Position numbers and translations under genes: made by a program. A DNA stretch of 64,000 bases from Gluconobacter kanchanaburiensis NBRC 103587 (GTDB lineage Bacteria; Pseudomonadota; Alphaproteobacteria; Acetobacterales; Acetobacteraceae), in assembly GCF_007988905.1 (NCBI RefSeq), contig NZ_BJVA01000004.1, forward strand, positions 124,001 through 188,000, written 5' to 3'. The notes beneath the pieces were generated by a model. That model saw only the letters and a program-made list of their open reading frames with translations. It did no database searches and had not been told where the DNA came from. The first letter of the stretch is position 1; each line of letters begins with the position of its first letter. Positions 1 through 64,000 of the stretch are shown in pieces.

Positions 1-2
1 TG

Positions 3-347
3 CGCTGTCCAGATGCGGCTGCGGTCATGGCGCTGGATGCAGCGTTGTGGGCATGCCGAGACCCGGTCTGGCTTCCGCATGGTACGGCAAAAAGCGGCCA
101 TGCGGCCTGGCAGCCGATCTGGTTGACCGAGGGTGAGGATGTGCCGAACGAGGCGCGGTTCCTGTTCCGCGTGGATGGCGCCGGGGGTGAGGAGTTCGCG
201 TCCTTTACGCGGATTTTCGATCTGTTCGATGGCGGAAATCCGCAATCTGTTCAGCGAGCAAGACAACGTTGGGTAGCAATGAAATCTTCCGGTCACAATC
301 TCGTGTATTGGAAACAGGAAGAGCGGGGCTGGAAAAAGGCAGGGTAA
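3..347 (+). CDS. holC: DNA polymerase III subunit chi (HolC), 5' truncated by window edge
   Basis: This is the C-terminal part (114 residues visible) of the chi subunit of the DNA polymerase III clamp loader, which links the complex to single-strand binding protein. The reading frame is open to the window edge, so the true start lies upstream. The LPHGTA segment after an ALW..RDPVW stretch, then PIWLTEG and a terminal W-rich tail, are typical of HolC. Family members are about 150 residues, so only some 35 residues are missing. The assignment rests on motif recognition. Confidence 0.85.
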   Translation, partial: RCPDAAAVMALDAALWACRDPVWLPHGTAKSGHAAWQPIWLTEGEDVPNEARFLFRVDGAGGEEFASFTRIFDLFDGGNPQSVQRARQRWVAMKSSGHNLVYWKQEERGWKKAG

Positions 348-431
348 GGTTTCAAATTGTGTCCAAGACCCTTGATGGAAGATGCTCCGTAACCGGGGTG
401 CTATTCATTTCACTGGAGAGGACGCCTGACT

Positions 432-1556
432 GTGCCAGAGCCTACGAATTCTTCCCTCAAGCCTTTGAAAACTGATCTTCGTCGCATCGATATCAATCCC
501 GATTTCTGGTATCCGCTGGCCTGGTCGAAAGATCTCAAGCGCGGAAAGACGGTCGGGCGGCGGTTCGGACGTCATCCGATTGCGTTGGTGCGTCCTGAGG
601 AAGGCACCGTCTTTGCGCTTGAAGACCGGTGTGCCCATCGTCAGGTTCCGCTTAGCCTGGGCAAGGTCAGCGGTGAGGCTGTCCAGTGTTGTTATCATGG
701 CTGGGCGTATGGGCGGTCAGGGCGATGCATTGATGTGCCGTATCTTGGCAAGGGTAAATTGCCCAACGGCGTGAGGACCTATCCCTGTCGTGAAGCCGGG
801 GGAATGATATTCATTTTCCCGGGTGATCCTGAAAAGGCGGAGAGCGTGCCGCTGCCGCCTTTGGCTCAGGTCGATAATCCGGCGTTCAAGACACGGCGTT
901 TCAACCCGGTCGTCAAATGCCACTACACGTTCATGCATGAGAACCTGATGGACATGAACCATCAGTTCCTGCACCGCCGCCAGATGGGGCAGATTCGGGC
1001 GCGTTTTTTGGGGCAGGACGCGGGTGAGAATTTTATAGAGGCGCGATACAGTTTCGCGCGGACCGGCAACGAGCAGCCTCTGGCCGAACGTCTGATTTTT
1101 GGCAAGCATCATGACGATCCGAACCGGGAGCAACCGGTCGAGGAAATCGTCAGCGTTCGCACGACCTATCCGTATCAGAGCCTGAAAATCCACGACAAGG
1201 ACGGCGACCTGATCATGGAGCTGTTCAGCGTCTATGTGCCCAACAGTGCTGACGGCATGAGCACGCAGACTTTCGGCCTGCTGTCTGTGCTACGACCGAA
1301 GACGCCGTTCCTCATTGACGTGATCTGGCCCGCGCTGGGGATTTTTACGCACCGGATTTTTGAAGAAGACCGGGAAATCATGGAACTGGAACAGAATGCC
1401 TGGCGTGAACTGGGGGGCGATCACAACGTGGAAGTGTTCCCGATCGTGCGCAAACTGCGCGACCTTCTCGCGCGCAACGGCGTCACGGCCGGAACGGATA
1501 CGGGGATTTCGGGGCAAGTCTCTCGGGAACAGGTGGTCGATCCTGCCGTTGTCTGA
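432..1556 (+). CDS. Rieske [2Fe-2S] aromatic ring-hydroxylating oxygenase, alpha-subunit type
   Basis: This 374-residue protein has the two-domain layout of Rieske non-heme iron oxygenases. The Rieske cluster ligands are Cys67-X-His69 and Cys86-XX-His89. The mononuclear iron site shows Asn171, Asp174, His177 and His181. It starts at GTG with GGAGAG ten bases upstream. The length suits vanillate demethylase-like single-component oxygenases, but the substrate cannot be read from sequence. No reductase or ferredoxin gene is adjacent, so electrons must come from elsewhere. The aldo/keto reductase 26 bases downstream is probably co-transcribed. Confidence 0.85.
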   Translation: MPEPTNSSLKPLKTDLRRIDINPDFWYPLAWSKDLKRGKTVGRRFGRHPIALVRPEEGTVFALEDRCAHRQVPLSLGKVSGEAVQCCYHGWAYGRSGRCIDVPYLGKGKLPNGVRTYPCREAGGMIFIFPGDPEKAESVPLPPLAQVDNPAFKTRRFNPVVKCHYTFMHENLMDMNHQFLHRRQMGQIRARFLGQDAGENFIEARYSFARTGNEQPLAERLIFGKHHDDPNREQPVEEIVSVRTTYPYQSLKIHDKDGDLIMELFSVYVPNSADGMSTQTFGLLSVLRPKTPFLIDVIWPALGIFTHRIFEEDREIMELEQNAWRELGGDHNVEVFPIVRKLRDLLARNGVTAGTDTGISGQVSREQVVDPAVV

Positions 1557-1582
1557 GAGACATCTGACAACAGGAACAGGAA

Positions 1583-2434
1583 ATGCTCATGAAAACGGTC
1601 ACGCTCAGGAATGGTGTCACGGTTCCCGCGCTGGGCATGGGGACGTGGAATGTCGGAGACAGTGCGGCACGTCGCACGGACGAGATCGAGAGCTTGCGTC
1701 GGGGTCTTGAAGCCGGTCTGCGGGTGATTGATACGGCTGAGATGTATGGCAACGGTCGTTCAGAAACGCTGGTGGGCGAGGCCATCGCGGATGTGCGCGA
1801 CGATGTCTATCTCGTCAGCAAGGTGCTGCCGTCCAATGCGTCCTATGATGGCGTCCGCAAGGCCTGTCGCCGCTCCCTGAAGCATCTGGGAACGGACTGG
1901 CTGGACCTTTACCTGTTGCACTGGCGGGGTGGCACACCGCTTGAGGAGACAATCCGCGCATTTGAGGATCTTCGGGAGGAGGGCCTGATCGGGGGATGGG
2001 GGGTGTCGAATTTCGATATCGATGACATGGAGGAGGTCGAGAGCCTGTCCGGAAGCTGTCTGGCCAACCAGGTTCTCTACAATCTGGAGCATCGCGGGAC
2101 AGAGTTCGACCTGCTTGAGCATGACCGCGAAGAAGGTACGGTGACGATGGCCTATTCCCCGCTCGGACAGGGCGGTGAACTTCTGGATCATCCGGCTCTG
2201 AAGGAGGTTGCTTCGCGGCATGAGACATCTCTTGGGCCGGCCGACGCCGCGCAGATTGCGCTGGCCTGGGTCCTGCGCCGGCCCAATGTCATGGCCATTC
2301 CCAAAGCGGGCTCTCCGAAACATGTCGCAGGAAATCTGGCCAGTCTGGAGATCGGTCTGACGGCGGCGGACCTCAAAACGCTGGACAATGCTTTCCCTCC
2401 GCCAAAACGCAAGGTATCTCTCGCCATGATCTGA
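1583..2434 (+). CDS. Aldo/keto reductase
   Basis: A 283-residue NAD(P)H-dependent oxidoreductase of the aldo/keto reductase superfamily, a cytosolic (beta/alpha)8 barrel. The catalytic tetrad is visible as Asp50, Tyr55, Lys80 and His113 (in ID-TAEMY, SK-V and LLHW). The NADP-binding part (IPKAGSP.H) is near residue 230. ATG at 1583 follows AGGAACAGGAA; an in-frame ATG at 1589 is also possible. The substrate is unknown. It follows the Rieske oxygenase and may reduce a product or substrate of it, but that is inference. Confidence 0.9.
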   Translation: MLMKTVTLRNGVTVPALGMGTWNVGDSAARRTDEIESLRRGLEAGLRVIDTAEMYGNGRSETLVGEAIADVRDDVYLVSKVLPSNASYDGVRKACRRSLKHLGTDWLDLYLLHWRGGTPLEETIRAFEDLREEGLIGGWGVSNFDIDDMEEVESLSGSCLANQVLYNLEHRGTEFDLLEHDREEGTVTMAYSPLGQGGELLDHPALKEVASRHETSLGPADAAQIALAWVLRRPNVMAIPKAGSPKHVAGNLASLEIGLTAADLKTLDNAFPPPKRKVSLAMI

Positions 2435-2519
2435 CGGTCGCGATGGTTGCGGCCCGTTCTGACCCGAACTTGCGGAACGCACCCTGCATATCCTGACCGC
2501 CTTTTTCCATGTCGATCCC

Positions 2520-3797
2520 GTGTCTCTCTGCCTTGCCGCACTGAGCATTCCTGTCAGTCTGCAAAATGCGGAGGGTGGACGGTCGAGACGATCCGCCATC
2601 GCCAGTACGGTAATTCTTCTGGCGGGGCTCGTGGCGATTCTGACTCTCTCGCCCGCCGTTCTGGCGATTGCAATCGGAGTGCTCGCGACTCAGGATCGTG
2701 ATGCCTGTCCTGCGGTTTGGAGCGTTCCGACCCTGCTGCTGAGCGTGCTTTTTCCTGGTCAGACGCCTGTTCTTCTGGCGCTGATGCCGGTTTTGTTCTG
2801 GTCGGCGCTTGTGCGTCGCGGAGGGAAAGGCTCACCTGGTTTCATGAGCCTTCTTGGAGCCTCTCTGGTCTGGCATGCGCCGGGCGCTATTGCCTTGGAG
2901 CTTATTACCGGCCTTGAGATCGGTGTGCTGGTTCTCGTCGGATGGTCGATATTCGGAGCACGTCGTCCGGGCGATCTGGGGCTTCTCCGGCCTGTGCTTC
3001 TGATGGGACTGGTGACTGCTGCGCAGGCTGAAGGTCTGGCGGACTGTGCGCGGATTGCGCTGGAAGCCCTGTTTCTTGATCTTGCGCTGCGAGGGGTGTG
3101 TTCCGTTTTGGCAGACCGCTTCCCGGTTCTGTTGATGGCTTGTCTACCGCTTCCTCTTATGCCTGGACTGGCTGTTCTCTGGCTGGGGATACATGCGGCG
3201 CTGGGGCTGTCGGCGGGTGTTGAAGGGTGGAGTGTTCCCGGTGTGGCGGTTGCGCTTTTGCTGGCTGTGCTGGGTTTGTCGGATATTCTGGTTTTCGGGG
3301 AGATGTTTCGCACGCGACAGGGGCGTGTCACGGGCCCGTCGGTCCTGCTTCTCGGTGCGACTGGTCTGCTGTTTCCCGCGCTTGTTCTTGGAATCGTGAG
3401 TCCTGTCCTGCATGCGATAGGTGGGACATGGGTCTGGCCCGTCTGGTATCTGGGCGGGGGGGACGGGGCTCATTTACCTGTGATGGCGATCGTGCTTCTT
3501 GGTGCGGCGATCTGGATCGGGCTTGTGCGCCCCTGGCGGATTTCTGGTGGAATTATCCACCTTGCCTCAACCCTCGTTCCCGCGCTTGTGACTTTTCTTT
3601 CAATTGGAGACGGACTGTTCGGGGAACCTCCCGCACTGGGCTGGAAAATGCGTCGTGGCATCGTTGCAGGGCGGAGGCGCCTCGGGATGCTGAGGAAGAT
3701 GGAGGCTCCGGTTCTTCCTGATCTGCATCAGGGGGCGATTGGGCTGTGGCTTGTCCTGCTTGGTCTTGTCCTCGCGGTGCTGGGGGTGATGGCCTGA
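2520..3797 (+). CDS. HyfB-like membrane subunit of a reduced hydrogenase-4-related complex
   Basis: A 425-residue, very hydrophobic protein with about a dozen predicted membrane segments. Identity as a HyfB/NuoL-type antiporter-like subunit is inferred mostly from its first place in a hyfB-C-E-F-G-I gene order and from weak likeness around LPLMPGLAVLWL, where HyfB has a P-P-L-N-G-F segment. HyfB is normally about 670 residues, so this is far shorter. The K....P.H.WLP.AH signature of proton-pumping antiporter-like subunits is not visible. The start is uncertain: GTG at 2520 is the first standard codon after an in-frame stop at 2460, but no ribosome site precedes it. It overlaps the next gene by one base. 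Confidence 0.6.
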   Translation: MSLCLAALSIPVSLQNAEGGRSRRSAIASTVILLAGLVAILTLSPAVLAIAIGVLATQDRDACPAVWSVPTLLLSVLFPGQTPVLLALMPVLFWSALVRRGGKGSPGFMSLLGASLVWHAPGAIALELITGLEIGVLVLVGWSIFGARRPGDLGLLRPVLLMGLVTAAQAEGLADCARIALEALFLDLALRGVCSVLADRFPVLLMACLPLPLMPGLAVLWLGIHAALGLSAGVEGWSVPGVAVALLLAVLGLSDILVFGEMFRTRQGRVTGPSVLLLGATGLLFPALVLGIVSPVLHAIGGTWVWPVWYLGGGDGAHLPVMAIVLLGAAIWIGLVRPWRISGGIIHLASTLVPALVTFLSIGDGLFGEPPALGWKMRRGIVAGRRRLGMLRKMEAPVLPDLHQGAIGLWLVLLGLVLAVLGVMA

Positions 3798-4663
3798 TGC
3801 ATGAAATCGGGATGCTCCTTCTGACTGTGCTGGAGCTGCTTTTCCAGCTCGTGTTGCTTCTGGTGTTGGCGCCCCTGATGGGATGGTGTCTTGACGAGCT
3901 GCCGCTCTGGCTGGGCGGGCGCGGCGTCAGCCCGCTGCGCTTCCGGCTGCTGAGAAGTGCCCGTTTCTGGGGGGGGCTGCTCAAGGTTCCTCTGGCCGGG
4001 CCTGTAGCGCTGGCACTGACCACCGCTATTCTGACACTCTCCTGTCTGCCCGCGATTACGACCGGCTCGGCTCTGTCCGGGCTGGCCGATCCGCTCATGA
4101 TGGGGCTGCTGGTTCTGCTGGGCCGTGGGTTTCTGGCGCGGTTCCTTCTGCAGGGCGAGCGGGGACGTCTTGGAGCAGCGTTTCTGCTGCTGTGCCTGAC
4201 TGAGGCGCTGATCGCGCTTGCCGCTCCGGGGACGGATGGTCTCGCGGGTCTGTGTGCGATGCTGCATATCGAGCCTGAACCTGGCCTTGAAGGGGCGCTG
4301 GCGGCCTGTGCGCTGGCGCTCGGAATCGCCTGCCCGCCGCTGCGTGGGGAAGATGTAACCCGAATGCTTTGTAGCGTCCGTGACCAACAGGAACGTGAAG
4401 CAACGCGCAGTGTCGCAGACATACTGAACTGTGGCTGGCTGCTTCTGTTGGCGGATCTGTCCCTTCCCGTGAGCGTCGGGCTGGCGCAGGGCGGCGTGGC
4501 AGGCTGGTGGCTGGGGCTTATGGCGCTGGCTGTTCGGCTGGTGCTGACAGTCATGGTTGTAATTGGACTGCGGCTGATGGCGCAGGAATGCAGCGCGCGT
4601 CTGACAGCTCTGTTCGCGGGCGTGGCGCTTCTGCTCGCGCTGGCGGGGAGATTTGGGACATGA
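3797..4663 (+). CDS. HyfC/NuoH-like membrane subunit of the reduced Hyf-type complex
   Basis: A 288-residue integral membrane protein, starting at ATG 3797 on the last base of the previous gene's stop (TGATG). The N-terminal pattern L-APL-GW then R-G-SPL-FR-L resembles the HyfC start, where a first helix is followed by a basic R-G-P segment. The acidic and charged loops that NuoH uses at the quinone cavity are hard to find, so it appears degenerate. HyfC is about 315 residues, so length is nearly normal. The assignment depends on gene order and should be tested by profile comparison. Confidence 0.6.
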   Translation: MHEIGMLLLTVLELLFQLVLLLVLAPLMGWCLDELPLWLGGRGVSPLRFRLLRSARFWGGLLKVPLAGPVALALTTAILTLSCLPAITTGSALSGLADPLMMGLLVLLGRGFLARFLLQGERGRLGAAFLLLCLTEALIALAAPGTDGLAGLCAMLHIEPEPGLEGALAACALALGIACPPLRGEDVTRMLCSVRDQQEREATRSVADILNCGWLLLLADLSLPVSVGLAQGGVAGWWLGLMALAVRLVLTVMVVIGLRLMAQECSARLTALFAGVALLLALAGRFGT

Positions 4664-5181
4664 TCGTCGGCTTCGGACTGCTTCTGCTGCTGGCACTTGC
4701 GGGGCTGGGCAAGGACGGCCGTGGTCTGCCTCTTTATGGGGCTGCCTGCGCCTTCGCAGGGGCGACGGTATGCTCAGGGCTTCTGGCGTTTCTCACGTCC
4801 TTTGCGCTGATTGGTCTGAATGGTCTTGCCTGGGCGTGGCTTCGGCGTTTTGCTGCCGAGGCGCCAGACCGTGCAGCGGTTCTGCCGGTCGTCGGGACGC
4901 TCGCGCTGCTGTTGGCGCTTGGGCTGTCAGGAGCGGGTCTCGGTCTTGCGCCTGTGCTTGGTGCGGGTGTGGTGCTGGCGGGGCTGTGTGGCGCCGCCGG
5001 GGGACCGCCGCTTGTCCAGTTTGCCGGACTGCTGCGGGCTGCGGACGGGCTGATCGTGGTTTCCTGTGTTCTTCAGTCCTGGCCGCTTTCTCTGGCGGCG
5101 TTGAGTCTGTGGGGTGTGCTTGCCGCACTCGGGGTCACGCTTCTGCCGCGTCTTGCGTGGCGCCGGGTGGAGGAGGTCTGA
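4660..5181 (+). CDS. HyfE-like small membrane subunit of the reduced Hyf-type complex
   Basis: A 173-residue hydrophobic protein with about five or six membrane segments, beginning at ATG 4660 inside an ATGA overlap with the HyfC-like gene. HyfE (about 215 residues) combines NuoK-like helices with extra segments, and this protein is in the right position and of similar character. A longer reading frame exists upstream from 4507, but the ATGA coupling supports 4660. The Glu residues that NuoK uses for proton transfer are not obvious in the membrane segments. The call is mainly positional. Confidence 0.6.
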   Translation: MIVGFGLLLLLALAGLGKDGRGLPLYGAACAFAGATVCSGLLAFLTSFALIGLNGLAWAWLRRFAAEAPDRAAVLPVVGTLALLLALGLSGAGLGLAPVLGAGVVLAGLCGAAGGPPLVQFAGLLRAADGLIVVSCVLQSWPLSLAALSLWGVLAALGVTLLPRLAWRRVEEV

Positions 5182-6284
5182 TGCACCCGCTCGCTCCCGT
5201 AGGAACGTTGTTCGCTGTCACCGTCTGGCCTCTTCTAGCGGCCTTTTTGCTGGCTTTGACCCCTGAAAACCGTCAGGCTTCCAGTAGTCTGACGTTTGCT
5301 GTTGCTGGACTTGTGGTGACGCCTCTCGCTGTATGGCTGATGCCGGGAACGGATGCGCTGGCGGCGGCCTGCTCCTGCATCGTGACGGCCATTCCGCTGC
5401 TTCTGCCCCCGGCGCAGGATCGGACAGGGCGTATTCTGCCGTTCCTCGTGACGGGATGCGCGCTGCTTGCGTTCAATGTTCATTCCGCGTTTGCGGTGAC
5501 GGTTCTGTGTGGCGCGGGTGCCGTTCTGCTGGCCTGGCGGGAAGGACGCGGAGCGCGCAAGGCTGCGATCGTCTGGGATATGGCGAGAAGCCGGCTGGGG
5601 GGTGTCGTGCTGGGGCTTCTGGGAGCATCGCTTCTGCCGATGCACCAGTCATCGCTGGGTGCGGTGCTCCTGACGGTCGGGCTGTGCATGGTGGCGGGAC
5701 TGGGGCCGTCGCCCGCATCCGCGCCGGAAGCCGCGATTCTTGATACCGGACTGCGTTTTTCGGCGTTGATGCTGATGTTGCGCCTGAGTGACTATCCGCT
5801 GGTGCATCTGCTGATGCTGATCGCCGGTTTTGGCACGCTTCTCATGCTTGTGTCGTCACGATCGTCGGGTCGGGCGTTTTCCCTGCCCATGCTGTCCGCG
5901 CTTGGCATTCTTGCAGCCGCGACGGGTGAGGGGCCCGCACTTGTCCTGCTGCTGCTCGCGGCTCTCGGGCTTGCCGCCATCGGGCTTGCCCATCAGGATC
6001 CCGGCGGAGCCGATGAGGAAAACGGAATTGCGGCAGGGAGCGCGCCCTGGCCGGTATTCTGTGCGCTTGTGGGGATTGGGCGGTCGCTTGGATCGGGGAA
6101 TCTTGCCCTGCTGGTCGTTTGTCTGCTGCCCGCTTTGTGGTCTGTGCGGCACATGACGCTTCTTCCAGCATCGGGACGGGAAGGGGGGCATCTCGTGCTT
6201 GTCATCCAGGCGGTTCTGCTTCTCGGGGGCTTGTGTGGTCCATTGTTTCTGGCGTGGCATCCCGTCACGGGGTGGACGCCATGA
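5181..6284 (+). CDS. HyfF-like membrane subunit of the reduced Hyf-type complex
   Basis: A 367-residue polytopic membrane protein placed where HyfF (about 525 residues) should be. The region from about residue 145 to 205 can be laid against the HyfF segment GTK-GLAPMH-WLPDAHSEAP, but reads CMVAGLGPSPASAPEAA. The essential lysine and the His-Trp-Leu-Pro signature therefore appear to be lost or deleted. ATG at 5181 overlaps the previous stop by one base and GGAGG precedes it. The frame is open throughout, so this is a reduced protein rather than a broken gene. Confidence 0.6.
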   Translation: MHPLAPVGTLFAVTVWPLLAAFLLALTPENRQASSSLTFAVAGLVVTPLAVWLMPGTDALAAACSCIVTAIPLLLPPAQDRTGRILPFLVTGCALLAFNVHSAFAVTVLCGAGAVLLAWREGRGARKAAIVWDMARSRLGGVVLGLLGASLLPMHQSSLGAVLLTVGLCMVAGLGPSPASAPEAAILDTGLRFSALMLMLRLSDYPLVHLLMLIAGFGTLLMLVSSRSSGRAFSLPMLSALGILAAATGEGPALVLLLLAALGLAAIGLAHQDPGGADEENGIAAGSAPWPVFCALVGIGRSLGSGNLALLVVCLLPALWSVRHMTLLPASGREGGHLVLVIQAVLLLGGLCGPLFLAWHPVTGWTP

Positions 6285-7720
6285 CGGGCATGGGTCGCCT
6301 GATTCGCGGTGGCGAGCGTCTTGCGCTGTCGCATTATCGTCTTGAGGCGGCGCAGTGGGCGGAGATGCTGTCTGCGCCGGGTCCGACACTTCCGCTGGTT
6401 TCCTGCTGGGTTGATGAACGCAGCGCGTCTGTTCTGGTTCTGGAAGGGGACCGCCCGCTGCTGGCGAGTACGCCTGTGGAAGACAGGCGCTACCTCGCTC
6501 CGTCCTCGCGGTTTCCGGGAGCGGAATGGGGAGAACGCGTGGGGTATGATCTTTATGGCGTGGAAGCGATGGAGGCCCGTGGCAACGGGGCGCCGGCGCT
6601 GGATGAAGGGGGCTGGACGTCCACATGGCCCCTGTCGGGCCAGCCCGCTCCTGCGGCAGGGGGATTGCGGCCTCTGGCAGGCAGTCACCTGCTTCGGCCC
6701 GAGCAGACGGGGCTGAGCGGGCCGCTGGAATTCTCTTTTGAAGTCCACAGGGGCGCGATCAGGACAGTTGAAATCTGTGCGGGAGGCGCGCATCGCGGCG
6801 TGGTGTCACGGCTTCTGGGGAAAACGCCCGAGGAGGCCATGCCGCTGGTCTCGCGGATGACGGCGGGCGGGTTTGTCGCCCATCCACTGGCTTTCGCCCG
6901 CGCTGTCGCACAGGCGCGTGGCCTGCTTCCGGGACCGGGCATCCGGGATGTCTGGATGATCCTGCTGGAAATCGAGAGAATGTCGATCCACCTGCTTGAT
7001 ATGGCGCGGACGGCGCGTGGCGTGGATGCGCAGCTTCTCGCGACGCATTGCGATCATGCGCGCGAAGCGATCGCACGCGCTTGTTCGGAGCAGGGCGTCT
7101 CCCGCCGGTTGATGGATATGGTGACATGTGACGGATTTTGTGACGGGCTGGAGATTGTGCCTCTCGCGCAGGCTGTCCATGCCACGATGCAGCCGCGGCT
7201 TGCGGCTCTGGAAGAACTTCAACGGGTCTTCGCCCCGCGTCTGAAAGGGTTTGCCGTTCTGGACACAAGGCTTGCCGCGCGTTTTGCGGTGGGGGGAGTG
7301 ACGGGGCGTGCGAGCGGACGTGGCACGGACATGCGACGTCGGGAGGCGGGAATGCGGCTTGAGGCGTTGCGCACGACCGGGTCCAGCCAGGGCGATGCCC
7401 GGGCACGGGATGGTCTGAGGCTTTCGGAAATCCGGGACTCCCTGCGGCTTCTGGAGCGCATTCTGGGAAGTATCGGGCTGGATGATGACGAGCCTGCGCC
7501 GGATCGTACCGGGGAAGGTATCGGTGTGGTCGAAGGCGCTCGCGGTGATGTCTGGTACTGGGTACGGCTGAAGGACGGGCGGATCGAAAACCTGCATGTG
7601 CGGGATCCGGGCGTGTCGCTGATCCCGGTTCTCGAATCGATGCTGCGAGGATATCCGGTGAGCCGGGTTCCTGCGGCTCTGGGGTCGATCGGCCTCTCTC
7701 CTTCGGGGATCGCGCAATGA
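6281..7720 (+). CDS. HyfG/NuoCD-like large subunit lacking NiFe-binding cysteines
   Basis: A 479-residue homologue of the fused NuoC-NuoD/HyfG large subunit. Residues about 1-110 match the NuoC-like domain, and from about 145 the NuoD-like domain (GGAHRGVVSRLLGKTPEEA, then LLEIERMSIHLLD) is clear. In hydrogenases the N-terminal CGxC motif follows this point; here residues 192-201 read RMTAGGFVAH with no cysteine. The C-terminal LCxSC pair is replaced by LSPSG at 472-476, three residues before the end. A NiFe site is therefore not possible in the known form. It starts in an ATGA overlap and overlaps the HyfI-like gene by four bases. Confidence 0.85.
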   Translation: MTGMGRLIRGGERLALSHYRLEAAQWAEMLSAPGPTLPLVSCWVDERSASVLVLEGDRPLLASTPVEDRRYLAPSSRFPGAEWGERVGYDLYGVEAMEARGNGAPALDEGGWTSTWPLSGQPAPAAGGLRPLAGSHLLRPEQTGLSGPLEFSFEVHRGAIRTVEICAGGAHRGVVSRLLGKTPEEAMPLVSRMTAGGFVAHPLAFARAVAQARGLLPGPGIRDVWMILLEIERMSIHLLDMARTARGVDAQLLATHCDHAREAIARACSEQGVSRRLMDMVTCDGFCDGLEIVPLAQAVHATMQPRLAALEELQRVFAPRLKGFAVLDTRLAARFAVGGVTGRASGRGTDMRRREAGMRLEALRTTGSSQGDARARDGLRLSEIRDSLRLLERILGSIGLDDDEPAPDRTGEGIGVVEGARGDVWYWVRLKDGRIENLHVRDPGVSLIPVLESMLRGYPVSRVPAALGSIGLSPSGIAQ

Positions 7721-8202
7721 AGGGGCTGAGACGGGCTGCTCCCCTAAGTGTGGTGTATGCCTTCATGGATGCGGTGCGTTGGCGACCGCATGCGGAAAGT
7801 GCAACGCCCCGCCGGGATCGGCCGATTGGGCTGTATGTGCTGGAAGCGGGGGGCTGCGAAGGCTGCTTCATGGAAATCGAGTCTCTCGCTGGTAGCGCGT
7901 TTGCGTTGGAGCAGGCCGGTTTCGTTTGCGTGAGCGACCCGGAAGACGCGGACTGGCTGTTGCTGACAGGTGCGGTGACGCGGGTTTGCGCTGAAATGGT
8001 GGACCGTGTCTGGCGAGCGATGCCTCCAGGACGAAGTCTGATTGCCGTGGGGGCCTGTGCGGTTGATGGCGGTCCGTTTCCTGCCGGTTATGCAACTCTG
8101 GGAGGCCTGCAGGCGCTGACGCCTGTGCGACGGTCCATTCCGGGCTGTCCGCCCTCGCCGCAGGATATTCTTGATGCCTTACAGGAGCTGGCGCGGCTCT
8201 GA
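7717..8202 (+). CDS. HyfI/NuoB-like [4Fe-4S] small subunit
   Basis: A 161-residue NuoB/HyfI family protein that carries the N2-type tetranuclear cluster next to the large subunit. All four ligand positions are present: Cys47 and Cys50 in GGCEGC, Cys114 in VGACA and Cys144 in PGCPPSP. Length is normal for the family. It is the last gene of the operon and the best conserved, so electron transfer through this subunit is probably still used although the partner's NiFe site is lost. No terminator with a U-run is seen after it. Confidence 0.9.
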   Translation: MKGLRRAAPLSVVYAFMDAVRWRPHAESATPRRDRPIGLYVLEAGGCEGCFMEIESLAGSAFALEQAGFVCVSDPEDADWLLLTGAVTRVCAEMVDRVWRAMPPGRSLIAVGACAVDGGPFPAGYATLGGLQALTPVRRSIPGCPPSPQDILDALQELARL

Positions 8203-8235
8203 TCGCGGTATTCTGACAGGGCAATTTCCTGAAAC

Positions 8236-8249
8236 AACAAAGTTTTGTT
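8236..8249. promoter_or_regulatory. Perfect dyad AACAAA-GT-TTTGTT upstream of the ROK kinase
   Basis: A 6+6 base inverted repeat with a two-base spacer lies in the 166-base gap between the Hyf-like operon and the kinase gene, about 120 bases before the kinase start. It could be an operator or a weak stem at the end of the upstream operon. It has no U-run, so it does not look like a terminator. Confidence 0.3.
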
Positions 8250-8368
8250 CGCAGACGGCTTGTCGTGACACGGTTTCGCGTTAAAGCAGATGAAGACGCT
8301 GAATGCGTTATTTCCATGAGGTTCGGTCGCCTGTTGTTCAGGTCGCCGCATAGAGCACAGGGCTAGAG

Positions 8369-9304
8369 ATGGCTGATTATCGCCTTGGAATTGATCTTGG
8401 TGGCACAAAGATCGAAATCGCGGTTCTGAATCGTTCAGGCGATCTGGTCCTGCGTGAACGCATCCCCAATCCTGGCATCTATAATGAAGCCGTTCTGGCT
8501 ATTCGTGATCTGGTGATGGATGTGGACCGCCGCCTGGGTGCGGTGCCGAGCCATCGTGTATCGGCCGGGCAGCATACATCTACGCTGGGTATCGGCATTC
8601 CGGGATCGATCTCCCCTGAAACCGGTCTGATCAAGAATGCCAATGCGACCTGGCTGAACAACCAGCCTTTCGGTCATGATATGGAATCCGCTCTGGCGCG
8701 TCCGGTCCGGACGGAAAACGACGCCAACTGCTTTGCGCTGTCTGAGGCTGCCGATGGTGCGGCCAAGGGCATGCTGACAGTTTTCGGTGTTATCATTGGA
8801 ACAGGCATGGGCGCGGGCATCGTCAATAACGGGCGCGTTTTGGAGGGGCGTCATCATATTGCTGGTGAATGGGGGCATCTGCCTCTGCCCTGGCCGACGG
8901 AAGAAGATGCGCCGGCGCGTGAGTGCTTCTGTGGGAACAAGGGCTGCATGGAGCGCTACCTGTCGGGCCCTGCACTCGCTGCAGACTGGAAGGGGCCGGG
9001 CAACCGTAATACAGCCGGGATCGAAGAGGCTGCGGCCAATGGCGATCAGGCTGCAATTGCGGCTCTGGGCCGTTACACTGAGCGTTTTGCCCGGGCCTGT
9101 GCCATGGTCATCAACTTCCTGGACCCGGATGTGATTGTTCTGGGTGGCGGCGTCTCCAATATCCACACGCTTTATGAGCGCGTGCCACCGCTTCTGGCCA
9201 AGCATGTCATTACGCCAGTCTGCACGACACCGATCGTGAAGAATAAGCATGGTGACAGCTCTGGCGTGCGTGGCGCGGCATGGTTGTGGGACGTGACGGA
9301 ATAA
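8369..9304 (+). CDS. ROK-family sugar kinase, probable fructokinase
   Basis: A 311-residue cytosolic ATP-dependent sugar kinase. The N-terminal phosphate loop DLGGTK is at 9-14, the catalytic base is Asp118 in ENDAN, and the second phosphate motif GTGMGAGI is near 145. The ROK zinc site is the His of HHIAGEWGH plus ECFCGNKGC. Length and these motifs fit Mak-type fructokinase or glucokinase, and the exact sugar cannot be decided here. In Gluconobacter such an enzyme would feed the pentose phosphate pathway, since glycolysis is incomplete. It stands alone and ends at a strong terminator. Confidence 0.85.
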   Translation: MADYRLGIDLGGTKIEIAVLNRSGDLVLRERIPNPGIYNEAVLAIRDLVMDVDRRLGAVPSHRVSAGQHTSTLGIGIPGSISPETGLIKNANATWLNNQPFGHDMESALARPVRTENDANCFALSEAADGAAKGMLTVFGVIIGTGMGAGIVNNGRVLEGRHHIAGEWGHLPLPWPTEEDAPARECFCGNKGCMERYLSGPALAADWKGPGNRNTAGIEEAAANGDQAAIAALGRYTERFARACAMVINFLDPDVIVLGGGVSNIHTLYERVPPLLAKHVITPVCTTPIVKNKHGDSSGVRGAAWLWDVTE

Positions 9305-9331
9305 GTCTGTCGCGCATTGAATACAAAAAAG

Positions 9332-9360
9332 GCCGCCCGGATGATCGGGCGGCTTTTTTT
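9332..9360. terminator. Bidirectional intrinsic terminator between ROK kinase and pssA
   Basis: A stem of eight base pairs (GCCGCCCG with CGGGCGGC) with a short loop is followed by seven T on the plus strand and preceded by six A, which gives a U-run on the minus transcript too. It serves the kinase gene and the convergent pssA. Confidence 0.9.
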
Positions 9361-9372
9361 GGTTCGTGCGCC

Positions 9373-10290
9373 TTAGGCGGGTTCTTCTTCGACTGTTTCC
9401 GACATTTCCTCCGCCGCCAGTTTCAGGCGGTGATAGGAGCGGCGGGAGAAGGGAAGGATTGCGATATAGAGTAGTCCCGCGCCTGCGAGGGCACCCCAGG
9501 GGTCCGCGACCAGAAGGGCGGCATAGAGGCCGGTTCCGAGCATCAGGGGCAGGACGTAGCGGGCCGGAACCTTGAAGTTCTTGAACGACCAGACTGGCAG
9601 CGTCGAGACCAGCAGCAGGCCGGTGACGATCAGGCAGACGGCCGAGACGAGGGGCAGGCGGGCGAACGCGGCCAGACCTTCGGCATGGAGGCGGTCGGCT
9701 TCGAGCCCGAGGAAGACCGGGAACAGCACCAGTCCGGCACCCGCAGGGGCAGGGACGCCTGTGAAGAAGCTGTATGAATATTCCGGCTTGTCGTCGTCAT
9801 CGAGGCTCGCGTTGAAGCGGGCCAGACGCAGCGCCATGCAGACCGTGAACAGAATGCAGGGGACGAAAGAATAGCGTCCCGCATGTTCGAGCGACCACAT
9901 CAGCAGGACGAAAGACGGTGCCACGCCGAAGCAGACGAAGTCTGACAGGCTGTCGAATTCTGCTCCGAAGCGTGTGGCGCCTTTTAGGAGGCGAGCTATG
10001 CGCCCGTCCAGTCCGTCGATGCAGGCGGCGATCAGGAGCGCTACGGCTGCGGGTTCGAACTGGTGTTCGAGTGCGAACCGCATGCCGCTGAGCCCGGCGC
10101 AGAGGCCGAGCATCGTCATGATATTGGGGATGAGGCGGTTGAACGACGGTCCGCGCACACGGGTGCGGGGATTACGGCCCATGCGCCGGAGCCTGCGGCG
10201 GATACGGCGTTTCCTGCCAGACTGGCTGACAGGAGTGCTAACAGACTGGGCGGGTTCGAGGGTGGGTTCAACCGTCGGAGGAATGTTCAT
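9373..10290 (-). CDS. pssA: CDP-diacylglycerol--serine O-phosphatidyltransferase (phosphatidylserine synthase)
   Basis: A 305-residue integral membrane enzyme that makes phosphatidylserine from CDP-diacylglycerol and serine. The CDP-alcohol phosphotransferase motif D-G-..-G-R-.AR-...-G-..-D-...-D is present as DGLDGRIARLLKG then AEFDSLSD. About eight membrane segments follow an N-terminal basic tail of some 55 residues (RKRRIRRRLRR). The start at 10290 (MNIPPT) is preferred because longer frames run into psd upstream. psd lies 14 bases upstream in the same operon, so the two genes encode consecutive steps to phosphatidylethanolamine. Confidence 0.93.
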   Translation of the reverse strand: MNIPPTVEPTLEPAQSVSTPVSQSGRKRRIRRRLRRMGRNPRTRVRGPSFNRLIPNIMTMLGLCAGLSGMRFALEHQFEPAAVALLIAACIDGLDGRIARLLKGATRFGAEFDSLSDFVCFGVAPSFVLLMWSLEHAGRYSFVPCILFTVCMALRLARFNASLDDDDKPEYSYSFFTGVPAPAGAGLVLFPVFLGLEADRLHAEGLAAFARLPLVSAVCLIVTGLLLVSTLPVWSFKNFKVPARYVLPLMLGTGLYAALLVADPWGALAGAGLLYIAILPFSRRSYHRLKLAAEEMSETVEEEPA

Positions 10291-10304
10291 GAAGGACGTC
10301 TGGC

Positions 10305-10982
10305 TCAGAGTTGCGCCAGGACAGTTTCGCCACCAACCATGGTCTGCCCCTCCACAACCAGAGGTTCGACGCCGGGGGGCAGATAAACGTCTGTGCGGGA
10401 GCCGAAGCGGATCAGGCCGAAGCGCTCGCCTGCTTCCATACGATCGCCTTCCTCGACAAAGCACAGGATGCGGCGCGCGATCAGGCCAGCAATCTGCACG
10501 ACGCCAATATTGCGGCCATCTGGCAGGGTCAGGCGCAGTTCGTTGCGTTCGTTGTGTTCGGATGCCTTATCGAGGCTGGCATTGAGGAACTTGCCTGCAT
10601 GATAGGCGATCTTCGTGACTTCACCGGCGGCGGGCATCCGATTGATATGGACGTTCAGCACGGAAAGGAACGTCGAGATGCGCCAGACTGGAGTATGGCC
10701 CATTTCCAGAGCAGCAGGGGGCGTGACGAGGGCGACGGACGTAACCCGGCCATCGGCGGAGGCCAGTACGAGATCGGCACGCGGCGGGGGTGTGCGCTTG
10801 GGGTCCCGGAAGAAGTACAGGCAGAAGGCCGTGAAGGCGATGCCCGCATTGCCCAGCAGGCGCGTGGCGCGCCAGGGCGTGGCCCGTCCGAGCAGTCCGA
10901 TGAACGAACCGGCTAGGAGGAAGGGAGTCGCGGCGCGGTGTGGCGGCGACAGGACGAGCTTGAAGGACTGGATCAGCGACAT
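10305..10982 (-). CDS. psd: Phosphatidylserine decarboxylase, short archaeal/alphaproteobacterial type
   Basis: A 225-residue membrane-associated pyruvoyl enzyme that converts phosphatidylserine to phosphatidylethanolamine. The self-cleavage site is visible as FGSR near residue 190, in RFGSRTDVYLPP, where the Ser becomes the pyruvoyl group. Two hydrophobic segments occur near the N-terminus, and NVHINRMP is a conserved family stretch. The start is placed at MSLIQSF (10982); the longer open frame upstream gives a basic, implausible extension. pssA is the next gene downstream. Confidence 0.93.
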   Translation of the reverse strand: MSLIQSFKLVLSPPHRAATPFLLAGSFIGLLGRATPWRATRLLGNAGIAFTAFCLYFFRDPKRTPPPRADLVLASADGRVTSVALVTPPAALEMGHTPVWRISTFLSVLNVHINRMPAAGEVTKIAYHAGKFLNASLDKASEHNERNELRLTLPDGRNIGVVQIAGLIARRILCFVEEGDRMEAGERFGLIRFGSRTDVYLPPGVEPLVVEGQTMVGGETVLAQL

Positions 10983-11071
10983 GGAACGCACTCTTACGGC
11001 ACACGGCGGAAGGGTCAAGAATTCGCCACAAAGAAGGCGTTTTTCGGGCAGGTTTTCCGCCTGACACGGCC

Positions 11072-11788
11072 TCAGGCAGGTTCCGCGATCTGCCGGGGGA
11101 GCGTGATGCGCAGTTTTTCGTCGATGAGGGGCGTGCCTGCATAAACATTTTTGCGGGCTGTGACGATATGGACGCCGCCGCAAGGAAGATGAAGGCTTCG
11201 GCCAATTTGCTCTGTCAGACGGCCCTGCGTAACGGAAAGAGCAGCGGGCGGGATCATGAGGGCGCCCTGATGCCGCTCGATCCGGAACAGGGCCTGATCA
11301 AGGAGGCGGGTCAACTGACCGCTGCTATAAGGGATTCCGTGGCCAAAAGGTGTTGCATCGGAATGCGCCCAGTAGCCGGAGCGGTTGGGAACGACCAGCG
11401 TCAGGAGGCCATCGTCCGTCAGGGTCCGCCAGATGGCGCGCAGGAAATCCGGCGCGAAACGGGTGAACTCCAGCCCATGCACCACGAGAACACCGTCCAT
11501 CGAAAGATCGTCGAAAGGAAGCCGGGCGCTGTCGACCAGACAATCATAGGGTGCATGGGGGCGGGATTTCTGGGTCTGTGAATGGTTCAGCCGTGCGCAG
11601 ACCGCGAATTCTGCGTTTGTCGGCAGGTAGGGGGCCGTGTAGCCTATCCCCAGAATGCGTCGGCCACGCATGTTTGGCATGACGTGTCGCAACCTGTCGT
11701 CGAGAAGCTGGGCCGTGCGGTGCCCCTGTCGGCTTTCGTAGAAAGTCGCAGCATCATCGGAACGGGTGCGGTTCAGGAACGTCAGCAT
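11072..11788 (-). CDS. Class I SAM-dependent methyltransferase
   Basis: A 238-residue Rossmann-fold methyltransferase. The glycine-rich SAM motif appears as ILGIGYTAPYL near residue 46, and a motif-IV-like DGVLVVHGLEF near 100 with post-motif LTDDGLLTLVVPNRSG follows. The substrate is unknown. It lies head to head with gloB (40 bases between starts), an arrangement common in alphaproteobacteria, so shared regulation is plausible. Confidence 0.8.
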   Translation of the reverse strand: MLTFLNRTRSDDAATFYESRQGHRTAQLLDDRLRHVMPNMRGRRILGIGYTAPYLPTNAEFAVCARLNHSQTQKSRPHAPYDCLVDSARLPFDDLSMDGVLVVHGLEFTRFAPDFLRAIWRTLTDDGLLTLVVPNRSGYWAHSDATPFGHGIPYSSGQLTRLLDQALFRIERHQGALMIPPAALSVTQGRLTEQIGRSLHLPCGGVHIVTARKNVYAGTPLIDEKLRITLPRQIAEPA

Positions 11789-11828
11789 TCGGTTACCTAA
11801 TCAGCAGGACTTTCGAAGGGGAACAGTC

Positions 11829-12545
11829 ATGCCACTCGATATCAAGCCGATTCCGGTTCTTTCGGATAATTATGCCTGGTTGTTGACGGCAACCGGGGGA
11901 GCTCGTGCCATTGTCGATCCCGGTGAGGCGAGGCCGATCATGGATGAAATCGGCGAGGGTCGTCTCGACATGATCCTGCTGACCCATCATCACGTCGACC
12001 ATACGGCCGGGGCGGAGGCGCTGCGAGAGCGTTATGGCGCGAAGGTGTATGGACCGCGCGAAGCACGCGCGCGTCTGCCGCGGCTGGACCATGATGTGGA
12101 GGATGGCGACAGCTTTCCTTTGGACGGGGTACAGGTCCAGGTCCTGTCCACGCCGGGGCATGCGGTCGGGCATGTGTCATATGTCGTAAGCGAGATTCCG
12201 GCGCTGTTCTGCGGCGATGTGCTGTTCAGTCTGGGCTGTGGGCGGTTGCTGGAAGGGACGGCGCAGGAACTATTCGACAGCCTGCATCGGTATGACAGTC
12301 TGCCGGACAACACGCTTGTTTGTGCGGGACACGAATATACGCGCTCCAACCTGGCTTTCGCGCTTCATGTCGATCCGAATAACACTGCCCTGAAGGCGCG
12401 GGCAGGAGAAGTCGAGAGGCTCCTGGAAGCCGGACGACCGACGCTTCCAGTGACGCTGGGCGTGGAGCGCAGGACCAATCCGTTTCTGCTTGCGCCAGAT
12501 GTTGAGACCTTCGCGCGTCTGCGCAGGGAAAAGGATACGTTCTGA
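11829..12545 (+). CDS. gloB: Hydroxyacylglutathione hydrolase (glyoxalase II)
   Basis: A 238-residue metallo-beta-lactamase-fold enzyme that hydrolyses S-lactoylglutathione in methylglyoxal detoxification. The metal motif THHHVDH is at residues 52-58. Further ligands are His in PGHAVGH, Asp in FCGDVLF, and His in AGHEYT. The C-terminal RTNPFL stretch is the usual glutathione-binding end. ATG at 11829 follows AAGGGGA. An open frame begins upstream at 11766, but it overlaps the divergent methyltransferase gene and lacks a good ribosome site. Confidence 0.95.
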   Translation: MPLDIKPIPVLSDNYAWLLTATGGARAIVDPGEARPIMDEIGEGRLDMILLTHHHVDHTAGAEALRERYGAKVYGPREARARLPRLDHDVEDGDSFPLDGVQVQVLSTPGHAVGHVSYVVSEIPALFCGDVLFSLGCGRLLEGTAQELFDSLHRYDSLPDNTLVCAGHEYTRSNLAFALHVDPNNTALKARAGEVERLLEAGRPTLPVTLGVERRTNPFLLAPDVETFARLRREKDTF

Positions 12546-12558
12546 CGATACACAAAAA

Positions 12559-12588
12559 GCCCCGCTCGAAAGAAGCGGGGCTTTTTTG
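12559..12588. terminator. Bidirectional intrinsic terminator between gloB and the bd oxidase operon
   Basis: A nine-base-pair stem (AGCCCCGCT with AGCGGGGCT) closes a seven-base loop, with A5 before and T6 after it. It ends gloB and the convergent cytochrome bd operon. Confidence 0.92.
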
Positions 12589-12604
12589 TGGCTTTCTAAC
12601 GCCG

Positions 12605-12754
12605 TTACCAGCCGAAGATGATTTTCTTGAGCAGTTCGGCGCCAAGGCCCACGACAACAACGCCGCCAGCCCAGATCGCCACAAACCATCCCACGCGTTT
12701 CATCCAGTTCAGGAAGCCCGGTTTCTCGTCGGGCTGACCATATTCGATGCGCAT
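12605..12754 (-). CDS. DUF2474-type small subunit of cytochrome bd (CydX/CioC-like)
   Basis: A 49-residue protein with one membrane helix (about residues 21-41, RVGWFVAIWAGGVVVVGLGA). The RxGWFVAIW start of the helix is typical of the DUF2474 family that accompanies cyanide-insensitive bd oxidases, where a CydX-like helix stabilises the haem subunit. ATG at 12754 lies 18 bases beyond the cydB stop, so it is the last gene of the operon. It can easily be missed because of its size. Confidence 0.85.
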   Translation of the reverse strand: MRIEYGQPDEKPGFLNWMKRVGWFVAIWAGGVVVVGLGAELLKKIIFGW

Positions 12755-12772
12755 GGGGCTGGTCCTCCGTCG

Positions 12773-13798
12773 TTAGTGGTAGTGGTGTCCGGCGGACATT
12801 TTCCCACGGAACACATAGTACGAATAGGCGGTGTAGGAGAGGATCAGCGGCAGGAGGAACATCGTGCCGACCAGCAGGAAGGTTTGGCTCTCCGGCGGAG
12901 AGGAGGCCTGCCAGATGGTGATGGTCGGCGGCACGATATAGGGCCAGACATTGATGCCCAGACCGCTGAAGCACAGGAAGAACAGGCCAAGCGTCGCGAT
13001 GAACGGCAGCAGGTGCGAGCGCGGGTTCCGCAGCCCGAGGAACAGTGCCGCTGCGAGAACGACGACTGCAACCGGAACTGGCGCCACCAGAGCGAACTGC
13101 GGCATGTCCAGCCAGTGTTGCATGTAGGTGGTGTGGAGCATCGGCGTCCAGATCGAGACGAGCGCGATCATCACCAGCATGAGGCCGCCCATGACGTAAG
13201 AAATCCGACGCATTGTGTCATGCAGTTCGCCTTCGCAGCGCCACAGAAGCCAGGTCGCGCCGAGAAGCGCATACCCGATGACGACGGCAAGGCCGCAGAA
13301 AAGGGCGAACGGGGAGAGCCAGTCGAAACTGGATCCGACGAACACGTTGTTCTCGACCTTGATGCCCTGAACGAGCGTTCCGAGAATGACGCCCTGCATG
13401 AAGGCAGCCACAATGGAGCCGCCGCAGAAGGAGCTATCCCAGAAGAACTGGCTCATGGGCGATTCCGACTTGAAGCGGAACTCGAAGGACACGCCGCGCA
13501 GGATCAGCGCCAGCAGCATGAACAGGATCGGCAGATAGAGCGCCGGAAGGATCGTGCCATAGGCGACGGGAAAGACGCCATAGAGCGCCGCACCGCCAAA
13601 GATCATCCAGGTTTCGTTGCCATCCCAGACGGGGGCAACGGTGTTGACCATGAGGTTGCGGTGATCGTGGTCCTTTTCCTTGAGGAAAAGGATGCCGATC
13701 CCGAGGTCGAAACCATCGAGGCAGATATAGAGGAAAATGGCGGTCGCTGCGAGCAGCGCCCAAACCACCGGGAGCCAGAAGCCGGCTGTTTCTGTCAT
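12773..13798 (-). CDS. cydB: Cytochrome bd ubiquinol oxidase subunit II (cyanide-insensitive type)
   Basis: A 341-residue polytopic membrane subunit of the bd oxidase. FLYICLDGFDLGIGIL near the N-terminus and VWDGNETW near residue 57 are hallmarks of CydB. The C-terminus ends in a His-rich tail. The gene is five bases after cydA and overlaps nothing. With CydA it forms the haem-containing quinol oxidase that reduces oxygen without pumping protons, as known for the Gluconobacter CIO. Confidence 0.95.
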   Translation of the reverse strand: MTETAGFWLPVVWALLAATAIFLYICLDGFDLGIGILFLKEKDHDHRNLMVNTVAPVWDGNETWMIFGGAALYGVFPVAYGTILPALYLPILFMLLALILRGVSFEFRFKSESPMSQFFWDSSFCGGSIVAAFMQGVILGTLVQGIKVENNVFVGSSFDWLSPFALFCGLAVVIGYALLGATWLLWRCEGELHDTMRRISYVMGGLMLVMIALVSIWTPMLHTTYMQHWLDMPQFALVAPVPVAVVVLAAALFLGLRNPRSHLLPFIATLGLFFLCFSGLGINVWPYIVPPTITIWQASSPPESQTFLLVGTMFLLPLILSYTAYSYYVFRGKMSAGHHYH

Positions 13799-13803
13799 GG
13801 TTC

Positions 13804-15243
13804 TTACTCCGCCATGCCAGCGCCGGCCGTCGGGCTGGACGGGGGCTGATGGGAGACCTGTGTGGTACCTGCGGCACGCTGGGGCTGGTCTTCAGCGGGG
13901 CCGTGTTCGCCTGGATGGGGTTCTTCGGCGAAGGTCCGCAGCAGGATGGTGATGCCGCCCGTGAACACGATAAAATAGACGATGATGAAGGCGATCATCG
14001 AAGTTGCGATGTTCGGCAGGGCAATCGGAGAGACGCTGTCGGATGTCCTCAGCAGGCCATAGACCGTGAAGGGCTGACGGCCGACTTCAGTTGTGATCCA
14101 GCCACAGAGCAGGGCGAGGAATCCTGCCGGGGACATGAACAGTGCGATGCGGTGCAGGAGCGGCGTATCGTACAGCTTGCCCTTCCAGCGCAGATACAGC
14201 GACCACAGACCGACCAGCACCATCAACATGCCGAGGGCGACCATGATGCGGAAGGAGAAGAACAGCAGCGGGGAATAGGCGCGGTCTTCCTTCGGGAAGT
14301 CCTTCAGGCCCGGAACCTTGCCGTTCAGGCTGTGCGTCAGAATCAGCGAACCCATGTAGGGAATGGCAATCTTGTAGTGGGTGGTTTCGTTCTCCATGTC
14401 GGGGATGCCGAACAGGATTTCCGGCGCGCGGCTTTCTGACTCCCAGTCGCCTTCAAGCGCGGCGATCTTGGCCGGCTGGTATTCCAGCGTGTTCAGGCCC
14501 TGCGTATCACCGGCCAGAACCTGGATCGGGGAGACGATGGCAGCCATCCACATGGCCATGGAGAACATAAGGCGGACCTGTTCAGAGGCCTGACGGCCTT
14601 CACGACGCGCCTTGAGCAGGTGCCATCCGGCCACGCCTGCCACGATGAACGCGACGCACAGAAACGCTGCGAGGCCCATATGGACGATGCGGTATGGGAA
14701 GGACGGGTTGAAGACGATCTGCCACCAGTCAACGGGCAGGAAACGGCCGGTCGCTTCGTCGATGCGATAACCGCGAGGCGTCTGCATCCAGGAGTTGGAG
14801 GACAGGATCCAGCTCATGGAAATCAGCGTGCCGATCGAGACCATGCAGGTGGCTGCAAAATGCAGACCCTTGCCGACGCGGTTGAGGCCGAACATCATGA
14901 CGCCGAGGAACCCGGCTTCAAGGAAGAAGGCCGTCATGACCTCATAGGCCAACATTGGACCCAGGATCGGACCGGCTTTCTGGGAGAACGCCGACCAGTT
15001 CGTTCCGAATTCGTAGGACATAACCAAGCCGGAAACCACGCCCATGCCGAATACGACGGAAAAGACCTTCAGCCAGTATTTGAAAAGATCAAGATAGGCG
15101 TTGCGACCCGTTTTGAGCCACAGTCCTTCGAGGACTGCGAGATAGGCGGCGAGGCCGATCGAGAATGCCGGGAATACGATGTGAAACCCGACCGTAAACG
15201 CGAACTGGAAACGCGCCAGAAATAGAGCCGACAGGCCAAACAT
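13804..15243 (-). CDS. cydA: Cytochrome bd ubiquinol oxidase subunit I (cyanide-insensitive type)
   Basis: A 479-residue membrane subunit with the haem ligands. RFQFAFTVGFHIVFP contains the N-terminal axial His, and GWITTEVGRQPF with the quinol site lies in the last third. The protein is shorter than E. coli CydA (522 residues), which fits the short Q-loop of CIO-type oxidases. It is first in the operon cydA-cydB-DUF2474. A 243-base upstream region holds an FNR-type box at 15446-15459. Confidence 0.95.
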   Translation of the reverse strand: MFGLSALFLARFQFAFTVGFHIVFPAFSIGLAAYLAVLEGLWLKTGRNAYLDLFKYWLKVFSVVFGMGVVSGLVMSYEFGTNWSAFSQKAGPILGPMLAYEVMTAFFLEAGFLGVMMFGLNRVGKGLHFAATCMVSIGTLISMSWILSSNSWMQTPRGYRIDEATGRFLPVDWWQIVFNPSFPYRIVHMGLAAFLCVAFIVAGVAGWHLLKARREGRQASEQVRLMFSMAMWMAAIVSPIQVLAGDTQGLNTLEYQPAKIAALEGDWESESRAPEILFGIPDMENETTHYKIAIPYMGSLILTHSLNGKVPGLKDFPKEDRAYSPLLFFSFRIMVALGMLMVLVGLWSLYLRWKGKLYDTPLLHRIALFMSPAGFLALLCGWITTEVGRQPFTVYGLLRTSDSVSPIALPNIATSMIAFIIVYFIVFTGGITILLRTFAEEPHPGEHGPAEDQPQRAAGTTQVSHQPPSSPTAGAGMAE

Positions 15244-15445
15244 GTGGAGTGCCTTCTGGATAGATGGCGAAACGAAAGAAACAGCAGGAGAATTTCGGTC
15301 CCCCTAGGGGATCTGCACGCAGATCTTTGGGAGAACCTTCGCACGCGTAACGGAGTAACGAAGTCGTGATTGCTTCGTGTCGTGCCGTCTTTTGAACCTT
15401 TGGAACGTATTTATCCAGAGGAAGTTCGCTGTTGCGGCCATGAAT

Positions 15446-15459
15446 TTGACAGAAATCAA
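15446..15459. promoter_or_regulatory. FNR/GoxR-type box TTGAC-N4-ATCAA upstream of cydA
   Basis: The palindrome TTGACAGAAATCAA differs from the FNR consensus TTGAT-N4-ATCAA at one base. It lies about 200 bases before the cydA start, in the gap between the oxidase operon and the DUF2125 gene. A possible -10 (TAAATA, minus strand) is near 15409-15414. Gluconobacter has an FNR-type regulator, GoxR, reported to affect respiratory genes, so control of this oxidase by it is plausible. Confidence 0.6.
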
Positions 15460-15486
15460 CAGTGTCAGCGGCCTTGCGACAGCGCG

Positions 15487-16614
15487 TCAGGGGGCCTCGG
15501 AGGGACCCTGGGTCAGAACCGAAAAGACCTGTGTATTCAGCGTGAGATGGCCATTGACGACCGGAGCGCTCAGCGAGATCGGTCTGTCGCGACCGGCGGG
15601 CGCTGCAAGCATTTTACGCAGAACGCCCTGAAGCAGGGTCTGAATGTCCGGAGAAAGACGCGACTCCAGATCGGGACGATCAAGCAGGTTCCGGGCGAGG
15701 TCCCGCCAGCCGGTTATGGTGAGGGAAACTGTCCCGTTCCTGTCTGGAAGCGTCATCGCCCCCGTCACACTGATGCGAGGGGCGCGAGGCTGTTCGCCCA
15801 GCGAGGCTGAAGCGTCCTGCACCAGTAGCCGTCCATAGGACGCTGCATCCAGAAATGTGGCGGCTGTTCGCTCGCCTGACGCCAGCAGGGCGATTGCAAG
15901 CCGGACACCGTGCAGGTCCGTCATCAGACCGTTGGGAAGCGGGAAACCCGACAGGGTCCTGGCTTCTGCAGTCAGTCCCAGCTTTGTCGCTCCGGACGCC
16001 GCGTCAGGAAACAGAAGCAGACGTCCCGAAACAGTCCCAAGAGCGATCTGCTGTGCCGGAAGAACTCCCGACGACGCGATCTCCAGTTGCGAGGACGAAA
16101 AATCTATATGGCCCGACCTCTGGGCTTCGATCCGAAGATCTTGCGCAAGGATCGTCAGGACAGCCCCATGACTGACAAGCCGGAGGGCTTGAGGGCCGCG
16201 CACCGAAACAGTCGTGGGCTGTGAGAACAGGTTCAGCCACGTTCCGCCAAGGCGAAGACGGGTTCCGGTCCATTGCATTTCATAGGTGGAGAACTGCGAA
16301 ACGGGATGGATCGCTATCAGTTCGTCCGTTTCTACCCAGGCCCCGAAAGGCCAGCCTCCGTGGTGTAACGGTGTTTCCCTGATAAGCCACCCATTGTCGG
16401 TTGCTGTGGCTGCCACAGTTCGGGCGCTGCGTTCCAGTCTCTGCACCATGTGGTGCCAGGCTAGCGTATCTACTGTGGCGAATATTGCCAAGATAGCAGT
16501 CAAGATCGGGATGGATCTGCTGTAACGTACAGTAAAAAACAGGCGAACCATCCAGCGTGTCTTTCTGCTATGGCTGCTGAACTGGTCAAGGGGAGTTTTT
16601 TTATCCCCAACCAT
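15487..16614 (-). CDS. DUF2125 domain protein
   Basis: A 375-residue protein with one membrane segment near residues 30-50 (PILTAILAIFATVDTLAWH) and a large beta-rich periplasmic part. The segment GLMTDLHGVRLAI and the length match alphaproteobacterial DUF2125 proteins of unknown function. The first 25 residues are polar, so the start might be the later MVRLFF (residue 22). It is followed by cydA on the same strand after 243 bases, and the two are probably separate units. Confidence 0.7.
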   Translation of the reverse strand: MVGDKKTPLDQFSSHSRKTRWMVRLFFTVRYSRSIPILTAILAIFATVDTLAWHHMVQRLERSARTVAATATDNGWLIRETPLHHGGWPFGAWVETDELIAIHPVSQFSTYEMQWTGTRLRLGGTWLNLFSQPTTVSVRGPQALRLVSHGAVLTILAQDLRIEAQRSGHIDFSSSQLEIASSGVLPAQQIALGTVSGRLLLFPDAASGATKLGLTAEARTLSGFPLPNGLMTDLHGVRLAIALLASGERTAATFLDAASYGRLLVQDASASLGEQPRAPRISVTGAMTLPDRNGTVSLTITGWRDLARNLLDRPDLESRLSPDIQTLLQGVLRKMLAAPAGRDRPISLSAPVVNGHLTLNTQVFSVLTQGPSEAP

Positions 16615-16799
16615 TGAAAATGCTCCAGAAAAGCGGAAGGCCTCTCAAGAGACACGCGATGCTGAAAGGCATGGGAAGGAAACTATGGCCTCTGGAAGCG
16701 CAGAAAATCAACGGATATGGACCGGATTTTAAAGAGAGAGACGGTGAAAAAGGAGAGATTTACGATTTTCCTGAAAGATTTCTATTTTTTGCTGTTTTC

Positions 16800-17552
16800 T
16801 CAGGGGTTTGTCAGGTCCACAGAGTTATCCACAGGATCTCGGGGCAAAGCATGGGTTGTGCACAGGTCGTCCCACGCGCTCTCCAGTCCCTTCGTGAAGG
16901 CCCTGCGTTCCTGTTCGACGGGAAGGGGGCGTCCGATGGCGACATGCAAAATTCCGGGACGTTTCAGCCATGGATTGCGGTCCCAGAACAGTCCGGAATC
17001 AGTAGCGACGGGTACAACGGGGGTATCGGCCTGCCGGGCGAGGGCGATGACGCCGGGCTGTATGGAAACGCGTTCGCCTGGTAGGGTTCGGGTGCCTTCG
17101 GGAAAGATGATAATCTGGCGGTTGTCGGCATGAGCGGCTTTTGTAGCCTGCATCATGTTGCGCAGGGCCTTCGGTCCGGCTTTCCGGTCAATGGCGATCA
17201 TGCCTGTCAGCAGGAGCATCGGACCGACCACGGGAATTCGGGTCAATTCGGATTTGACGATGTAATCAGGGCGATCAACGAGGGTCATCCAGATGAAGCC
17301 GTCGAAGAAGGACTGATGCTGGGACGCGATCAGCAACGGGCCGGATGGCAGGTTTTCGCGCCCTGTAATCTCGATGCGCACGGAGCAGATGCGGCAAAAT
17401 CCGGCCAGAACCAGTCTTGCCCAGAGTTTGGCGTAGGAAAGAGCCAGATCCTGTCGTTTCATGAGACGGATCGGAATGGTTCCGAAGCCCATGAACAGGG
17501 TGATCCAGAAGAGATAAAGATTGAACAGGACGCCGCGCAGAATGCTCATCAT
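16800..17552 (-). CDS. plsC: 1-acyl-sn-glycerol-3-phosphate acyltransferase
   Basis: A 250-residue membrane-associated acyltransferase that makes phosphatidic acid. The acyltransferase motif I is HQSFFD, motif III is FPEGTRT, and VPVVPVATDS resembles motif IV. An N-terminal hydrophobic stretch (LYLFWITLFMGFG) anchors it. The start is placed at the ATGATG (17549-17552) because the longer frame begins at TTG with no ribosome site. It is the last gene of the ftsE-ftsX-ydcF-plsC group. Confidence 0.92.
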   Translation of the reverse strand: MMSILRGVLFNLYLFWITLFMGFGTIPIRLMKRQDLALSYAKLWARLVLAGFCRICSVRIEITGRENLPSGPLLIASQHQSFFDGFIWMTLVDRPDYIVKSELTRIPVVGPMLLLTGMIAIDRKAGPKALRNMMQATKAAHADNRQIIIFPEGTRTLPGERVSIQPGVIALARQADTPVVPVATDSGLFWDRNPWLKRPGILHVAIGRPLPVEQERRAFTKGLESAWDDLCTTHALPRDPVDNSVDLTNP

Positions 17553-17594
17553 GTCTGTCTGAACACCAGAAAAGACTTGCGGGCACAAGGTCTG

Positions 17595-18188
17595 TCACAT
17601 GCCGCCCAGCCCGTCGCGGCCATCAGGGAGACCGGTTATGGCACATAGTCCGGCGCCGAGAAGCTTGTTGTATTCGCGGAACATCAACAACACGGTTCGG
17701 CGTGACAGGGGGGCCTGAAGGGCGAGGGGAACGACCGGAGAGGAAACCAGTGCCAGATCCGGTGCGACGCGATGGATTTCAAGAATGGCGCGCCGGATAT
17801 GGTAGCCCGAAGTGACGATCAGCAGTCGGTGAAGGTGGTTGTCCTGTGCCCATTGCGCGGTTTCATGGGCGTTACCAATGGTACTGGTCGCACGGCGGCC
17901 TAACGTAATTCGGCCTGCCAGAGCGGAGGAACCTGAAGACTGCTGGCCACGCAGTAGATTCTGAAGCGTGACATGGGGTCCGACGCCGGAAATCAGAAGC
18001 AAATGTCCATATCCGCCTCTGAGGAGAGCAATGGCGGTATCCACACGCTGTTCGCCCCCCGTCAGCGCAACAATTCCATCACAGACGGTGGCTGGCGCCG
18101 GAGCTTTCCGGGCATCCTGAATGAACCATACGAAACCTGCCAGCCACAGGATTCCCAGTGTCAGACATGTCCGGAGCACGGGCTTCAT
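17595..18188 (-). CDS. YdcF/SanA-like DUF218 membrane protein
   Basis: A 197-residue protein with an N-terminal membrane helix (TLGILWLAGFVWFI) and a periplasmic DUF218 domain. IVALTGGEQRVDTAIALL, LLISGVG and VTSGYHIRRA are the conserved stretches of the family, linked to envelope or sugar-lipid metabolism. The start at 18188 is chosen because it forms an ATGA overlap with ftsX; a longer frame begins 48 bases upstream. Confidence 0.85.
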   Translation of the reverse strand: MKPVLRTCLTLGILWLAGFVWFIQDARKAPAPATVCDGIVALTGGEQRVDTAIALLRGGYGHLLLISGVGPHVTLQNLLRGQQSSGSSALAGRITLGRRATSTIGNAHETAQWAQDNHLHRLLIVTSGYHIRRAILEIHRVAPDLALVSSPVVPLALQAPLSRRTVLLMFREYNKLLGAGLCAITGLPDGRDGLGGM

Positions 18189-19102
18189 GGCAGGCGGCGG
18201 AGCCATACGAGGACGACTGTTTGTGCGGTCATCCATCCAAGACAGGCGGCAATCAGGGGGAGACTTGCAAGTTGTTCCAGAAGACCTTGTGGCAGGACGT
18301 CGAGGGTCGTCCAGAAACCCGCCAGAAGACCCTTTGCCTCTGTATGAATGGTGGTCGCGTAGCTGTGGGAAAAGGGGGCCAGCTTTCGCGCGAGAATACT
18401 GAGAACAGGGCTCAGGAATACCAGTCCGGTGATGGCTCCGGAAAAACTCAGGAGCCCGGCCCGTCCGGCGATTGTGCTCGAAATCGTTAAATCGCCTGCA
18501 CCGAGAAAGTGAACGATCTCGACGGCTTTGCGCTGCGCCATGACCGAACGGCGCACGGTCATGCCGATCGAGATTACGGCAATGGCGACGATGAGACCTA
18601 CAGCCAGCCAGGCACAGGCCACAAGGCTGCTTCCAAGTCCATTCAGACGCGTTCCCCAGCGACGATCCTCCTCAACGATTGCTTCAGGAAGCGTTGCATG
18701 CACGAGCGCGCCGAGGTCAGACGTTCCCGCATGGGCGACAATCAGCACCACGGGAAGGGAAAGTCCGGGTAGAGGATCTTTTTGTGATCCGGTATCCGAT
18801 GACCCGTTCCCCAACCACGGGGCGAGAAGAGTCTGTACCTGAGAAGGTGAAAGCACCCGGACTGCCGTGACACTCGGGACTTTGTGAAGAGCTTCCGCTA
18901 GGGACTGGAGGCGCTCTTCGAGCCGTGGCGTATCGGACGCGATCTCGATCGTCGTGTCGTTGCGGGCAGCGCTGGCCCAGCTTCGCGCGAGGGTCTGCAC
19001 TCCTGTCAGTCCGGCAAGAGCCAGGCCTGCCAGAAGGGTCATGAGGGCCACGAGCAGCGGAAGGCTGCCGGAGCGCAGTCCCGGGGAGACAGGCGCACTC
19101 AC
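18185..19102 (-). CDS. ftsX: Cell division protein FtsX
   Basis: A 305-residue membrane protein with an N-terminal helix, a periplasmic domain of about 120 residues, and three C-terminal helices, as in FtsX. AEQRKAVEIVHFLGA-like text (MAQRKAVEIVHFLGAGD) is the coupling helix that contacts FtsE. It starts at GTG in a four-base overlap with ftsE. The FtsEX pair regulates cell-wall hydrolases at division. Confidence 0.92.
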   Translation of the reverse strand: MSAPVSPGLRSGSLPLLVALMTLLAGLALAGLTGVQTLARSWASAARNDTTIEIASDTPRLEERLQSLAEALHKVPSVTAVRVLSPSQVQTLLAPWLGNGSSDTGSQKDPLPGLSLPVVLIVAHAGTSDLGALVHATLPEAIVEEDRRWGTRLNGLGSSLVACAWLAVGLIVAIAVISIGMTVRRSVMAQRKAVEIVHFLGAGDLTISSTIAGRAGLLSFSGAITGLVFLSPVLSILARKLAPFSHSYATTIHTEAKGLLAGFWTTLDVLPQGLLEQLASLPLIAACLGWMTAQTVVLVWLRRLP

Positions 19103-19821
19103 GACTGTTCACCGGAAGGGCGTATGGCGAAACTGTCCTGAATCTGCGGATCTGCGGTGAGAGTGCCGTCACGCACGATAATGGAACGCGCCGGAGCTTC
19201 GCGGACCAGAGCCTCGTTATGGGTGGCGACGATGACAGTGGTGCCCATGTCCACCAGTTCCTGAAAGGTCCCCAGAAGACGCCGGGCCTGTGCATCTTCA
19301 AGGGCATTCGTAGGCTCATCGGCCAGAAGAAGCTCGGGTCTCCCGATCAGTGCGCGGGCGATTGCAGCGCGCTGCTGCTCCCCGCCCGACAGACTACCGG
19401 GACGTTTATCGGCAAGATGAGCGACGTCCAGCCATTCCAGCACGGCGAAGGCTTCCCGCCTCGTATCCCGCTCGGAAGCGCCGCGCAGTCTGAGGGGCAG
19501 CGCGACGTTATCGAATACGGTCCAGTCCCCGATCAGGCGGTAATCCTGGGGAACGAACCCGATCCTGCGTCTCAGGTTCCGAAGGGCTGCCCGACTGGTC
19601 CCTTTACTCGCGCCACGACCAATGGAAATGCCCAATATCTCCATCTGGCCTGCGGAAGGAGGTGTCTCAAGGGTCAGGAGTCGAAGCAGGCTGGATTTGC
19701 CAGCGCCCGAGGGGCCGAGCAGCCACCGGAACTCACCCTGCGGTACGGTGAGCGTTAGATTCTTCAGAATCGGCTGCCCCGTTCCGGGAGGCATCGTTGA
19801 GACATTCAGCAGGCGGATCAT
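19099..19821 (-). CDS. ftsE: Cell division ATP-binding protein FtsE
   Basis: A 240-residue ABC ATPase. The Walker A is GPSGAGKSS near residue 36, the Q-loop is FVPQDYRLI, the signature is LSGGEQQR near 145, and the Walker B is LLLADEPTNAL. It energises FtsX. It is the first gene of the operon, and a 124-base AT-rich gap separates it from the divergent zinc-ribbon gene. Confidence 0.93.
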   Translation of the reverse strand: MIRLLNVSTMPPGTGQPILKNLTLTVPQGEFRWLLGPSGAGKSSLLRLLTLETPPSAGQMEILGISIGRGASKGTSRAALRNLRRRIGFVPQDYRLIGDWTVFDNVALPLRLRGASERDTRREAFAVLEWLDVAHLADKRPGSLSGGEQQRAAIARALIGRPELLLADEPTNALEDAQARRLLGTFQELVDMGTTVIVATHNEALVREAPARSIIVRDGTLTADPQIQDSFAIRPSGEQS

Positions 19822-19945
19822 GATGTTTTCATTAGAAATACAGGCAATTTATTAACCATTTAATAACGATCTTCTCGTCATAAAGAGACCGCCGTATGGG
19901 TCAGGCTATTCTGGATTGAAGCCGACTGTCGAAGGGATTGATTGA

Positions 19946-20461
19946 ATGCGCTTTGAATGCCCTCACTGTCATGCAGTTTTTGAGGTTCCGGAGGCACGGG
20001 CAAAAGGGGTCAAACGGTTGCGTTGTGCCAATTGTGGAGACAGTTGGGATTTTGTGTCGCAGGCAGCGGATCCTGTGGCGCATTCCGAAAATCCTCTGGA
20101 CGCCAGAAGCGATGCCTCTGCCGACATACCTGCTGAGTTCAAAGTTCCGGACGAAGAAAGCAGAGAGATGCCGATTGTTGCGGAAGTGGTGGGTGCCCCA
20201 GGGGAGGCGAGGGCGTGGACGATCGGTCATGTGGCGAGCCGCAATGCCACGAGTCGGTCTGCGGTGCTGCACTCTCGCTCGGCGGGAGATCTCCAGGCGC
20301 AGACGGCTGACAATAGTCCGGCGATGATCGGATCCACGGCGGCGTGGGCAGCAGCATGGGGGGGCAGCCTTGTGCTCGCGGGATTAGGTCTTGCAAGCAT
20401 TTACTACTGTGTGGGCGTGGGATTTTTCAGCGCTCTGCCGGGGATCGGGCATCTGTCCTGA
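19946..20461 (+). CDS. MJ0042-type zinc-ribbon membrane protein
   Basis: A 171-residue protein. The N-terminal zinc ribbon has CPHC at 5-8 and CANC at 27-30. A low-complexity polar linker follows, and a single membrane segment lies near residues 135-158. Such zinc-ribbon proteins sit opposite ftsE in many alphaproteobacteria, where their role is not established. It probably has its own promoter in the shared gap with ftsE. Confidence 0.75.
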   Translation: MRFECPHCHAVFEVPEARAKGVKRLRCANCGDSWDFVSQAADPVAHSENPLDARSDASADIPAEFKVPDEESREMPIVAEVVGAPGEARAWTIGHVASRNATSRSAVLHSRSAGDLQAQTADNSPAMIGSTAAWAAAWGGSLVLAGLGLASIYYCVGVGFFSALPGIGHLS

Positions 20462-20473
20462 TCCCGAAGGGCT

Positions 20474-20884
20474 TCACATGTTGCGGGCTGACAGTGCCGA
20501 GACCGTTGCCCCGACAGCTGCGATGACCATGAGAATGATGCCGTCAAAAATTAGTGAACCCGGCGTGATCAGATGACTTCCGATTTGCAGATGGTTCGGC
20601 AGTGTTCCGGCGACATGATTCATGATGTCCCGGGCCTGAGGATCGGCGCTGGCGGCACTTGTTGTGATCGCGTTGACGATATGGGGAAGAATGGACCAGC
20701 CTAGCCCAAGGATTAGCAGCAGGGGCGCGAGAAGTTCAGCGACCTGCTGCGCCAGATAAAAGGCGAAATAGCAGACTGACCAGATACCTGTTCTGATCAT
20801 GGACGATACCGTAAAAGATGAATCGGTGCGGTTTCTGCTGCCGAGAAGACGGTCCGTAATATGGGGAGGCGGCTGCATGTCCAT
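20474..20884 (-). CDS. Hypothetical membrane protein
   Basis: A 136-residue protein I do not recognise. Two hydrophobic stretches are visible, AELLAPLLLILGLGWSILPHI in the middle and IFDGIILMVIAAVGATVSAL at the end. The start at 20884 (MDMQPPP) follows TGGAAG with good spacing; an alternative GTG lies at 20953. It converges with the zinc-ribbon gene (12 bases between stops). Confidence 0.6.
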   Translation of the reverse strand: MDMQPPPHITDRLLGSRNRTDSSFTVSSMIRTGIWSVCYFAFYLAQQVAELLAPLLLILGLGWSILPHIVNAITTSAASADPQARDIMNHVAGTLPNHLQIGSHLITPGSLIFDGIILMVIAAVGATVSALSARNM

Positions 20885-21001
20885 AGATATGGCTTCCAGT
20901 GGTCCGGCAACGGGAGTTAATCTTCGTCCCTCTATGACGGACGAGTGGGTCACTCCGGACTAGCTGCAAGAGATCGCCAATGCAAACTTTCCCGTATCGC
21001 C

Positions 21002-22822
21002 ATGCCGTTTCCTGAGTTCGAACTGCCTGTAGTCACGCCTGACATGCCTCGTGTTGTGCTTGTGGAACCGGATTGCGAGCACGCGCGCCGGATCGCGCAG
21101 GTGCTGGTCAAGGAAGGTTTTGCCCTGACCTGCGCGATGAGCGGCGAAGAAGGCCTCGTGACCATTGAGGAAACGATGCCCGATCTCGTTGTCGCCTGTA
21201 CCGAATTGCCGGGCATGAGCGGCGGCCAGCTTGCGCGACGCCTCAGGCTTGATGCGTTGACCCGCAATATTCCCATTTTGATGCTGACCGAGGATGCGTC
21301 GCCAGGGGCGGAGCGCGAAGGGCTGGAGAGCGGGGCGGATGCCTATATCTCCAAATCGGCGCATCCCGATCTTATGGTTCTTCGGATGCGGGCTCTGCTG
21401 CGTGAGGGGCCGGAACTGCTTCAGGTCGATGAAGCTTCACGCCTGCGTCGGGCGAGGATTGTGATTGTCAATTCTCCACGGGACGACGAAGACGAAGACG
21501 AGAGTGTCGAGGATGTGCCGGAGACGACTCTCGGCGAACTGCTCTGGCGGGACGGTCACACTGTCACATCCATTGAACGTTCCGACGATCTGATCGAGGG
21601 AGGATGGCTGCGGGGTGCGGATAGCCCGGACTGTCTTGTGCTTGATCTGGGAAGCGGGGATGAGGATCTTAAATTCTGCCGTTTGCTGGATGCAAGAAGA
21701 CAGGCTGTGCTGGAGGCCGGTGGAATTCCTTTTCGGACTCTGGGGATCGTGGAAGCGTCCCGTTTCAGGCGCCAGTCGTCCGGTGAGTTTTTTGAAGCAG
21801 GCATTGACGACCTTGTACCCAGCGACATCGCTCTGGAAGCGCTGGCCATGCGGATCCGGACGTTGGCGCAACGGCGTATGGCGCAGGACGAGTTCCGTCA
21901 GCAGGAAATCGAACGGCAGCAGAGCGCCCTGACGCTCGAGGCCGCCCGTGCTAAGGCGGAAATGGCCGAAGCACTGGCGCAGGCCAATATGGAGCTGGCA
22001 CGAACAAATGAGCGTCTGCTTCAGGCACAGTCCAAACTTGTCCAGACTGCCAAGATGGCATCTCTGGGGGAACTGGTTGCCGGTATTGCCCATGAAATCA
22101 ATAACCCCCTGGCCTTTACGATTGCCCACGCTGATACGGTAACGCGGACGTTGCGGCGGCTACAGGGTGTGAACGCTTCGGACGAGGCGATGTCGCTGAC
22201 GAAGAAGGGCATGTCCAGACTGGAGTCCATGAAGCTCGGTCTTCAGCGGATCCAGAACCTTGTCCTGAGCCTGCGGCGATTTTCGCGGTTGGACGAGAGT
22301 TCGTTTCAGAAAGTCGACGTGCCCGCCGCTCTGGATACGGCGCTTGCGTTGCTGGCTCATAAACTTGGACCGGGGATCGTGGTCCGGAAGGACTTGCAGG
22401 CGCCCGCTGAGCTTGTCTGTCAGCCGGCATTTCTCAATCAGGTCGTCATGAACATCATATCGAATGCGGCAGATGCACTGGCTGATACCGCTGCGGAGGG
22501 AGAAGTAGTGCGGGGGCAGATCGTCATCACATCCCGTCTTGAGCACGGACGGTATGTGATGAGCGTGAGCGATGACGGTCCAGGTCTGCCACATGAGCTC
22601 AGGATCCGGATCTTTGATCCGTTCTTTACAACCAAGCCTGTAGGAACGGGTACCGGACTGGGTCTTGCCATTGCTTACAGCGTCATGGAGGCGCATGACG
22701 GTACCATTGAGGTCACGGATGCCAATCTGCCAGGTGGTCTGGGGGTCGGAGCGTGTTTCCGGCTCAGTCTGCCTGTGCGTATGACAGAGGAGGGGCCGGT
22801 GGCGACCGGTCGCGCAGCATGA
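21002..22822 (+). CDS. Sensor histidine kinase with N-terminal pseudo-receiver
   Basis: A 606-residue cytosolic kinase. Residues 18-130 form a receiver-like domain in which the phosphoacceptor Asp is replaced by Cys66 (DLVVACTELPGMSG), while Lys118 remains. A second receiver-like part with Asp215 covers about 151-290. A coiled coil spans 293-350, then HisKA with His364 in GIAHEINNP, and an ATPase domain with VSDDGPGLP and GTGTGLGL. No membrane segment or sensor domain is seen. It overlaps the next kinase gene by ATGA. Confidence 0.88.
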   Translation: MPFPEFELPVVTPDMPRVVLVEPDCEHARRIAQVLVKEGFALTCAMSGEEGLVTIEETMPDLVVACTELPGMSGGQLARRLRLDALTRNIPILMLTEDASPGAEREGLESGADAYISKSAHPDLMVLRMRALLREGPELLQVDEASRLRRARIVIVNSPRDDEDEDESVEDVPETTLGELLWRDGHTVTSIERSDDLIEGGWLRGADSPDCLVLDLGSGDEDLKFCRLLDARRQAVLEAGGIPFRTLGIVEASRFRRQSSGEFFEAGIDDLVPSDIALEALAMRIRTLAQRRMAQDEFRQQEIERQQSALTLEAARAKAEMAEALAQANMELARTNERLLQAQSKLVQTAKMASLGELVAGIAHEINNPLAFTIAHADTVTRTLRRLQGVNASDEAMSLTKKGMSRLESMKLGLQRIQNLVLSLRRFSRLDESSFQKVDVPAALDTALALLAHKLGPGIVVRKDLQAPAELVCQPAFLNQVVMNIISNAADALADTAAEGEVVRGQIVITSRLEHGRYVMSVSDDGPGLPHELRIRIFDPFFTTKPVGTGTGLGLAIAYSVMEAHDGTIEVTDANLPGGLGVGACFRLSLPVRMTEEGPVATGRAA

Positions 22823-24750
22823 CGTTCTGGAGCGCCAAGGGGCCATCGCGTCCTCTGATCCTGCTTGTCGATGATGAGGAGGAAATTCTCGTTGCCCTGA
22901 CAGATCTTCTCGAAGATCAGTATGAGATCCTTTCCACCACCGATCCTCTGCGTGCTCTTGATCTGCTGCGGGAGTATCGGGATGTTGCAACGATTATTTC
23001 CGATCAGAGAATGCCGGGGCTGACCGGCGATCAGCTGCTCATGCAGGCCAGGGCCTTCTCCGACGCACGCAGTATTCTGCTGACGGGTTATGCTGATTTG
23101 GAAGCCGTGGTTTCCGCGCTCAATCAGGGGCAGGTGCAGGCCTATGTGCACAAGCCCTGGGATTCGGATGCGCTGCGCTCGTTGGTTGGTGAAGTCACGC
23201 AGCACTGTCTTGCGCAACGTGCCCTGAGGACGGAGCAGGCTCTTCTTCGAGGGCTGATGGAAGCCCTGCCAATTGGACTGGTCTTCTCGGACGGCAACGG
23301 CCGTTGCATTCGCAGCAATGTCCGTGATGAGGCAGAGAATGGGGCGGCAAGCGAAGAGGGACATTTCCCGGAAGCGCTCCTGCCAGACGTCATCGCGATG
23401 CGTGAGAAGGTCCGACAGTCCGGGCATGACGAGCGGCTTGTTGGTGAGGTGCTGGCGGAAGAGGGGGGTAGAACGTCCACGCGCTGGCATGAACTGACCC
23501 GGCTGGCGCTTGCATGGCCGGAAGGGGCGTCTCATGCAGAGGCGTGGCAGGTCAGCATGGATCGCGACGTGACGTCACGGATTATCATGGAATCCAGGCT
23601 TCGGCAGACGGAAAAGCTTCAATCCCTGGGAACGCTGGCTGGGGGGATTGCACATGATTTTAACAATCTTCTGGCCGCAATTTCCGGGTCTCTGGAGTTG
23701 TTGGAAGATATTGCGGATCTGGATGAAGCCTCGCTGACGCTGCTTCGCAATGCCGCCGATTCAGCGCAGAGGGGGGCTGTTCTGACGCGCAGACTGCTCC
23801 AGTTCGGGCGGCCGCGGGAAGCCCGTCTGTCGACAGTTTCACTTCAGCAGTTGTTGCCCGGACTGACGGATCTTTTGCGTCAAAGTCTAAAAAAACGGGG
23901 TGCGCCCGCGTCTTCCGCGCCTTGTGCTCTCTGTATTGAGGATTTTCCGGCAGACCTGCCGCAGGTCTGGTCCGATGCGGATCAGCTTGAAATGGCGCTT
24001 TTGAACCTGTGTGTGAATGCCCGCGATGCCATGGCGGATGGCGGGACCGTGCGTGTCAGTGTTCATGTCGTCGAACAGAAGCGAAGCGATCTTCCATCCG
24101 AATGTTGCCCGGACAAGGCTGTTGCGATCATTGTCACGGACGAGGGGGCGGGCATGTCTGCGGATGTCGCTGCCCGGATTTTTGATCCGTTTTTCACGAC
24201 CAAGGACGTGGGGCGGGGAACAGGGCTTGGGTTGTCCAGCGTTTATGGATTTCTTAGCCGGAGCTACGGTGAGATCATTGTGGACAGTGTCGTTGGCGAA
24301 GGAACGCGAATGACGATGCTGGTGCCTGTGGCGCGCGCAGGTATGCGTCAGGAGAAGCTGTTACAGGGCAGTTCAGGCCAGGTTGATCGTGCACTCCGGG
24401 TTCTCGTACTTGATGACGAGGCGTCTGTACGGATGGTGACGGCGGGTTTCCTGAGCCAGGATGGGCATAGTGTGACGGCTGTTGCGTCTCTTGAGAGTGC
24501 GTTGGAACGGATCGATCCGAAAGCGCCATATGATATGGCGATCGTGGATATGAGAATGCCCGATCACGATGGGTTGGCGAGTGCACGGGCACTTCTTGAG
24601 GTTCTTCCCGAACTGAAGGTTCTGTTTATCAGTGGTCACACCGATGATATGCCCGCTCCGGAAAATGGCCTGCTGTTGCCTAAGCCTTTTACGCAGGAAG
24701 ATCTGCGCAGGGCGGTAGCTGGAACCATGCAAATTACCGACAGCCTTTAA
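22819..24750 (+). CDS. Hybrid histidine kinase with receivers at both ends
   Basis: A 643-residue cytosolic hybrid kinase. The N-terminal receiver has phosphoacceptor Asp62 (ISDQRMPGLTG) and the phrase HKPWD, as in HupR/RpfG-type receivers. A linker with PAS-like character covers 135-250. HisKA has His279 in GIAHDFNNLL, and the ATPase domain carries VTDEGAGM and GRGTGLGL. A C-terminal receiver has Asp577. The ATGA overlap with the preceding kinase suggests the two act in one phosphorelay. No DNA-binding output gene is adjacent. Confidence 0.9.
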   Translation: MTFWSAKGPSRPLILLVDDEEEILVALTDLLEDQYEILSTTDPLRALDLLREYRDVATIISDQRMPGLTGDQLLMQARAFSDARSILLTGYADLEAVVSALNQGQVQAYVHKPWDSDALRSLVGEVTQHCLAQRALRTEQALLRGLMEALPIGLVFSDGNGRCIRSNVRDEAENGAASEEGHFPEALLPDVIAMREKVRQSGHDERLVGEVLAEEGGRTSTRWHELTRLALAWPEGASHAEAWQVSMDRDVTSRIIMESRLRQTEKLQSLGTLAGGIAHDFNNLLAAISGSLELLEDIADLDEASLTLLRNAADSAQRGAVLTRRLLQFGRPREARLSTVSLQQLLPGLTDLLRQSLKKRGAPASSAPCALCIEDFPADLPQVWSDADQLEMALLNLCVNARDAMADGGTVRVSVHVVEQKRSDLPSECCPDKAVAIIVTDEGAGMSADVAARIFDPFFTTKDVGRGTGLGLSSVYGFLSRSYGEIIVDSVVGEGTRMTMLVPVARAGMRQEKLLQGSSGQVDRALRVLVLDDEASVRMVTAGFLSQDGHSVTAVASLESALERIDPKAPYDMAIVDMRMPDHDGLASARALLEVLPELKVLFISGHTDDMPAPENGLLLPKPFTQEDLRRAVAGTMQITDSL

Positions 24751-24819
24751 AACGGGCTTGCGTAATCAGGGCTTGTTATCCGAAGCATCTCGCGATGTGT
24801 GTAAGGGAGTTTATGACGC

Positions 24820-25254
24820 GTGAATGACGCCTATCTCGTTCCGCAGGAAGACACGGCTGCGGCTGCCATCGCTGAAATCGAGGCAGAGCTGTCCCTGTTT
24901 GATGACTGGATGGAACGGTATCAGTACATCATTGAAATGGGGCGTAAACTGCCCTCTTTCCCGGAAGACTGGCAGGACGACATGCACAGGGTGCCTGGAT
25001 GCCAGAGTCAGGTCTGGCTGGAAGCCTTCGAGAGGGATGGGAAGCTGCTTTTTGCTGGTGCGTCCGATGCCGCAATCGTGCAGGGTCTCGTCGCGCTTTT
25101 GCTGCGCGTCTATTCCGGGCGTACGAAAGCGGAAATTCTGGGAACCAGCCCGATATTTCTGCACGAGATGGGACTGGTTAAAGCGCTGTCGACGAACCGG
25201 GGGAATGGTGTGGAGGCCATGGCTCAAGCCATTCAAAAGCGCGCGGCGTTGTAA
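24820..25254 (+). CDS. sufE: Cysteine desulfuration protein SufE
   Basis: A 144-residue protein that accepts sulfane sulfur from the SufS desulfurase for Fe-S cluster assembly. The reactive Cys sits in HRVPGCQSQVW, near residue 64. It starts at GTG 24820 after AAGGGA; a nearby ATG at 24813 is out of frame and stops at once. It stands apart from other suf genes and ends at a strong terminator. Confidence 0.92.
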   Translation: MNDAYLVPQEDTAAAAIAEIEAELSLFDDWMERYQYIIEMGRKLPSFPEDWQDDMHRVPGCQSQVWLEAFERDGKLLFAGASDAAIVQGLVALLLRVYSGRTKAEILGTSPIFLHEMGLVKALSTNRGNGVEAMAQAIQKRAAL

Positions 25255-25260
25255 AAACAG

Positions 25261-25290
25261 CCCCTGCCGTCAGATGTCGGCAGGGGTTTT
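25261..25290. terminator. Intrinsic terminator after sufE
   Basis: A nine-base-pair stem (CCCCTGCCG with CGGCAGGGG) with an eight-base loop is followed by TTTT. A-rich sequence before it suggests it also ends the convergent small secreted protein gene. Confidence 0.85.
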
Positions 25291-25300
25291 GCAACCGGTT

Positions 25301-25579
25301 TTACTGCGGATGATTTTCCGAAGCTGACGGGATCTTACCATCGGTTACGTTGTGTGGTGCCGTGGCTGAGGGGGCCGAGCCGGTCGTGGGGCCGGTTCCA
25401 GAAATAGCGGGCGGGCACTTGGTGAACTTGCCTTTTTTGTCTCGGCAGGGTTTTGGCTTCTGGGGTGCTTCGCATTTGGCGAATTTCCCCTTGTCATCGC
25501 GACAGGGTTTGGCGTGGGCAATCTGGGCACCGAGCGCCAGAATGGCAAGAGCAGCGACAGACAGGCGACGGAATGGCAT
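25301..25579 (-). CDS. Small secreted protein with twin PCRDxKGKFxKC motifs
   Basis: A 92-residue protein with a clear signal peptide (RLSVAALAILALGAQIAHA, cleavage near residue 23). The mature part holds the motif P-C-R-D-x-K-G-K-F-x-K-C twice, near residues 25-36 and 44-55, then a low-complexity Ser/Thr/Pro tail. Each motif has two Cys ten residues apart and a basic core, so paired disulfides in the periplasm are likely. I know no function for it. Confidence 0.7.
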   Translation of the reverse strand: MPFRRLSVAALAILALGAQIAHAKPCRDDKGKFAKCEAPQKPKPCRDKKGKFTKCPPAISGTGPTTGSAPSATAPHNVTDGKIPSASENHPQ

Positions 25580-25694
25580 GGGGATTCTCTCCAGTACTGT
25601 GACCCCTCCCTGTTATCGTAGGGCTTTGATCGGGCCTTTGCATTAGAATGCTATACGCCTTGATTGGAATGCAAGTTTCACAGCGTCGGGAACC

Positions 25695-26345
25695 CTAGCG
25701 AAATCCTTTCTGATCGATGGGGTGAGAATTGTCCCAGTTCACGCTGCCCTCGTACGTACTTTCAACAGGGTTTCCGTCTCTGAAAGCCGGGTAATAACGT
25801 GCGAGGCTGAAATAGGCGAGCGTGGCTTTCTGAAGAAGCGTAGGGCCTTTGCTTGCCGAACATTCATGTGCAACGCCTATCGGATCGATTTTGCATGTGA
25901 CCGTGATTTTGCCGCCTAGTCCCGTCACGTCAGCGGCTTCCGGGAAATACGGCGCCCGTGAATGCGCTTTGTCGAAAGTCGGTTTCGCCAGGTCTGGGGA
26001 GGTATGGAATGTATAAGTGTATTCCCAGGCCCCCTGGATCGCGACCCCATTTTCGTATGCAGGAAGGAAGGTCGAACTGTAGACGAGGTTTTCAGCCGCA
26101 AGAGCAAAGTCGGGTTGGGATGCTGTAGTCTGACAATCCGTTGCGAAACCTGCGTCGCTGATGGTGCAGCGGATATGAGCGGTTCCGTTCTGATGTCGCT
26201 CAAGCTCGGCGGGTGGATAAATGAGAATGCCGTGATGGTGGGGGTCAAGCATCGGGGCCGTGTGCTCTTCAGCATGAGCGCTGCTTGTTCCGGCCAACAG
26301 GAGGATGCTCGCCAGCAGCGTAGGGCGTACAGCATCTGTTATCAT
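25695..26345 (-). CDS. Periplasmic protein with two TonB-C-like domains
   Basis: A 216-residue protein with a signal peptide (TLLASILLLAGTSSAHA). Two repeats resemble the TonB C-terminal domain: residues about 40-115 (YPPAELERHQNGTAHIRC, then FLPAYENG) and about 130-205 (PEAADVTGLGGKITVTC, then YYPAFRDGNPV). There is no N-terminal anchor or proline-rich spacer, so it is not a normal energy transducer. The ATG at 26345 follows GAGGA; a TTG at 26363 is less likely. Confidence 0.7.
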   Translation of the reverse strand: MITDAVRPTLLASILLLAGTSSAHAEEHTAPMLDPHHHGILIYPPAELERHQNGTAHIRCTISDAGFATDCQTTASQPDFALAAENLVYSSTFLPAYENGVAIQGAWEYTYTFHTSPDLAKPTFDKAHSRAPYFPEAADVTGLGGKITVTCKIDPIGVAHECSASKGPTLLQKATLAYFSLARYYPAFRDGNPVESTYEGSVNWDNSHPIDQKGFR

Positions 26346-26371
26346 CACGGTCCTCAGATTCAACGAAGGGT

Positions 26372-26387
26372 GTTACGTTATGTAACG
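26372..26387. promoter_or_regulatory. Dyad GTTAC-GTTAT-GTAAC before the TonB-C-like gene
   Basis: A perfect five-base inverted repeat with a five-base spacer, overlapped by a second dyad CGTTA-TG-TAACG. It lies 27-42 bases before the ATG of the minus-strand gene, a likely operator or leader position. Confidence 0.4.
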
Positions 26388-26415
26388 GACTTTGTGGTCT
26401 GCCAGTAAGAGAAAT

Positions 26416-26453
26416 AAAAAAAGGGGATACCGATTGGCATCCCCCTTTTTTTC
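26416..26453. terminator. Bidirectional intrinsic terminator after gcd
   Basis: The stem GGGGATACC with GGCATCCCC (one mismatch) closes a four-base loop. It is flanked by seven A on one side and seven T on the other. It ends gcd on the minus strand; on the plus strand there is no gene to end. Confidence 0.85.
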
Positions 26454-26477
26454 CATAACCTTTCGGGTCCCGTCAGA

Positions 26478-28904
26478 TCATTTCTGATCGGGCAGGGCGT
26501 AGGCGATGATGTCGTCGCCCATGCGGGTCGGGAACGAGTTGTGTCCGCCTGCATAGGTTACGATGTACTGCTTGCCGTTGATGGCATAGGTCATCGGAGT
26601 GTTCTGGGCGCCAGCCGGCAGGCGATCCTGCCAGAGGACCTTGCCTGTCGTCAGGTTGTAAGCCCGGATGTAGTAATCCATGGACGACGTCAGGATGCCG
26701 ATGTTGCCAGCTGTGGAGAGCGGGCCACCAAGGCTCGGGACACCGATCTTGATCGGCGGCAGCGGGATCGGCAGGGAGCTTCCGTACATCGAGTCACGCA
26801 GGGTGCCGTTGCGGTGCTGCCAGACAACCTTGTTGGTCTTCAGGTCAATACCGGCGACATAGCCCCAGGGCGGCGTGCGGCAGGGCATCTTGATGCCGAA
26901 CGGCAGGAGCACCGGATCCAGGAACGGATGCAGATCCACGGCATAAGGAATGCCATAGTTGTGCTGCAGACCGGTTTCGCCGCCCGTGCCCTTAGCATTC
27001 TCTTCAGGCCAGAGCGGGTTGCCCGGTCCGCGGGGAACCAGCTTCGAGACAAATGGCAGGGAGATCGGGTTGGCGAAAGCCACCTGACGCTGCGGGTCGA
27101 CCGAGAGGCCACCCCATTCGAACATTCCCAGATCGCCCGGGAAAATGAGCGAGCCGTTGAGCGACGGCGGCGTGAAGGGGCCTTCGTAGCGCAATCTGTG
27201 GAAATAGATGCTGCAGAACATCTGGTCGAAGATCGTGCCGCCCCAGATATCGGAGTCGTTCAACGGGTTCTTCGGACGTAGGGTCAGCTGCGACATCGGC
27301 TGGGTGGGGCTGGTGTGATCGCCCGGAGCAGCGCCGCCGGGAACGGGAGTTTCCGGAGCAGGGACGATTTCCTTGCCAGTGCGCCGGTCGAGGACAAAAA
27401 TATCACCGGTCTTGGTCGGTGCGTAGATGGCCGGAACGAGTGTGCCGTCCTTCTGGGTAATGTCCACGAGGCTCGGCTGGGACGGAACGTCCATGTCCCA
27501 CAGGTCATGGTGAACGGTCTGGTAGAACCAGGCGAGCTTGCCCGTGTCTGCGTTCAGCGCGACGATGCCCGGAGCGAAACGCTCGGAATCCTTCGTGCGG
27601 TCACCGCCCCACTGGTCGGGGGTACCCACGCCCATCGGGATGTACACGAGGTTCAGATTCTTGTCGTAGGACGACACGATCCACGAGTTCGGGGAGTTCG
27701 GGTGGAAGACAGGATGACTGTCATCCGGAAGCTGGTTCGGATCCGGGTTGGATGCATCGAACACCCAGACGCGCTTGCCGGTGTAGACGTCGAATGCCTG
27801 CGTGGCGCCTGAAGCCTGCTTGACCGAACCGTTATCGGTGATGGCGCTGTTGGCGATGATCAGCTTGTCCGTGATGACCGGCGGGGACGTCGGTTCGTAC
27901 TGTCCGGGCGTCGTGTAAGGCTGGTTTGGAAGGCGCAGATTGATTTCGCCATTCGTGCCGAAGCCGGAGCATGTTTTGCCCGTATCCGCATCGACTTCAA
28001 CCAGGCGACCATCATTGACCGGCAGGATGATGCGCTTGGCGCAGTCCGTCGGAGCAGGGTTGCCGTCGGAATCCGTAGCATTGGCGGGTGTTTCATGGAA
28101 GCTGACGCCACGGCAGGTCAGATGCTGGAAGCCCGGATTGATCTGCAGCTTCGGATCATACGTCCATTTCACGCTGCCCGTCGCCCCGTCGATCGCAAAC
28201 AGTTGCTGATGCAGCGAGCACATATAAAGCGTGTTGTTGAACTCGATCGGGGTCGCTTCGTTCGTTGCTTCGCCCGGGTCGTTGGAGTTCATCATATCCT
28301 TGGTGTGGATATGCCATGCGACCTTGAGGTTGCTGACGTTGGACGCGTTGATCTGGTTCAGGGGGGACCAGCGGTCACCGGCTTGCGTACGACCATAAGC
28401 ATGCCACTCGCTGGCCGGAACGTTGTCCGGGTCGGCGGGGGAGGCGTTTGCGATCTGCGTCGGCAGTTCGCCGCTGATGTCATGCGGGTCGGTGAAGAGG
28501 CTGGCGAATAGGGCCAGAACCGCAACGCCAACGGCGCCGGCGAGCGGTAGGACGGTCGTCCGCGTGCCGCCGATCTGGCGGGAGACGAACGGCAGCAGCA
28601 GCCAGATGCCGAGGATGATGACGATGTCCGAGCGCGGGATCAGGGACCAGATGTCGAGACCGACAACCGTGAGTTCCCAGATGACCGTTGCGAAAACGAC
28701 GACTGCGAACAGATAGAGAGCAGCCGGATTGCGCCGGAATGAGAGGAAAGCCGTGGCGAGGAGCGCCAGACCGAGGAGGACATAATAAAGGGGGCCGCCG
28801 ATGGCAGCGACCCATGCGCCGCCAACGGTAAGGATCGCGCCGCAAAGCGCGAAGACCGCGGCCGTTATCAGGGCCCAGAGCCCTGGCCGGGATGTTGTAC
28901 TCAT
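26478..28904 (-). CDS. gcd: Membrane-bound PQQ-dependent glucose dehydrogenase (mGDH)
   Basis: An 808-residue quinoprotein that oxidises glucose to gluconolactone in the periplasm and passes electrons to ubiquinone. Five membrane helices fill about residues 1-140, then an eight-bladed PQQ propeller. The start MSTTSRPG at 28904 gives exactly the Gluconobacter length; the longer frame to 28973 is not needed. The His of AGGHNSF near residue 788 is kept; replacement of this residue (His787 in published numbering) by Asn in a G. oxydans strain is known to broaden substrate range. This gene is the main taxonomic marker here. Confidence 0.98.
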   Translation of the reverse strand: MSTTSRPGLWALITAAVFALCGAILTVGGAWVAAIGGPLYYVLLGLALLATAFLSFRRNPAALYLFAVVVFATVIWELTVVGLDIWSLIPRSDIVIILGIWLLLPFVSRQIGGTRTTVLPLAGAVGVAVLALFASLFTDPHDISGELPTQIANASPADPDNVPASEWHAYGRTQAGDRWSPLNQINASNVSNLKVAWHIHTKDMMNSNDPGEATNEATPIEFNNTLYMCSLHQQLFAIDGATGSVKWTYDPKLQINPGFQHLTCRGVSFHETPANATDSDGNPAPTDCAKRIILPVNDGRLVEVDADTGKTCSGFGTNGEINLRLPNQPYTTPGQYEPTSPPVITDKLIIANSAITDNGSVKQASGATQAFDVYTGKRVWVFDASNPDPNQLPDDSHPVFHPNSPNSWIVSSYDKNLNLVYIPMGVGTPDQWGGDRTKDSERFAPGIVALNADTGKLAWFYQTVHHDLWDMDVPSQPSLVDITQKDGTLVPAIYAPTKTGDIFVLDRRTGKEIVPAPETPVPGGAAPGDHTSPTQPMSQLTLRPKNPLNDSDIWGGTIFDQMFCSIYFHRLRYEGPFTPPSLNGSLIFPGDLGMFEWGGLSVDPQRQVAFANPISLPFVSKLVPRGPGNPLWPEENAKGTGGETGLQHNYGIPYAVDLHPFLDPVLLPFGIKMPCRTPPWGYVAGIDLKTNKVVWQHRNGTLRDSMYGSSLPIPLPPIKIGVPSLGGPLSTAGNIGILTSSMDYYIRAYNLTTGKVLWQDRLPAGAQNTPMTYAINGKQYIVTYAGGHNSFPTRMGDDIIAYALPDQK

Positions 28905-29002
28905 GATGTTCCTGAAGATGTTGTTCTGGTGCAGCACGGTGACTTCCGGACAAAGCACATGGAAGGATATCAAGGGTCAAGATGTCAGAAGGTTCATCTC
29001 GC

Positions 29003-29016
29003 TCACGTCACTGTGA
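29003..29016. promoter_or_regulatory. Dyad TCACGTCACTGTGA (first of two)
   Basis: An imperfect dyad (TCAC with GTGA, six-base centre), 99-112 bases before the gcd start. Its centre is exactly 20 bases from the second dyad, close to two helical turns, which favours a protein binding both on one face. Confidence 0.45.
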
Positions 29017-29022
29017 GGGCAT

Positions 29023-29036
29023 TCACGTCGTCGTGA
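29023..29036. promoter_or_regulatory. Dyad TCACG-TCGT-CGTGA (second of two)
   Basis: A perfect five-base inverted repeat with a four-base centre, 119-132 bases before gcd and about 180 bases before rpmI. It is the better of the two tandem sites. Confidence 0.5.
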
Positions 29037-29214
29037 CTTGAGGAAAGGGGGAACTTATGATTGAGCGTTCAAGAAAATAATGCGCTTGCAGAATACTTTG
29101 GTCTCCGATAAGGACACCGCTTCCGCGCACGCGTCCGGGCCACGAGTGGCATGCCCGGCCGTGCAGAGTCCTTACTGTGTGCAGGACCAATCGTTTACGG
29201 CGAGGGAGACCGAA

Positions 29215-29415
29215 ATGCCCAAGATGAAGACCAAGTCGTCGGTCAAGAAGCGGTTCAAGATCACCGCGACCGGCAAAGTGATGTGCGGCCCGGGCAACAA
29301 GCGCCATGGCCTTATCAACCGTCCGCAGAAGATGAAGCGCACCAACCGTGGTCCTCAGACCATGACGGACATGGATGCGAAGACAATCAAGCAGTGGGCG
29401 CCCTACGGGCTCTGA
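29215..29415 (+). CDS. rpmI: 50S ribosomal protein L35
   Basis: A 66-residue basic protein of the large subunit. [24 protein letters not shown] and MKRTNRG are the typical L35 phrases. The ATG at 29215 follows GGGAG; the longer open frame to 29080 is only leader. rplT follows after 13 bases. The usual upstream partner infC is not present, so this pair has its own promoter. Confidence 0.97.
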
Positions 29416-29428
29416 GGAGATAAGGTAA

Positions 29429-29785
29429 ATGGCACGTGTCAAGCGGGGCGTAACGTCGCACGCCCGTCACAAGAAGGTTCTCGAGCTCGCCAAGGGTTAT
29501 CGCGGCCGTTCGTCCACGAACTACCGTATCGCTCTGGAGCGCGTCGAGAAGGCGCTGCGTTATGCGTATCGTGACCGTCGCAACAAGAAGCGTGATTTCC
29601 GCGCCCTGTGGATCCAGCGTATCAACGCTGCTGTTCGCGAGCATGGTCTGACGTACAGCCGCTTCATCAATGGTCTGGACAAGGCTGGCATCGAGATCGA
29701 CCGTAAGGTTCTCGCCGCCATCGCTTTTGACGATAGCGCCGCTTTCGGTGAAATCGTGAAGAAGGCCCAGGCCGCTCTCGGCTGA
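29429..29785 (+). CDS. rplT: 50S ribosomal protein L20
   Basis: A 118-residue large-subunit protein with a basic N-terminal RNA-binding tail (MARVKRGV, then [13 protein letters not shown]). It is required early in 50S assembly and in many bacteria represses its own operon through the leader. GGAGATAAGG precedes the ATG. A strong terminator follows the gene. Confidence 0.97.
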
Positions 29786-29824
29786 GCTTTTCCGGCTTGA
29801 TCCCTTCGGGGGTCTGGTGACTGG

Positions 29825-29861
29825 CGGGCCGTCCTGTTATCAGGACGGCCCGTTTTGTTTT
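29825..29861 (+). terminator. Strong intrinsic terminator between rplT and pheS
   Basis: A perfect 12-base-pair stem (CGGGCCGTCCTG with CAGGACGGCCCG) and TTAT loop followed by TTTTGTTTT. The U-run ends 21 bases before the pheS ATG. A small UUCG-capped hairpin (GATCCC with GGGGTC, 29799-29814) lies just upstream. It may be a plain terminator for rpmI-rplT or an attenuator for pheST. Confidence 0.88.
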
Positions 29862-29882
29862 GTGCTGCAGGGGATGGGCGGT

Positions 29883-30953
29883 ATGGCTGACGATCTCGAT
29901 ATACTCAGGAATGATACGCTGGCGGCGCTGGCTGGTGCGCAGGACCGTGCTCAGTGGGATGCGATCCGCGTCGGGACACTGGGTAAATCCGGTGCGTTGA
30001 CGGGTTTGCTCAAGCAGCTCGGCAAGCTGGAGCCTGAGGAACGCAAGGAACGCGGTCAGGCGCTGAACCGTCTGCGTGACGAACTGACCGCAGCTGTTGA
30101 GGCGCGTGGTCGCGACCTTGAGGAAGAGGCGCTTCAGGCCCGCCTGCGCTCCGAGCGCGTCGATGTGACGATGCCCGCGCCTTCGGTTGTGGCGGGCACC
30201 ATTCATCCCATCAGTCGCACCATTGAGGAAATGACGGCTATTTTCGGCGCGATGGGTTTTTCCGTTGCCGAAGGGCCGGATATCGAGAGCCAGTGGCACA
30301 ATTTCTCGGCGCTTAATACGCCAGACCATCACCCTGCACGGACCGAGCACGACACGTTCTATCTGCCGCCGAAGGCTGAAGGGGGGGAGGCACGGCTTCT
30401 ACGCACGCAGACTTCGGGCGTGCAGATCCGCACGATGCTCGGCTCACAGCCTCCTATCCGTATTATAGCGCCCGGTCGGACTTATCGTGCCGACCATGAT
30501 GCAACCCATTCGCCGATGTTCCATCAGTGCGAAGGTCTTGTGGTCGATCGCAACATCACGCTTGGCCACCTTAAGGGCTGCTTGATCGAATTCCTGCGCG
30601 TCTATTTCGACAAGCCGAACCTGCCTGTCCGTTTCCGGGCATCCTATTTCCCGTTCACCGAGCCTTCCATGGAAGTTGATATCGGCTGGTCGAAGGCGAC
30701 TGGCGAGATCGGTGGTGGCTCTGACTGGCTGGAAGTTCTGGGATCAGGGATGATCCATCCACGGGTTCTGGCGAACTGTGGGCTTGATCCGGCCGAATGG
30801 CAGGGATTTGCGTTCGGAATGGGCATTGAGCGTCTGGCGATGCTGAAGAATGGCATTCCCGATTTGCGCTCTTTCTACGAAAGCGATCTGCGCTGGCTGC
30901 GTCATTACGGATTTTCGGCGTTTTCGCCGGCCACGCTGACGGAGGGCGTGTGA
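29883..30953 (+). CDS. pheS: Phenylalanyl-tRNA synthetase alpha subunit
   Basis: A 356-residue class II synthetase subunit, half of the alpha2-beta2 enzyme that charges tRNA-Phe. An N-terminal coiled coil (residues about 10-90) is followed by the catalytic domain with motif 2 around FHQCEG and motif 3 in GFAFGMGIERLAML. The ATG at 29883 is chosen because CAGGGGA lies eight bases upstream; 29874 is also possible. pheT begins two bases after the stop. Confidence 0.97.
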   Translation: MADDLDILRNDTLAALAGAQDRAQWDAIRVGTLGKSGALTGLLKQLGKLEPEERKERGQALNRLRDELTAAVEARGRDLEEEALQARLRSERVDVTMPAPSVVAGTIHPISRTIEEMTAIFGAMGFSVAEGPDIESQWHNFSALNTPDHHPARTEHDTFYLPPKAEGGEARLLRTQTSGVQIRTMLGSQPPIRIIAPGRTYRADHDATHSPMFHQCEGLVVDRNITLGHLKGCLIEFLRVYFDKPNLPVRFRASYFPFTEPSMEVDIGWSKATGEIGGGSDWLEVLGSGMIHPRVLANCGLDPAEWQGFAFGMGIERLAMLKNGIPDLRSFYESDLRWLRHYGFSAFSPATLTEGV

Positions 30954-30954
30954 C

Positions 30955-33423
30955 ATGAAGTTCTCTCTTTCCTGGCTGCGCGAACATCTTGATTTTACGG
31001 CTTCTGTTGAAGAGGTCTGTGCCCGGCTGAATGTCATCGGGCTTGAGGTCGAGAGCGTTGAGAATCCTGCCGACCGTCTGGTAGGTTTTCGAACGGCTAA
31101 GATCGTGGACGCGCATCGCCATCCGGATGCGGACCGGCTTCAGGTCTGCCGGGTTGCTGCAGGCGCCGGCTTTGAAGATGTGCAGGTCGTATGTGGCGCG
31201 CCGAATGCCCGCGCGGGTCTGCATGTGATTTTCGCGACGCCGGGGGCGTATGTTCCTGGGCTAGACATCTCCATCAAGAAGGGCAAGATCCGGGGGCAGG
31301 ACAGCAACGGTATGCTGTGCTCCCTGAAGGAACTGGGGCTGGGCGAGGAAAGCAACGGGATTGCCGAGCTTTCTGATGCGGCTCCGATCGGTGAGTCCTA
31401 TGCAGCCTATGCGGAACTAGATGATCCGGTTATCGAGATCGCGATTACGCCCAATCGCGGCGATGCGCTGAGCATTCGTGGCATTGCACGCGATCTGGCC
31501 GCGGGAGGCATCGGGCGTCTCAAGCCATGGCTTACGGAAGCGGTGGAAGGGGATTTCCCGCCGCCTCTGGCATGGAGGACCGAGCATCCGGCTTGTCCGT
31601 ATATCGTTGGGCGCGTTATTCGGAATGTGAAGAACGGGCCGAGCCCGGATTGGCTGCGGCGGCGTCTGGAAGCTGTTGGGGTCAAGCCGATTTCGGCGCT
31701 CGTCGATGTGACGAATTACCTTACCTACGATCTTGGTCGCCCGCTGCATGTCTTTGATGTTGCGAAACTTAAAGGCGATACGCTGACGGTGACGCATGCC
31801 GCGCGCGAGACCTTTACCGGCCTTGATGGGCGCGAATATGTGCTCGGTACCGAGGATATGGTCATTGTCGATGAAGCCGGGGTGCAGTCGCTTGCCGGTC
31901 TGATAGGCGGCGAAAGTAGCGGAGTTGACGAGAACACGACGGATGTGTTCGTGGAATCCGCTCTATTCGATCCGGTACGAATTGCCCTGACCGGACGCCG
32001 TCTGGCCATTCACACCGATGCACGCCAGCGTTTCGAGCGGGGGATTGATCCGGCACAGGTTCTTAACGGGCTTGAGGCTGCTACGATCATGATCCGCGAC
32101 CTATGTGGTGGTGAGGTTAGTGAGATTGCCGAAGCAGGCACCCTGCCGGACTGGAAGCGGACCGCGACGCTGCGTTTCGAGCGTCTGAAGACGTTGGGTG
32201 GCGTGGATATTGCATCTGAAGATGCCGTACGGGCTCTGGAACATCTCGGCTTTGAGGTGACTGAGCAGGCGGTGGACGCTGCGACGTTCCTTGTGCCGTC
32301 CTGGCGGAATGATATCGCGTCGGGACAGGTTCTGGCGCAGGCACCAACACTGGACGAGGCTGTGGCGGCAAAGGCTGCGAGCCATGTTCAGGCCATGGAG
32401 GCAGAGTGCGATCTGCTTGAGGAAGTGCTGCGTCTTTACGGGCTGGACAATGTTCCAGCGGTCGCGCTTCCGCAGATGACGGTGGTTCCGGCTCCGGCCG
32501 TGACCCCCCTTCAGGCCCGTGCGGCTCTGCTTCGGCGGATCTGTGCAGCGCGCGGACTGACCGAGACTGTCGGTTTTTCCTTTGTAGCACAGGATGATGC
32601 GGCGCTGTTCGGAGAGCTTCCGGAAACGCAGCATCTTCTGAACCCGATTGCTACGGATCTGGACCAGCTTCGTCCTACCCCGCTGGTCAATCTGGCACGG
32701 GCATTGTCACGCAATCTGGCGCGCGGCCTTGGTGTCTCGGGCGAAGGCGCGTTGTTTGAGGTTGGACCGAGCTTCGACGCGACGGGTCAGCATCTGCGTC
32801 TTGCCGGTCTTCGGGCTGGGCTGACCGCACGTGAGCCGGGTGTGGCTGCATATGAAGCCAGCCTTTGGGATGTGAAGGCGGATTTGTCGGCGGCCCTGGT
32901 GGCTTTGGGGGTGCCGGAAGCGGCTCTGTCCGTGACGGCGGATGCGCCAGGGTTCTATCATCCGGGTCGTTCCGGGCAGGTTCGACAGGGGCCAAAGACG
33001 GTTCTGGGCAGCTTTGGCGAACTGCATCCGCGTGTTGCGCGGGCCTTGGGTCTGAGCGGAACCGTGGTGGCGTTTGAAGTTTATCTGGATCAGGTGCCCC
33101 AGCCGAAGGTGAAGCGGAAAACCGTGCCTGTCCTGTCGTCGTTGCAGCCTGTCCGGCGTGACTTTGCTTTCGTTGCAGGACCGGATGTTGAAATCCAGGC
33201 CGTTCTGAAAGCGGTGCGGATGGCGGATCGTAATCTGGTGCAGGATGTCCGGCTGTTCGACGTGTTCGAGGGAGGCAGTCTGCCAGAAGGGCATCGCTCG
33301 CTTGGTGTGGAAGTGGTCTTGCAGCCGCAGAATGAGAGTCTTACGGATACGCAGCTTGAAGCGGTTTCCAAATCGGTGGAAGCTGCGGTGCTCAAGGCAA
33401 CAGGGGCTGTGCTGCGTCGATGA
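30955..33423 (+). CDS. pheT: Phenylalanyl-tRNA synthetase beta subunit
   Basis: An 822-residue subunit. The N-terminal EMAP-like tRNA-binding domain (about 40-150), B3/B4 editing domain (about 210-390), B5, a catalytic-like fold and the C-terminal ferredoxin-like anticodon-binding domain (PVLSSLQPVRRDFAFV onward) are visible in order. Length is normal. A four-base ATGA overlap links it to lpxB. Confidence 0.97.
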   Translation: MKFSLSWLREHLDFTASVEEVCARLNVIGLEVESVENPADRLVGFRTAKIVDAHRHPDADRLQVCRVAAGAGFEDVQVVCGAPNARAGLHVIFATPGAYVPGLDISIKKGKIRGQDSNGMLCSLKELGLGEESNGIAELSDAAPIGESYAAYAELDDPVIEIAITPNRGDALSIRGIARDLAAGGIGRLKPWLTEAVEGDFPPPLAWRTEHPACPYIVGRVIRNVKNGPSPDWLRRRLEAVGVKPISALVDVTNYLTYDLGRPLHVFDVAKLKGDTLTVTHAARETFTGLDGREYVLGTEDMVIVDEAGVQSLAGLIGGESSGVDENTTDVFVESALFDPVRIALTGRRLAIHTDARQRFERGIDPAQVLNGLEAATIMIRDLCGGEVSEIAEAGTLPDWKRTATLRFERLKTLGGVDIASEDAVRALEHLGFEVTEQAVDAATFLVPSWRNDIASGQVLAQAPTLDEAVAAKAASHVQAMEAECDLLEEVLRLYGLDNVPAVALPQMTVVPAPAVTPLQARAALLRRICAARGLTETVGFSFVAQDDAALFGELPETQHLLNPIATDLDQLRPTPLVNLARALSRNLARGLGVSGEGALFEVGPSFDATGQHLRLAGLRAGLTAREPGVAAYEASLWDVKADLSAALVALGVPEAALSVTADAPGFYHPGRSGQVRQGPKTVLGSFGELHPRVARALGLSGTVVAFEVYLDQVPQPKVKRKTVPVLSSLQPVRRDFAFVAGPDVEIQAVLKAVRMADRNLVQDVRLFDVFEGGSLPEGHRSLGVEVVLQPQNESLTDTQLEAVSKSVEAAVLKATGAVLRR

Positions 33424-34667
33424 ACTCTCTTCCAGAATCCGGATCTGATGGACAGTCCACAGCGGACCCTTCCCAAAAGACCACGCCTTTGCCCCGGTAC
33501 GGGCGGGTGATCTGGATTCTGGCAGGTGAGGCCAGCGGAGACGTGATTGGCGCGCGCCTGATGCAGGCGCTTCATGCGCAGGACCCATCGCTGGTTTTTG
33601 CTGGGGTTGGCGGCGGCCGTATGGAAGCGCTGGGACTGCATAGCCTGTTCCCGATGAGCGACCTGGCCGTCATGGGCCTTGTCGAAGTGCTGCCCCGTCT
33701 ACGTCATCTGTCGCAGCGGCTTCTGGAAGCAGTTCAGGATATCGAACTCCGGAAACCCGATCTTGTCGTAACGATCGACAGTCCGGGTTTTGCTCTGCGC
33801 TTGTTGCAGAAAATCGAGCGTTCCGGGATCAAACGCGTGCACTATGTCGCGCCGCAGGTTTGGGCTTGGCGGGAAAGCCGGGTCAAGGAGTTCCCTGGTT
33901 TGTGGGACCGGCTCCTTTGCCTGCTGCCTTTTGAACCTGAGTGGTTTGCAAAGCGCGGGCTGGAGGGGCGCTTTGTTGGGCATCCGGTGCTTCAGTCCGG
34001 CGTGCGGCAGGGGAATGCGCAGCGGTTCAGGTCGCGGCATAACATTCCGATCCATGCGCCTGTCGTAATCCTGATGCCGGGTAGTCGGCGTTCGGAAGCA
34101 CCCCGGCTTCTGCCTGTGTTTCGCAGGATGTTGGATCTGTTGCGGGTGCAATATCCGGATATCTGTCCTGTGATCCCGGTTGCGCCTGTGATTGCGCCGA
34201 CGATCCGTCAGCTGATCCGCAAATGGCCGGTCCAGCCGCATATCGTTACCGACATTCATGACAAGCACGATGCCTTTGCGGCTGCTCAGTGTGCCCTGAC
34301 CAAGTCAGGGACCTCCACGCTGGAACTCGCTATGGGTAATGTGCCGATGGCGGTGACGTATCGGGTCAACCCGGTGACGGCCACGATTGCTCGGCGTCTG
34401 ATAAAAGTGCCGCATGTGGCGATGGTCAATCTTTTGGCCGGGCGGGAAGTTGTACCGGAGCTGCTTCAGGAAGATTGCACGCCAAAGAAGCTGGCTGAAA
34501 TGGTCTCAAGGTTGTTAAGTGATCCGCATATGGTGGAAAAGCAGCGTATGGCGTTTGCTGACGTGCTTGAGATGCTCTCGCCGCCTGTGGGAACGCCGGC
34601 TGATGCAGCTGCTGCGGAGATCATGGATTTGCTGAACGAATCGGTTTCCCGGTCGTCCAGCATCTGA
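33420..34667 (+). CDS. lpxB: Lipid-A-disaccharide synthase
   Basis: A 415-residue peripheral membrane glycosyltransferase that joins UDP-2,3-diacylglucosamine and lipid X. IWILAGEASGD near residue 32, VGHPVL, LMPGSRRSEA and KSGTSTLEL are the conserved parts. An N-terminal extension of about 25 polar residues precedes the domain. Translation is coupled to pheT, an unusual pairing in which cell envelope and tRNA charging genes share a transcript. It converges with trpS with four bases between stops. Confidence 0.96.
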   Translation: MNSLPESGSDGQSTADPSQKTTPLPRYGRVIWILAGEASGDVIGARLMQALHAQDPSLVFAGVGGGRMEALGLHSLFPMSDLAVMGLVEVLPRLRHLSQRLLEAVQDIELRKPDLVVTIDSPGFALRLLQKIERSGIKRVHYVAPQVWAWRESRVKEFPGLWDRLLCLLPFEPEWFAKRGLEGRFVGHPVLQSGVRQGNAQRFRSRHNIPIHAPVVILMPGSRRSEAPRLLPVFRRMLDLLRVQYPDICPVIPVAPVIAPTIRQLIRKWPVQPHIVTDIHDKHDAFAAAQCALTKSGTSTLELAMGNVPMAVTYRVNPVTATIARRLIKVPHVAMVNLLAGREVVPELLQEDCTPKKLAEMVSRLLSDPHMVEKQRMAFADVLEMLSPPVGTPADAAAAEIMDLLNESVSRSSSI

Positions 34668-34671
34668 AATT

Positions 34672-35661
34672 CTAGCGTAGGAAGCCTACGAGGCGTTCGG
34701 CTTCCTGAACGATTGGTTCCGAAATACTGTTCGCGCGTTCGGCACCTGCACGCAGGACAGAGAGTAGATGCGCTTCGTCCTGAAGCAGGCGTTGCGTTTC
34801 GCTGGCGACCGGCGCCAGACGTTCTACCAGAAGATCCGCGAGAGCATTCTTGAACGGGCCAAAGCCCTGACCGCTGAAGCGGGCCAGAATGTCTGCCGGT
34901 GTTTCATCCGACATGGCTGCATAGATGGAGACGAGGTTCCGGGCTTCCGGACGTTCGCTAAGACCATCCATTTCGCTGGGGAGCGGTTCGGAATCAGTCT
35001 TGGCGCGGCGGATTTTCAGGGCAATGTCGTCTGCTGTGTCGGTCAGGACAATGCGGCTCTGTTCTGACGGGTCAGACTTGGACATCTTCTTGCTGCCGTC
35101 GCGCAGGCTCATGACGCGGGCCGCAGCAGGAGGGATAAAGGCTTCCACCTGCGGGAAAAACTCCACGCCCATATCATGATTGAATTTCTGGCCGATATCA
35201 TTGGTGAGTTCGATATGTTGGCGTTGGTCTTCGCCGACAGGAACGCGGGTTGCGTGGAAGGCCAGAATGTCGGCCGCCATTAGGTTCGGATAGACGTACA
35301 GGCCCGCCGAATGGTTTTCGCGGTTCTTGCCCGCCTTGTCCTTGAACTGGGTCATGCGGTTGAGCCAGCCGAGGCGTGAGACACAGTTGAAAATCCAGCC
35401 GAGGCGGGCATGTGCACTGACGGCGGACTGGTTGTACAGGCGTGTGGGTTCGATTCCGGCCGCCAGCAGACATGCTGTTGAGCCGAGCGTTTGTCCACGC
35501 AGGGTCTGCGGGTCCCAGGGCATGGTGATGGAATGAAGATCCACCAGGCAGAAGACGCAGTCATGGTCTTTCTGCAGCGTAACCCAGTTTCGGATTGCTC
35601 CGAGATAATTGCCCAGATGGGGAATGCCGGTTGGTTGGATGCCGGAAAATACGCGCTGCAT
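34672..35661 (-). CDS. trpS: Tryptophanyl-tRNA synthetase
   Basis: A 329-residue class I synthetase that charges tRNA-Trp. The HIGH-like motif is PHLGNY near residue 15, and KMSKSDPSEQ near residue 195 is the second signature. Length is normal. The cytochrome c gene lies upstream on the same strand with a 30-base gap, so both are probably on one transcript. Confidence 0.97.
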   Translation of the reverse strand: MQRVFSGIQPTGIPHLGNYLGAIRNWVTLQKDHDCVFCLVDLHSITMPWDPQTLRGQTLGSTACLLAAGIEPTRLYNQSAVSAHARLGWIFNCVSRLGWLNRMTQFKDKAGKNRENHSAGLYVYPNLMAADILAFHATRVPVGEDQRQHIELTNDIGQKFNHDMGVEFFPQVEAFIPPAAARVMSLRDGSKKMSKSDPSEQSRIVLTDTADDIALKIRRAKTDSEPLPSEMDGLSERPEARNLVSIYAAMSDETPADILARFSGQGFGPFKNALADLLVERLAPVASETQRLLQDEAHLLSVLRAGAERANSISEPIVQEAERLVGFLR

Positions 35662-35691
35662 GGATTTCTGTCTTCAGCTTGTTGAAAAGGG

Positions 35692-36273
35692 TCAGGGGAG
35701 GGGATGGCGCTGGTCCAGCGTCTGCCGTTCCAGCAGGACATCTGTTGCCGACATCGGATGAGCGCGGGCGCCGGCGATGTCGGCTGCGGTGAAGGTCGGC
35801 GCGCTTTCCGGCATTTCCTGGCTTGCAACAAACGTCAGGATGCGGGCTATCTCTTCGTCAGGAAGGCGATGGAATGACGGCATGGAGCTGTTGTAATGGC
35901 CCCCACCGGCCATAATGGAACCGTCCAGCCCGTACAGCAGGACATCGATCAGGTAGTGATGGCCTTCGGGTGTTCGTGCAATCGGGCCGACGCGTCCGAA
36001 AATGGGAGCGATTTCGGAGACCTGGCCGTGCCCTCCGTGATGGCAGATACTGCATTCGTTGGAGTATTCGCGCGGCGCCTGAACGCGATTTTCCCAGGCA
36101 TGGGCGATCACGAAGATAACCACCATGGAGATGGCAAGCAGCAGGGGCAGCCGGACAGCAGGGTCAATTCTGATCACAGTGTCGTTGTGCCATTTCCTGA
36201 GACGTTTCAGCAAGGGCGGGCTTGGCAAAACGGCCGGAATAGGGCTCATGGCGGTATCGGAAGGAGAAACCAT
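35692..36273 (-). CDS. Membrane-anchored c-type cytochrome
   Basis: A 193-residue protein with one membrane helix (PLLLAISMVVIFVIAHAW, about residues 42-60) and a periplasmic class I cytochrome c domain. The haem motif is CSICH near residue 75, and the axial Met is in NSSMPSF. It could carry electrons between quinol-linked and terminal enzymes. The first ATG (36273) overlaps the divergent tdk start; the ATG at 36249 (MSPIPAV) would leave a small gap. Neither has a clear ribosome site. Confidence 0.88.
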   Translation of the reverse strand: MVSPSDTAMSPIPAVLPSPPLLKRLRKWHNDTVIRIDPAVRLPLLLAISMVVIFVIAHAWENRVQAPREYSNECSICHHGGHGQVSEIAPIFGRVGPIARTPEGHHYLIDVLLYGLDGSIMAGGGHYNSSMPSFHRLPDEEIARILTFVASQEMPESAPTFTAADIAGARAHPMSATDVLLERQTLDQRHPLP

Positions 36274-36814
36274 GACCGCCAGAGGACGTCTTGTAGTCTA
36301 TGTGGGGCCCATGTTTGCGGGTAAATCCGCGCATCTGATTGCCGCTGCGAAAAGGGAAGCGGATGTTCTGGCCCTGAAGCCGGGTTTTGACACGCGGGAT
36401 GGTTCTGAACTTGTGAGTCGCGACGGATCGCATCTTGCGGCTGTGTCTGCAAATGCCTGGCCAGCCGATGCCGGCCGGTACAATCATATCGTGCTGGATG
36501 AGGGGCAGTTCTGGGTTTCGCCGCATTACAGCGGAGATATCGTTCAGGATATTCTGAACGCGCGTCTGCGAGGTGCGTCTGTGACCGTGGGTGGCCTGGA
36601 TACGGATTACCGACGCATTCCCTTCGATGTCATGACGCGACTGATGGATGAAGCGGACGAGGTTATTGTCCTGACCGCGCGCTGTCATATCTGTGGGAAA
36701 CCCGCTGCCTGGACGGCGAAAAGCCATGAGACCGGACAGCTTCTGGAGACAGGGGACCAGGAGCTTTATGAAGCGCGCTGTGATGCACACTGGTCCCTTC
36801 CGGACGGGCCCTGA
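36272..36814 (+). CDS. tdk: Thymidine kinase
   Basis: A 180-residue type II thymidine kinase of the salvage pathway. The P-loop is GPMFAGKS near residue 12, the DEGQFW part is the Walker B and catalytic region, and the zinc site uses RCHICGK plus the C-terminal ARCDAH. AAGGAG sits six bases before ATG 36272. The ribosome site lies inside the 5' end of the divergent cytochrome gene. Confidence 0.95.
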   Translation: MTARGRLVVYVGPMFAGKSAHLIAAAKREADVLALKPGFDTRDGSELVSRDGSHLAAVSANAWPADAGRYNHIVLDEGQFWVSPHYSGDIVQDILNARLRGASVTVGGLDTDYRRIPFDVMTRLMDEADEVIVLTARCHICGKPAAWTAKSHETGQLLETGDQELYEARCDAHWSLPDGP

Positions 36815-36832
36815 GGGCCGGTTCCGGAAGGG
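36795..36832. terminator. Possible convergent stem at the tdk / FKBP junction
   Basis: The inverted repeat CCCTTCCGGA with TCCGGAAGGG (ten bases) encloses an inner GGCCC-TGA-GGGCC stem and spans the tdk stop codon. There is no U-run, so termination, if any, may need Rho or simple structure. Confidence 0.4.
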
Positions 36833-36844
36833 AGCAGGTGGCTC

Positions 36845-37351
36845 TTACTGCTGGCCACCGCCACTGTTGTTGACGCCCAGCAGGCGGATCTTGAAGATCA
36901 GGGGGCTGTTGGGCGGGATGATGCCCATAGAACGTTTACCGTAGCCAAGGTTCGGCGGCAGATAGAGCATCCATTCGTCGCCGACATGCATCATGGGCAG
37001 CGCTTCAAGCCAGCCCTGCACCAGACCGTCGAGCGGCATTTCCATGTAGGCGCCGTTACCGTGCTGGTCGGAGCTGTCGAAAATGCCGCCATCCGGCAGA
37101 CGGCCTTCGTAGATGACCATGATGGTGGACCCGTGATGCGGGCTGTCACCATCCTTCGGGCCTGACTGGAGAACCTTGTAGGACAGGCCGTCCGGAAGGG
37201 TCTTTACCCCCGGAGTTGCATGGATTTTCGCCATGAACTGCTCGGGCGTCAGGTCGGAGTCATCCGTGTGCTTGTGGCCACCCGCACACCCTGTCAGGGC
37301 GAGGGCGCCACACAGGGCGAAAGCGGATGTGAGACGGATCAGACTGGTCAT
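36845..37351 (-). CDS. FKBP-type peptidyl-prolyl isomerase lipoprotein
   Basis: A 168-residue lipoprotein. The lipobox is LTGC (Cys near residue 22) after a signal peptide. The FKBP domain follows a linker (LPDGLSYKVLQSG, then MVIYEGRLPDGGIFDSS, YLPPNLGYG and IPPNSPLIFKIRL). It would fold proteins in the periplasm. A 26-base gap separates it from argG upstream on the same strand, so it may be read with argG. Confidence 0.92.
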   Translation of the reverse strand: MTSLIRLTSAFALCGALALTGCAGGHKHTDDSDLTPEQFMAKIHATPGVKTLPDGLSYKVLQSGPKDGDSPHHGSTIMVIYEGRLPDGGIFDSSDQHGNGAYMEMPLDGLVQGWLEALPMMHVGDEWMLYLPPNLGYGKRSMGIIPPNSPLIFKIRLLGVNNSGGGQQ

Positions 37352-37377
37352 GGTCCCCCGGGGAGTCAGTTGAGAAA

Positions 37378-38610
<1,233 letters not shown>

Positions 38611-38687
38611 AACGGCATGGTCCTTGGTGTGTTTCGTTTGGGAAGCGTTTCTAGCAGTTCAGCCCATTGAGGGAAACCGGGGGCGTG

Positions 38688-39911
38688 TCAGGCATCTCCG
38701 CTTACTGTGCGGCGCTGACGTTCGCTTTCGGTTTTCAACTGACCGCAGGCAGCGAGGATGTCCTGGCCACGGGGAGTGCGGATTGGGGATGCGAAACCGG
38801 CATCCATCACGATGTTGGCGAATTTTGCGAGCTGCTGGCGGGTTGAAGGCTGGAAGTTCGAGCCGGGCCAGGGATTGAACGGGATCAGATTCACCTTGGC
38901 CGGCAGGTCACGGATCAGCCGCACCAGTTCGCGGGCATCGGCTTCGCTGTCGTTTATGCCGCGCAGCATGATGTATTCGAAGGTGATGCGCCGGGAGTTG
39001 GAGGCGGCCGGATAGCGGCGGCAGGCGGCGATTAGCTCTTCGATCGGATATTTGCGGTTGAGTGGCACGATCTGATCGCGCTGGTCGTTGGTTACGGCAT
39101 GCAGGGAAATCGCGAGATTGATGCCCAGTTCTTCGCCGCAGCGGTCCATCATCGGCACGACACCCGAGGTCGAAAGCGTGATGCGGCGGCGGGAGAGCGC
39201 GATGCCTTCGCCGTCCATGATGATCCGCATGGCTTTTGCGACATTTTCGTAATTATAGAGCGGCTCTCCCATACCCATCAGCACGATCGTGGAGAGGTAG
39301 CGCGGCATGTCGGCGCTGGGGCTGGGCCATTCGCCGTAGCTGTCGCGGGCGGCCATGAATTGGCCGACAATTTCGGCAGGACCCAGGTTGCGGACGAGTT
39401 TCTGTGTGCCAGTATGGCAGAAGGTGCAGGACAGGGTGCAGCCGACCTGCGAGGAAATGCAGACAGCACCGCGGTCTTCGCGACGATCCGGGATATAGAC
39501 GGTTTCGGCTTCCTGACCGTCGCGGAAGCGGAAGAGGAACTTGCGCGTCTCGTCCACGGAGGTCTGTTCGGTTGCGGTCTCGGGACGGCTGACGATGAAA
39601 TGCTCGGCGAGTTTGGCCTGCATCGGCTTGGCGATGGTGGTCATCGCCGAGAAATCGGTCGCGCCCTGATGGTAGATCCAGTGCCAGAGCTGTTTGGCGC
39701 GGAAGGGCTTCTCGCCGATATCCGTCATGAGCGCGGCCAGCTCTTCGCGCGACAGGCCCACCAGATCGCGCCGTCCGTCCGCCAGACGCGCTTCGGGCGG
39801 TGCGAACAGCGCGGATTTCGCATGAATGCGCTCGCGCTCGGCGGCGTTCAGGTCGTCGGAGGCGACGGAATTGATTCGGGGGCGGATGTCGGGATGGGTT
39901 ACGGCTGTCAT
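38688..39911 (-). CDS. rlmN: Dual-specificity 23S rRNA / tRNA adenine-C2 methyltransferase RlmN
   Basis: A 407-residue radical SAM enzyme that methylates A2503 in 23S rRNA and A37 in some tRNAs. The cluster motif is CTLSCTFC near residue 165 in [16 protein letters not shown]. The N-terminal part [10 protein letters not shown] then [13 protein letters not shown] is the RNA-binding domain. The methyl-carrier Cys is expected near residue 390 (ILAACGQL). Length is a little above usual owing to a polar N-terminal tail. Confidence 0.95.
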
Positions 39912-39991
39912 GACGCCGGAGCCATAGCACGGAGAAGACCCGTATTTCCAAAGGAAAAGCGCGGTCTTCTCCGTAAAACCGTTTTTGAAAA

Positions 39992-40753
39992 CTATTCCGC
40001 TTCTGGCGGGGCCGGGCCTGTTTTCCTGGCGGCGATCAGGAACTCACGGTTGCCCTCGGGACCAGTGATGGGGCTCGCTTCGATCCCGAGGACATCCCAG
40101 CCGGGGAGGCCTGCAAACCATTCCCGGATTTCTTCGCAGACGCGCTCATGGACCGCCGGATCGCGGACAACACCTTTCGCACCGACTTCGCCACGCCCTG
40201 CTTCGAACTGCGGCTTGATGAGCGCGACGGCCCAGGCGTCTGGGGTCGTGAGTTCAAGCGCCGCGGGCAGGACAGTGCGCAGACCGATGAAGCTCGCATC
40301 GCAGACAACGATTCCAGCGGCCTCAGGAATCTGTTCGATCGTCAGAGCGCGGGCGTTCGTTTTTTCCATAACGACGACGCGTTCGTCTGAGCGGATTTTC
40401 CAGGCAAGCTGCCCATGTCCGACGTCCACGGCATAGACCTTCGCAGCCCCATGCGTGAGCAGGACGTCGGTAAAGCCGCCGGTCGAAGCGCCTACGTCGA
40501 TGGCGACGCGGTCTTTCGGGTCCAGCCCGAAATGTTCGATGGCGTGAATCAGCTTGAGCCCGCCACGTGAGACCCAGGGATGGTCCTGACCCTTGAGGGC
40601 AAGGGGGGCGTCCTCGGGAAGCTGGTCGCCAGCCTTCGCGATCCGGCGATCGCTCGTATAGACGAGGCCCGCCATGATCAGGGCCTGCGCCCGTGTCCGG
40701 CTTTCGACCAGCCCCCGGTCAACGAGGAGCTGGTCGGCGCGGCGCTTGGCCAT
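39992..40753 (-). CDS. tlyA: TlyA-family rRNA (cytidine-2'-O)-methyltransferase
   Basis: A 253-residue protein. An S4 RNA-binding domain ([25 protein letters not shown]) is followed by an FtsJ-like methyltransferase fold with [17 protein letters not shown]. The start at 40753 (MAKRRADQ) is seven bases after the dxs stop; the longer frame runs into dxs. TlyA methylates 16S and 23S rRNA and often follows dxs in alphaproteobacteria. Confidence 0.93.
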
Positions 40754-40760
40754 CAGTCGC

Positions 40761-42743
40761 TCAGGCGGACTGCTGGGCGACTTCGACGCCAAGGGCGTCT
40801 GCCGCGGTGCGTACGATATGAGGGGCGGTCAGACCCGCATCTTCGTACTGGGCTTCCTGTGTGTTGTGGTCGATGTAACGGTCGGGCAGGGCCATCGGAC
40901 GAAACTTGACCTTGTCCAGCAGGCCTGTCTCGGCCAGATGCTGTACAACGAGGCTGCTGAAGCCGCCAATGGCACCTTCTTCAATCGTGATGAAGACTTC
41001 GTGCTGGCTGGCCAGTTCTTCGACAAGGGCTTTGTCGATCGGTTTAGCGAAGCGGGCATCGGCAACCGTGACCGGGACACCCTGTGCGGCAAGCTGGTCG
41101 GCAGCGCGCAGGGAGTCATGCAGGCGAGGGCCGAGCGACAGGATGGCAACACCGCCACGGGCGTTCGGCGCGCGGCGCGCTTCACGGACGATGCGGCCCT
41201 TGCCGATTTCCAGCACTTCACCCTTTTCAGGGAGGTCGAGACCGATACCGTTGCCGCGCGGATAGCGGAAAGCGATCGGACCGTCATCGTACTCGCAGGC
41301 CGTGGCCGTGGCGTGGAGAAGCTCCACTTCGTCACAGGGAGCCATGACGACCATGTTCGGCAGGCAGCACAGGTAGTTCAGATCGAAAGAGCCTGCATGG
41401 GTGGCGCCATCGGCACCGACCAGACCGGCACGGTCAATGGCAAAACGGACCGGAAGGTTCTGGAGGGCGACGTCGTGGACGACCTGATCATAGGCGCGCT
41501 GCAGGAAGGTCGAATAGATTGCGCAGACAGGGCGCAGACCTTCGGAGGCAATACCCGCGGCAAAGGTGACGGCGTGCTGCTCGGCGATTCCGACGTCGAA
41601 GAAACGGTCCGGGTAGGCCTTGGCAAAGCCGTTTAATCCGGTTCCCGACGGCATGGCGGCCGTGACGGTAATCAGCTTGTCGTCGGTCTCGGCCCGACGC
41701 ATCAGTTCGCGGCTGAAGATGGAGGTGTAGCTCGGCGGACCGGCCGGAGCCTTCTTCTGTTCGCCTGTGACAACGTTGAACTTGCTGACGGCATGGTATT
41801 TGTCACCGGCGGCTTCGGCGGGTTTGTAGCCGCGGCCCTTCTCGGTGATGATGTGCAACAGGATGGGCCCTTGATCGTCGGCGTCACGCAGGTTGCGCAG
41901 GATCGGCACGAGCTGGCTCATGTCGTGGCCGTTGACCGGGCCAACATAGTAGAAGCCGAGCTCTTCAAACAGTGTGCCGCCCGTAATCAGGCCGCGGGCA
42001 TATTCTTCAGCGCGCTTGGCGGTGCGCTCGATTTTGCCCGGAAGGCGCTTGGCGACCTTGCCGGCGAGATCGCGCAGGCTGAAAAACTGGCGCGAAGACA
42101 TCAGACGCGACAGGTAGTCCGACATCGAACCGACTGGGGGAGCGATCGACATTTCGTTGTCGTTCAGCACCACGATCAGACGGTTTGCGCCGGGGCCTGC
42201 GACTGCGGCGTTGTTCATGGCTTCATAGGCCATGCCGGCAGAAATCGAGCCGTCACCGATCACGGCGATGACGTTGCGTTCGTGATAGCTCGGGTCTTCT
42301 TCCGCACGCAGATGGTGCGCAACGGCCATGCCGAGGCCTGCGGAGATGGACGTCGAGGAATGGGCTGCACCGAACGGGTCGTATTCGCTTTCCGCGCGAC
42401 GGGTAAAGCCTGACAGGCCTTCAGGCTGACGTAGGGTGCGGATGCGGTCGCGGCGTCCGGTCAGGATCTTGTGCGGATAAGCCTGATGGCCGACGTCCCA
42501 GATGATGCGGTCGTCCGGCGTGTTGAAAACGGCGTGCAGGGCGACGGTCAGTTCGACCACGCCGAGAGACGCGCCGAGATGGCCACCCGTGGTGGAGACG
42601 GCGTCAACGGTTTCCGAGCGCAGTTCGTCGGCGAGCTGCTTGAGCTGGTCAACGGACAGGTTCCGCATGTCGGACGGAAAGCGGATGCGATCCAGCTCCG
42701 GATAGCGGCCATAGGTGGGAATCGTGGAGGAATTCTTGCTCAT
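40761..42743 (-). CDS. dxs: 1-deoxy-D-xylulose-5-phosphate synthase
   Basis: A 660-residue thiamine-diphosphate enzyme that makes DXP from pyruvate and glyceraldehyde 3-phosphate, the first step of the MEP isoprenoid pathway. [22 protein letters not shown] and [17 protein letters not shown] mark the ThDP and catalytic parts, and [11 protein letters not shown] lies in the second domain. The start at 42743 (MSKNSS) has AGGAAC at good spacing, while the longer frame overlaps ispA by about 85 bases. Confidence 0.97.
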
Positions 42744-42747
42744 GGGA

Positions 42748-43653
42748 TCAGTTCCTGCGCTCGACGACATAATCTGCCAGTGCCCGGAGGGCGTCGGCCT
42801 GTGCACCGAAGGATGAAAGAGCCTCCCGGGCACGGTCGCTCAGACGCCGGGCTTCGGCGCGGGCTCCGTCAATGCCAAGCAGGGAGACATAGGTTGATTT
42901 GCCGCTGGCTTCGTCCTTGCCGGCGGTTTTGCCGAGTTCTTCGGCAGTGGCTGTAGAGTCCAGAACGTCGTCCGCAACCTGGAACGCCGTACCGAGATCG
43001 CGGCCATAACTGACTATGGCCGCGCGGCGTGCATCGTCCACATCTGCCAGAATGGCGCCGGACTCAGCGGCGTAGCGGATGAGGGCGCCGGTCTTCAGGG
43101 CGTGCAGGCGACGAACCTGATCCAGAGGAAGGGCGCGGCCTTCGCCACGGATGTCGATGACCTGACCGCCGACCATACCGGCAGAACCGGATGCCTGTGC
43201 GAGGGCGAGGGCGAGATTGGCCCGGACCGTCGGGTTGTGGCTGGTTTCTGGCTCGACGAGAATTTCGAAGGCGCGTGTCTGAAGGGCGTCACCTGCTAGA
43301 ATCGCGATCGCTTCGTCGAACTGCTTGTGCGTGGATGGTTGGCCGCGTCGCAGGTCATCGTCGTCCATGGACGGCAGATCGTCATGGACCAGTGAATAGG
43401 CGTGCAGAAGTTCAACCGAGGCAGCGACGCGCAGGGCGGCGGCACGGTCGGCACCGAACAGTGTTGCTACTTCCACGGCGAGAAAACCGCGCAGACGCTT
43501 GCCGCCGCCCAGGGCAGCGTAACGCATGGCTTCAATGAGAACGGACTCGTCTCCAGGCACCATCGGGAGCAGGGCGTCGATCGTATTTTCGATCTCGGCA
43601 CAGGCGCGGGCGAGCGCGTCTTTCAGGGAAACGGACGTGGTAGGGGCATTCAT
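42748..43653 (-). CDS. ispA: Farnesyl diphosphate synthase (polyprenyl synthetase)
   Basis: A 301-residue prenyltransferase. The first aspartate-rich motif is [14 protein letters not shown] near residue 95, and the second is DDVLD near 225. These bind Mg-diphosphate of the allylic and homoallylic substrates. It lies between xseB (four-base ATGA overlap) and dxs (four-base gap), a classic operon order. The product feeds ubiquinone and hopanoid synthesis. Confidence 0.95.
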
Positions 43654-43901
43654 CGGCCGGGCTCTCCGGTATCGGCGAGAGGCTCCGTGCCTGTCGAGCC
43701 GTCATCGTTCTGAACGATGGCGCGGACACGCATCTCGGCCTCTCCCAGCTTCGCATCACAGTGCCTGCGCAAGGCGGCACCGCGCTCGTAAGCGGAAATA
43801 GCGTCCTCAAGCTTCATCTGGCCGCCTTCAAGGCCACGGACAATCCGCTCCAGCTCGGAGAGAGCATCCTCGAAAGACATGGCATCAATGGGGTCGGGCA
43901 T
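43650..43901 (-). CDS. xseB: Exodeoxyribonuclease VII small subunit
   Basis: An 83-residue coiled-coil subunit of exonuclease VII. FEDALSELERIVRGLEGGQMKLEDAI with LRRHCDAKL is the typical pattern. ATG 43901 (MPDPIDA) is preferred to the upstream frame at 43913. It is first in the operon xseB-ispA-dxs-tlyA. The large subunit xseA is not in the window. Confidence 0.93.
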   Translation of the reverse strand: MPDPIDAMSFEDALSELERIVRGLEGGQMKLEDAISAYERGAALRRHCDAKLGEAEMRVRAIVQNDDGSTGTEPLADTGEPGR

Positions 43902-43998
43902 GAAAAGCCTCAAGATACGCTTCGGAACAAGGTAGCGAGGGGATTACAGCCAGAAGACAGTTTTTGCCAGCCCTGACCATGGGAACGCTGGAGTTTCT

Positions 43999-44253
43999 TC
44001 AGGAGGGTGGTGTTTCTGCACGTCTGCGGATGAGAAATGACAGCACGCCTGCGGTTTCCGTGAACGCAATGAGCGCATGTCCGGTTTCGCGGCAATAGGA
44101 TTGGAAATCCGCCACGGACGCCCGGTCCGTAGCGAGAATACGCAATCTGGCACCGGGCAACATGTCCCGAAGCGCACGGTTGGCTTTGAGAACCGGCATG
44201 GGACACGCCAGTCCTCGCAGATCAAGGAGTGTTTCCGTTGGAGGAGCAGTCAT
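43999..44253 (-). CDS. tusA: TusA-family sulfurtransferase
   Basis: An 84-residue small sulfur carrier. The signature LDLRGLACPMPVLKANRAL carries the persulfide Cys in CPMP, near residue 17. The fold and length fit TusA, which moves sulfur for tRNA thiolation and related routes. The ATG at 44253 is preferred to a TTG nine bases earlier. It sits between xseB and the lysis-like pair, with a 97-base gap to xseB that holds nothing I recognise. Confidence 0.88.
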   Translation of the reverse strand: MTAPPTETLLDLRGLACPMPVLKANRALRDMLPGARLRILATDRASVADFQSYCRETGHALIAFTETAGVLSFLIRRRAETPPS

Positions 44254-44333
44254 GGTCTTCAATTATGCGCCTAACGCTGAGAGAGGCCAAGCGGGGTTTT
44301 CCTCTAATCGGACACGCGCCTTTCGAGTTTCCA

Positions 44334-44362
44334 TTGATAAAGAATGCGTTTATTCCTATGTT
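44334..44362 (+). promoter_or_regulatory. Sigma70-type promoter before the lysis-like pair
   Basis: TTGATA (44334-44339) and TATGTT (44357-44362) are 17 bases apart. Transcription would begin near 44369, just before an intrinsic terminator hairpin at 44381-44408. It is one of the better promoters by eye in the window. Confidence 0.55.
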
Positions 44363-44380
44363 AATGGCTCAATGCCACAA

Positions 44381-44408
44381 AGCGTTCCCCTCGGGGAGCG
44401 CTTTTTTT
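44381..44408 (+). terminator. Intrinsic terminator or attenuator before the lysis-like pair
   Basis: The stem AGCGTTCCCC with GGGGAGCGCT (one G-U pair) is followed by seven T. It lies only 15 bases before the next gene's ATG and about 12 bases after the predicted start of transcription. It may make a very short RNA or silence the downstream pair. Confidence 0.8.
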
Positions 44409-44423
44409 GTTTGGGGGAACGGC

Positions 44424-44768
44424 ATGTCGGAAGGGGAAGGGCAGGCGATCAGTCTGTCTGACGGGAATGAGAGACGGGCCTACACGATGCGGATGCTCGA
44501 AGACCGGGTGCTGCGCCTGGAGACGATCGCAGGCGGCCTGTCGGATCGGTACGAGCAGTTGCGAACAGAAATGCGCCAGGAAATTTCGTCTCTGCGGAAT
44601 CAGATGAAGCTGCTGGAAACGAAAGTCGATGACGGGAATCGTGTGGTGAACGGGAAACTGGACCGGCTGATTGGCGGGCGCGCCGTCATTACCGGAATCA
44701 TCACATTGGGGACGTCCATCCTTGGGACCGGCATGGTGCACATCGCACTGTCGCTGAGCACGAAGTAA
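44424..44768 (+). CDS. Small coiled-coil protein with C-terminal membrane helix, phage lysis-like
   Basis: A 114-residue protein. Residues about 20-80 are charged heptads (MRMLEDRVLRLETI, LRTEMRQEISSLRNQM) and the C-terminus is one membrane helix (AVITGIITLGTSILGTGMVHIAL). GGGGGAAC precedes the ATG. The layout recalls holin-like or spanin-like phage proteins, and the next gene is lysozyme-like. No family name can be given with certainty. Confidence 0.6.
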   Translation: MSEGEGQAISLSDGNERRAYTMRMLEDRVLRLETIAGGLSDRYEQLRTEMRQEISSLRNQMKLLETKVDDGNRVVNGKLDRLIGGRAVITGIITLGTSILGTGMVHIALSLSTK

Positions 44769-44779
44769 GGAGCCGCGGA

Positions 44780-45259
44780 ATGAGTGGTATTGATGCAGGT
44801 CAGCTCAAGCATCTCGTGGTTGCTCCAGCGCTGGCAGCGCTGGGACTGGATGGTGATGTTGCTGTCAATCTTGTAACGGGCACTGCTCTGGCGGAAAGCC
44901 GCGGAGCTTATGTCCGGCAGCTTGGAGGCGGCCCGGCGCTGGGCCTGTGGCAGATGGAGCCTGCGACCCATGATGACTGCTGGGTCAATTTTCTGTGTTA
45001 CCCGGCGGCCAGGCGTTTCGAACGGATTCTGCAGGGGATGCTTTCTCCTGATCTGCCCCGAAGTGCGCAGCTGGTTTCCAATCTGCGATATGCATCGGCA
45101 ATGGCCCGGATCCGTTATTATCGGGTCTCCGCTCCGCTGCCTGCAACGAGCGATCCGGTCGCGCTCAGTCACTTCCACAAGCAGTACTATAATACTGCCG
45201 CAGGTGCCGCTGATCTGACGGGAAACATTCCTTTTTTCCGTCAGGCGGTGCTTGTCTGA
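44780..45259 (+). CDS. Lysozyme-like (transglycosylase) phage-type protein
   Basis: A 159-residue protein. GTALAESRGAYVRQLGGGPALGLWQMEPATHDD has the Glu (AES) and the GLxQ-xxPxT-like phrase of soluble lytic transglycosylase-type lysozymes, and no signal peptide is seen. Such proteins occur near the end of tail modules in prophages of acetic acid bacteria. It follows the coiled-coil protein after 11 bases. No other phage gene is present nearby, so this pair is probably a relic or a domesticated lysis unit. Confidence 0.65.
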   Translation: MSGIDAGQLKHLVVAPALAALGLDGDVAVNLVTGTALAESRGAYVRQLGGGPALGLWQMEPATHDDCWVNFLCYPAARRFERILQGMLSPDLPRSAQLVSNLRYASAMARIRYYRVSAPLPATSDPVALSHFHKQYYNTAAGAADLTGNIPFFRQAVLV

Positions 45260-45274
45260 AAATCGGGGAGCGAT

Positions 45275-45304
45275 GTCGGGGAGTATATGCATCACGCTCC
45301 CGAC
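45275..45304 (+). terminator. Possible terminator after the lysozyme-like gene
   Basis: GTCGGGGAG and GCTCCCGAC can form a stem of about eight pairs with one bulge. The following sequence is only weakly T-rich (GTTCTGTTT), so confidence is limited. Confidence 0.4.
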
Positions 45305-45373
45305 ACCGCAGTTCTGTTTAAACCGGCTTATTATGACGGAATAGTGGCAAAAGATGCGGACGCTGCAAACAGT

Positions 45374-46162
45374 TCATGCATCCGAAGTGAAGAGGGGCAG
45401 GGTACGCAACGACAGATCACCCTGAAAAGTCGTGTTGCCGGTATGGGTCAGGGATAAACCCCGGTGCAGGGCTACAGCGCCCCCCATGCCGGTCCAGCGT
45501 CTGCAGAAGGCAAAATCCTCTGACAGATAGGTTCTGGTCTCCGGATCGATTAGGCAGTCGAAAAGGGCGTAGGCGTCTGATGACGCGGAGGCAGGCGTGT
45601 TCCCTTCGATCTGTGCATCGATGCGGCTGTATCGGGTTTCGGGATAGTGGGCGATCATGTCGAGGACCATCTGACGGGTCATCAGCATGAAGCCGGTCCC
45701 GATATAAGAGATGGAGGCAATGTCATCTTGCGTTTTGCTCTCATGAAGAGCGGCGCAGTCTCCGACATACCGCAAACTGGCGGTACTGGCGGGCTCACCT
45801 GCAGACATGAAGCGGTCGGTATCGTGGTCCCAGTAATGGGATTTCAGCGGATAAGGCGCTCCGATCAGCGGGTGGTCTGCATCCAGTAAAGCCAGAATAT
45901 CCTGTATCGAAAAACCGATGTCGCTGTCGATAAACAGCAGGTGCGTTGCGTCCGTCATTGTGATGAACTGATGAAGAAGAGTGTTTCTTGCCCTGGTAAT
46001 CAGGGCATCGTTTCCGATGGTCGAGAGTGTGAGCTGAAGGTTGTGAGCGGGCGCCATGGCCATGCAGCCGATGAGAGACTGCATGTAGTTTAAGGTCACT
46101 GTTCCACCGAAACATGGAGTGGCGATGAAGACGTGGCGCGGACTGGGGGAGTAGGATGTCAT
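45374..46162 (-). CDS. Putative glycosyltransferase (GT-A fold)
   Basis: A 262-residue cytosolic protein. FIDSDIGF near residue 92 is a DxD-type metal motif, ISYIGTGFMLMTR and LSEDFAFCRRW resemble acceptor and catalytic parts of GT-A enzymes. Substrate is unknown. The start is set at MTSYSPS (46162), which follows AGGATG; the longer frame overlaps the permease stop. It follows the purine permease at a 58-base gap. Confidence 0.65.
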   Translation of the reverse strand: MTSYSPSPRHVFIATPCFGGTVTLNYMQSLIGCMAMAPAHNLQLTLSTIGNDALITRARNTLLHQFITMTDATHLLFIDSDIGFSIQDILALLDADHPLIGAPYPLKSHYWDHDTDRFMSAGEPASTASLRYVGDCAALHESKTQDDIASISYIGTGFMLMTRQMVLDMIAHYPETRYSRIDAQIEGNTPASASSDAYALFDCLIDPETRTYLSEDFAFCRRWTGMGGAVALHRGLSLTHTGNTTFQGDLSLRTLPLFTSDA

Positions 46163-46220
46163 GGGAGCATCCTGCCTTTGACCTGGTGAAGAAAAGGTTA
46201 AAACGGGTTGAAAGGCTGCC

Positions 46221-47555
46221 TCACGCACTCATATGGGCCTGAAGAACCATGTAGAAGACAAAAGCCGCGTCCAGACCAAGAACAATAGGTGTCAGCCGTT
46301 GGAACTGACGCAGCGCAATGGCAAGAGCCGTGTAGATCAGTAGGCCACAGGACAGGCTCAGCATGAAATTGCCTGTTACGCCCGCAATCAGAAGCATGAT
46401 GAGAGGGGGGATTGCTTCCGCAGGTGCTTCTGCCACACGGCTGAGGCTACCCAGCATGTTCAGCCCAACGAGGATCAGAACCGGAGCCGTTGCGATCGCG
46501 GGGATGGCCGTAATAAGTGGCCAGAACACCGAGGATATTGCAAACAGAGCCGCGACGACCAGTGCGCTCAGGCCGGTTCGTCCGCCAGCTTCCACGCCCG
46601 CAAGACTCTCGACATACGCGGAAACCGTACAGGTGCCGAGTGACGCGCCAATGATGCTTGCGGCGCCGTCCGAACCGAAAGCGCGGTGATCGAGCGCGGG
46701 CTTTTCCATCGTCCCATTAAGTCCGGCCCTGTGGGCGACACTCATCATGGTTGCGGTGGCGTCAAAAAAATCGCTCAGCAGGAAATAGAGGGTGATGGGG
46801 ACGAGAAGGCCGAGATGGGAAAAATATTCATGGAAATCGAAGGGAAGAAAGAGGTTCGTAGGATAATGTGGCCAGTCCAGAAGGTGTGCAGGAAGATGTG
46901 TGACGGGGCCAGACGGGGTGCGTATGAAGAGCCCGACGAGGGTTACGGACAAAATAGCGATCAGAAGGCCGGCCGGGACCCGCAACACGATAAGGACGGC
47001 GCTCAGAACAACGCCTGCCAGGCTGAGCAACACTGAAGGGTTGCTCAGCGCGCCAAATGTCAGTCCCTCGGGCGAGGGGACGGCAATGCCTCCCGTGATA
47101 AGGCCAATACGGGCGATGAATGCGCCCAGTGCGATCTGGATGCCAAGAACGATTGTAGGCGGAAAGCCGCGAATTATGCGCTGGCGGATCTGGCTCAGGG
47201 AGAGGGCCGTGAAGCAGATACCACTGAACAGGACGACAGTGAAAGCTGTTCTGGGACTGACATGAGCCTGCTGGACGACCACCTGCGCGAATAGGACATT
47301 GCTGCTCATGGCTGGCGCCAGCGCGATGGGTAGTCTGGCCCACAGTGCCATGAGCAGCGTACCGGCGACGGCTCCGGCAATGGTCGTCATGACCATGTCA
47401 TGACGGTCCAGCCCCGCCGCAGACAGGATGGCGGGATTGACGGCCACGATATAGGCCATGGCTCCGAAGACCGTCAGTCCGGCAATGATTTCGCGCGGAA
47501 TGGTCGAGCCACGGGCAGAAATGTGGAACCAGCGGTCGAGTCTGGACTGCAGCAA
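46221..47555 (-). CDS. NCS2-family (guanine/hypoxanthine-type) permease
   Basis: A 444-residue membrane protein with about 13 helices. EIIAGLTVFGAMAYI, SNVLFAQ..., and GTCTVSAYVESLAGVEAGGRTGLSA are conserved parts of the AzgA/GhxP group of NCS2 purine transporters. The start codon appears to be TTG at 47555, with GGAG at good spacing and no ATG that keeps the full N-terminus. It probably takes up purine bases by proton symport. Confidence 0.88.
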   Translation of the reverse strand: MLQSRLDRWFHISARGSTIPREIIAGLTVFGAMAYIVAVNPAILSAAGLDRHDMVMTTIAGAVAGTLLMALWARLPIALAPAMSSNVLFAQVVVQQAHVSPRTAFTVVLFSGICFTALSLSQIRQRIIRGFPPTIVLGIQIALGAFIARIGLITGGIAVPSPEGLTFGALSNPSVLLSLAGVVLSAVLIVLRVPAGLLIAILSVTLVGLFIRTPSGPVTHLPAHLLDWPHYPTNLFLPFDFHEYFSHLGLLVPITLYFLLSDFFDATATMMSVAHRAGLNGTMEKPALDHRAFGSDGAASIIGASLGTCTVSAYVESLAGVEAGGRTGLSALVVAALFAISSVFWPLITAIPAIATAPVLILVGLNMLGSLSRVAEAPAEAIPPLIMLLIAGVTGNFMLSLSCGLLIYTALAIALRQFQRLTPIVLGLDAAFVFYMVLQAHMSA

Positions 47556-47637
47556 GCGGATACTCCGGAGGAAAGGGGCGGCTGCGTCAAGCTATAGTCA
47601 AAAAAGCGGACGCTGCCATGCTCCGGAGCATATCTTT

Positions 47638-49797
47638 TCATTTCGGATTCGATTTTTCCTTCCAAGCTTTCCTGACCTGTTTGGGAGTGAGGTGGTGCTG
47701 ACTGGAACTGACATGTTTGTTCGCACCCGGAGGAGTATGCGGAACGCTGGCTGGGCCAGGGCCGGTTGTTTTGCCAGGCGTAATTCCCGCAGCCGGGTGC
47801 TCATTCGCTTCCAGAATGGCTTTTTCACAGGCCGACCCTCTTCCGACGCCAAGCTGGATGGTCGGAATAAGGGCTGCTGGCGGGAATACGATGCCAAGCC
47901 CCACAGCTGCGGCAACGCGGCCGATCAGTTCTGCGCCGGGCATGACAGTCGGGCTTTTCATCGCGCCGAAAATATGAACGGCGCCGGGGAGTGAGAGGAT
48001 CTGCGGGCCGACCGAGCGCGTGGTGATGGCGTAATCCAGTGTGTCTTTATGGAAGTTGACCGTGCCGGTACCCATGGTACGCGTATTACCGGTTTGCAGC
48101 AGCATGGAGTTGGTGTGGACGATGCCGCTTCTGAGCGGAAGATCGGCGACAAGACATTCAAGTTTTGAACGTCCCGGAATACCAAGGGCGGAAAGCACAG
48201 CCGATCCAAGTTTGAGACCGAGCAGATCCGGAAGAAGCGCGGTCACGTCCCCGCCATGATCCAATACCAGCGTCGCACCGCCATCCCCGTTCTCAACAAG
48301 GGTTGCAACGGAATTGCCGGTTGATTTCAGGGTGACATGACCGCCGATGGTGCCATTGCCCTGAAACATATCCTTTGATGTCATGATGCGTGAGAGCGGC
48401 AGACGGGCCACCTCCATCCGGAAGCGGGTGCGAAACTGCTCGTCCTGTGCCGGTTCGAGGCCTGCGGTCGCGGAGATCGTGCCGGTTCCTGTGGCGAAAG
48501 TCAGGTGTTTGAGATCAATCGCGCCGTCCCTGACCTCAAGCTCGGTATCGATATTGTCCAACGGCCAGTTTTTGTTGCGGATATGGTCGCCATGATAGGT
48601 CAGGTGAATATTGGCTGCGTTAAGTTTGGGAACATTGATTTTCCTGTCGGGGAGTACTCGCGAGCTTGCAGGTTCGCTCTTCGTGTTTTCGCCGGGTTTT
48701 GCGCCAATGAAGCCACCTAGATCTGCGAGATCGACCGAGTGGGAATGCAGTGCCGCCTCGACAAATATGGGCTTCTGATGCGGATCGACGTTGATATCGC
48801 CGCCAATGTCAGAGGACCCCATATGGCCTTCGAACTTCTGAAAGCGGATTGCCCGGTTTGAGTAGGCCAGATTGCCCGTCACGCTGTAAGGCGGTGTCTG
48901 GGGAATTGGTACGCCTGTAAGCGGGTAGAGAAGCGACATGTCCGGTCCGGCAAAATGCAGGGCGAGATTTGTTCCCTGAAAATGCATCGGATCATCAACT
49001 GTGCCCCGCAGCGTGACATAGGTTGGACCGTTAGCGAGACGTCCGTCAATCGGATAGGGATGCGTTGCATCCGCCAGACCCAGCAGTGCGCCGCCGACAA
49101 TATGACCGGTAATCGGGGCCTGGGCGTAGCGTCCCTTGAGATCGATCACCAGATGTCCGTCATCTCCGTTTCGGGGGGCTTCCGTATGGATCAGGACATG
49201 CATGTCCGTCTTCAGCTTGGCGAGTGCTAGACGGATATCGCCGTCATTAATCTCGAGTTTGCCGAGTTTTGGCAGTGGGGTGCCTGAGGTCTGGGAGTTC
49301 TGCGCTGAAGTCTGAGACGCCGTGTCGAACGTATAGTTGTTCGTTCCATTGATGAGAGAGACGATATCGCCCCTTGGAGCATCCACGCGGATCAGGGGGA
49401 GGGACAGTCCTGAACCTGTCAGATATCTCCAGATATCAACCGTGACCGTTATGGCACGGGCGGATGCGAAATCGTCTTTCTCTTTTTCGAAACCCTGAGG
49501 CTGACTGACCTTAAGGCCGTCAACGGTAACAGTCGTTTTCAGTCCCGGACGGACGTGGAGATGGGCTATGCTGACCGGACGGTGCAGGGCGGCGCTGGCC
49601 TTGCGATTGATATAGGGAACGAACCAGTCCCATTGCCAGACAAGAATCAGGATGACGATCAGGATCGCCAGTATGCCCATTGCCGCTCCGGCGATTTTCA
49701 GGCCACGGTGTCGGCTGGGCTGCTCCGGGCTTTGGTTTTCTGAGCGGGCGGGAGGCGTAGGGCTGCTCAACGTCGTGTTCTCCGGAACCGGGTGCAT
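47638..49797 (-). CDS. AsmA family protein
   Basis: A 719-residue envelope protein. One N-terminal membrane helix (about residues 34-55, GILAILIVILILVWQW) anchors a long periplasmic part of repeated beta elements. The N-terminal phrase INRKASAALHRPVSI and the C-terminal TGTVNFHKDTLDYAITTRS are typical of AsmA. Family members are thought to move phospholipid or help outer-membrane assembly. The tail (residues about 660-719) is Pro/Lys-rich low complexity. Confidence 0.85.
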   Translation of the reverse strand: MHPVPENTTLSSPTPPARSENQSPEQPSRHRGLKIAGAAMGILAILIVILILVWQWDWFVPYINRKASAALHRPVSIAHLHVRPGLKTTVTVDGLKVSQPQGFEKEKDDFASARAITVTVDIWRYLTGSGLSLPLIRVDAPRGDIVSLINGTNNYTFDTASQTSAQNSQTSGTPLPKLGKLEINDGDIRLALAKLKTDMHVLIHTEAPRNGDDGHLVIDLKGRYAQAPITGHIVGGALLGLADATHPYPIDGRLANGPTYVTLRGTVDDPMHFQGTNLALHFAGPDMSLLYPLTGVPIPQTPPYSVTGNLAYSNRAIRFQKFEGHMGSSDIGGDINVDPHQKPIFVEAALHSHSVDLADLGGFIGAKPGENTKSEPASSRVLPDRKINVPKLNAANIHLTYHGDHIRNKNWPLDNIDTELEVRDGAIDLKHLTFATGTGTISATAGLEPAQDEQFRTRFRMEVARLPLSRIMTSKDMFQGNGTIGGHVTLKSTGNSVATLVENGDGGATLVLDHGGDVTALLPDLLGLKLGSAVLSALGIPGRSKLECLVADLPLRSGIVHTNSMLLQTGNTRTMGTGTVNFHKDTLDYAITTRSVGPQILSLPGAVHIFGAMKSPTVMPGAELIGRVAAAVGLGIVFPPAALIPTIQLGVGRGSACEKAILEANEHPAAGITPGKTTGPGPASVPHTPPGANKHVSSSQHHLTPKQVRKAWKEKSNPK

Positions 49798-49881
49798 CTG
49801 AAGCGATCTTGCCGTTACAAGTCACTCTAATTACGAACAGAATCGGCAACGGTTCCACATGACAGGGGAAGAGCGGCACCA

Positions 49882-50445
49882 ATGGAAATGGCGAGACAGG
49901 CGAATGAACGGAAGTCTCCGGGGCTGGAAGAACTGCGACATGTCAGCCGGGCGGCTCATGATGCGGTTGATCAGGCCTTTTCCCGTTTCGATCTGAGCAA
50001 ACGGAAATCCTACGGGGCATTTCTGACAGCTCATGCCAGCGCTCTTCTGGCGGCTGAGGCGTATCTGAGCCGGTATGCTGAAAATCTGCCGCCCTGGCGC
50101 CCCCGTGGAGACCTGCTCGTGGCCGATCTGCATGAAATGGGGCTTCCCGTACCGCCATTGTGCCCGATAGTGCTTGCTGATGATCCCTCGGCGGCTCTGG
50201 GCGCCCTGTATGTTCTGGAAGGGTCACGGCTGGGAGGCCGCCTTCTGGCAGGGCGTGTGGGAGAGGGGGTGCCCCGTTCCTATCTGTCAGCGGTTCATCT
50301 GAAGGGCGAATGGCCAGATTTTCTGGGCTACCTTGGCAGCGTTCTGGAGGCGAACAGCGTTGAGCGTAGACAGGCTGTCATGGACGGAGTGGTGAGAACT
50401 TTTGAGATGTTTCGGGTCGCCGCGGGGTCTCAGTTGGAAGACTGA
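49882..50445 (+). CDS. Biliverdin-producing heme oxygenase
   Basis: A 187-residue cytosolic heme oxygenase of the HemO/BphO type. LRHVSRAAHDAVD contains the proximal His, and ALYVLEGSRLGGRLL is the distal helix with its Gly-rich bend. It would cleave heme to biliverdin, iron and CO. No phytochrome gene is adjacent, so iron release is the more likely role. Its 3' end overlaps the convergent glycosyltransferase gene by 16 bases. Confidence 0.88.
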   Translation: MEMARQANERKSPGLEELRHVSRAAHDAVDQAFSRFDLSKRKSYGAFLTAHASALLAAEAYLSRYAENLPPWRPRGDLLVADLHEMGLPVPPLCPIVLADDPSAALGALYVLEGSRLGGRLLAGRVGEGVPRSYLSAVHLKGEWPDFLGYLGSVLEANSVERRQAVMDGVVRTFEMFRVAAGSQLED

Positions 50446-51836
50446 GACGCGGGAAGGACATTGCGCGGGACAAGGCCGGGAAAGGCGTCGACAAGACGCT
50501 GGGCCTGCGTGCGTGGAAGCATTGCAATTGCACATCCCAATGCGCTGGCATCGGGGGCAGGTAGACGGTCAATCCCACGAAGCAGCCCCGGCAGATCATG
50601 GCCCTCCGCCGTCAGGATCATAAAAGGCATCATCCGACTATAAAGTGTATTTGTGGGCTCTATGTCGGTCAAAGCATGATCAGGAACGGGAATATGGACT
50701 TTTTCACCGCTGACCGGGGAAAGGACCATGTTGGTGTCGATCTGGATCCTGAGCGGTACCGCAGGCAGCAGCGACGGGGAGCCCGGTATGCTGAGGTGGC
50801 GCTCCGGCAGCGGGTTCTCCGTAAACAGACAGGCATTTATGGCGTCCGTGCCCGAAGCTTCGATTCCCATGATCAGCCGATTGTAGCGCCCGAAATTCGT
50901 GTCATCTGCGCCAACGGATGCAAATGCTCCTGTTTGCATGTCCAGCATCAGATGTTTTTCCTGACCTAGCATGCAGAAGCGAAACTGTGGCGGAGATGTT
51001 TGTGACGACGGTTCGGAAAGTTGCGCGGGAGTAATGCCGAGTTGTTGTAGAATTAACCTGTCGCCATGCGTTATCGCTGCCTTGAGGCGCCAATAAAGAT
51101 CGGTCAGGGACGCCTGTGTAATGCCTGAGGCAATGCGCCGGCTCTGCGCAAGCCATCGGATTGCGCCGGTATATTCTGCGTCGTTTCGGTCGAAATGATG
51201 CCAGGCATCTTCCGGTGTCGTGCTGGGATCTTCACGCAGGAAGCTCTGGCGATCACCCGCAGCAAAATGAAGGATGCGGCTTTCGTTCCAGTTCGGCTCC
51301 TGGTCGAGGGCGGAGAAGGGATCGGGAAGGCTGCCGCCGATCTGCCGGGGACGTACGAACTGCCTTATAACACGGTGGTCAGGCAGGCTTAGGAGGCCAT
51401 GGCGTGTAAAGGTTTCGACAGGAGAGAAAGCGGAGGGCTCATGTCGTCCGGCTGAACCAAACAGACACCAGTTGACGGGAATAGTCGCTCCGGCAGGTCC
51501 GGCCGTGAATTCGGCAACGGATCGGGCAGTGTCGAAATGCAGATATTCATCCGCTGCCAGAATCATCATCCAGTCGAATTCGTCCTGTCCTTCTTCAAGT
51601 GCCTTTTTATGAAAAAGGATTTGTCGTTCAAGGCGTGTGGGTAACGTGCTGTCCGAGGACTGTACCCGGATGTCGTAAAGCGTTGCTGCGTTCGACAAAA
51701 CGGTGCTTGTTCCGTCTGTCGAATGATCATCACAGACAATCAATGTCGAGAAGCCAATGGTAGCGTGATGCGCGAGCCACCAGCCGATCGTATCGACTTG
51801 ATTATGGACGAACAGGATGGCTGCGCTTTTCGACAT
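50430..51836 (-). CDS. Glycosyltransferase family 2-like protein
   Basis: A 468-residue protein. The first 110 residues (FVHNQVDTIGWWLAHHATIG, then VCDDHSTDGT and MMILAADEYL) match the GT-A type 2_4 fold with a metal-binding Asp pair. The C-terminal part (about 300-468) has no recognised domain. No signal peptide is seen. It may act in surface polysaccharide synthesis, but no polysaccharide cluster surrounds it. lepA follows upstream with a ten-base gap. Confidence 0.75.
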   Translation of the reverse strand: MSKSAAILFVHNQVDTIGWWLAHHATIGFSTLIVCDDHSTDGTSTVLSNAATLYDIRVQSSDSTLPTRLERQILFHKKALEEGQDEFDWMMILAADEYLHFDTARSVAEFTAGPAGATIPVNWCLFGSAGRHEPSAFSPVETFTRHGLLSLPDHRVIRQFVRPRQIGGSLPDPFSALDQEPNWNESRILHFAAGDRQSFLREDPSTTPEDAWHHFDRNDAEYTGAIRWLAQSRRIASGITQASLTDLYWRLKAAITHGDRLILQQLGITPAQLSEPSSQTSPPQFRFCMLGQEKHLMLDMQTGAFASVGADDTNFGRYNRLIMGIEASGTDAINACLFTENPLPERHLSIPGSPSLLPAVPLRIQIDTNMVLSPVSGEKVHIPVPDHALTDIEPTNTLYSRMMPFMILTAEGHDLPGLLRGIDRLPAPDASALGCAIAMLPRTQAQRLVDAFPGLVPRNVLPASQSSN

Positions 51837-51846
51837 CGGGTAGTTC

Positions 51847-53649
51847 TCAGTCCATCTTTAGAGCTGCAAGGAAGGCACTCTGGGGAATTTCCACCTTACC
51901 GAACTGACGCATGCGTTTCTTGCCTTCCTTCTGCTTGTCCAGAAGTTTGCGCTTCCGGGAAATATCGCCACCATAACATTTGGCCGTCACGTCCTTGGAC
52001 AGCGCGCCAATCGTTTCACGCGCGATAACCTTGGAGCCGATGGCCGCCTGAATGGCGATCTTGAAGAGCTGCTTGGGGATCAGGTCTTTGAGCTTGCCAC
52101 AGATCGAACGACCACGCTGCTCTGCGACGGTGCGGTGCGAGATGAAGGACAGAGCATCGACCGGCTCGTGGTTTACGAGGATGGAGATGCGGACCAGATC
52201 ACTCTCTTCGTAGCCGTCCATCTGATAGTCGAAAGAGGCGTAACCACGGCTGATGGATTTCAGGCGGTCGTAGAAATCGAAAACCACTTCATTCAGCGGC
52301 AGGCGATAGACGGCCATGGCACGATTGCCGACATAGGTCAGGTCCACCTGCACGCCACGTCGTTCGGAACAAAGCGTCAGGACCGGGCCAAGATATTCGT
52401 CCTGCACCATGATGGTGGCCTTGATCCAAGGCTCATCAATGGTTTCGATTTTGCTCAGCTCCGGCATGTCCGCCGGATTGTGCAGATCCTCGACCGTGCC
52501 ATCCGTCATGTGCATCTTATAGACCACGGACGGGGCGGTCGCGATCAGGTCCAGATTGAATTCGCGGGACAAGCGTTCCTGAATGATTTCCAGATGCAGC
52601 AGGCCGAGGAAGCCGCAGCGGAAACCGAAACCCAGCGCTGCTGAGGTCTCGGCTTCGAAGTGGAACGAGGCATCGTTTAGCCGCAGCTTTGCAAGGCTGT
52701 CGCGCAGCTTTTCGAAGTCGTCCGCGTCAATCGGGAACAGGCCGCACCACACGACGGGAATGGATGGCTTGAAGCCCGGCAGAGCTTTCTCGGCTGGGCG
52801 ACGGTCAAGGGTAACGGTATCGCCGACATTGCAGTCCGCCACGGTCTTGATGGCGGCGTTGATGTAGCCCATCTCGCCCGGGCCGAGGCTGTCGACCGAC
52901 TGCATCTTGGGTAGGAACACACCGACTTGATCGACATGATAGGTCGCGCCGGTCTGCATCATGCGGATACGGTCGCCACGCTTGAGACGACCGTCCTTGA
53001 TGCGGACGAGGATGATGACGCCCAGATAAGCATCATACCAGCTATCGACCAGCAGGGCCTGAAGCGGAGCTTCGGCGTCACCTGTTGGGGCAGGGAGGCG
53101 CTGGACGAGGGCTTCGAGTACGCCTTCGATATTGATGCCGGTCTTGGCACTGATTTCGACGGCGTCATCAGCAGGGATTCCAACAACTTCCTCGATCTGG
53201 GCGCGGACGCGCTCGGGCTCAGCAGCCGGAAGGTCGATTTTGTTCAGGACCGGGACGATTTCGTGATTGGCGTCGAGTGCCTGATAGACGTTCGCTAGCG
53301 TTTGGGCTTCTACGCCCTGAGAGGCATCGACCACCAGAAGCGAGCCTTCACAGGCAGCGAGCGAGCGGCTGACTTCGTAGGCGAAGTCAACATGGCCCGG
53401 CGTGTCCATGAGGTTCAGCGTGTAAACCTTGCCGTCCTTGGCCGGATAGGTCAGGCGGACGGTCTGCGCCTTGATGGTGATCCCGCGCTCCTGCTCGAGT
53501 TCCATCGAATCGAGGACCTGGTTTTTCATCTCACGCGCGGTCAGGGCGCCACAGGCCTGAATCAGGCGATCGGCCAGCGTCGATTTACCGTGATCGATGT
53601 GGGCGATGATCGAGAAATTGCGGATAAGAGAGAGCGGGGTATCGGTCAT
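51847..53649 (-). CDS. lepA: Elongation factor 4 (LepA)
   Basis: A 600-residue GTPase acting on ribosomes. G1 is [10 protein letters not shown] near residue 16, G3 is DTPGH, and G4 is NKID. The order EF-G-like domains I-III and V with the LepA C-terminal domain (ending in [21 protein letters not shown]) is complete. Length is normal. It is the first gene of its unit with glycosyltransferase downstream. Confidence 0.97.
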
Positions 53650-53733
53650 GGGTGCTACATAAGGGATTATCGCAGAAATGTCAGTAGATCTGCGTAAAAG
53701 CCTGCCTTTGTGACAAGACAGGCGGGAGTGGGA

Positions 53734-54735
53734 TCAACGGTCCGTCAGACGGAATTCGATCCTGCGGTTTCTGGCATAGGCCGCCGGTGTGCTGGCAGCG
53801 TCCAGAGGCTGGTAGTCGGCAAAGCCTGTCGCGGCCAGATGGTGCGGGTCCACACCTTCGGCAATGAGCAGCTTGACCACGGTGATGGCACGTTCGGAAG
53901 ACAGCTCCCAGTTGCTGGGAAAAGCGCTGTGGATCGGCTGGCGGTCGGCGTGGCCGTCCACACGCAGAATCCATGGAAGATCCGTCGGGATCGTTGAGGC
54001 GACTTGTTTGAAGGTGTGGGCAAGGGTCGTGATTTCCTTGCGGCCTTCTGGCGTTAGATCGGCACTCCCCTGCGGAAACAGGATTTCCGACTGGAAGACG
54101 AAGCGATCTCCCACGACGTTTACGCCCTTCTGGTTTTTCAGCAGGTCGCGCAGGCGTCCGAAGAACTCTGAGCGGTAGCGCTTGAGCTGATTGACCTTGT
54201 CGGCGAGTGCAAGATTGAGCTTGTTGCCAAGGTCGGCAATCTGGGTATCCTTGCCCTGTTCGGCCTTCTTTTCAATATCGAGAGCGTTACTGATAGCCTG
54301 AAGCTGACGGGTCAGTTCCTCAATCTGGGCCTGAAGGTCCGAGATCTTGCTGTTCTGCTGTTTGCTTGTGTCGTCTGCCGAAGCCAGTGCCTGATCTTTT
54401 GACTGAAGCTGTCCTGTCAGAGCGGCGATCTGGGTCGAAAGGGTCTGGAGCTGAGCCTGATTGTGCTGTTTTTCATCAGACAGCGTGGCGACGGTGGAGG
54501 ACAGGCTTTTGTTCTTGTCTTCCGTCATCGACAGCATGTGCGACAGCTCGGCCAGCTGTTTTTGCAGGGCATCGAGCGTGTGTTCGCGTCGTGACAGCGA
54601 GACCGACAGGAACTGCTGTCCCACGACGAAAACGAGCAGCACGAAGGTGACGACCATCAGCAGGGTGGACAGGGCGTCCACATAGCCGGGCCAGGCATCA
54701 AGGGCGTTGTGGGATCCGCGTCTGCGCCGGGCCAT
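53734..54735 (-). CDS. MotB/OmpA-like peptidoglycan-binding protein
   Basis: A 333-residue protein. One N-terminal helix holds the stator Asp in YVDALSTLLMVVTF (about residues 19-33), a long coiled coil covers about 50-190, and the C-terminal OmpA domain (FPQGSADLTPEGRKEI, then RVDGHAD and ELSSERA) binds peptidoglycan. No flagellar genes are near. With the next gene it forms a MotAB/TolQR-type proton-driven pair. Confidence 0.85.
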   Translation of the reverse strand: MARRRRGSHNALDAWPGYVDALSTLLMVVTFVLLVFVVGQQFLSVSLSRREHTLDALQKQLAELSHMLSMTEDKNKSLSSTVATLSDEKQHNQAQLQTLSTQIAALTGQLQSKDQALASADDTSKQQNSKISDLQAQIEELTRQLQAISNALDIEKKAEQGKDTQIADLGNKLNLALADKVNQLKRYRSEFFGRLRDLLKNQKGVNVVGDRFVFQSEILFPQGSADLTPEGRKEITTLAHTFKQVASTIPTDLPWILRVDGHADRQPIHSAFPSNWELSSERAITVVKLLIAEGVDPHHLAATGFADYQPLDAASTPAAYARNRRIEFRLTDR

Positions 54736-54738
54736 GGA

Positions 54739-55875
54739 TTAGCTCTGCCTGCCGGGAGGGGGCGTCGTATTGCCGGAGGCCGCCGCAATTGTGCGGGCGA
54801 GAACGCGAAGGTCGTTGCGAAGCTCGCCGATCGTCTGGGCACGGCCTTCGTGCATTTCCTGGATCAGGCGGCTGAGATGCGTTTCGATCCGGAGGAGCGC
54901 TGTTCCCTGAGAGCCGGGACCGTCGTCGCCTATGTGACGCAGAAGGGCCGTTTGGGTCTCGGCTGCGCGGGTCATGAGCGTCTGGTTGGCGGCGAGCAGA
55001 TCCGTCATGCCGCGCAGGCGTTCCTGAAGGCTGTCGAGCATGTGCAGTTCGCGGACGCGGTTTTCCTCGCTGCGGGAGACGGCGTTCTGGAGTGTTTCCA
55101 GATTTTCGGCGGTCTGTTCGAGCAGGGCCTGAACATAGGCGGGAACGGGTGCGCCGTCGCTGTCGATGGACGTGCTGCCCGTGACGCGTGTGACGCCAGC
55201 CAGCCATTCTTCCAGTTCATTGAAGAAGCGGGTCTGGGCCTGTCCGGCTGTGAGATCCAGAAAACCGAGAACCAGTGCGCCGGCGAGGCCGAACATCGAG
55301 CCCGAAAACGCCGTGGACATTCCCGCGAGCGGTCCGGCAAGGCCTGTCTTGAGTTGGTTGAACATGACGTCCATGTCGCCGCTGCCTGCGGACATGTTGC
55401 CGATGACACCGGCAATCGAACTGACCGTCAGCAGAAGGCCGTAAAATGTTCCCAGCAGACCCAGAAAGATCAGAAGCTGAGTCATGTAGCGGGAGATTTC
55501 CCGGCTCTCGTCCAGACGCGAGGACAGGCTGTCGAGCATGGCCTGTGTGGTCTGGGTCGACAGCGTCAGGCGGTCCGTACGGTTGCGGGCCGCTAGCATA
55601 CTGGCCATGGGCGCGAGCAGGCGGGGAGCCTTTGGGGTGGCCAGACCGGTGCGCGGCTGGCGGAGGAGCTCAACCCAGTGCACTTCTGGCATGAGGCGCT
55701 GGACGACATGCAGGTTCCACAGGATGCCCAACAGGAGCACGCCAAAGATGATGGTATCAAGCTTGGGGTTCGCGTTGAAAGCATGGAGCAAAGTCGTGCC
55801 CATTGTCGCGGTCAGAAGGGTGACAGCGACAAGGAAAGCGGCCATTCGCAGCAGATAGGTTGTAGGACGTGTCAC
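54739..55875 (-). CDS. MotA/TolQ/ExbB-like proton channel protein
   Basis: A 378-residue membrane protein. Two helices lie near the N-terminus, and the stator motif is LGLLGTFYGLLLTVSS near residue 138 with MSTAFSGSMFGLAGALVLG near 184. The C-terminal 150 residues form a cytoplasmic coiled-coil tail. It starts at GTG and is three bases from the MotB-like gene. Its tail is longer than that of ExbB or TolQ. Confidence 0.85.
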   Translation of the reverse strand: MTRPTTYLLRMAAFLVAVTLLTATMGTTLLHAFNANPKLDTIIFGVLLLGILWNLHVVQRLMPEVHWVELLRQPRTGLATPKAPRLLAPMASMLAARNRTDRLTLSTQTTQAMLDSLSSRLDESREISRYMTQLLIFLGLLGTFYGLLLTVSSIAGVIGNMSAGSGDMDVMFNQLKTGLAGPLAGMSTAFSGSMFGLAGALVLGFLDLTAGQAQTRFFNELEEWLAGVTRVTGSTSIDSDGAPVPAYVQALLEQTAENLETLQNAVSRSEENRVRELHMLDSLQERLRGMTDLLAANQTLMTRAAETQTALLRHIGDDGPGSQGTALLRIETHLSRLIQEMHEGRAQTIGELRNDLRVLARTIAAASGNTTPPPGRQS

Positions 55876-55893
55876 GGCGTGTCTTTCCTGATG

Positions 55894-56643
55894 TTATGGC
55901 ATGCCGTTTGCGGACGGTGCGGATGTATTGACAGGGTTTGCCTCGATCATGACATCCAGCCTGTCAGCAGGCGCGCTGTCCCCGTTTTCCGGGCGACCCA
56001 GAGCCCGGGGATAAAGGCGTGTCGTGGCAACGCCTGCATGGACAAAGATTGAGCGCACTGCGAGGGCGCGTGCAAGGGAAATACGTCTCGGCATGGAAAC
56101 GTCATCACCCGGTAACGTCGCATGGGACAGAAGCACCACCCGTTGTTCCGGATGTCGTGCCAGTTCGCTTCCATAGACCTGAAGGGCCTTGAGGCTGTCC
56201 GTGTTCAGAGCCTCGCTGCCGGACGGAAACAGCACCCGCAAACCTCCATTCGGCAGTGCAATCGTGCTGCTTTTCGCGTCCGCGACCGCCGTCACTTCCA
56301 CGGGAGGCAGGGGGGGGTGGATCTGCACAGGAACAAATGGGGGCGGAAGAACTACTGGCGGCGGCGGGGCTGGTGGAACGCCGGGCACGGTGTTGCGGGC
56401 CGGGAGACTTTTCGCGCGCGCGGGTGCAGCAGAAGGCGCGGCCGGGGGCACGGTCGCAGACGTATTCCGTACGGGACGCTTTTTCACGGAACGGGCTGTG
56501 GGAGGCTGTTTTTTTGCTGGAACAGCGGTTTTGGCCTGAGGCAGGTCGTCCAGATTGCTGGTGACCTGGGCCTGCGCGGCGGGCAGCGAAAGGCAGGCCA
56601 GAAAGGCCGCCAGAGAAAGGGAGGAGAGGATCGGCCTGTGCAT
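55894..56643 (-). CDS. Periplasmic OmpA-like protein with Pro/Lys-rich linker
   Basis: A 249-residue secreted protein with a signal peptide (LAAFLACLSLPAAQAQ). Residues about 30-115 are low complexity (Lys, Ala, Pro), including PAPPPPVVLPPPF. The C-terminal domain from about 135 (VLFPSGSEALNTDSLKALQVYG, then RRISLARALAVRSIF) is OmpA-like. It is 18 bases upstream of the MotA-like gene, so it is probably the third partner of that pair. Confidence 0.75.
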   Translation of the reverse strand: MHRPILSSLSLAAFLACLSLPAAQAQVTSNLDDLPQAKTAVPAKKQPPTARSVKKRPVRNTSATVPPAAPSAAPARAKSLPARNTVPGVPPAPPPPVVLPPPFVPVQIHPPLPPVEVTAVADAKSSTIALPNGGLRVLFPSGSEALNTDSLKALQVYGSELARHPEQRVVLLSHATLPGDDVSMPRRISLARALAVRSIFVHAGVATTRLYPRALGRPENGDSAPADRLDVMIEANPVNTSAPSANGMP

Positions 56644-56718
56644 GTCGGGCCGATCCTAGACGAGGCCTCATGTCTCCCGCAATGGGGCGTGAGGACAGTT
56701 TCGTCAGCTCCCGTTCAG

Positions 56719-57546
56719 TCAGTTTCGGTTCAGGGCCTCATGCACGAGTGCGCGCAAGGTGCCGTGAAGGTTGGTGTTTCCGGCAACGACGTTGACATCG
56801 TCGGGAAGGTCGTGGAGTTCGTTGCCGTCCGGATCGGTCGCATAGCCACCGGCTTCGCGGACCAGAAGCAGGCCTGCTGCGCAGTCCCACGGCTTGATGC
56901 CGAATTCCCAATATCCCTCATAGCGGCCTGCGGCCACCCAAGCGAGGTCAAGGGCAGCGGCGCCGAAGCGGCGAACTCCCGCAACTTGCGGCATCAGTGC
57001 GCCGAGGACGCGTGCGAACGGCAGGCGGCTGCTGCTCGGAACTTTTGCAAAGGGAATGCCCGTTGCGAAAACGGCTTCCAGCATGTTGCGGCGCCCAGAC
57101 ACGCGGAGGCGACGTTCGTTAAGGAATGCCCCCACGCCTTTCTCGGCCCAGAACATCTCGTTGGCGGCCGGGTTGTAGACGACGGCGGCGGCCAGTTCGA
57201 CCGTTCCGTCCGGCAGCCGGCGCTGAAGTCCGATGGAAATGGCCCAGTGCGGAATGCCGTGCAGGAAGTTCGTCGTTCCGTCCAGCGGATCGACAACCCA
57301 GCGCCAGGTCCAGTTGTCTCCGCCCGAAGCGCCGCTTTCTTCCATCAGGAAAGCGTAGCCGGGACGGGCGCGGCTCAGTTCCTCGCGAAGGATTGTCTCG
57401 GCGCGCAGATCTGCCTGGGAGACGAAATCTCCCGGACCCTTGATGCTGACCTGAAGCTGTTCGACCTCTGCAAAGTCACGGAGCAGACGGCGCGAGGCCT
57501 TCTGCGCCGCGCCCTGCATGACGGCCATGTGCGGGGAGAGACGCAT
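56719..57546 (-). CDS. suhB: Inositol monophosphatase family protein
   Basis: A 275-residue Mg-dependent phosphatase. The metal motif WVVDPLDGTTNFLHG near residue 85 and WDCAAGLLLVREAGG near 220 are the family signatures. It dephosphorylates inositol phosphates or related sugars, and in enterobacteria SuhB also acts in rRNA transcription. It begins six bases after the efp stop, so it is co-transcribed with efp. Confidence 0.92.
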   Translation of the reverse strand: MRLSPHMAVMQGAAQKASRRLLRDFAEVEQLQVSIKGPGDFVSQADLRAETILREELSRARPGYAFLMEESGASGGDNWTWRWVVDPLDGTTNFLHGIPHWAISIGLQRRLPDGTVELAAAVVYNPAANEMFWAEKGVGAFLNERRLRVSGRRNMLEAVFATGIPFAKVPSSSRLPFARVLGALMPQVAGVRRFGAAALDLAWVAAGRYEGYWEFGIKPWDCAAGLLLVREAGGYATDPDGNELHDLPDDVNVVAGNTNLHGTLRALVHEALNRN

Positions 57547-57552
57547 GGTGGA

Positions 57553-58119
57553 TCAGTCCTTCGCGCGTTCGACGTAGGAGGCGTCTTCCGTGCGGACAAC
57601 GATACGCTCGCCAGCCTCGATGAACGGCGGAACCAGCGTCTTGACGCCATTGGAGAGCACGGCGGGCTTGTAGGACGAGCTGGCCGTCTGACCTTTGACC
57701 ACCGGGTCGGCTTCCGTGATTTCCAGCGTCACATGCGGCGGCAGTTCGACGCCCACCGGGTCGCCTTCGACCAGCTTGACGTTCAGCGGCATGTTGTCCT
57801 GAAGGAATGCGAACTGGTCGCCGAAGATGTCTTTGGCGAGAATGAGCTGCTCAAACGTTTCCGGATCCATCAGGACGACATTGTCACCATCCATGTAGGA
57901 ATAGGTGTAGTCCTTGTCTTCCGTCATCAGACGCTCGACGGAGTCAGCCGTTCTCCAGCGCTCGTTGGTTTTGTTGCCTGTCTTGAGGTCGCGCATTTCG
58001 ACCTGAATGAAGGCGCCACCCTTACCCGGGGTGATGATCTGCTGCTTGAGAACTGTCCAGCGACGGCCGTCGTGCTCGATGACCTGACCGGCCCGGATGA
58101 GGTTGGCTTGCTGTTTCAT
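57553..58119 (-). CDS. efp: Elongation factor P
   Basis: A 188-residue translation factor that rescues ribosomes stalled at polyproline. The three beta domains are complete. Lys33 in ITPGKGGAF is the residue modified by EpmA and EpmB, and it is retained. epmB and epmA lie 0.6-1.7 kb away, so the beta-lysyl modification pathway is present in this window. efp leads a two-gene unit with suhB. Confidence 0.97.
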   Translation of the reverse strand: MKQQANLIRAGQVIEHDGRRWTVLKQQIITPGKGGAFIQVEMRDLKTGNKTNERWRTADSVERLMTEDKDYTYSYMDGDNVVLMDPETFEQLILAKDIFGDQFAFLQDNMPLNVKLVEGDPVGVELPPHVTLEITEADPVVKGQTASSSYKPAVLSNGVKTLVPPFIEAGERIVVRTEDASYVERAKD

Positions 58120-58220
58120 GCTTGTGTCCTGATGGCCCCGCAGGGCGTGATGGCCTTGGGGAAGGGATTTTATGTCACGTCTTGTGGGCTTCTAGCGCCG
58201 CACGGGGGCTCTAAGCAAGG

Positions 58221-58241
58221 CGCAAGGAATGCATCCTTGCG
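58221..58241. other. Palindromic hairpin in the efp / CMD-protein gap
   Basis: CGCAAGGA and TCCTTGCG form a perfect eight-base-pair stem with a five-base loop. It lies in the 233-base divergent gap between efp and the AhpD-like gene, with no U-run. It may be a leader structure or an operator. I see nothing else in that gap. Confidence 0.35.
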
Positions 58242-58352
58242 GCGCCCTCAGGAAACTGTGAAGGGCAGGGGGGTTGGGGCACTGCCTGGAACGGGTCATG
58301 TCAGAGTGTGTATCTGGCCCGGGAGTCGGGACAAAGCAAAAGGAGAAGCCGC

Positions 58353-58661
58353 ATGTATGATATGAAGAACCTCTCGCGCATTTCCCATCTCGAAGCCAAT
58401 GCCTCCAAGGGAATGGATGCGTTCTGGCAGTTCGACAGGGCCGCCTTCGAAGAAGGTGCAGTCAGCGCCCTGACCAAGCAGCTTGCTGCCGTGGCCGTCG
58501 CCCTGACGACGCAGTGCCCGTATTGTATCGAGCTTCATGTCAAAGCAGCACGCGAAGCCGGTGCGACGGATGCGCAGCTTTCCGAAATTGCCCTTGTCGC
58601 CGCGGCGATCCGCGCCGGGGGTGCCATCACACACGCCACACACATGTTTGAGACAAAGTAA
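58353..58661 (+). CDS. Carboxymuconolactone decarboxylase / AhpD-like protein
   Basis: A 102-residue alpha-helical protein. The redox motif is CPYC with the following His (QCPYCIELH, near residue 50), as in alkylhydroperoxidase-like CMD proteins. AGGAG precedes the ATG at 58353. It probably forms a trimer or hexamer and acts on peroxides or a quinone-related substrate, but this is family inference. It converges with epmB. Confidence 0.9.
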   Translation: MYDMKNLSRISHLEANASKGMDAFWQFDRAAFEEGAVSALTKQLAAVAVALTTQCPYCIELHVKAAREAGATDAQLSEIALVAAAIRAGGAITHATHMFETK

Positions 58662-58675
58662 GGTTTCTGCCGCTT

Positions 58676-59734
58676 TTACGTGAAGCTGCAGACATCTCCG
58701 GCCGGTGTCGAAACCGTGCCCGGAGCATCGGATCTGAGATATTCCGGGCCGATCGGGACTTTGCCGCGTCCGCCCGGGATGTCGAGAACATAAGTCGGCC
58801 AGGCCAGACCAGTGACGCGTCCACGGAGTTGCCGCAGCAGCGCCTGGCCTTCCTCTACCGGTACATGGAAATGCCCCGTCCCGGCTGCTGCGTCCAGATG
58901 ATGCAGATAGTAGGGTTTGACCCGTGCTTTTATAAATGCCCGCAGCAGGGCTTCCAGACTTTCGACGGTGTCATTGACCCCACGCAGCAGGACTGACTGC
59001 GAGAGGACAGGAATGGCGCGTGACAGCACGGCACGGATCGCGTTCGTAGCCTGAGGCGTCAGTTCGCTGGCATGGTTGGCGTGAAGCACCAGCCACATCG
59101 AGCGGTCGGTGTCCATGGCATCCAGAAGTTCTTCGGTCATCCGCTCGGGGGCTGCGACAGGGACGCGGGAATGGATGCGGATGGTCTCGATATGGGGAAT
59201 ACCAGACAGGGACTGCACGATGTGTTTCAGCCGTCGGGGTGCCAGCATGAGGGGATCACCACCAGTAAGAATGATCTCCCGGATATCGGCATGGGTGCGA
59301 ACCCAGTCCAGAGCCGTTTCAAGCTGTGCATCGCTTAAAAGACCGCCGCCTGGCCCCACGTGTTCTCGGCGGAAACAAAAGCGGCAGTAAAGCGGACAGA
59401 TGAGCAGCGGCTTGAGTAGGGCACGATCGGCATAGCGATGGACGATGCCAGGGACGGGAGAAAGCGCGTCGTCTCCAATTGGGTCCGCGTCTTCATGTGG
59501 CAGGGTGACGAGTTCGCGCGCGTCAGGGATCACCTGCCTGGCGATGGGGTCGTCTGGCTGCGTGATAAGATCGCGAAATGCTGGCGGGACGGCTGTCGTG
59601 AAGCGTTGGCTCACCGCGTCGAGCATGGCGCGGTCCGCTTCGGACGCCAGCCCAGCCTCAATCAGGTCCGAAGGTGTGCGAAGAGTGGAGCGTTTTGCGG
59701 AATGCTCTCGGATTGTCTTGACCATATCGTGCAT
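58676..59734 (-). CDS. epmB: EF-P beta-lysylation protein EpmB (lysine 2,3-aminomutase-like)
   Basis: A 352-residue radical SAM enzyme. The cluster motif is CPLYCRFC (Cys113, Cys117, Cys120), and the PLP lysine is expected at about Lys325 in PGGRGKVPIG. It converts lysine to beta-lysine for use by EpmA. It is divergent from epmA with a 53-base gap, so the two can be co-regulated. This gene order with EF-P nearby supports the assignment over catabolic aminomutase. Confidence 0.95.
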   Translation of the reverse strand: MHDMVKTIREHSAKRSTLRTPSDLIEAGLASEADRAMLDAVSQRFTTAVPPAFRDLITQPDDPIARQVIPDARELVTLPHEDADPIGDDALSPVPGIVHRYADRALLKPLLICPLYCRFCFRREHVGPGGGLLSDAQLETALDWVRTHADIREIILTGGDPLMLAPRRLKHIVQSLSGIPHIETIRIHSRVPVAAPERMTEELLDAMDTDRSMWLVLHANHASELTPQATNAIRAVLSRAIPVLSQSVLLRGVNDTVESLEALLRAFIKARVKPYYLHHLDAAAGTGHFHVPVEEGQALLRQLRGRVTGLAWPTYVLDIPGGRGKVPIGPEYLRSDAPGTVSTPAGDVCSFT

Positions 59735-59787
59735 GTGTTGCCTCTAGCGGGGCTGATCCCCGTTGTGCAACAGGAGCGACAGATCTC

Positions 59788-60783
59788 ATGACTGCATTGC
59801 CTGCCGATCCGGCCCGGATCGCGGAACGCCTGCCCGTTCTTGAGCGGCGCACGCAGATGGTCCGGTCCCTTCGGTCGTTCTTTGAAGAGCGTGGCTATCT
59901 GGAGGTTGAAACGCCGTTCGCGGTGCCTGTTCCGGGGGAAGAAGTTCATCTGAGATGCTTTAGAACCCAGCTCGAGCGGCCGGATGGAACACTGGAGGCG
60001 CGCTTTCTGCATACCAGCCCCGAATTCGCGATGAAGCGGATCGTGGCTGCGACCGGAAAGGCGGTTTTCCAGCTGGCGCGTGTCTGGCGCAATGGCGAAG
60101 CGAGCGACACCCATTCTCCTGAATTCACCATGCTGGAATGGTATCGGCCGGGTGCGGATCTTTCGTCATTGATGGACGAGACAGAAAGTTTTCTGCGGGC
60201 GCTTCTGCCTGCCAGAGTGCATCGCGGCAATGACCTTATTGATCTTTCCCAACCTTTTGAGCGGCTGACGATGCAGGCTGCCTTCGCGCGGTATGTCGGG
60301 GCAGACCTGCTGGGAACTGCCGGAAACGCGGAAGCGCTGGCAACGCAGGCCCGTACTGGTCTTCGGAATGGAGAAAGCTGGGAAGATCTGTTTTTCCGTC
60401 TTTTGCTGGAGCGTGTGGAGCCGATGATCGGGCGGGAGCGTCCGACCTTCCTGACGCACTGGCCGGCGGAGCAGGCGGCGCTCGCCCGCAGGGACCCGGG
60501 GGATGATCGTGCCGCGTTGCGTTTTGAGCTGTATGTCGGTGGCCTGGAACTGGCAAATGCTTTCGAGGAGTTGACCGATCCCGTGGAGCAGCGGGAGCGT
60601 TTTGCAACGGATCGTAAGCGGCGTATGGAACTGTCACCGGATCAGGACTGGGAGATGGATGAGGCTTTTCTGGCAGCTTTGCCGGATTTGCCGCCATGTT
60701 CAGGCATCGCACTGGGCTTCGACCGCCTTGTCCTGCTGGCAACGGGTGCGCCGCGGATCAGTGACATTTTGTGGTTGGTCTGA
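59788..60783 (+). CDS. epmA: EF-P lysyltransferase EpmA (GenX/PoxA)
   Basis: A 331-residue protein related to the catalytic core of class II lysyl-tRNA synthetase. FFEERGYLEVETPF, FLHTSPEFAMKR (motif 2 region), and GIALGFDRLVLL (motif 3) are visible, and the tRNA-binding N-terminal domain of LysRS is absent, as expected. It attaches beta-lysine to EF-P Lys33. ATG 59788 follows CAGGAG. Confidence 0.95.
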   Translation: MTALPADPARIAERLPVLERRTQMVRSLRSFFEERGYLEVETPFAVPVPGEEVHLRCFRTQLERPDGTLEARFLHTSPEFAMKRIVAATGKAVFQLARVWRNGEASDTHSPEFTMLEWYRPGADLSSLMDETESFLRALLPARVHRGNDLIDLSQPFERLTMQAAFARYVGADLLGTAGNAEALATQARTGLRNGESWEDLFFRLLLERVEPMIGRERPTFLTHWPAEQAALARRDPGDDRAALRFELYVGGLELANAFEELTDPVEQRERFATDRKRRMELSPDQDWEMDEAFLAALPDLPPCSGIALGFDRLVLLATGAPRISDILWLV

Positions 60784-60887
60784 TCTTTTCGGAACTTGCA
60801 GGAGTTTTAATCCTTCTTTTGCGTCAGAAGGGCTAGAACATGTCGAAAGAGGAACATGACCGCGTCGCAGCGGCACAGTCTGGGAAG

Positions 60888-61316
60888 ATGATGATGAAAA
60901 AAGTGGGAGTGCTGTCTGTCCTGGTGCTGCTGGGTCTGTCCGCCTGCGAGGTCCCGACCCTACAGCAGCGCAAAGTACTCGATTCGATGGTTGGTAAGTC
61001 TGAAGTGGACGTCCTGCGCCAGTTCGGTGTGCCGACCCGGAACTATGACGCACAGGGCCACACCTTCCTCGCCTATATCGACAATCAGACCCAGTATTCT
61101 CCCGGTGGTGGCTGGGGTTGGGATGGCTGGGGCGGCGGCATGGGCGGCTGGGGCGGTGGCTGGGGTGGTATGGGCGGCTGGGGTGGCGGCTGGGGCGGTA
61201 TGGGTGGCTGGGGTGGTGGTTTCCCGTCCACCTATTACAGCACGAGCTGCCAGACGACGTTTGAACTGGTAAGTGGCCATGTCGTGGGCTGGACCATGCG
61301 CGGCGACGGGTGCTGA
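60888..61316 (+). CDS. Gly/Trp-repeat lipoprotein with SmpA/BamE-like flanks
   Basis: A 142-residue lipoprotein. The lipobox is LSAC after a short signal peptide (VLSVLVLLG). The flanks (MVGKSEVDVLRQFGVPTRNY, then TTFELVSGHVVGW) resemble the SmpA/BamE-like fold. Between them a 10-residue repeat MGGWGGGWGG occurs about 2.8 times. The start is taken at the ATG cluster 60888-60896; a longer ATG at 60840 would put acidic residues before the signal. Confidence 0.7.
   Translation: MMMKKVGVLSVLVLLGLSACEVPTLQQRKVLDSMVGKSEVDVLRQFGVPTRNYDAQGHTFLAYIDNQTQYSPGGGWGWDGWGGGMGGWGGGWGGMGGWGGGWGGMGGWGGGFPSTYYSTSCQTTFELVSGHVVGWTMRGDGC
61140..61223 (+). repeat. 30-base tandem repeat coding for MGGWGGGWGG
   Basis: Repeat units begin at 61140, 61170 and 61200 and stay in frame. 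Third-base changes between copies show they are maintained as protein, not as recent slippage. Confidence 0.85.
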
Positions 61317-61372
61317 ATCGTTCAACCTGTTCTATGGTCGCACTTTCCGCTCACAGGATGGTGCGATCAGGC

Positions 61373-62152
61373 ATGGATGTGCGACTCGACAGTTTCCCCT
61401 CACGACGAATTTCGTGCCGTGGCAGGAGTCTGAAAATTGGTGCCGGGCTCCTGCTCGTGGCTTCTCTCGCCGCCTGTGGTGATCCTGACTGGCAGGGAAC
61501 AGACTGGACGAAAAATTTTCAGGACAGTTTCGAGACTCAGATCAGTGCCCGGACTGCCGTGATGCCGGGAAACACTGAAAAGGCGTATCAGCCCAGTGCA
61601 GATGGCACTCCCAACAGTCCGATTGCCTATCATGCGCCGCCGATGTTGTCCTATGAGGATCGTCCGCTCGACGAGAACATTGCAAACTCCCTTGAGCTTG
61701 CAGATTACGTCAAGGCGCTCCGTATTGCCGGGCTGACGCCCTGGATCAGCGGTCCCGGTCCATACACTGTTTTCGCCATTCCTAACGACGTCATGGAACG
61801 TTTGAGTGCGCGCTGGCCGGGGGGGCTTCTTGCGCCTGCGAATCGCGGTCAGCTCGTCCATATTCTCGGATACACCATCGCACACGGTGCCTGGAACGAA
61901 GCGGCGCTGCGCAAGGCCATCCATCGTAACCATGGCCGTACTATCGGACTGAAAACCTTGTATGGTGATTTACTGGGTGTGGGTCTGTCTCCCAGCACTG
62001 GCGAGCTGGTTCTGGAAAACATGACGGGTGAGACCAACCGTCTGTGGGGAAAATCATTCCCGCAGTCCAATGGCGTTCTTTATTTCACCCAGGGTGCCCT
62101 GCTTCCGACACCTGCGCCTGTCTCAGCCCGCAGTCAGCGCCGACACCGCTAG
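61373..62152 (+). CDS. Fasciclin-domain lipoprotein
   Basis: A 259-residue lipoprotein with lipobox LAAC near residue 35 after a basic N-terminal stretch. The fasciclin domain runs from about 100 (ELADYVKALRIAGL, then GPYTVFAIPNDVMERL). Fasciclin domains in bacteria mediate adhesion or matrix contacts. The start is uncertain: 61358 and 61373 are both possible, and ribosome sites are weak. Its last 30 bases overlap the convergent ThiE-like gene. Confidence 0.75.
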   Translation: MDVRLDSFPSRRISCRGRSLKIGAGLLLVASLAACGDPDWQGTDWTKNFQDSFETQISARTAVMPGNTEKAYQPSADGTPNSPIAYHAPPMLSYEDRPLDENIANSLELADYVKALRIAGLTPWISGPGPYTVFAIPNDVMERLSARWPGGLLAPANRGQLVHILGYTIAHGAWNEAALRKAIHRNHGRTIGLKTLYGDLLGVGLSPSTGELVLENMTGETNRLWGKSFPQSNGVLYFTQGALLPTPAPVSARSQRRHR

Positions 62153-62701
62153 GAACCGGTCCCGGTCCTTGTCATCGCAATGAAGCGGGATGGCAAGGAA
62201 ATCCGCACCTGCGGACAGGGCTGACGCGGCATCTTCAGGGGTCTGGATGCTTTCGGCGACAGCAGGAAGTTCCATCACAGAGCTCCACCAGGTCACAAGA
62301 TCCAGCGCACCTGAAGGGAAAGCGACGTAATCCGCGCCTGTTTCCCCTGCCTTCATGGCGTCGTCGCGATTGGTGCACAGACAGCCGATCGGCAGGTCTT
62401 CTCCGACTGTTTTGCGCAGATCCACGAGAGCCTCGACATCCGCGGCATGCAAACCGTCGCATATTCCCAGAAGACTTTTCGGAATTCCGGATAGTACGCC
62501 GCTGGTCTCCAGAATCATGGCGACCCGATTGGTGTGAAGAACATCCAGGAACGCTGCAAGTTCGGTCTTTTCCGGCGTCCAGCCGAGCGGGAACCGGAGA
62601 GCCGTAACTGCTGGAATGGGTAGAATGGTCCTGAGCGTCTCAAGAGCAGCGGTCAGGTCAAACCGGGGCGGCAGAATGGGATAAAGATCACATGCGGTCA
62701 T
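62123..62701 (-). CDS. ThiE/TenI-like protein with diverged active site
   Basis: A 192-residue protein of the thiamine phosphate synthase fold. CDGLHAADVEAL corresponds to the usual DGVHLGQxD and TGADYVAFPSG to GADYIGFGP, so the fold is recognisable, but the Mg and diphosphate contacts look altered. It may not make thiamine phosphate. The start is at MTACDLYP, overlapping the upstream hypothetical gene by 14 bases. Confidence 0.65.
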   Translation of the reverse strand: MTACDLYPILPPRFDLTAALETLRTILPIPAVTALRFPLGWTPEKTELAAFLDVLHTNRVAMILETSGVLSGIPKSLLGICDGLHAADVEALVDLRKTVGEDLPIGCLCTNRDDAMKAGETGADYVAFPSGALDLVTWWSSVMELPAVAESIQTPEDAASALSAGADFLAIPLHCDDKDRDRFLAVSALTAG

Positions 62702-63029
62702 CGGGACGTTCTCGCAGATTGGAAGGCCGGGAGCTAGGTGGTCTGAAAAGCAGAATCCGGTTTCGGTACTGCTCATAGGTGTTCAGAGCGCGTCGTTGCG
62801 CAGGAGACAGACGGCAGACCACAAGGCCGATTCCGCAATCCAGCGCATGACGCGCGATGGCGGGCGAATCTCCGCAGTCCAGAATGGACAGGGGGGCCAG
62901 TCTGTCCGTGATTTCCAGCCACCAAGATACGCCCAGACTGTTTCCTGCACTTTCCGGTGAAAGCGCCATAAAAGGACTGGGACCTGACAGCTGCGCGCGC
63001 TGCATGTCATGACGGCACGAAATCACCAT
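62688..63029 (-). CDS. Hypothetical protein upstream of the ThiE-like gene
   Basis: A 113-residue protein with no motif I recognise. VMVISCRHDMQRAQL begins the likely protein; the longer open frame (to 63122) adds a Pro-rich stretch. LAPLSILDCGDSPAIARHALDCGIGLVVCR suggests a Rossmann-like or barrel-like half. It overlaps the ThiE-like gene, so the two are probably co-translated, and both may belong to one pathway. Confidence 0.5.
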   Translation of the reverse strand: MVISCRHDMQRAQLSGPSPFMALSPESAGNSLGVSWWLEITDRLAPLSILDCGDSPAIARHALDCGIGLVVCRLSPAQRRALNTYEQYRNRILLFRPPSSRPSNLRERPDDRM

Positions 63030-63142
63030 CACTGGATAGGGAATAGACGGAGATGTCCTTGACCCTGTACCGGGATCGGGGTTTTCCTGATGAATGGGCT
63101 GCGGCAGGTCTTTATGGGGCATGTTGCTGGCGGAACGATTGC

Positions 63143-63376
63143 ATGAACGGGAAGATCGTGGCGGTAAGCGAGACGGGTATCCGGCAGGACGATAGGGCGG
63201 TTGAGCGCCTTGAGGAAGCGATGATGCGTATTGCCTCTGAGGCGGAGCGCCATGTTCTCGCGCGGCAGGCCAGCGAAAAGGCCATGCAGTCCCTTCCTGA
63301 CTTGTCCGAGGTGGCAGCCAATATCGATGCGCTGTGTGCCCGCATTCAGGGTGTGCTTGACAGAAAAGGAGGCTGA
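63143..63376 (+). CDS. Small coiled-coil protein before zapA (DUF4164-like)
   Basis: A 77-residue protein, largely helical and charged (RAVERLEEAMMRIASEAERHV). The start at 63143 (MNGKIV) is preferred over 63053, where the upstream reading is Cys/Trp-rich and unlikely. Small DUF4164 proteins often precede zapA in alphaproteobacteria. zapA follows after three bases. Confidence 0.7.
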   Translation: MNGKIVAVSETGIRQDDRAVERLEEAMMRIASEAERHVLARQASEKAMQSLPDLSEVAANIDALCARIQGVLDRKGG

Positions 63377-63379
63377 TCC

Positions 63380-63724
63380 ATGGGACAGGTATCCATTCGC
63401 CTTAATGGCTATGTCTATAATGTGGGGTGTCAGGACGGCGAGGAGGCTCATCTTTACGATATGGCCCGGCACGTCGAAAGCTGGATCCAGCGCGCCCGTA
63501 CTCTCGGAGGCGCTGCCAGCGAATCCAAGACCCTCATGATGGCTGCTCTGCTAATGGCCGACGAAATTTTCGAGCTTAAGCACCGTCAGATTTCGCCGGA
63601 AGCTGAAAAGCGGATGCAGCAGGCTGAAGCTCTGATCCAGACGGAAGAAGGGCGCCAGGAACGACTTGCCCGTCTTGCCGGACAGGCCGAACTTCTGGCC
63701 AGTGAACTGGAACGCATTCCATAA
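63380..63724 (+). CDS. zapA: Cell division protein ZapA
   Basis: A 114-residue FtsZ-associated protein. VSIRLNGYVYNVGCQDGEEAHL is the N-terminal globular part and SPEAEKRMQQAEALI the coiled coil used for dimerisation. Length is normal. 6S RNA follows, as in many proteobacteria. Confidence 0.92.
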   Translation: MGQVSIRLNGYVYNVGCQDGEEAHLYDMARHVESWIQRARTLGGAASESKTLMMAALLMADEIFELKHRQISPEAEKRMQQAEALIQTEEGRQERLARLAGQAELLASELERIP

Positions 63725-63740
63725 ATCCGAAAGCTTTTCA

Positions 63741-63768
63741 TTGAATATCCATCGGGACACTCTAATAT
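63741..63768 (+). promoter_or_regulatory. Promoter of the 6S RNA gene
   Basis: TTGAAT (63741-63746) and TAATAT (63763-63768) are 16 bases apart. Transcription should begin near 63774-63776, at the start of the predicted closing stem of 6S RNA. Confidence 0.65.
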
Positions 63769-63773
63769 AAACA

Positions 63774-63929
63774 GTGGAGCTGCCTGGTGCGTCAGGCAAA
63801 TCATCCCCCGGGCCGATAAGCATTCCTACGGGAACTGGCTCTGTCGTGGCCCTGGTCACGTTACCCGGTGCCCACCTGCACTTGCAGGTCTAGGAGGGCT
63901 GAAAAGACCAACGGCTTTGGCGGCTCCAC
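63774..63929 (+). ncRNA. ssrS: 6S RNA
   Basis: A 156-base RNA of the sigma70-RNA-polymerase-binding 6S family. The terminal stem is GTGGAGCTGCC at 63774-63784 with GGCGGCTCCAC at 63919-63929 (one G-U pair). The central sequence (CCCCCGGGCCGATAAGC, then TCCTACGGGAACTGGC, and CCCACCTGCACTTGCAGG) looks like alphaproteobacterial 6S RNA. It lies between zapA and ygfA, the classic locus. It traps the housekeeping polymerase in stationary phase. Confidence 0.9.
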
Positions 63930-64000
63930 AGATTTCATCTCTCGATCTCGAAAAAAAGGCGCTGCGACTGGAAATGTCGCAACGGCGATCCGGTATGAAA
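63917..64000 (+). CDS. ygfA: 5-formyltetrahydrofolate cyclo-ligase, start only
   Basis: The final open frame reads LAAPQISSLDLEKKALR... and resembles the N-terminus of YgfA (KxxLRxxM..RR). The frame runs off the window. No ATG precedes the conserved part, so the start is probably TTG at 63917, inside the 3' end of 6S RNA, or ATG at 63974, which would cut off LEKKALR. The gene order zapA-ssrS-ygfA supports it. Confidence 0.65.
   Translation, partial: MAAPQISSLDLEKKALRLEMSQRRSGMK

Follow-up and report, generated by a model that had tools for sequence, protein, structure and literature searches.

The window, by which we mean the whole 64,000-nucleotide stretch of Gluconobacter kanchanaburiensis DNA that was analyzed, encodes a six-gene operon whose product is best explained as a pump-stripped paralogue of the energy-converting hydrogenase-related (Ehr) complexes. 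We denote this paralogue Ehr-S and suggest, with a probability of roughly 0.6, that it is a non-pumping, membrane-anchored electron-transfer or sensing module. The sequence shows that Ehr-S has lost the NiFe site, that its two antiporter-like subunits are without their lysine motifs, and that the NuoH/HycD-like subunit is without its acidic stretch; retained are the four ligands of a [4Fe-4S] cluster and six open genes that are under purifying selection in Gluconobacter.

Six open reading frames (ORFs) were identified at window positions 2520-8202 in the order hyfB-C-E-F-G-I, with neighboring frames overlapping by 1 or 4 bases. This agrees with the initial annotation, which had described an intact six-gene operon. 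The subunits, and the places in the large subunit where a hydrogenase would carry its NiFe motifs, are:

2520..3797, + strand: hyfB/ehrA-like antiporter-like subunit (B), 425 aa, GTG start as listed
3797..4663, + strand: hyfC/NuoH/HycD-like subunit (C), 288 aa
4660..5181, + strand: hyfE-like subunit (E), 173 aa
5181..6284, + strand: hyfF-like antiporter-like subunit (F), 367 aa
6281..7720, + strand: hyfG/NuoD-like large subunit (G), 479 aa, without NiFe cysteines
6854..6883, + strand: place of the first NiFe CxxC, large-subunit residues 192-201, RMTAGGFVAH
7694..7708, + strand: place of the second NiFe CxxC, large-subunit residues 472-476, LSPSG
7717..8202, + strand: hyfI/NuoB-like small subunit (I), 161 aa, N2-type [4Fe-4S] cysteines C47, C50, C114, and C144

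No gene for an electron donor or acceptor is present within the operon. The genome is 2.92 Mb in size; its nearest named relatives, G. potus and G. oxydans, have large subunits with 87% identity to that of the window, and the hyfB-like subunit is 405-422 aa long in the Gluconobacter relatives that were scored whole. A Rieske/VanA-type oxygenase gene is located at window positions 432-1556, upstream of an aldo/keto reductase gene; two other loci (L032 and L056) carry two other genes in its place, which we take to be aminopeptidase-like and holC-like. The window cluster presumably also resembles a mycobacterial hyc-like cluster, on which nothing was found among the literature search results.

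The large subunit matched the Pfam family Complex1_49kDa (E 5.6e-14), and its best sequence match in the PDB was subunit 5 of the E. coli FHL (E 3.5e-9). Alignment to MbhL placed RMCGIC of MbhL opposite RMTAGG of the window protein, and none of its six cysteines (residues 42, 166, 257, 268, 283, and 287) falls at either NiFe motif. As a positive control, two true group-4 hydrogenases brought in by a class-wide search showed CGIC and CISC. The claim that both NiFe cysteine pairs are missing from the large subunit is thus borne out, with no cysteine pair found at the aligned positions. Hyp maturation genes had likewise been annotated as missing, and this holds as regards HypD, the hyp gene searched, which had no match in the organism's own genome; the control detected HypD in 4 of 14 genomes, including E. 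coli. On both counts, the two CxxC pairs and HypD, the complex falls outside the group-4 [NiFe] hydrogenases.

Comparison with full-length relatives, among which L064 has a large subunit 33% identical to that of the window, revealed 40 alignment columns common to the window's clade, other stripped rows, and full-length rows. Many residues that are fixed in full-length large subunits are not kept in the window type; these include residues of the loop GPVHAGIIEPGHF, which is not kept in the window's clade and is located where complex I has a quinone-site loop. At residue 268 (window positions 7082-7084), at least 95% of the members of the window's clade have a cysteine, whereas alanine is the most frequent residue in full-length forms.

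The small subunit matched Oxidored_q6 (E 4.4e-24) and, in the PDB, the FHL (E 2.3e-21) and chloroplast NdhK (E 1e-22). It retains all four N2 cluster cysteines, as had been proposed. Of 94 small subunits scored in the fetched Acetobacteraceae operon loci, 91 retain the four-Cys motif; in 12 more of these loci no small subunit was found. One exception, L137, is a fragment at a contig edge. The others come from G100 and G157, two genomes of one genus, whose loci (L054 and L102) are stripped Ehr with six open genes and one of the four cluster cysteines left; dN/dS between them, from this one pair only, was 0.12-0.40.

Loss of hyfI was considered for seven 16-kb loci and for L068, which is cut by a contig end, and was rejected because a whole-genome search found hyfI elsewhere in all eight genomes. 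All four cysteines were present in eight of nine complete unlinked copies read (G022, G192, G149, G085, G037, G008, G046, and G199); the unlinked small subunit of G001 has lost one cysteine, and that of G126 has an in-frame stop. The condition of G100, G157, and G001 indicates that the cluster is dispensable in some lineages. At L092-L095, L097, and L098 (G022, G192, G149, G085, G008, and G046), hyfI heads a group of nrtR-nadA-nadB-nadC-like genes and overlaps the first of them by 4 bases, a placement that may tie its expression to NAD synthesis. These names derive from Pfam matches on L094 alone (NrtR winged-helix domain, NadA, and an FAD-binding domain), with nadB and nadC named by resemblance; the window's own genome had no match to NadA.

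None of the four membrane subunits matched a Pfam or NCBIfam family above its cut-off, and the identities of hyfB, C, E, and F were therefore not assignable from the window alone but required relatives. When the window was compared with an initial set of 40 loci, membrane subunit lengths graded from full-length (about 667/319/220/480 aa for B/C/E/F) to the window type (425/288/173/367 aa), with intermediates, consistent with the claim that these subunits are shorter than in known Ehr. Profile comparisons connected the window's clade to the intermediates (P 1.7e-9 for B, 2e-19 for C, 5e-10 for E, and 1.3e-20 for F) and the intermediates to full-length forms (P 6e-31, 5e-31, 1e-6, and 9e-12, respectively), with all 36 non-cognate comparisons at P > 0.02 (lowest 0.021). 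The profiles of the window's clade were also compared directly with full-length forms in two tests. Subunit C matched with P 6e-10 in one and 2e-12 in the other; the corresponding values were 0.027 and 1.2e-4 (B), 0.067 and 0.012 (E), and 0.17 and 0.029 (F). The direct match is thus weak for E and F in both tests and for B in one of the two, and homology in these cases rests on the intermediates and on gene order; the direct values for E and F do not improve on the non-cognate controls.

An iterated profile search from full-length forms reached the window subunit C at the second iteration (E 7.6e-8). From full-length forms alone, the search did not reach B or F of the window's clade and reached E in L039 only, a gap that was resolved with group profiles. 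A predicted structure of subunit C, built from window-clade sequences only, had a pLDDT of 89, and its top Foldseek match was HycD of the E. coli FHL (7z0s_D; E 8.6e-6, TM 0.67). The AlphaFold model of subunit B (pLDDT 79) had complex-I antiporter subunits among its top matches, none of them significant (best E 0.43), and Pfam Proton_antipo_M was matched by 8 of 22 B proteins drawn from all groups. The stepwise profile comparisons with their non-cognate controls and the HycD fold of C indicate that Mrp/NuoL-like, NuoH-like, and HyfE-like membrane subunits are present by descent.

Full-length forms carry the motifs GSKAGLxPLHxWLPxAH in subunit B, GYGTKxGLxPLHxWLPDAH in subunit F, and ARIPVDNPxTHLELTMVHEAM in subunit C. 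The window and its clade are without all three. The motif K..x.P.H.WLP is absent from both antiporter-like subunits of the window, upholding the statement that neither shows the signature K....P.H.WLP.AH, and subunit C of the window is without the acidic stretch ARIPVDNPATHLELTMVHEAM.

A search of 200 Acetobacteraceae genomes gave 175 with a match to the large subunit at E <= 1e-5; in eight of the 175 the E value was above 1e-10, and these may represent complex I. Loci were defined as the stretches fetched around selected matches, with at most two per genome, and only fetched loci were counted. Once near misses had been inspected by eye, the motif pattern was relaxed, and under it 143 rows, some scored on one or two subunits only, comprised 71 full, 66 stripped, 2 partial, and 4 that were not scorable. 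Two of the 66 stripped rows (L181 and L185) are true hydrogenases mislabelled by the motif pattern; they carry K..QPPFQSW and both CxxC motifs and were rejected as stripped Ehr. A partly stripped class was likewise abandoned since nearly all of its members were pattern misses, and the remaining two (L137 and L143) have a short B reading frame.

A fetched locus was available for 102 Acetobacteraceae genomes: 52 had only the full form, 40 only the stripped form, 4 both, and 2 a partial form, and 4 were not scorable. The full form was therefore detected in 56 genomes, with the motifs present wherever scorable, and the stripped form in 44, including Gluconobacter. The window is stripped, and so is each of the 20 named loci, of which 19 are from Gluconobacter and one is from Neokomagataea; we infer that the window's wider clade is made up of acetic-acid bacteria. 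A search of 289 genomes of the class, at least 4 of them Acetobacteraceae, yielded 23 genomes outside the family with a large subunit at E < 1e-120, and Ehr loci from alphaproteobacterial families other than this one, 15 of which were fetched, were without exception full wherever scorable. In some stripped rows, eroded motifs in which leucine replaces lysine can still be recognized: subunit F of L148 reads GYGTL, and subunit B of L066 reads GAGSL. Both forms were found in genomes G099, G127, G147, and G151, with the label of the stripped locus in G151 (L148, cut by a contig end) based on subunit F alone.

A phylogenetic reconstruction of 85 large-subunit rows placed 45 stripped and 40 full rows on either side of one branch (SH-aLRT 96.7). 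A larger tree of 126 rows, which leaves out near-copies, L050, L060, L181, and L185, required two changes of the stripped label under the relaxed pattern; the 85-row set was reduced further by removing additional near-copies, all rows that were partial or unscorable, and a large share of the full-length ones. Several independent pump losses had been considered and were rejected when the six changes in the first tree, scored with the strict pattern, fell to two and then to one with the relaxed pattern and the reduced set. A single origin of the stripped forms is favored, although not proven, as the branches are long and attraction between them is possible. This topology suggests that the stripped forms are an old pump-less paralogue, and the four genomes with both forms fit an old duplication in the Acetobacteraceae.

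All six genes are open in each of the 19 other Gluconobacter loci wherever scorable (L076 and L079 start after or inside gene B). Estimates of dN/dS (Nei-Gojobori) for Gluconobacter pairs with 0.05 < dS < 1, with L091 omitted throughout and L079 omitted for gene B, gave medians of 0.186 for B, 0.130 for C, 0.063 for E, 0.100 for F, 0.088 for G, and 0.138 for I, so that the hyfE-like gene has the lowest median of the six. The highest value for a single pair was 0.392, with no pair reaching 0.4, and the neighboring aldo/keto reductase and ROK kinase genes, for comparison, had medians of 0.089 and 0.031. The low values in all genes show that the operon is kept, with subunit B the least constrained. 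The inference of selection that the initial annotation drew from intact frames is therefore supported, as is its view, given the missing NiFe cysteines and HypD, that this is a selected complex other than a hydrogenase.

Respiratory complex I belongs to the same superfamily, as the match of the window small subunit to chloroplast NdhK illustrates. The window operon differs in that it contains no NADH module and does not keep the quinone-loop residues, and its small subunit carries a CxxC at the place of the CC of complex I. The sole 49-kDa relative found in the window's own genome was the large subunit of the operon, at 37.5 bits, which together with the missing NADH module places the operon outside complex I. 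When 44 genomes were checked for the 49-kDa family, 8 (G000, G054, G131, G180, G136, G101, G070, and G170) had only a low-scoring Ehr-type match, indicating that they lack the 49-kDa subunit of complex I; each of these genomes is stripped, and together they fall within one 19-row clade. G066 had no match to the 49-kDa family at all. Passages of one report describe complex I as absent in G. oxydans (PMC3751514).

The E. coli FHL/hydrogenase-4 (7z0s) resembles the window complex in the HyfC-like fold and in the large- and small-subunit sequence matches given above. Unlike the window complex, it has NiFe cysteines and full-length antiporter subunits. The closest likeness is to Ehr, known from Geobacter (GSU0739-45), Margulisbacteria, and Nitrospira and portrayed in passages of the relevant papers as lacking NiFe ligands and as suspected of redox-coupled charge translocation, with function unproven (PMC7894505, PMC6349859, PMC10284858). 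Those passages describe a large subunit free of NiFe motifs together with small, NuoL-like, and HyfE-like subunits, all as in the window, but also Mrp antiporter-like subunits, whereas the membrane subunits of the window are shorter and without the lysine and acidic motifs. Full-length Ehr of other Acetobacteraceae and of alphaproteobacteria (for example L059, L064, and L166) share the six subunits, the lost NiFe site, and the N2 cysteines with the window operon but differ in the length of their membrane subunits and their three motifs.

The initial annotation had stated that known Ehr also lack the NiFe cysteines, which is correct for the published systems and for the full-length relatives. 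Loss of the NiFe site is therefore not specific to the window operon. By its NiFe-free large subunit, N2-type small subunit, and membrane subunits the complex belongs with Ehr, and its sequence indicates descent from a six-subunit Ehr, a known kind; it departs from Ehr in its missing ion-translocation motifs. The loss of these motifs is the peculiarity of the lineage and seems to mark an Acetobacteraceae paralogue. What is new here is the comparison showing full and stripped forms among Acetobacteraceae. At the level of search results, the literature yielded no account of this operon in acetic-acid bacteria; in the portions of text available, PMC8602642 yielded no hydrogenase passage, PMC12041372 no passage, and PMC10149009 one NADH passage.

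As we envisage Ehr-S, its six subunits would still assemble and be anchored in the membrane. Single electrons would move through its one N2-type cluster, passing between a partner protein and a remodelled cavity between the large and HyfC-like subunits. No protons would be moved; the complex would either conduct electrons without coupling or sense redox state as a module. An unlikely, if far from negligible, alternative is that redox work has been lost entirely and that the subunits persist for binding rather than catalysis, the complex being a sensor, a platform for assembly, or a scaffold in the membrane. The joint absence of the NiFe site and the pump motifs fits this alternative, as do the loss of three of four cluster cysteines in G100 and G157, with six genes open and dN/dS of 0.12-0.40 in that one pair, and the loss of one in G001. 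However, the constancy of the four cysteines, both in operon loci and in eight unlinked copies, is what a cluster in use would show. It is improbable that the complex still moves ions via residues other than the canonical lysines and glutamates: all hydrophobic subunits are retained, the HyfE-like one is strongly conserved, and some charged HyfC-like residues are still conserved in the window's clade, but three subunits are without the lysine motifs or the acidic stretch and without long segments of sequence.

Rapid change in subunit B, which is 64% identical to its G. oxydans counterpart when the neighboring ROK kinase is 97% identical, could point to a dying operon without present function, and the operon is indeed broken in one genome, G126 (L105 and L099), where the large subunit is split over two frames in three pieces. 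Neighboring genes of G126 (one encoding a 481-aa protein and the aldo/keto reductase gene) are broken as well, suggesting that the whole genome is decaying or the assembly is poor. Together with the open frames in the other Gluconobacter loci, dN/dS far below 1 in all six genes, and retention across many genera, this makes decay very improbable. Least credible is that the complex is a hydrogenase-4 or formate hydrogenlyase that is bound to the membrane and has an unusual active site; gene order speaks for this, as does the fact that the large and the HyfC-like subunit both find their best PDB match in an FHL chain, but with the NiFe cysteines and HypD missing it is, by sequence, as good as refuted.

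A broader reading, to which we give less than even odds and which we put forward tentatively, is that Ehr-S represents a distinct class of the complex I superfamily, widespread in Acetobacteraceae, one that retained all six subunits as its body and dropped H2 catalysis, then pumping, and in some lineages the Fe-S cluster. It would now be a membrane module that does not pump and perhaps does no redox work, and in the Gluconobacter clade no other complex I-like assembly would be left. Relatives of complex I have been studied as coupled machines; here the coupling parts seem to have been removed stepwise while the rest stayed under selection. Surviving intermediates, such as the lysine-to-leucine forms in F of L148 and B of L066, would amount to a natural dissection of the parts that the superfamily needs, one found in bacteria that can be cultured and manipulated genetically and that belong to a clade without complex I.
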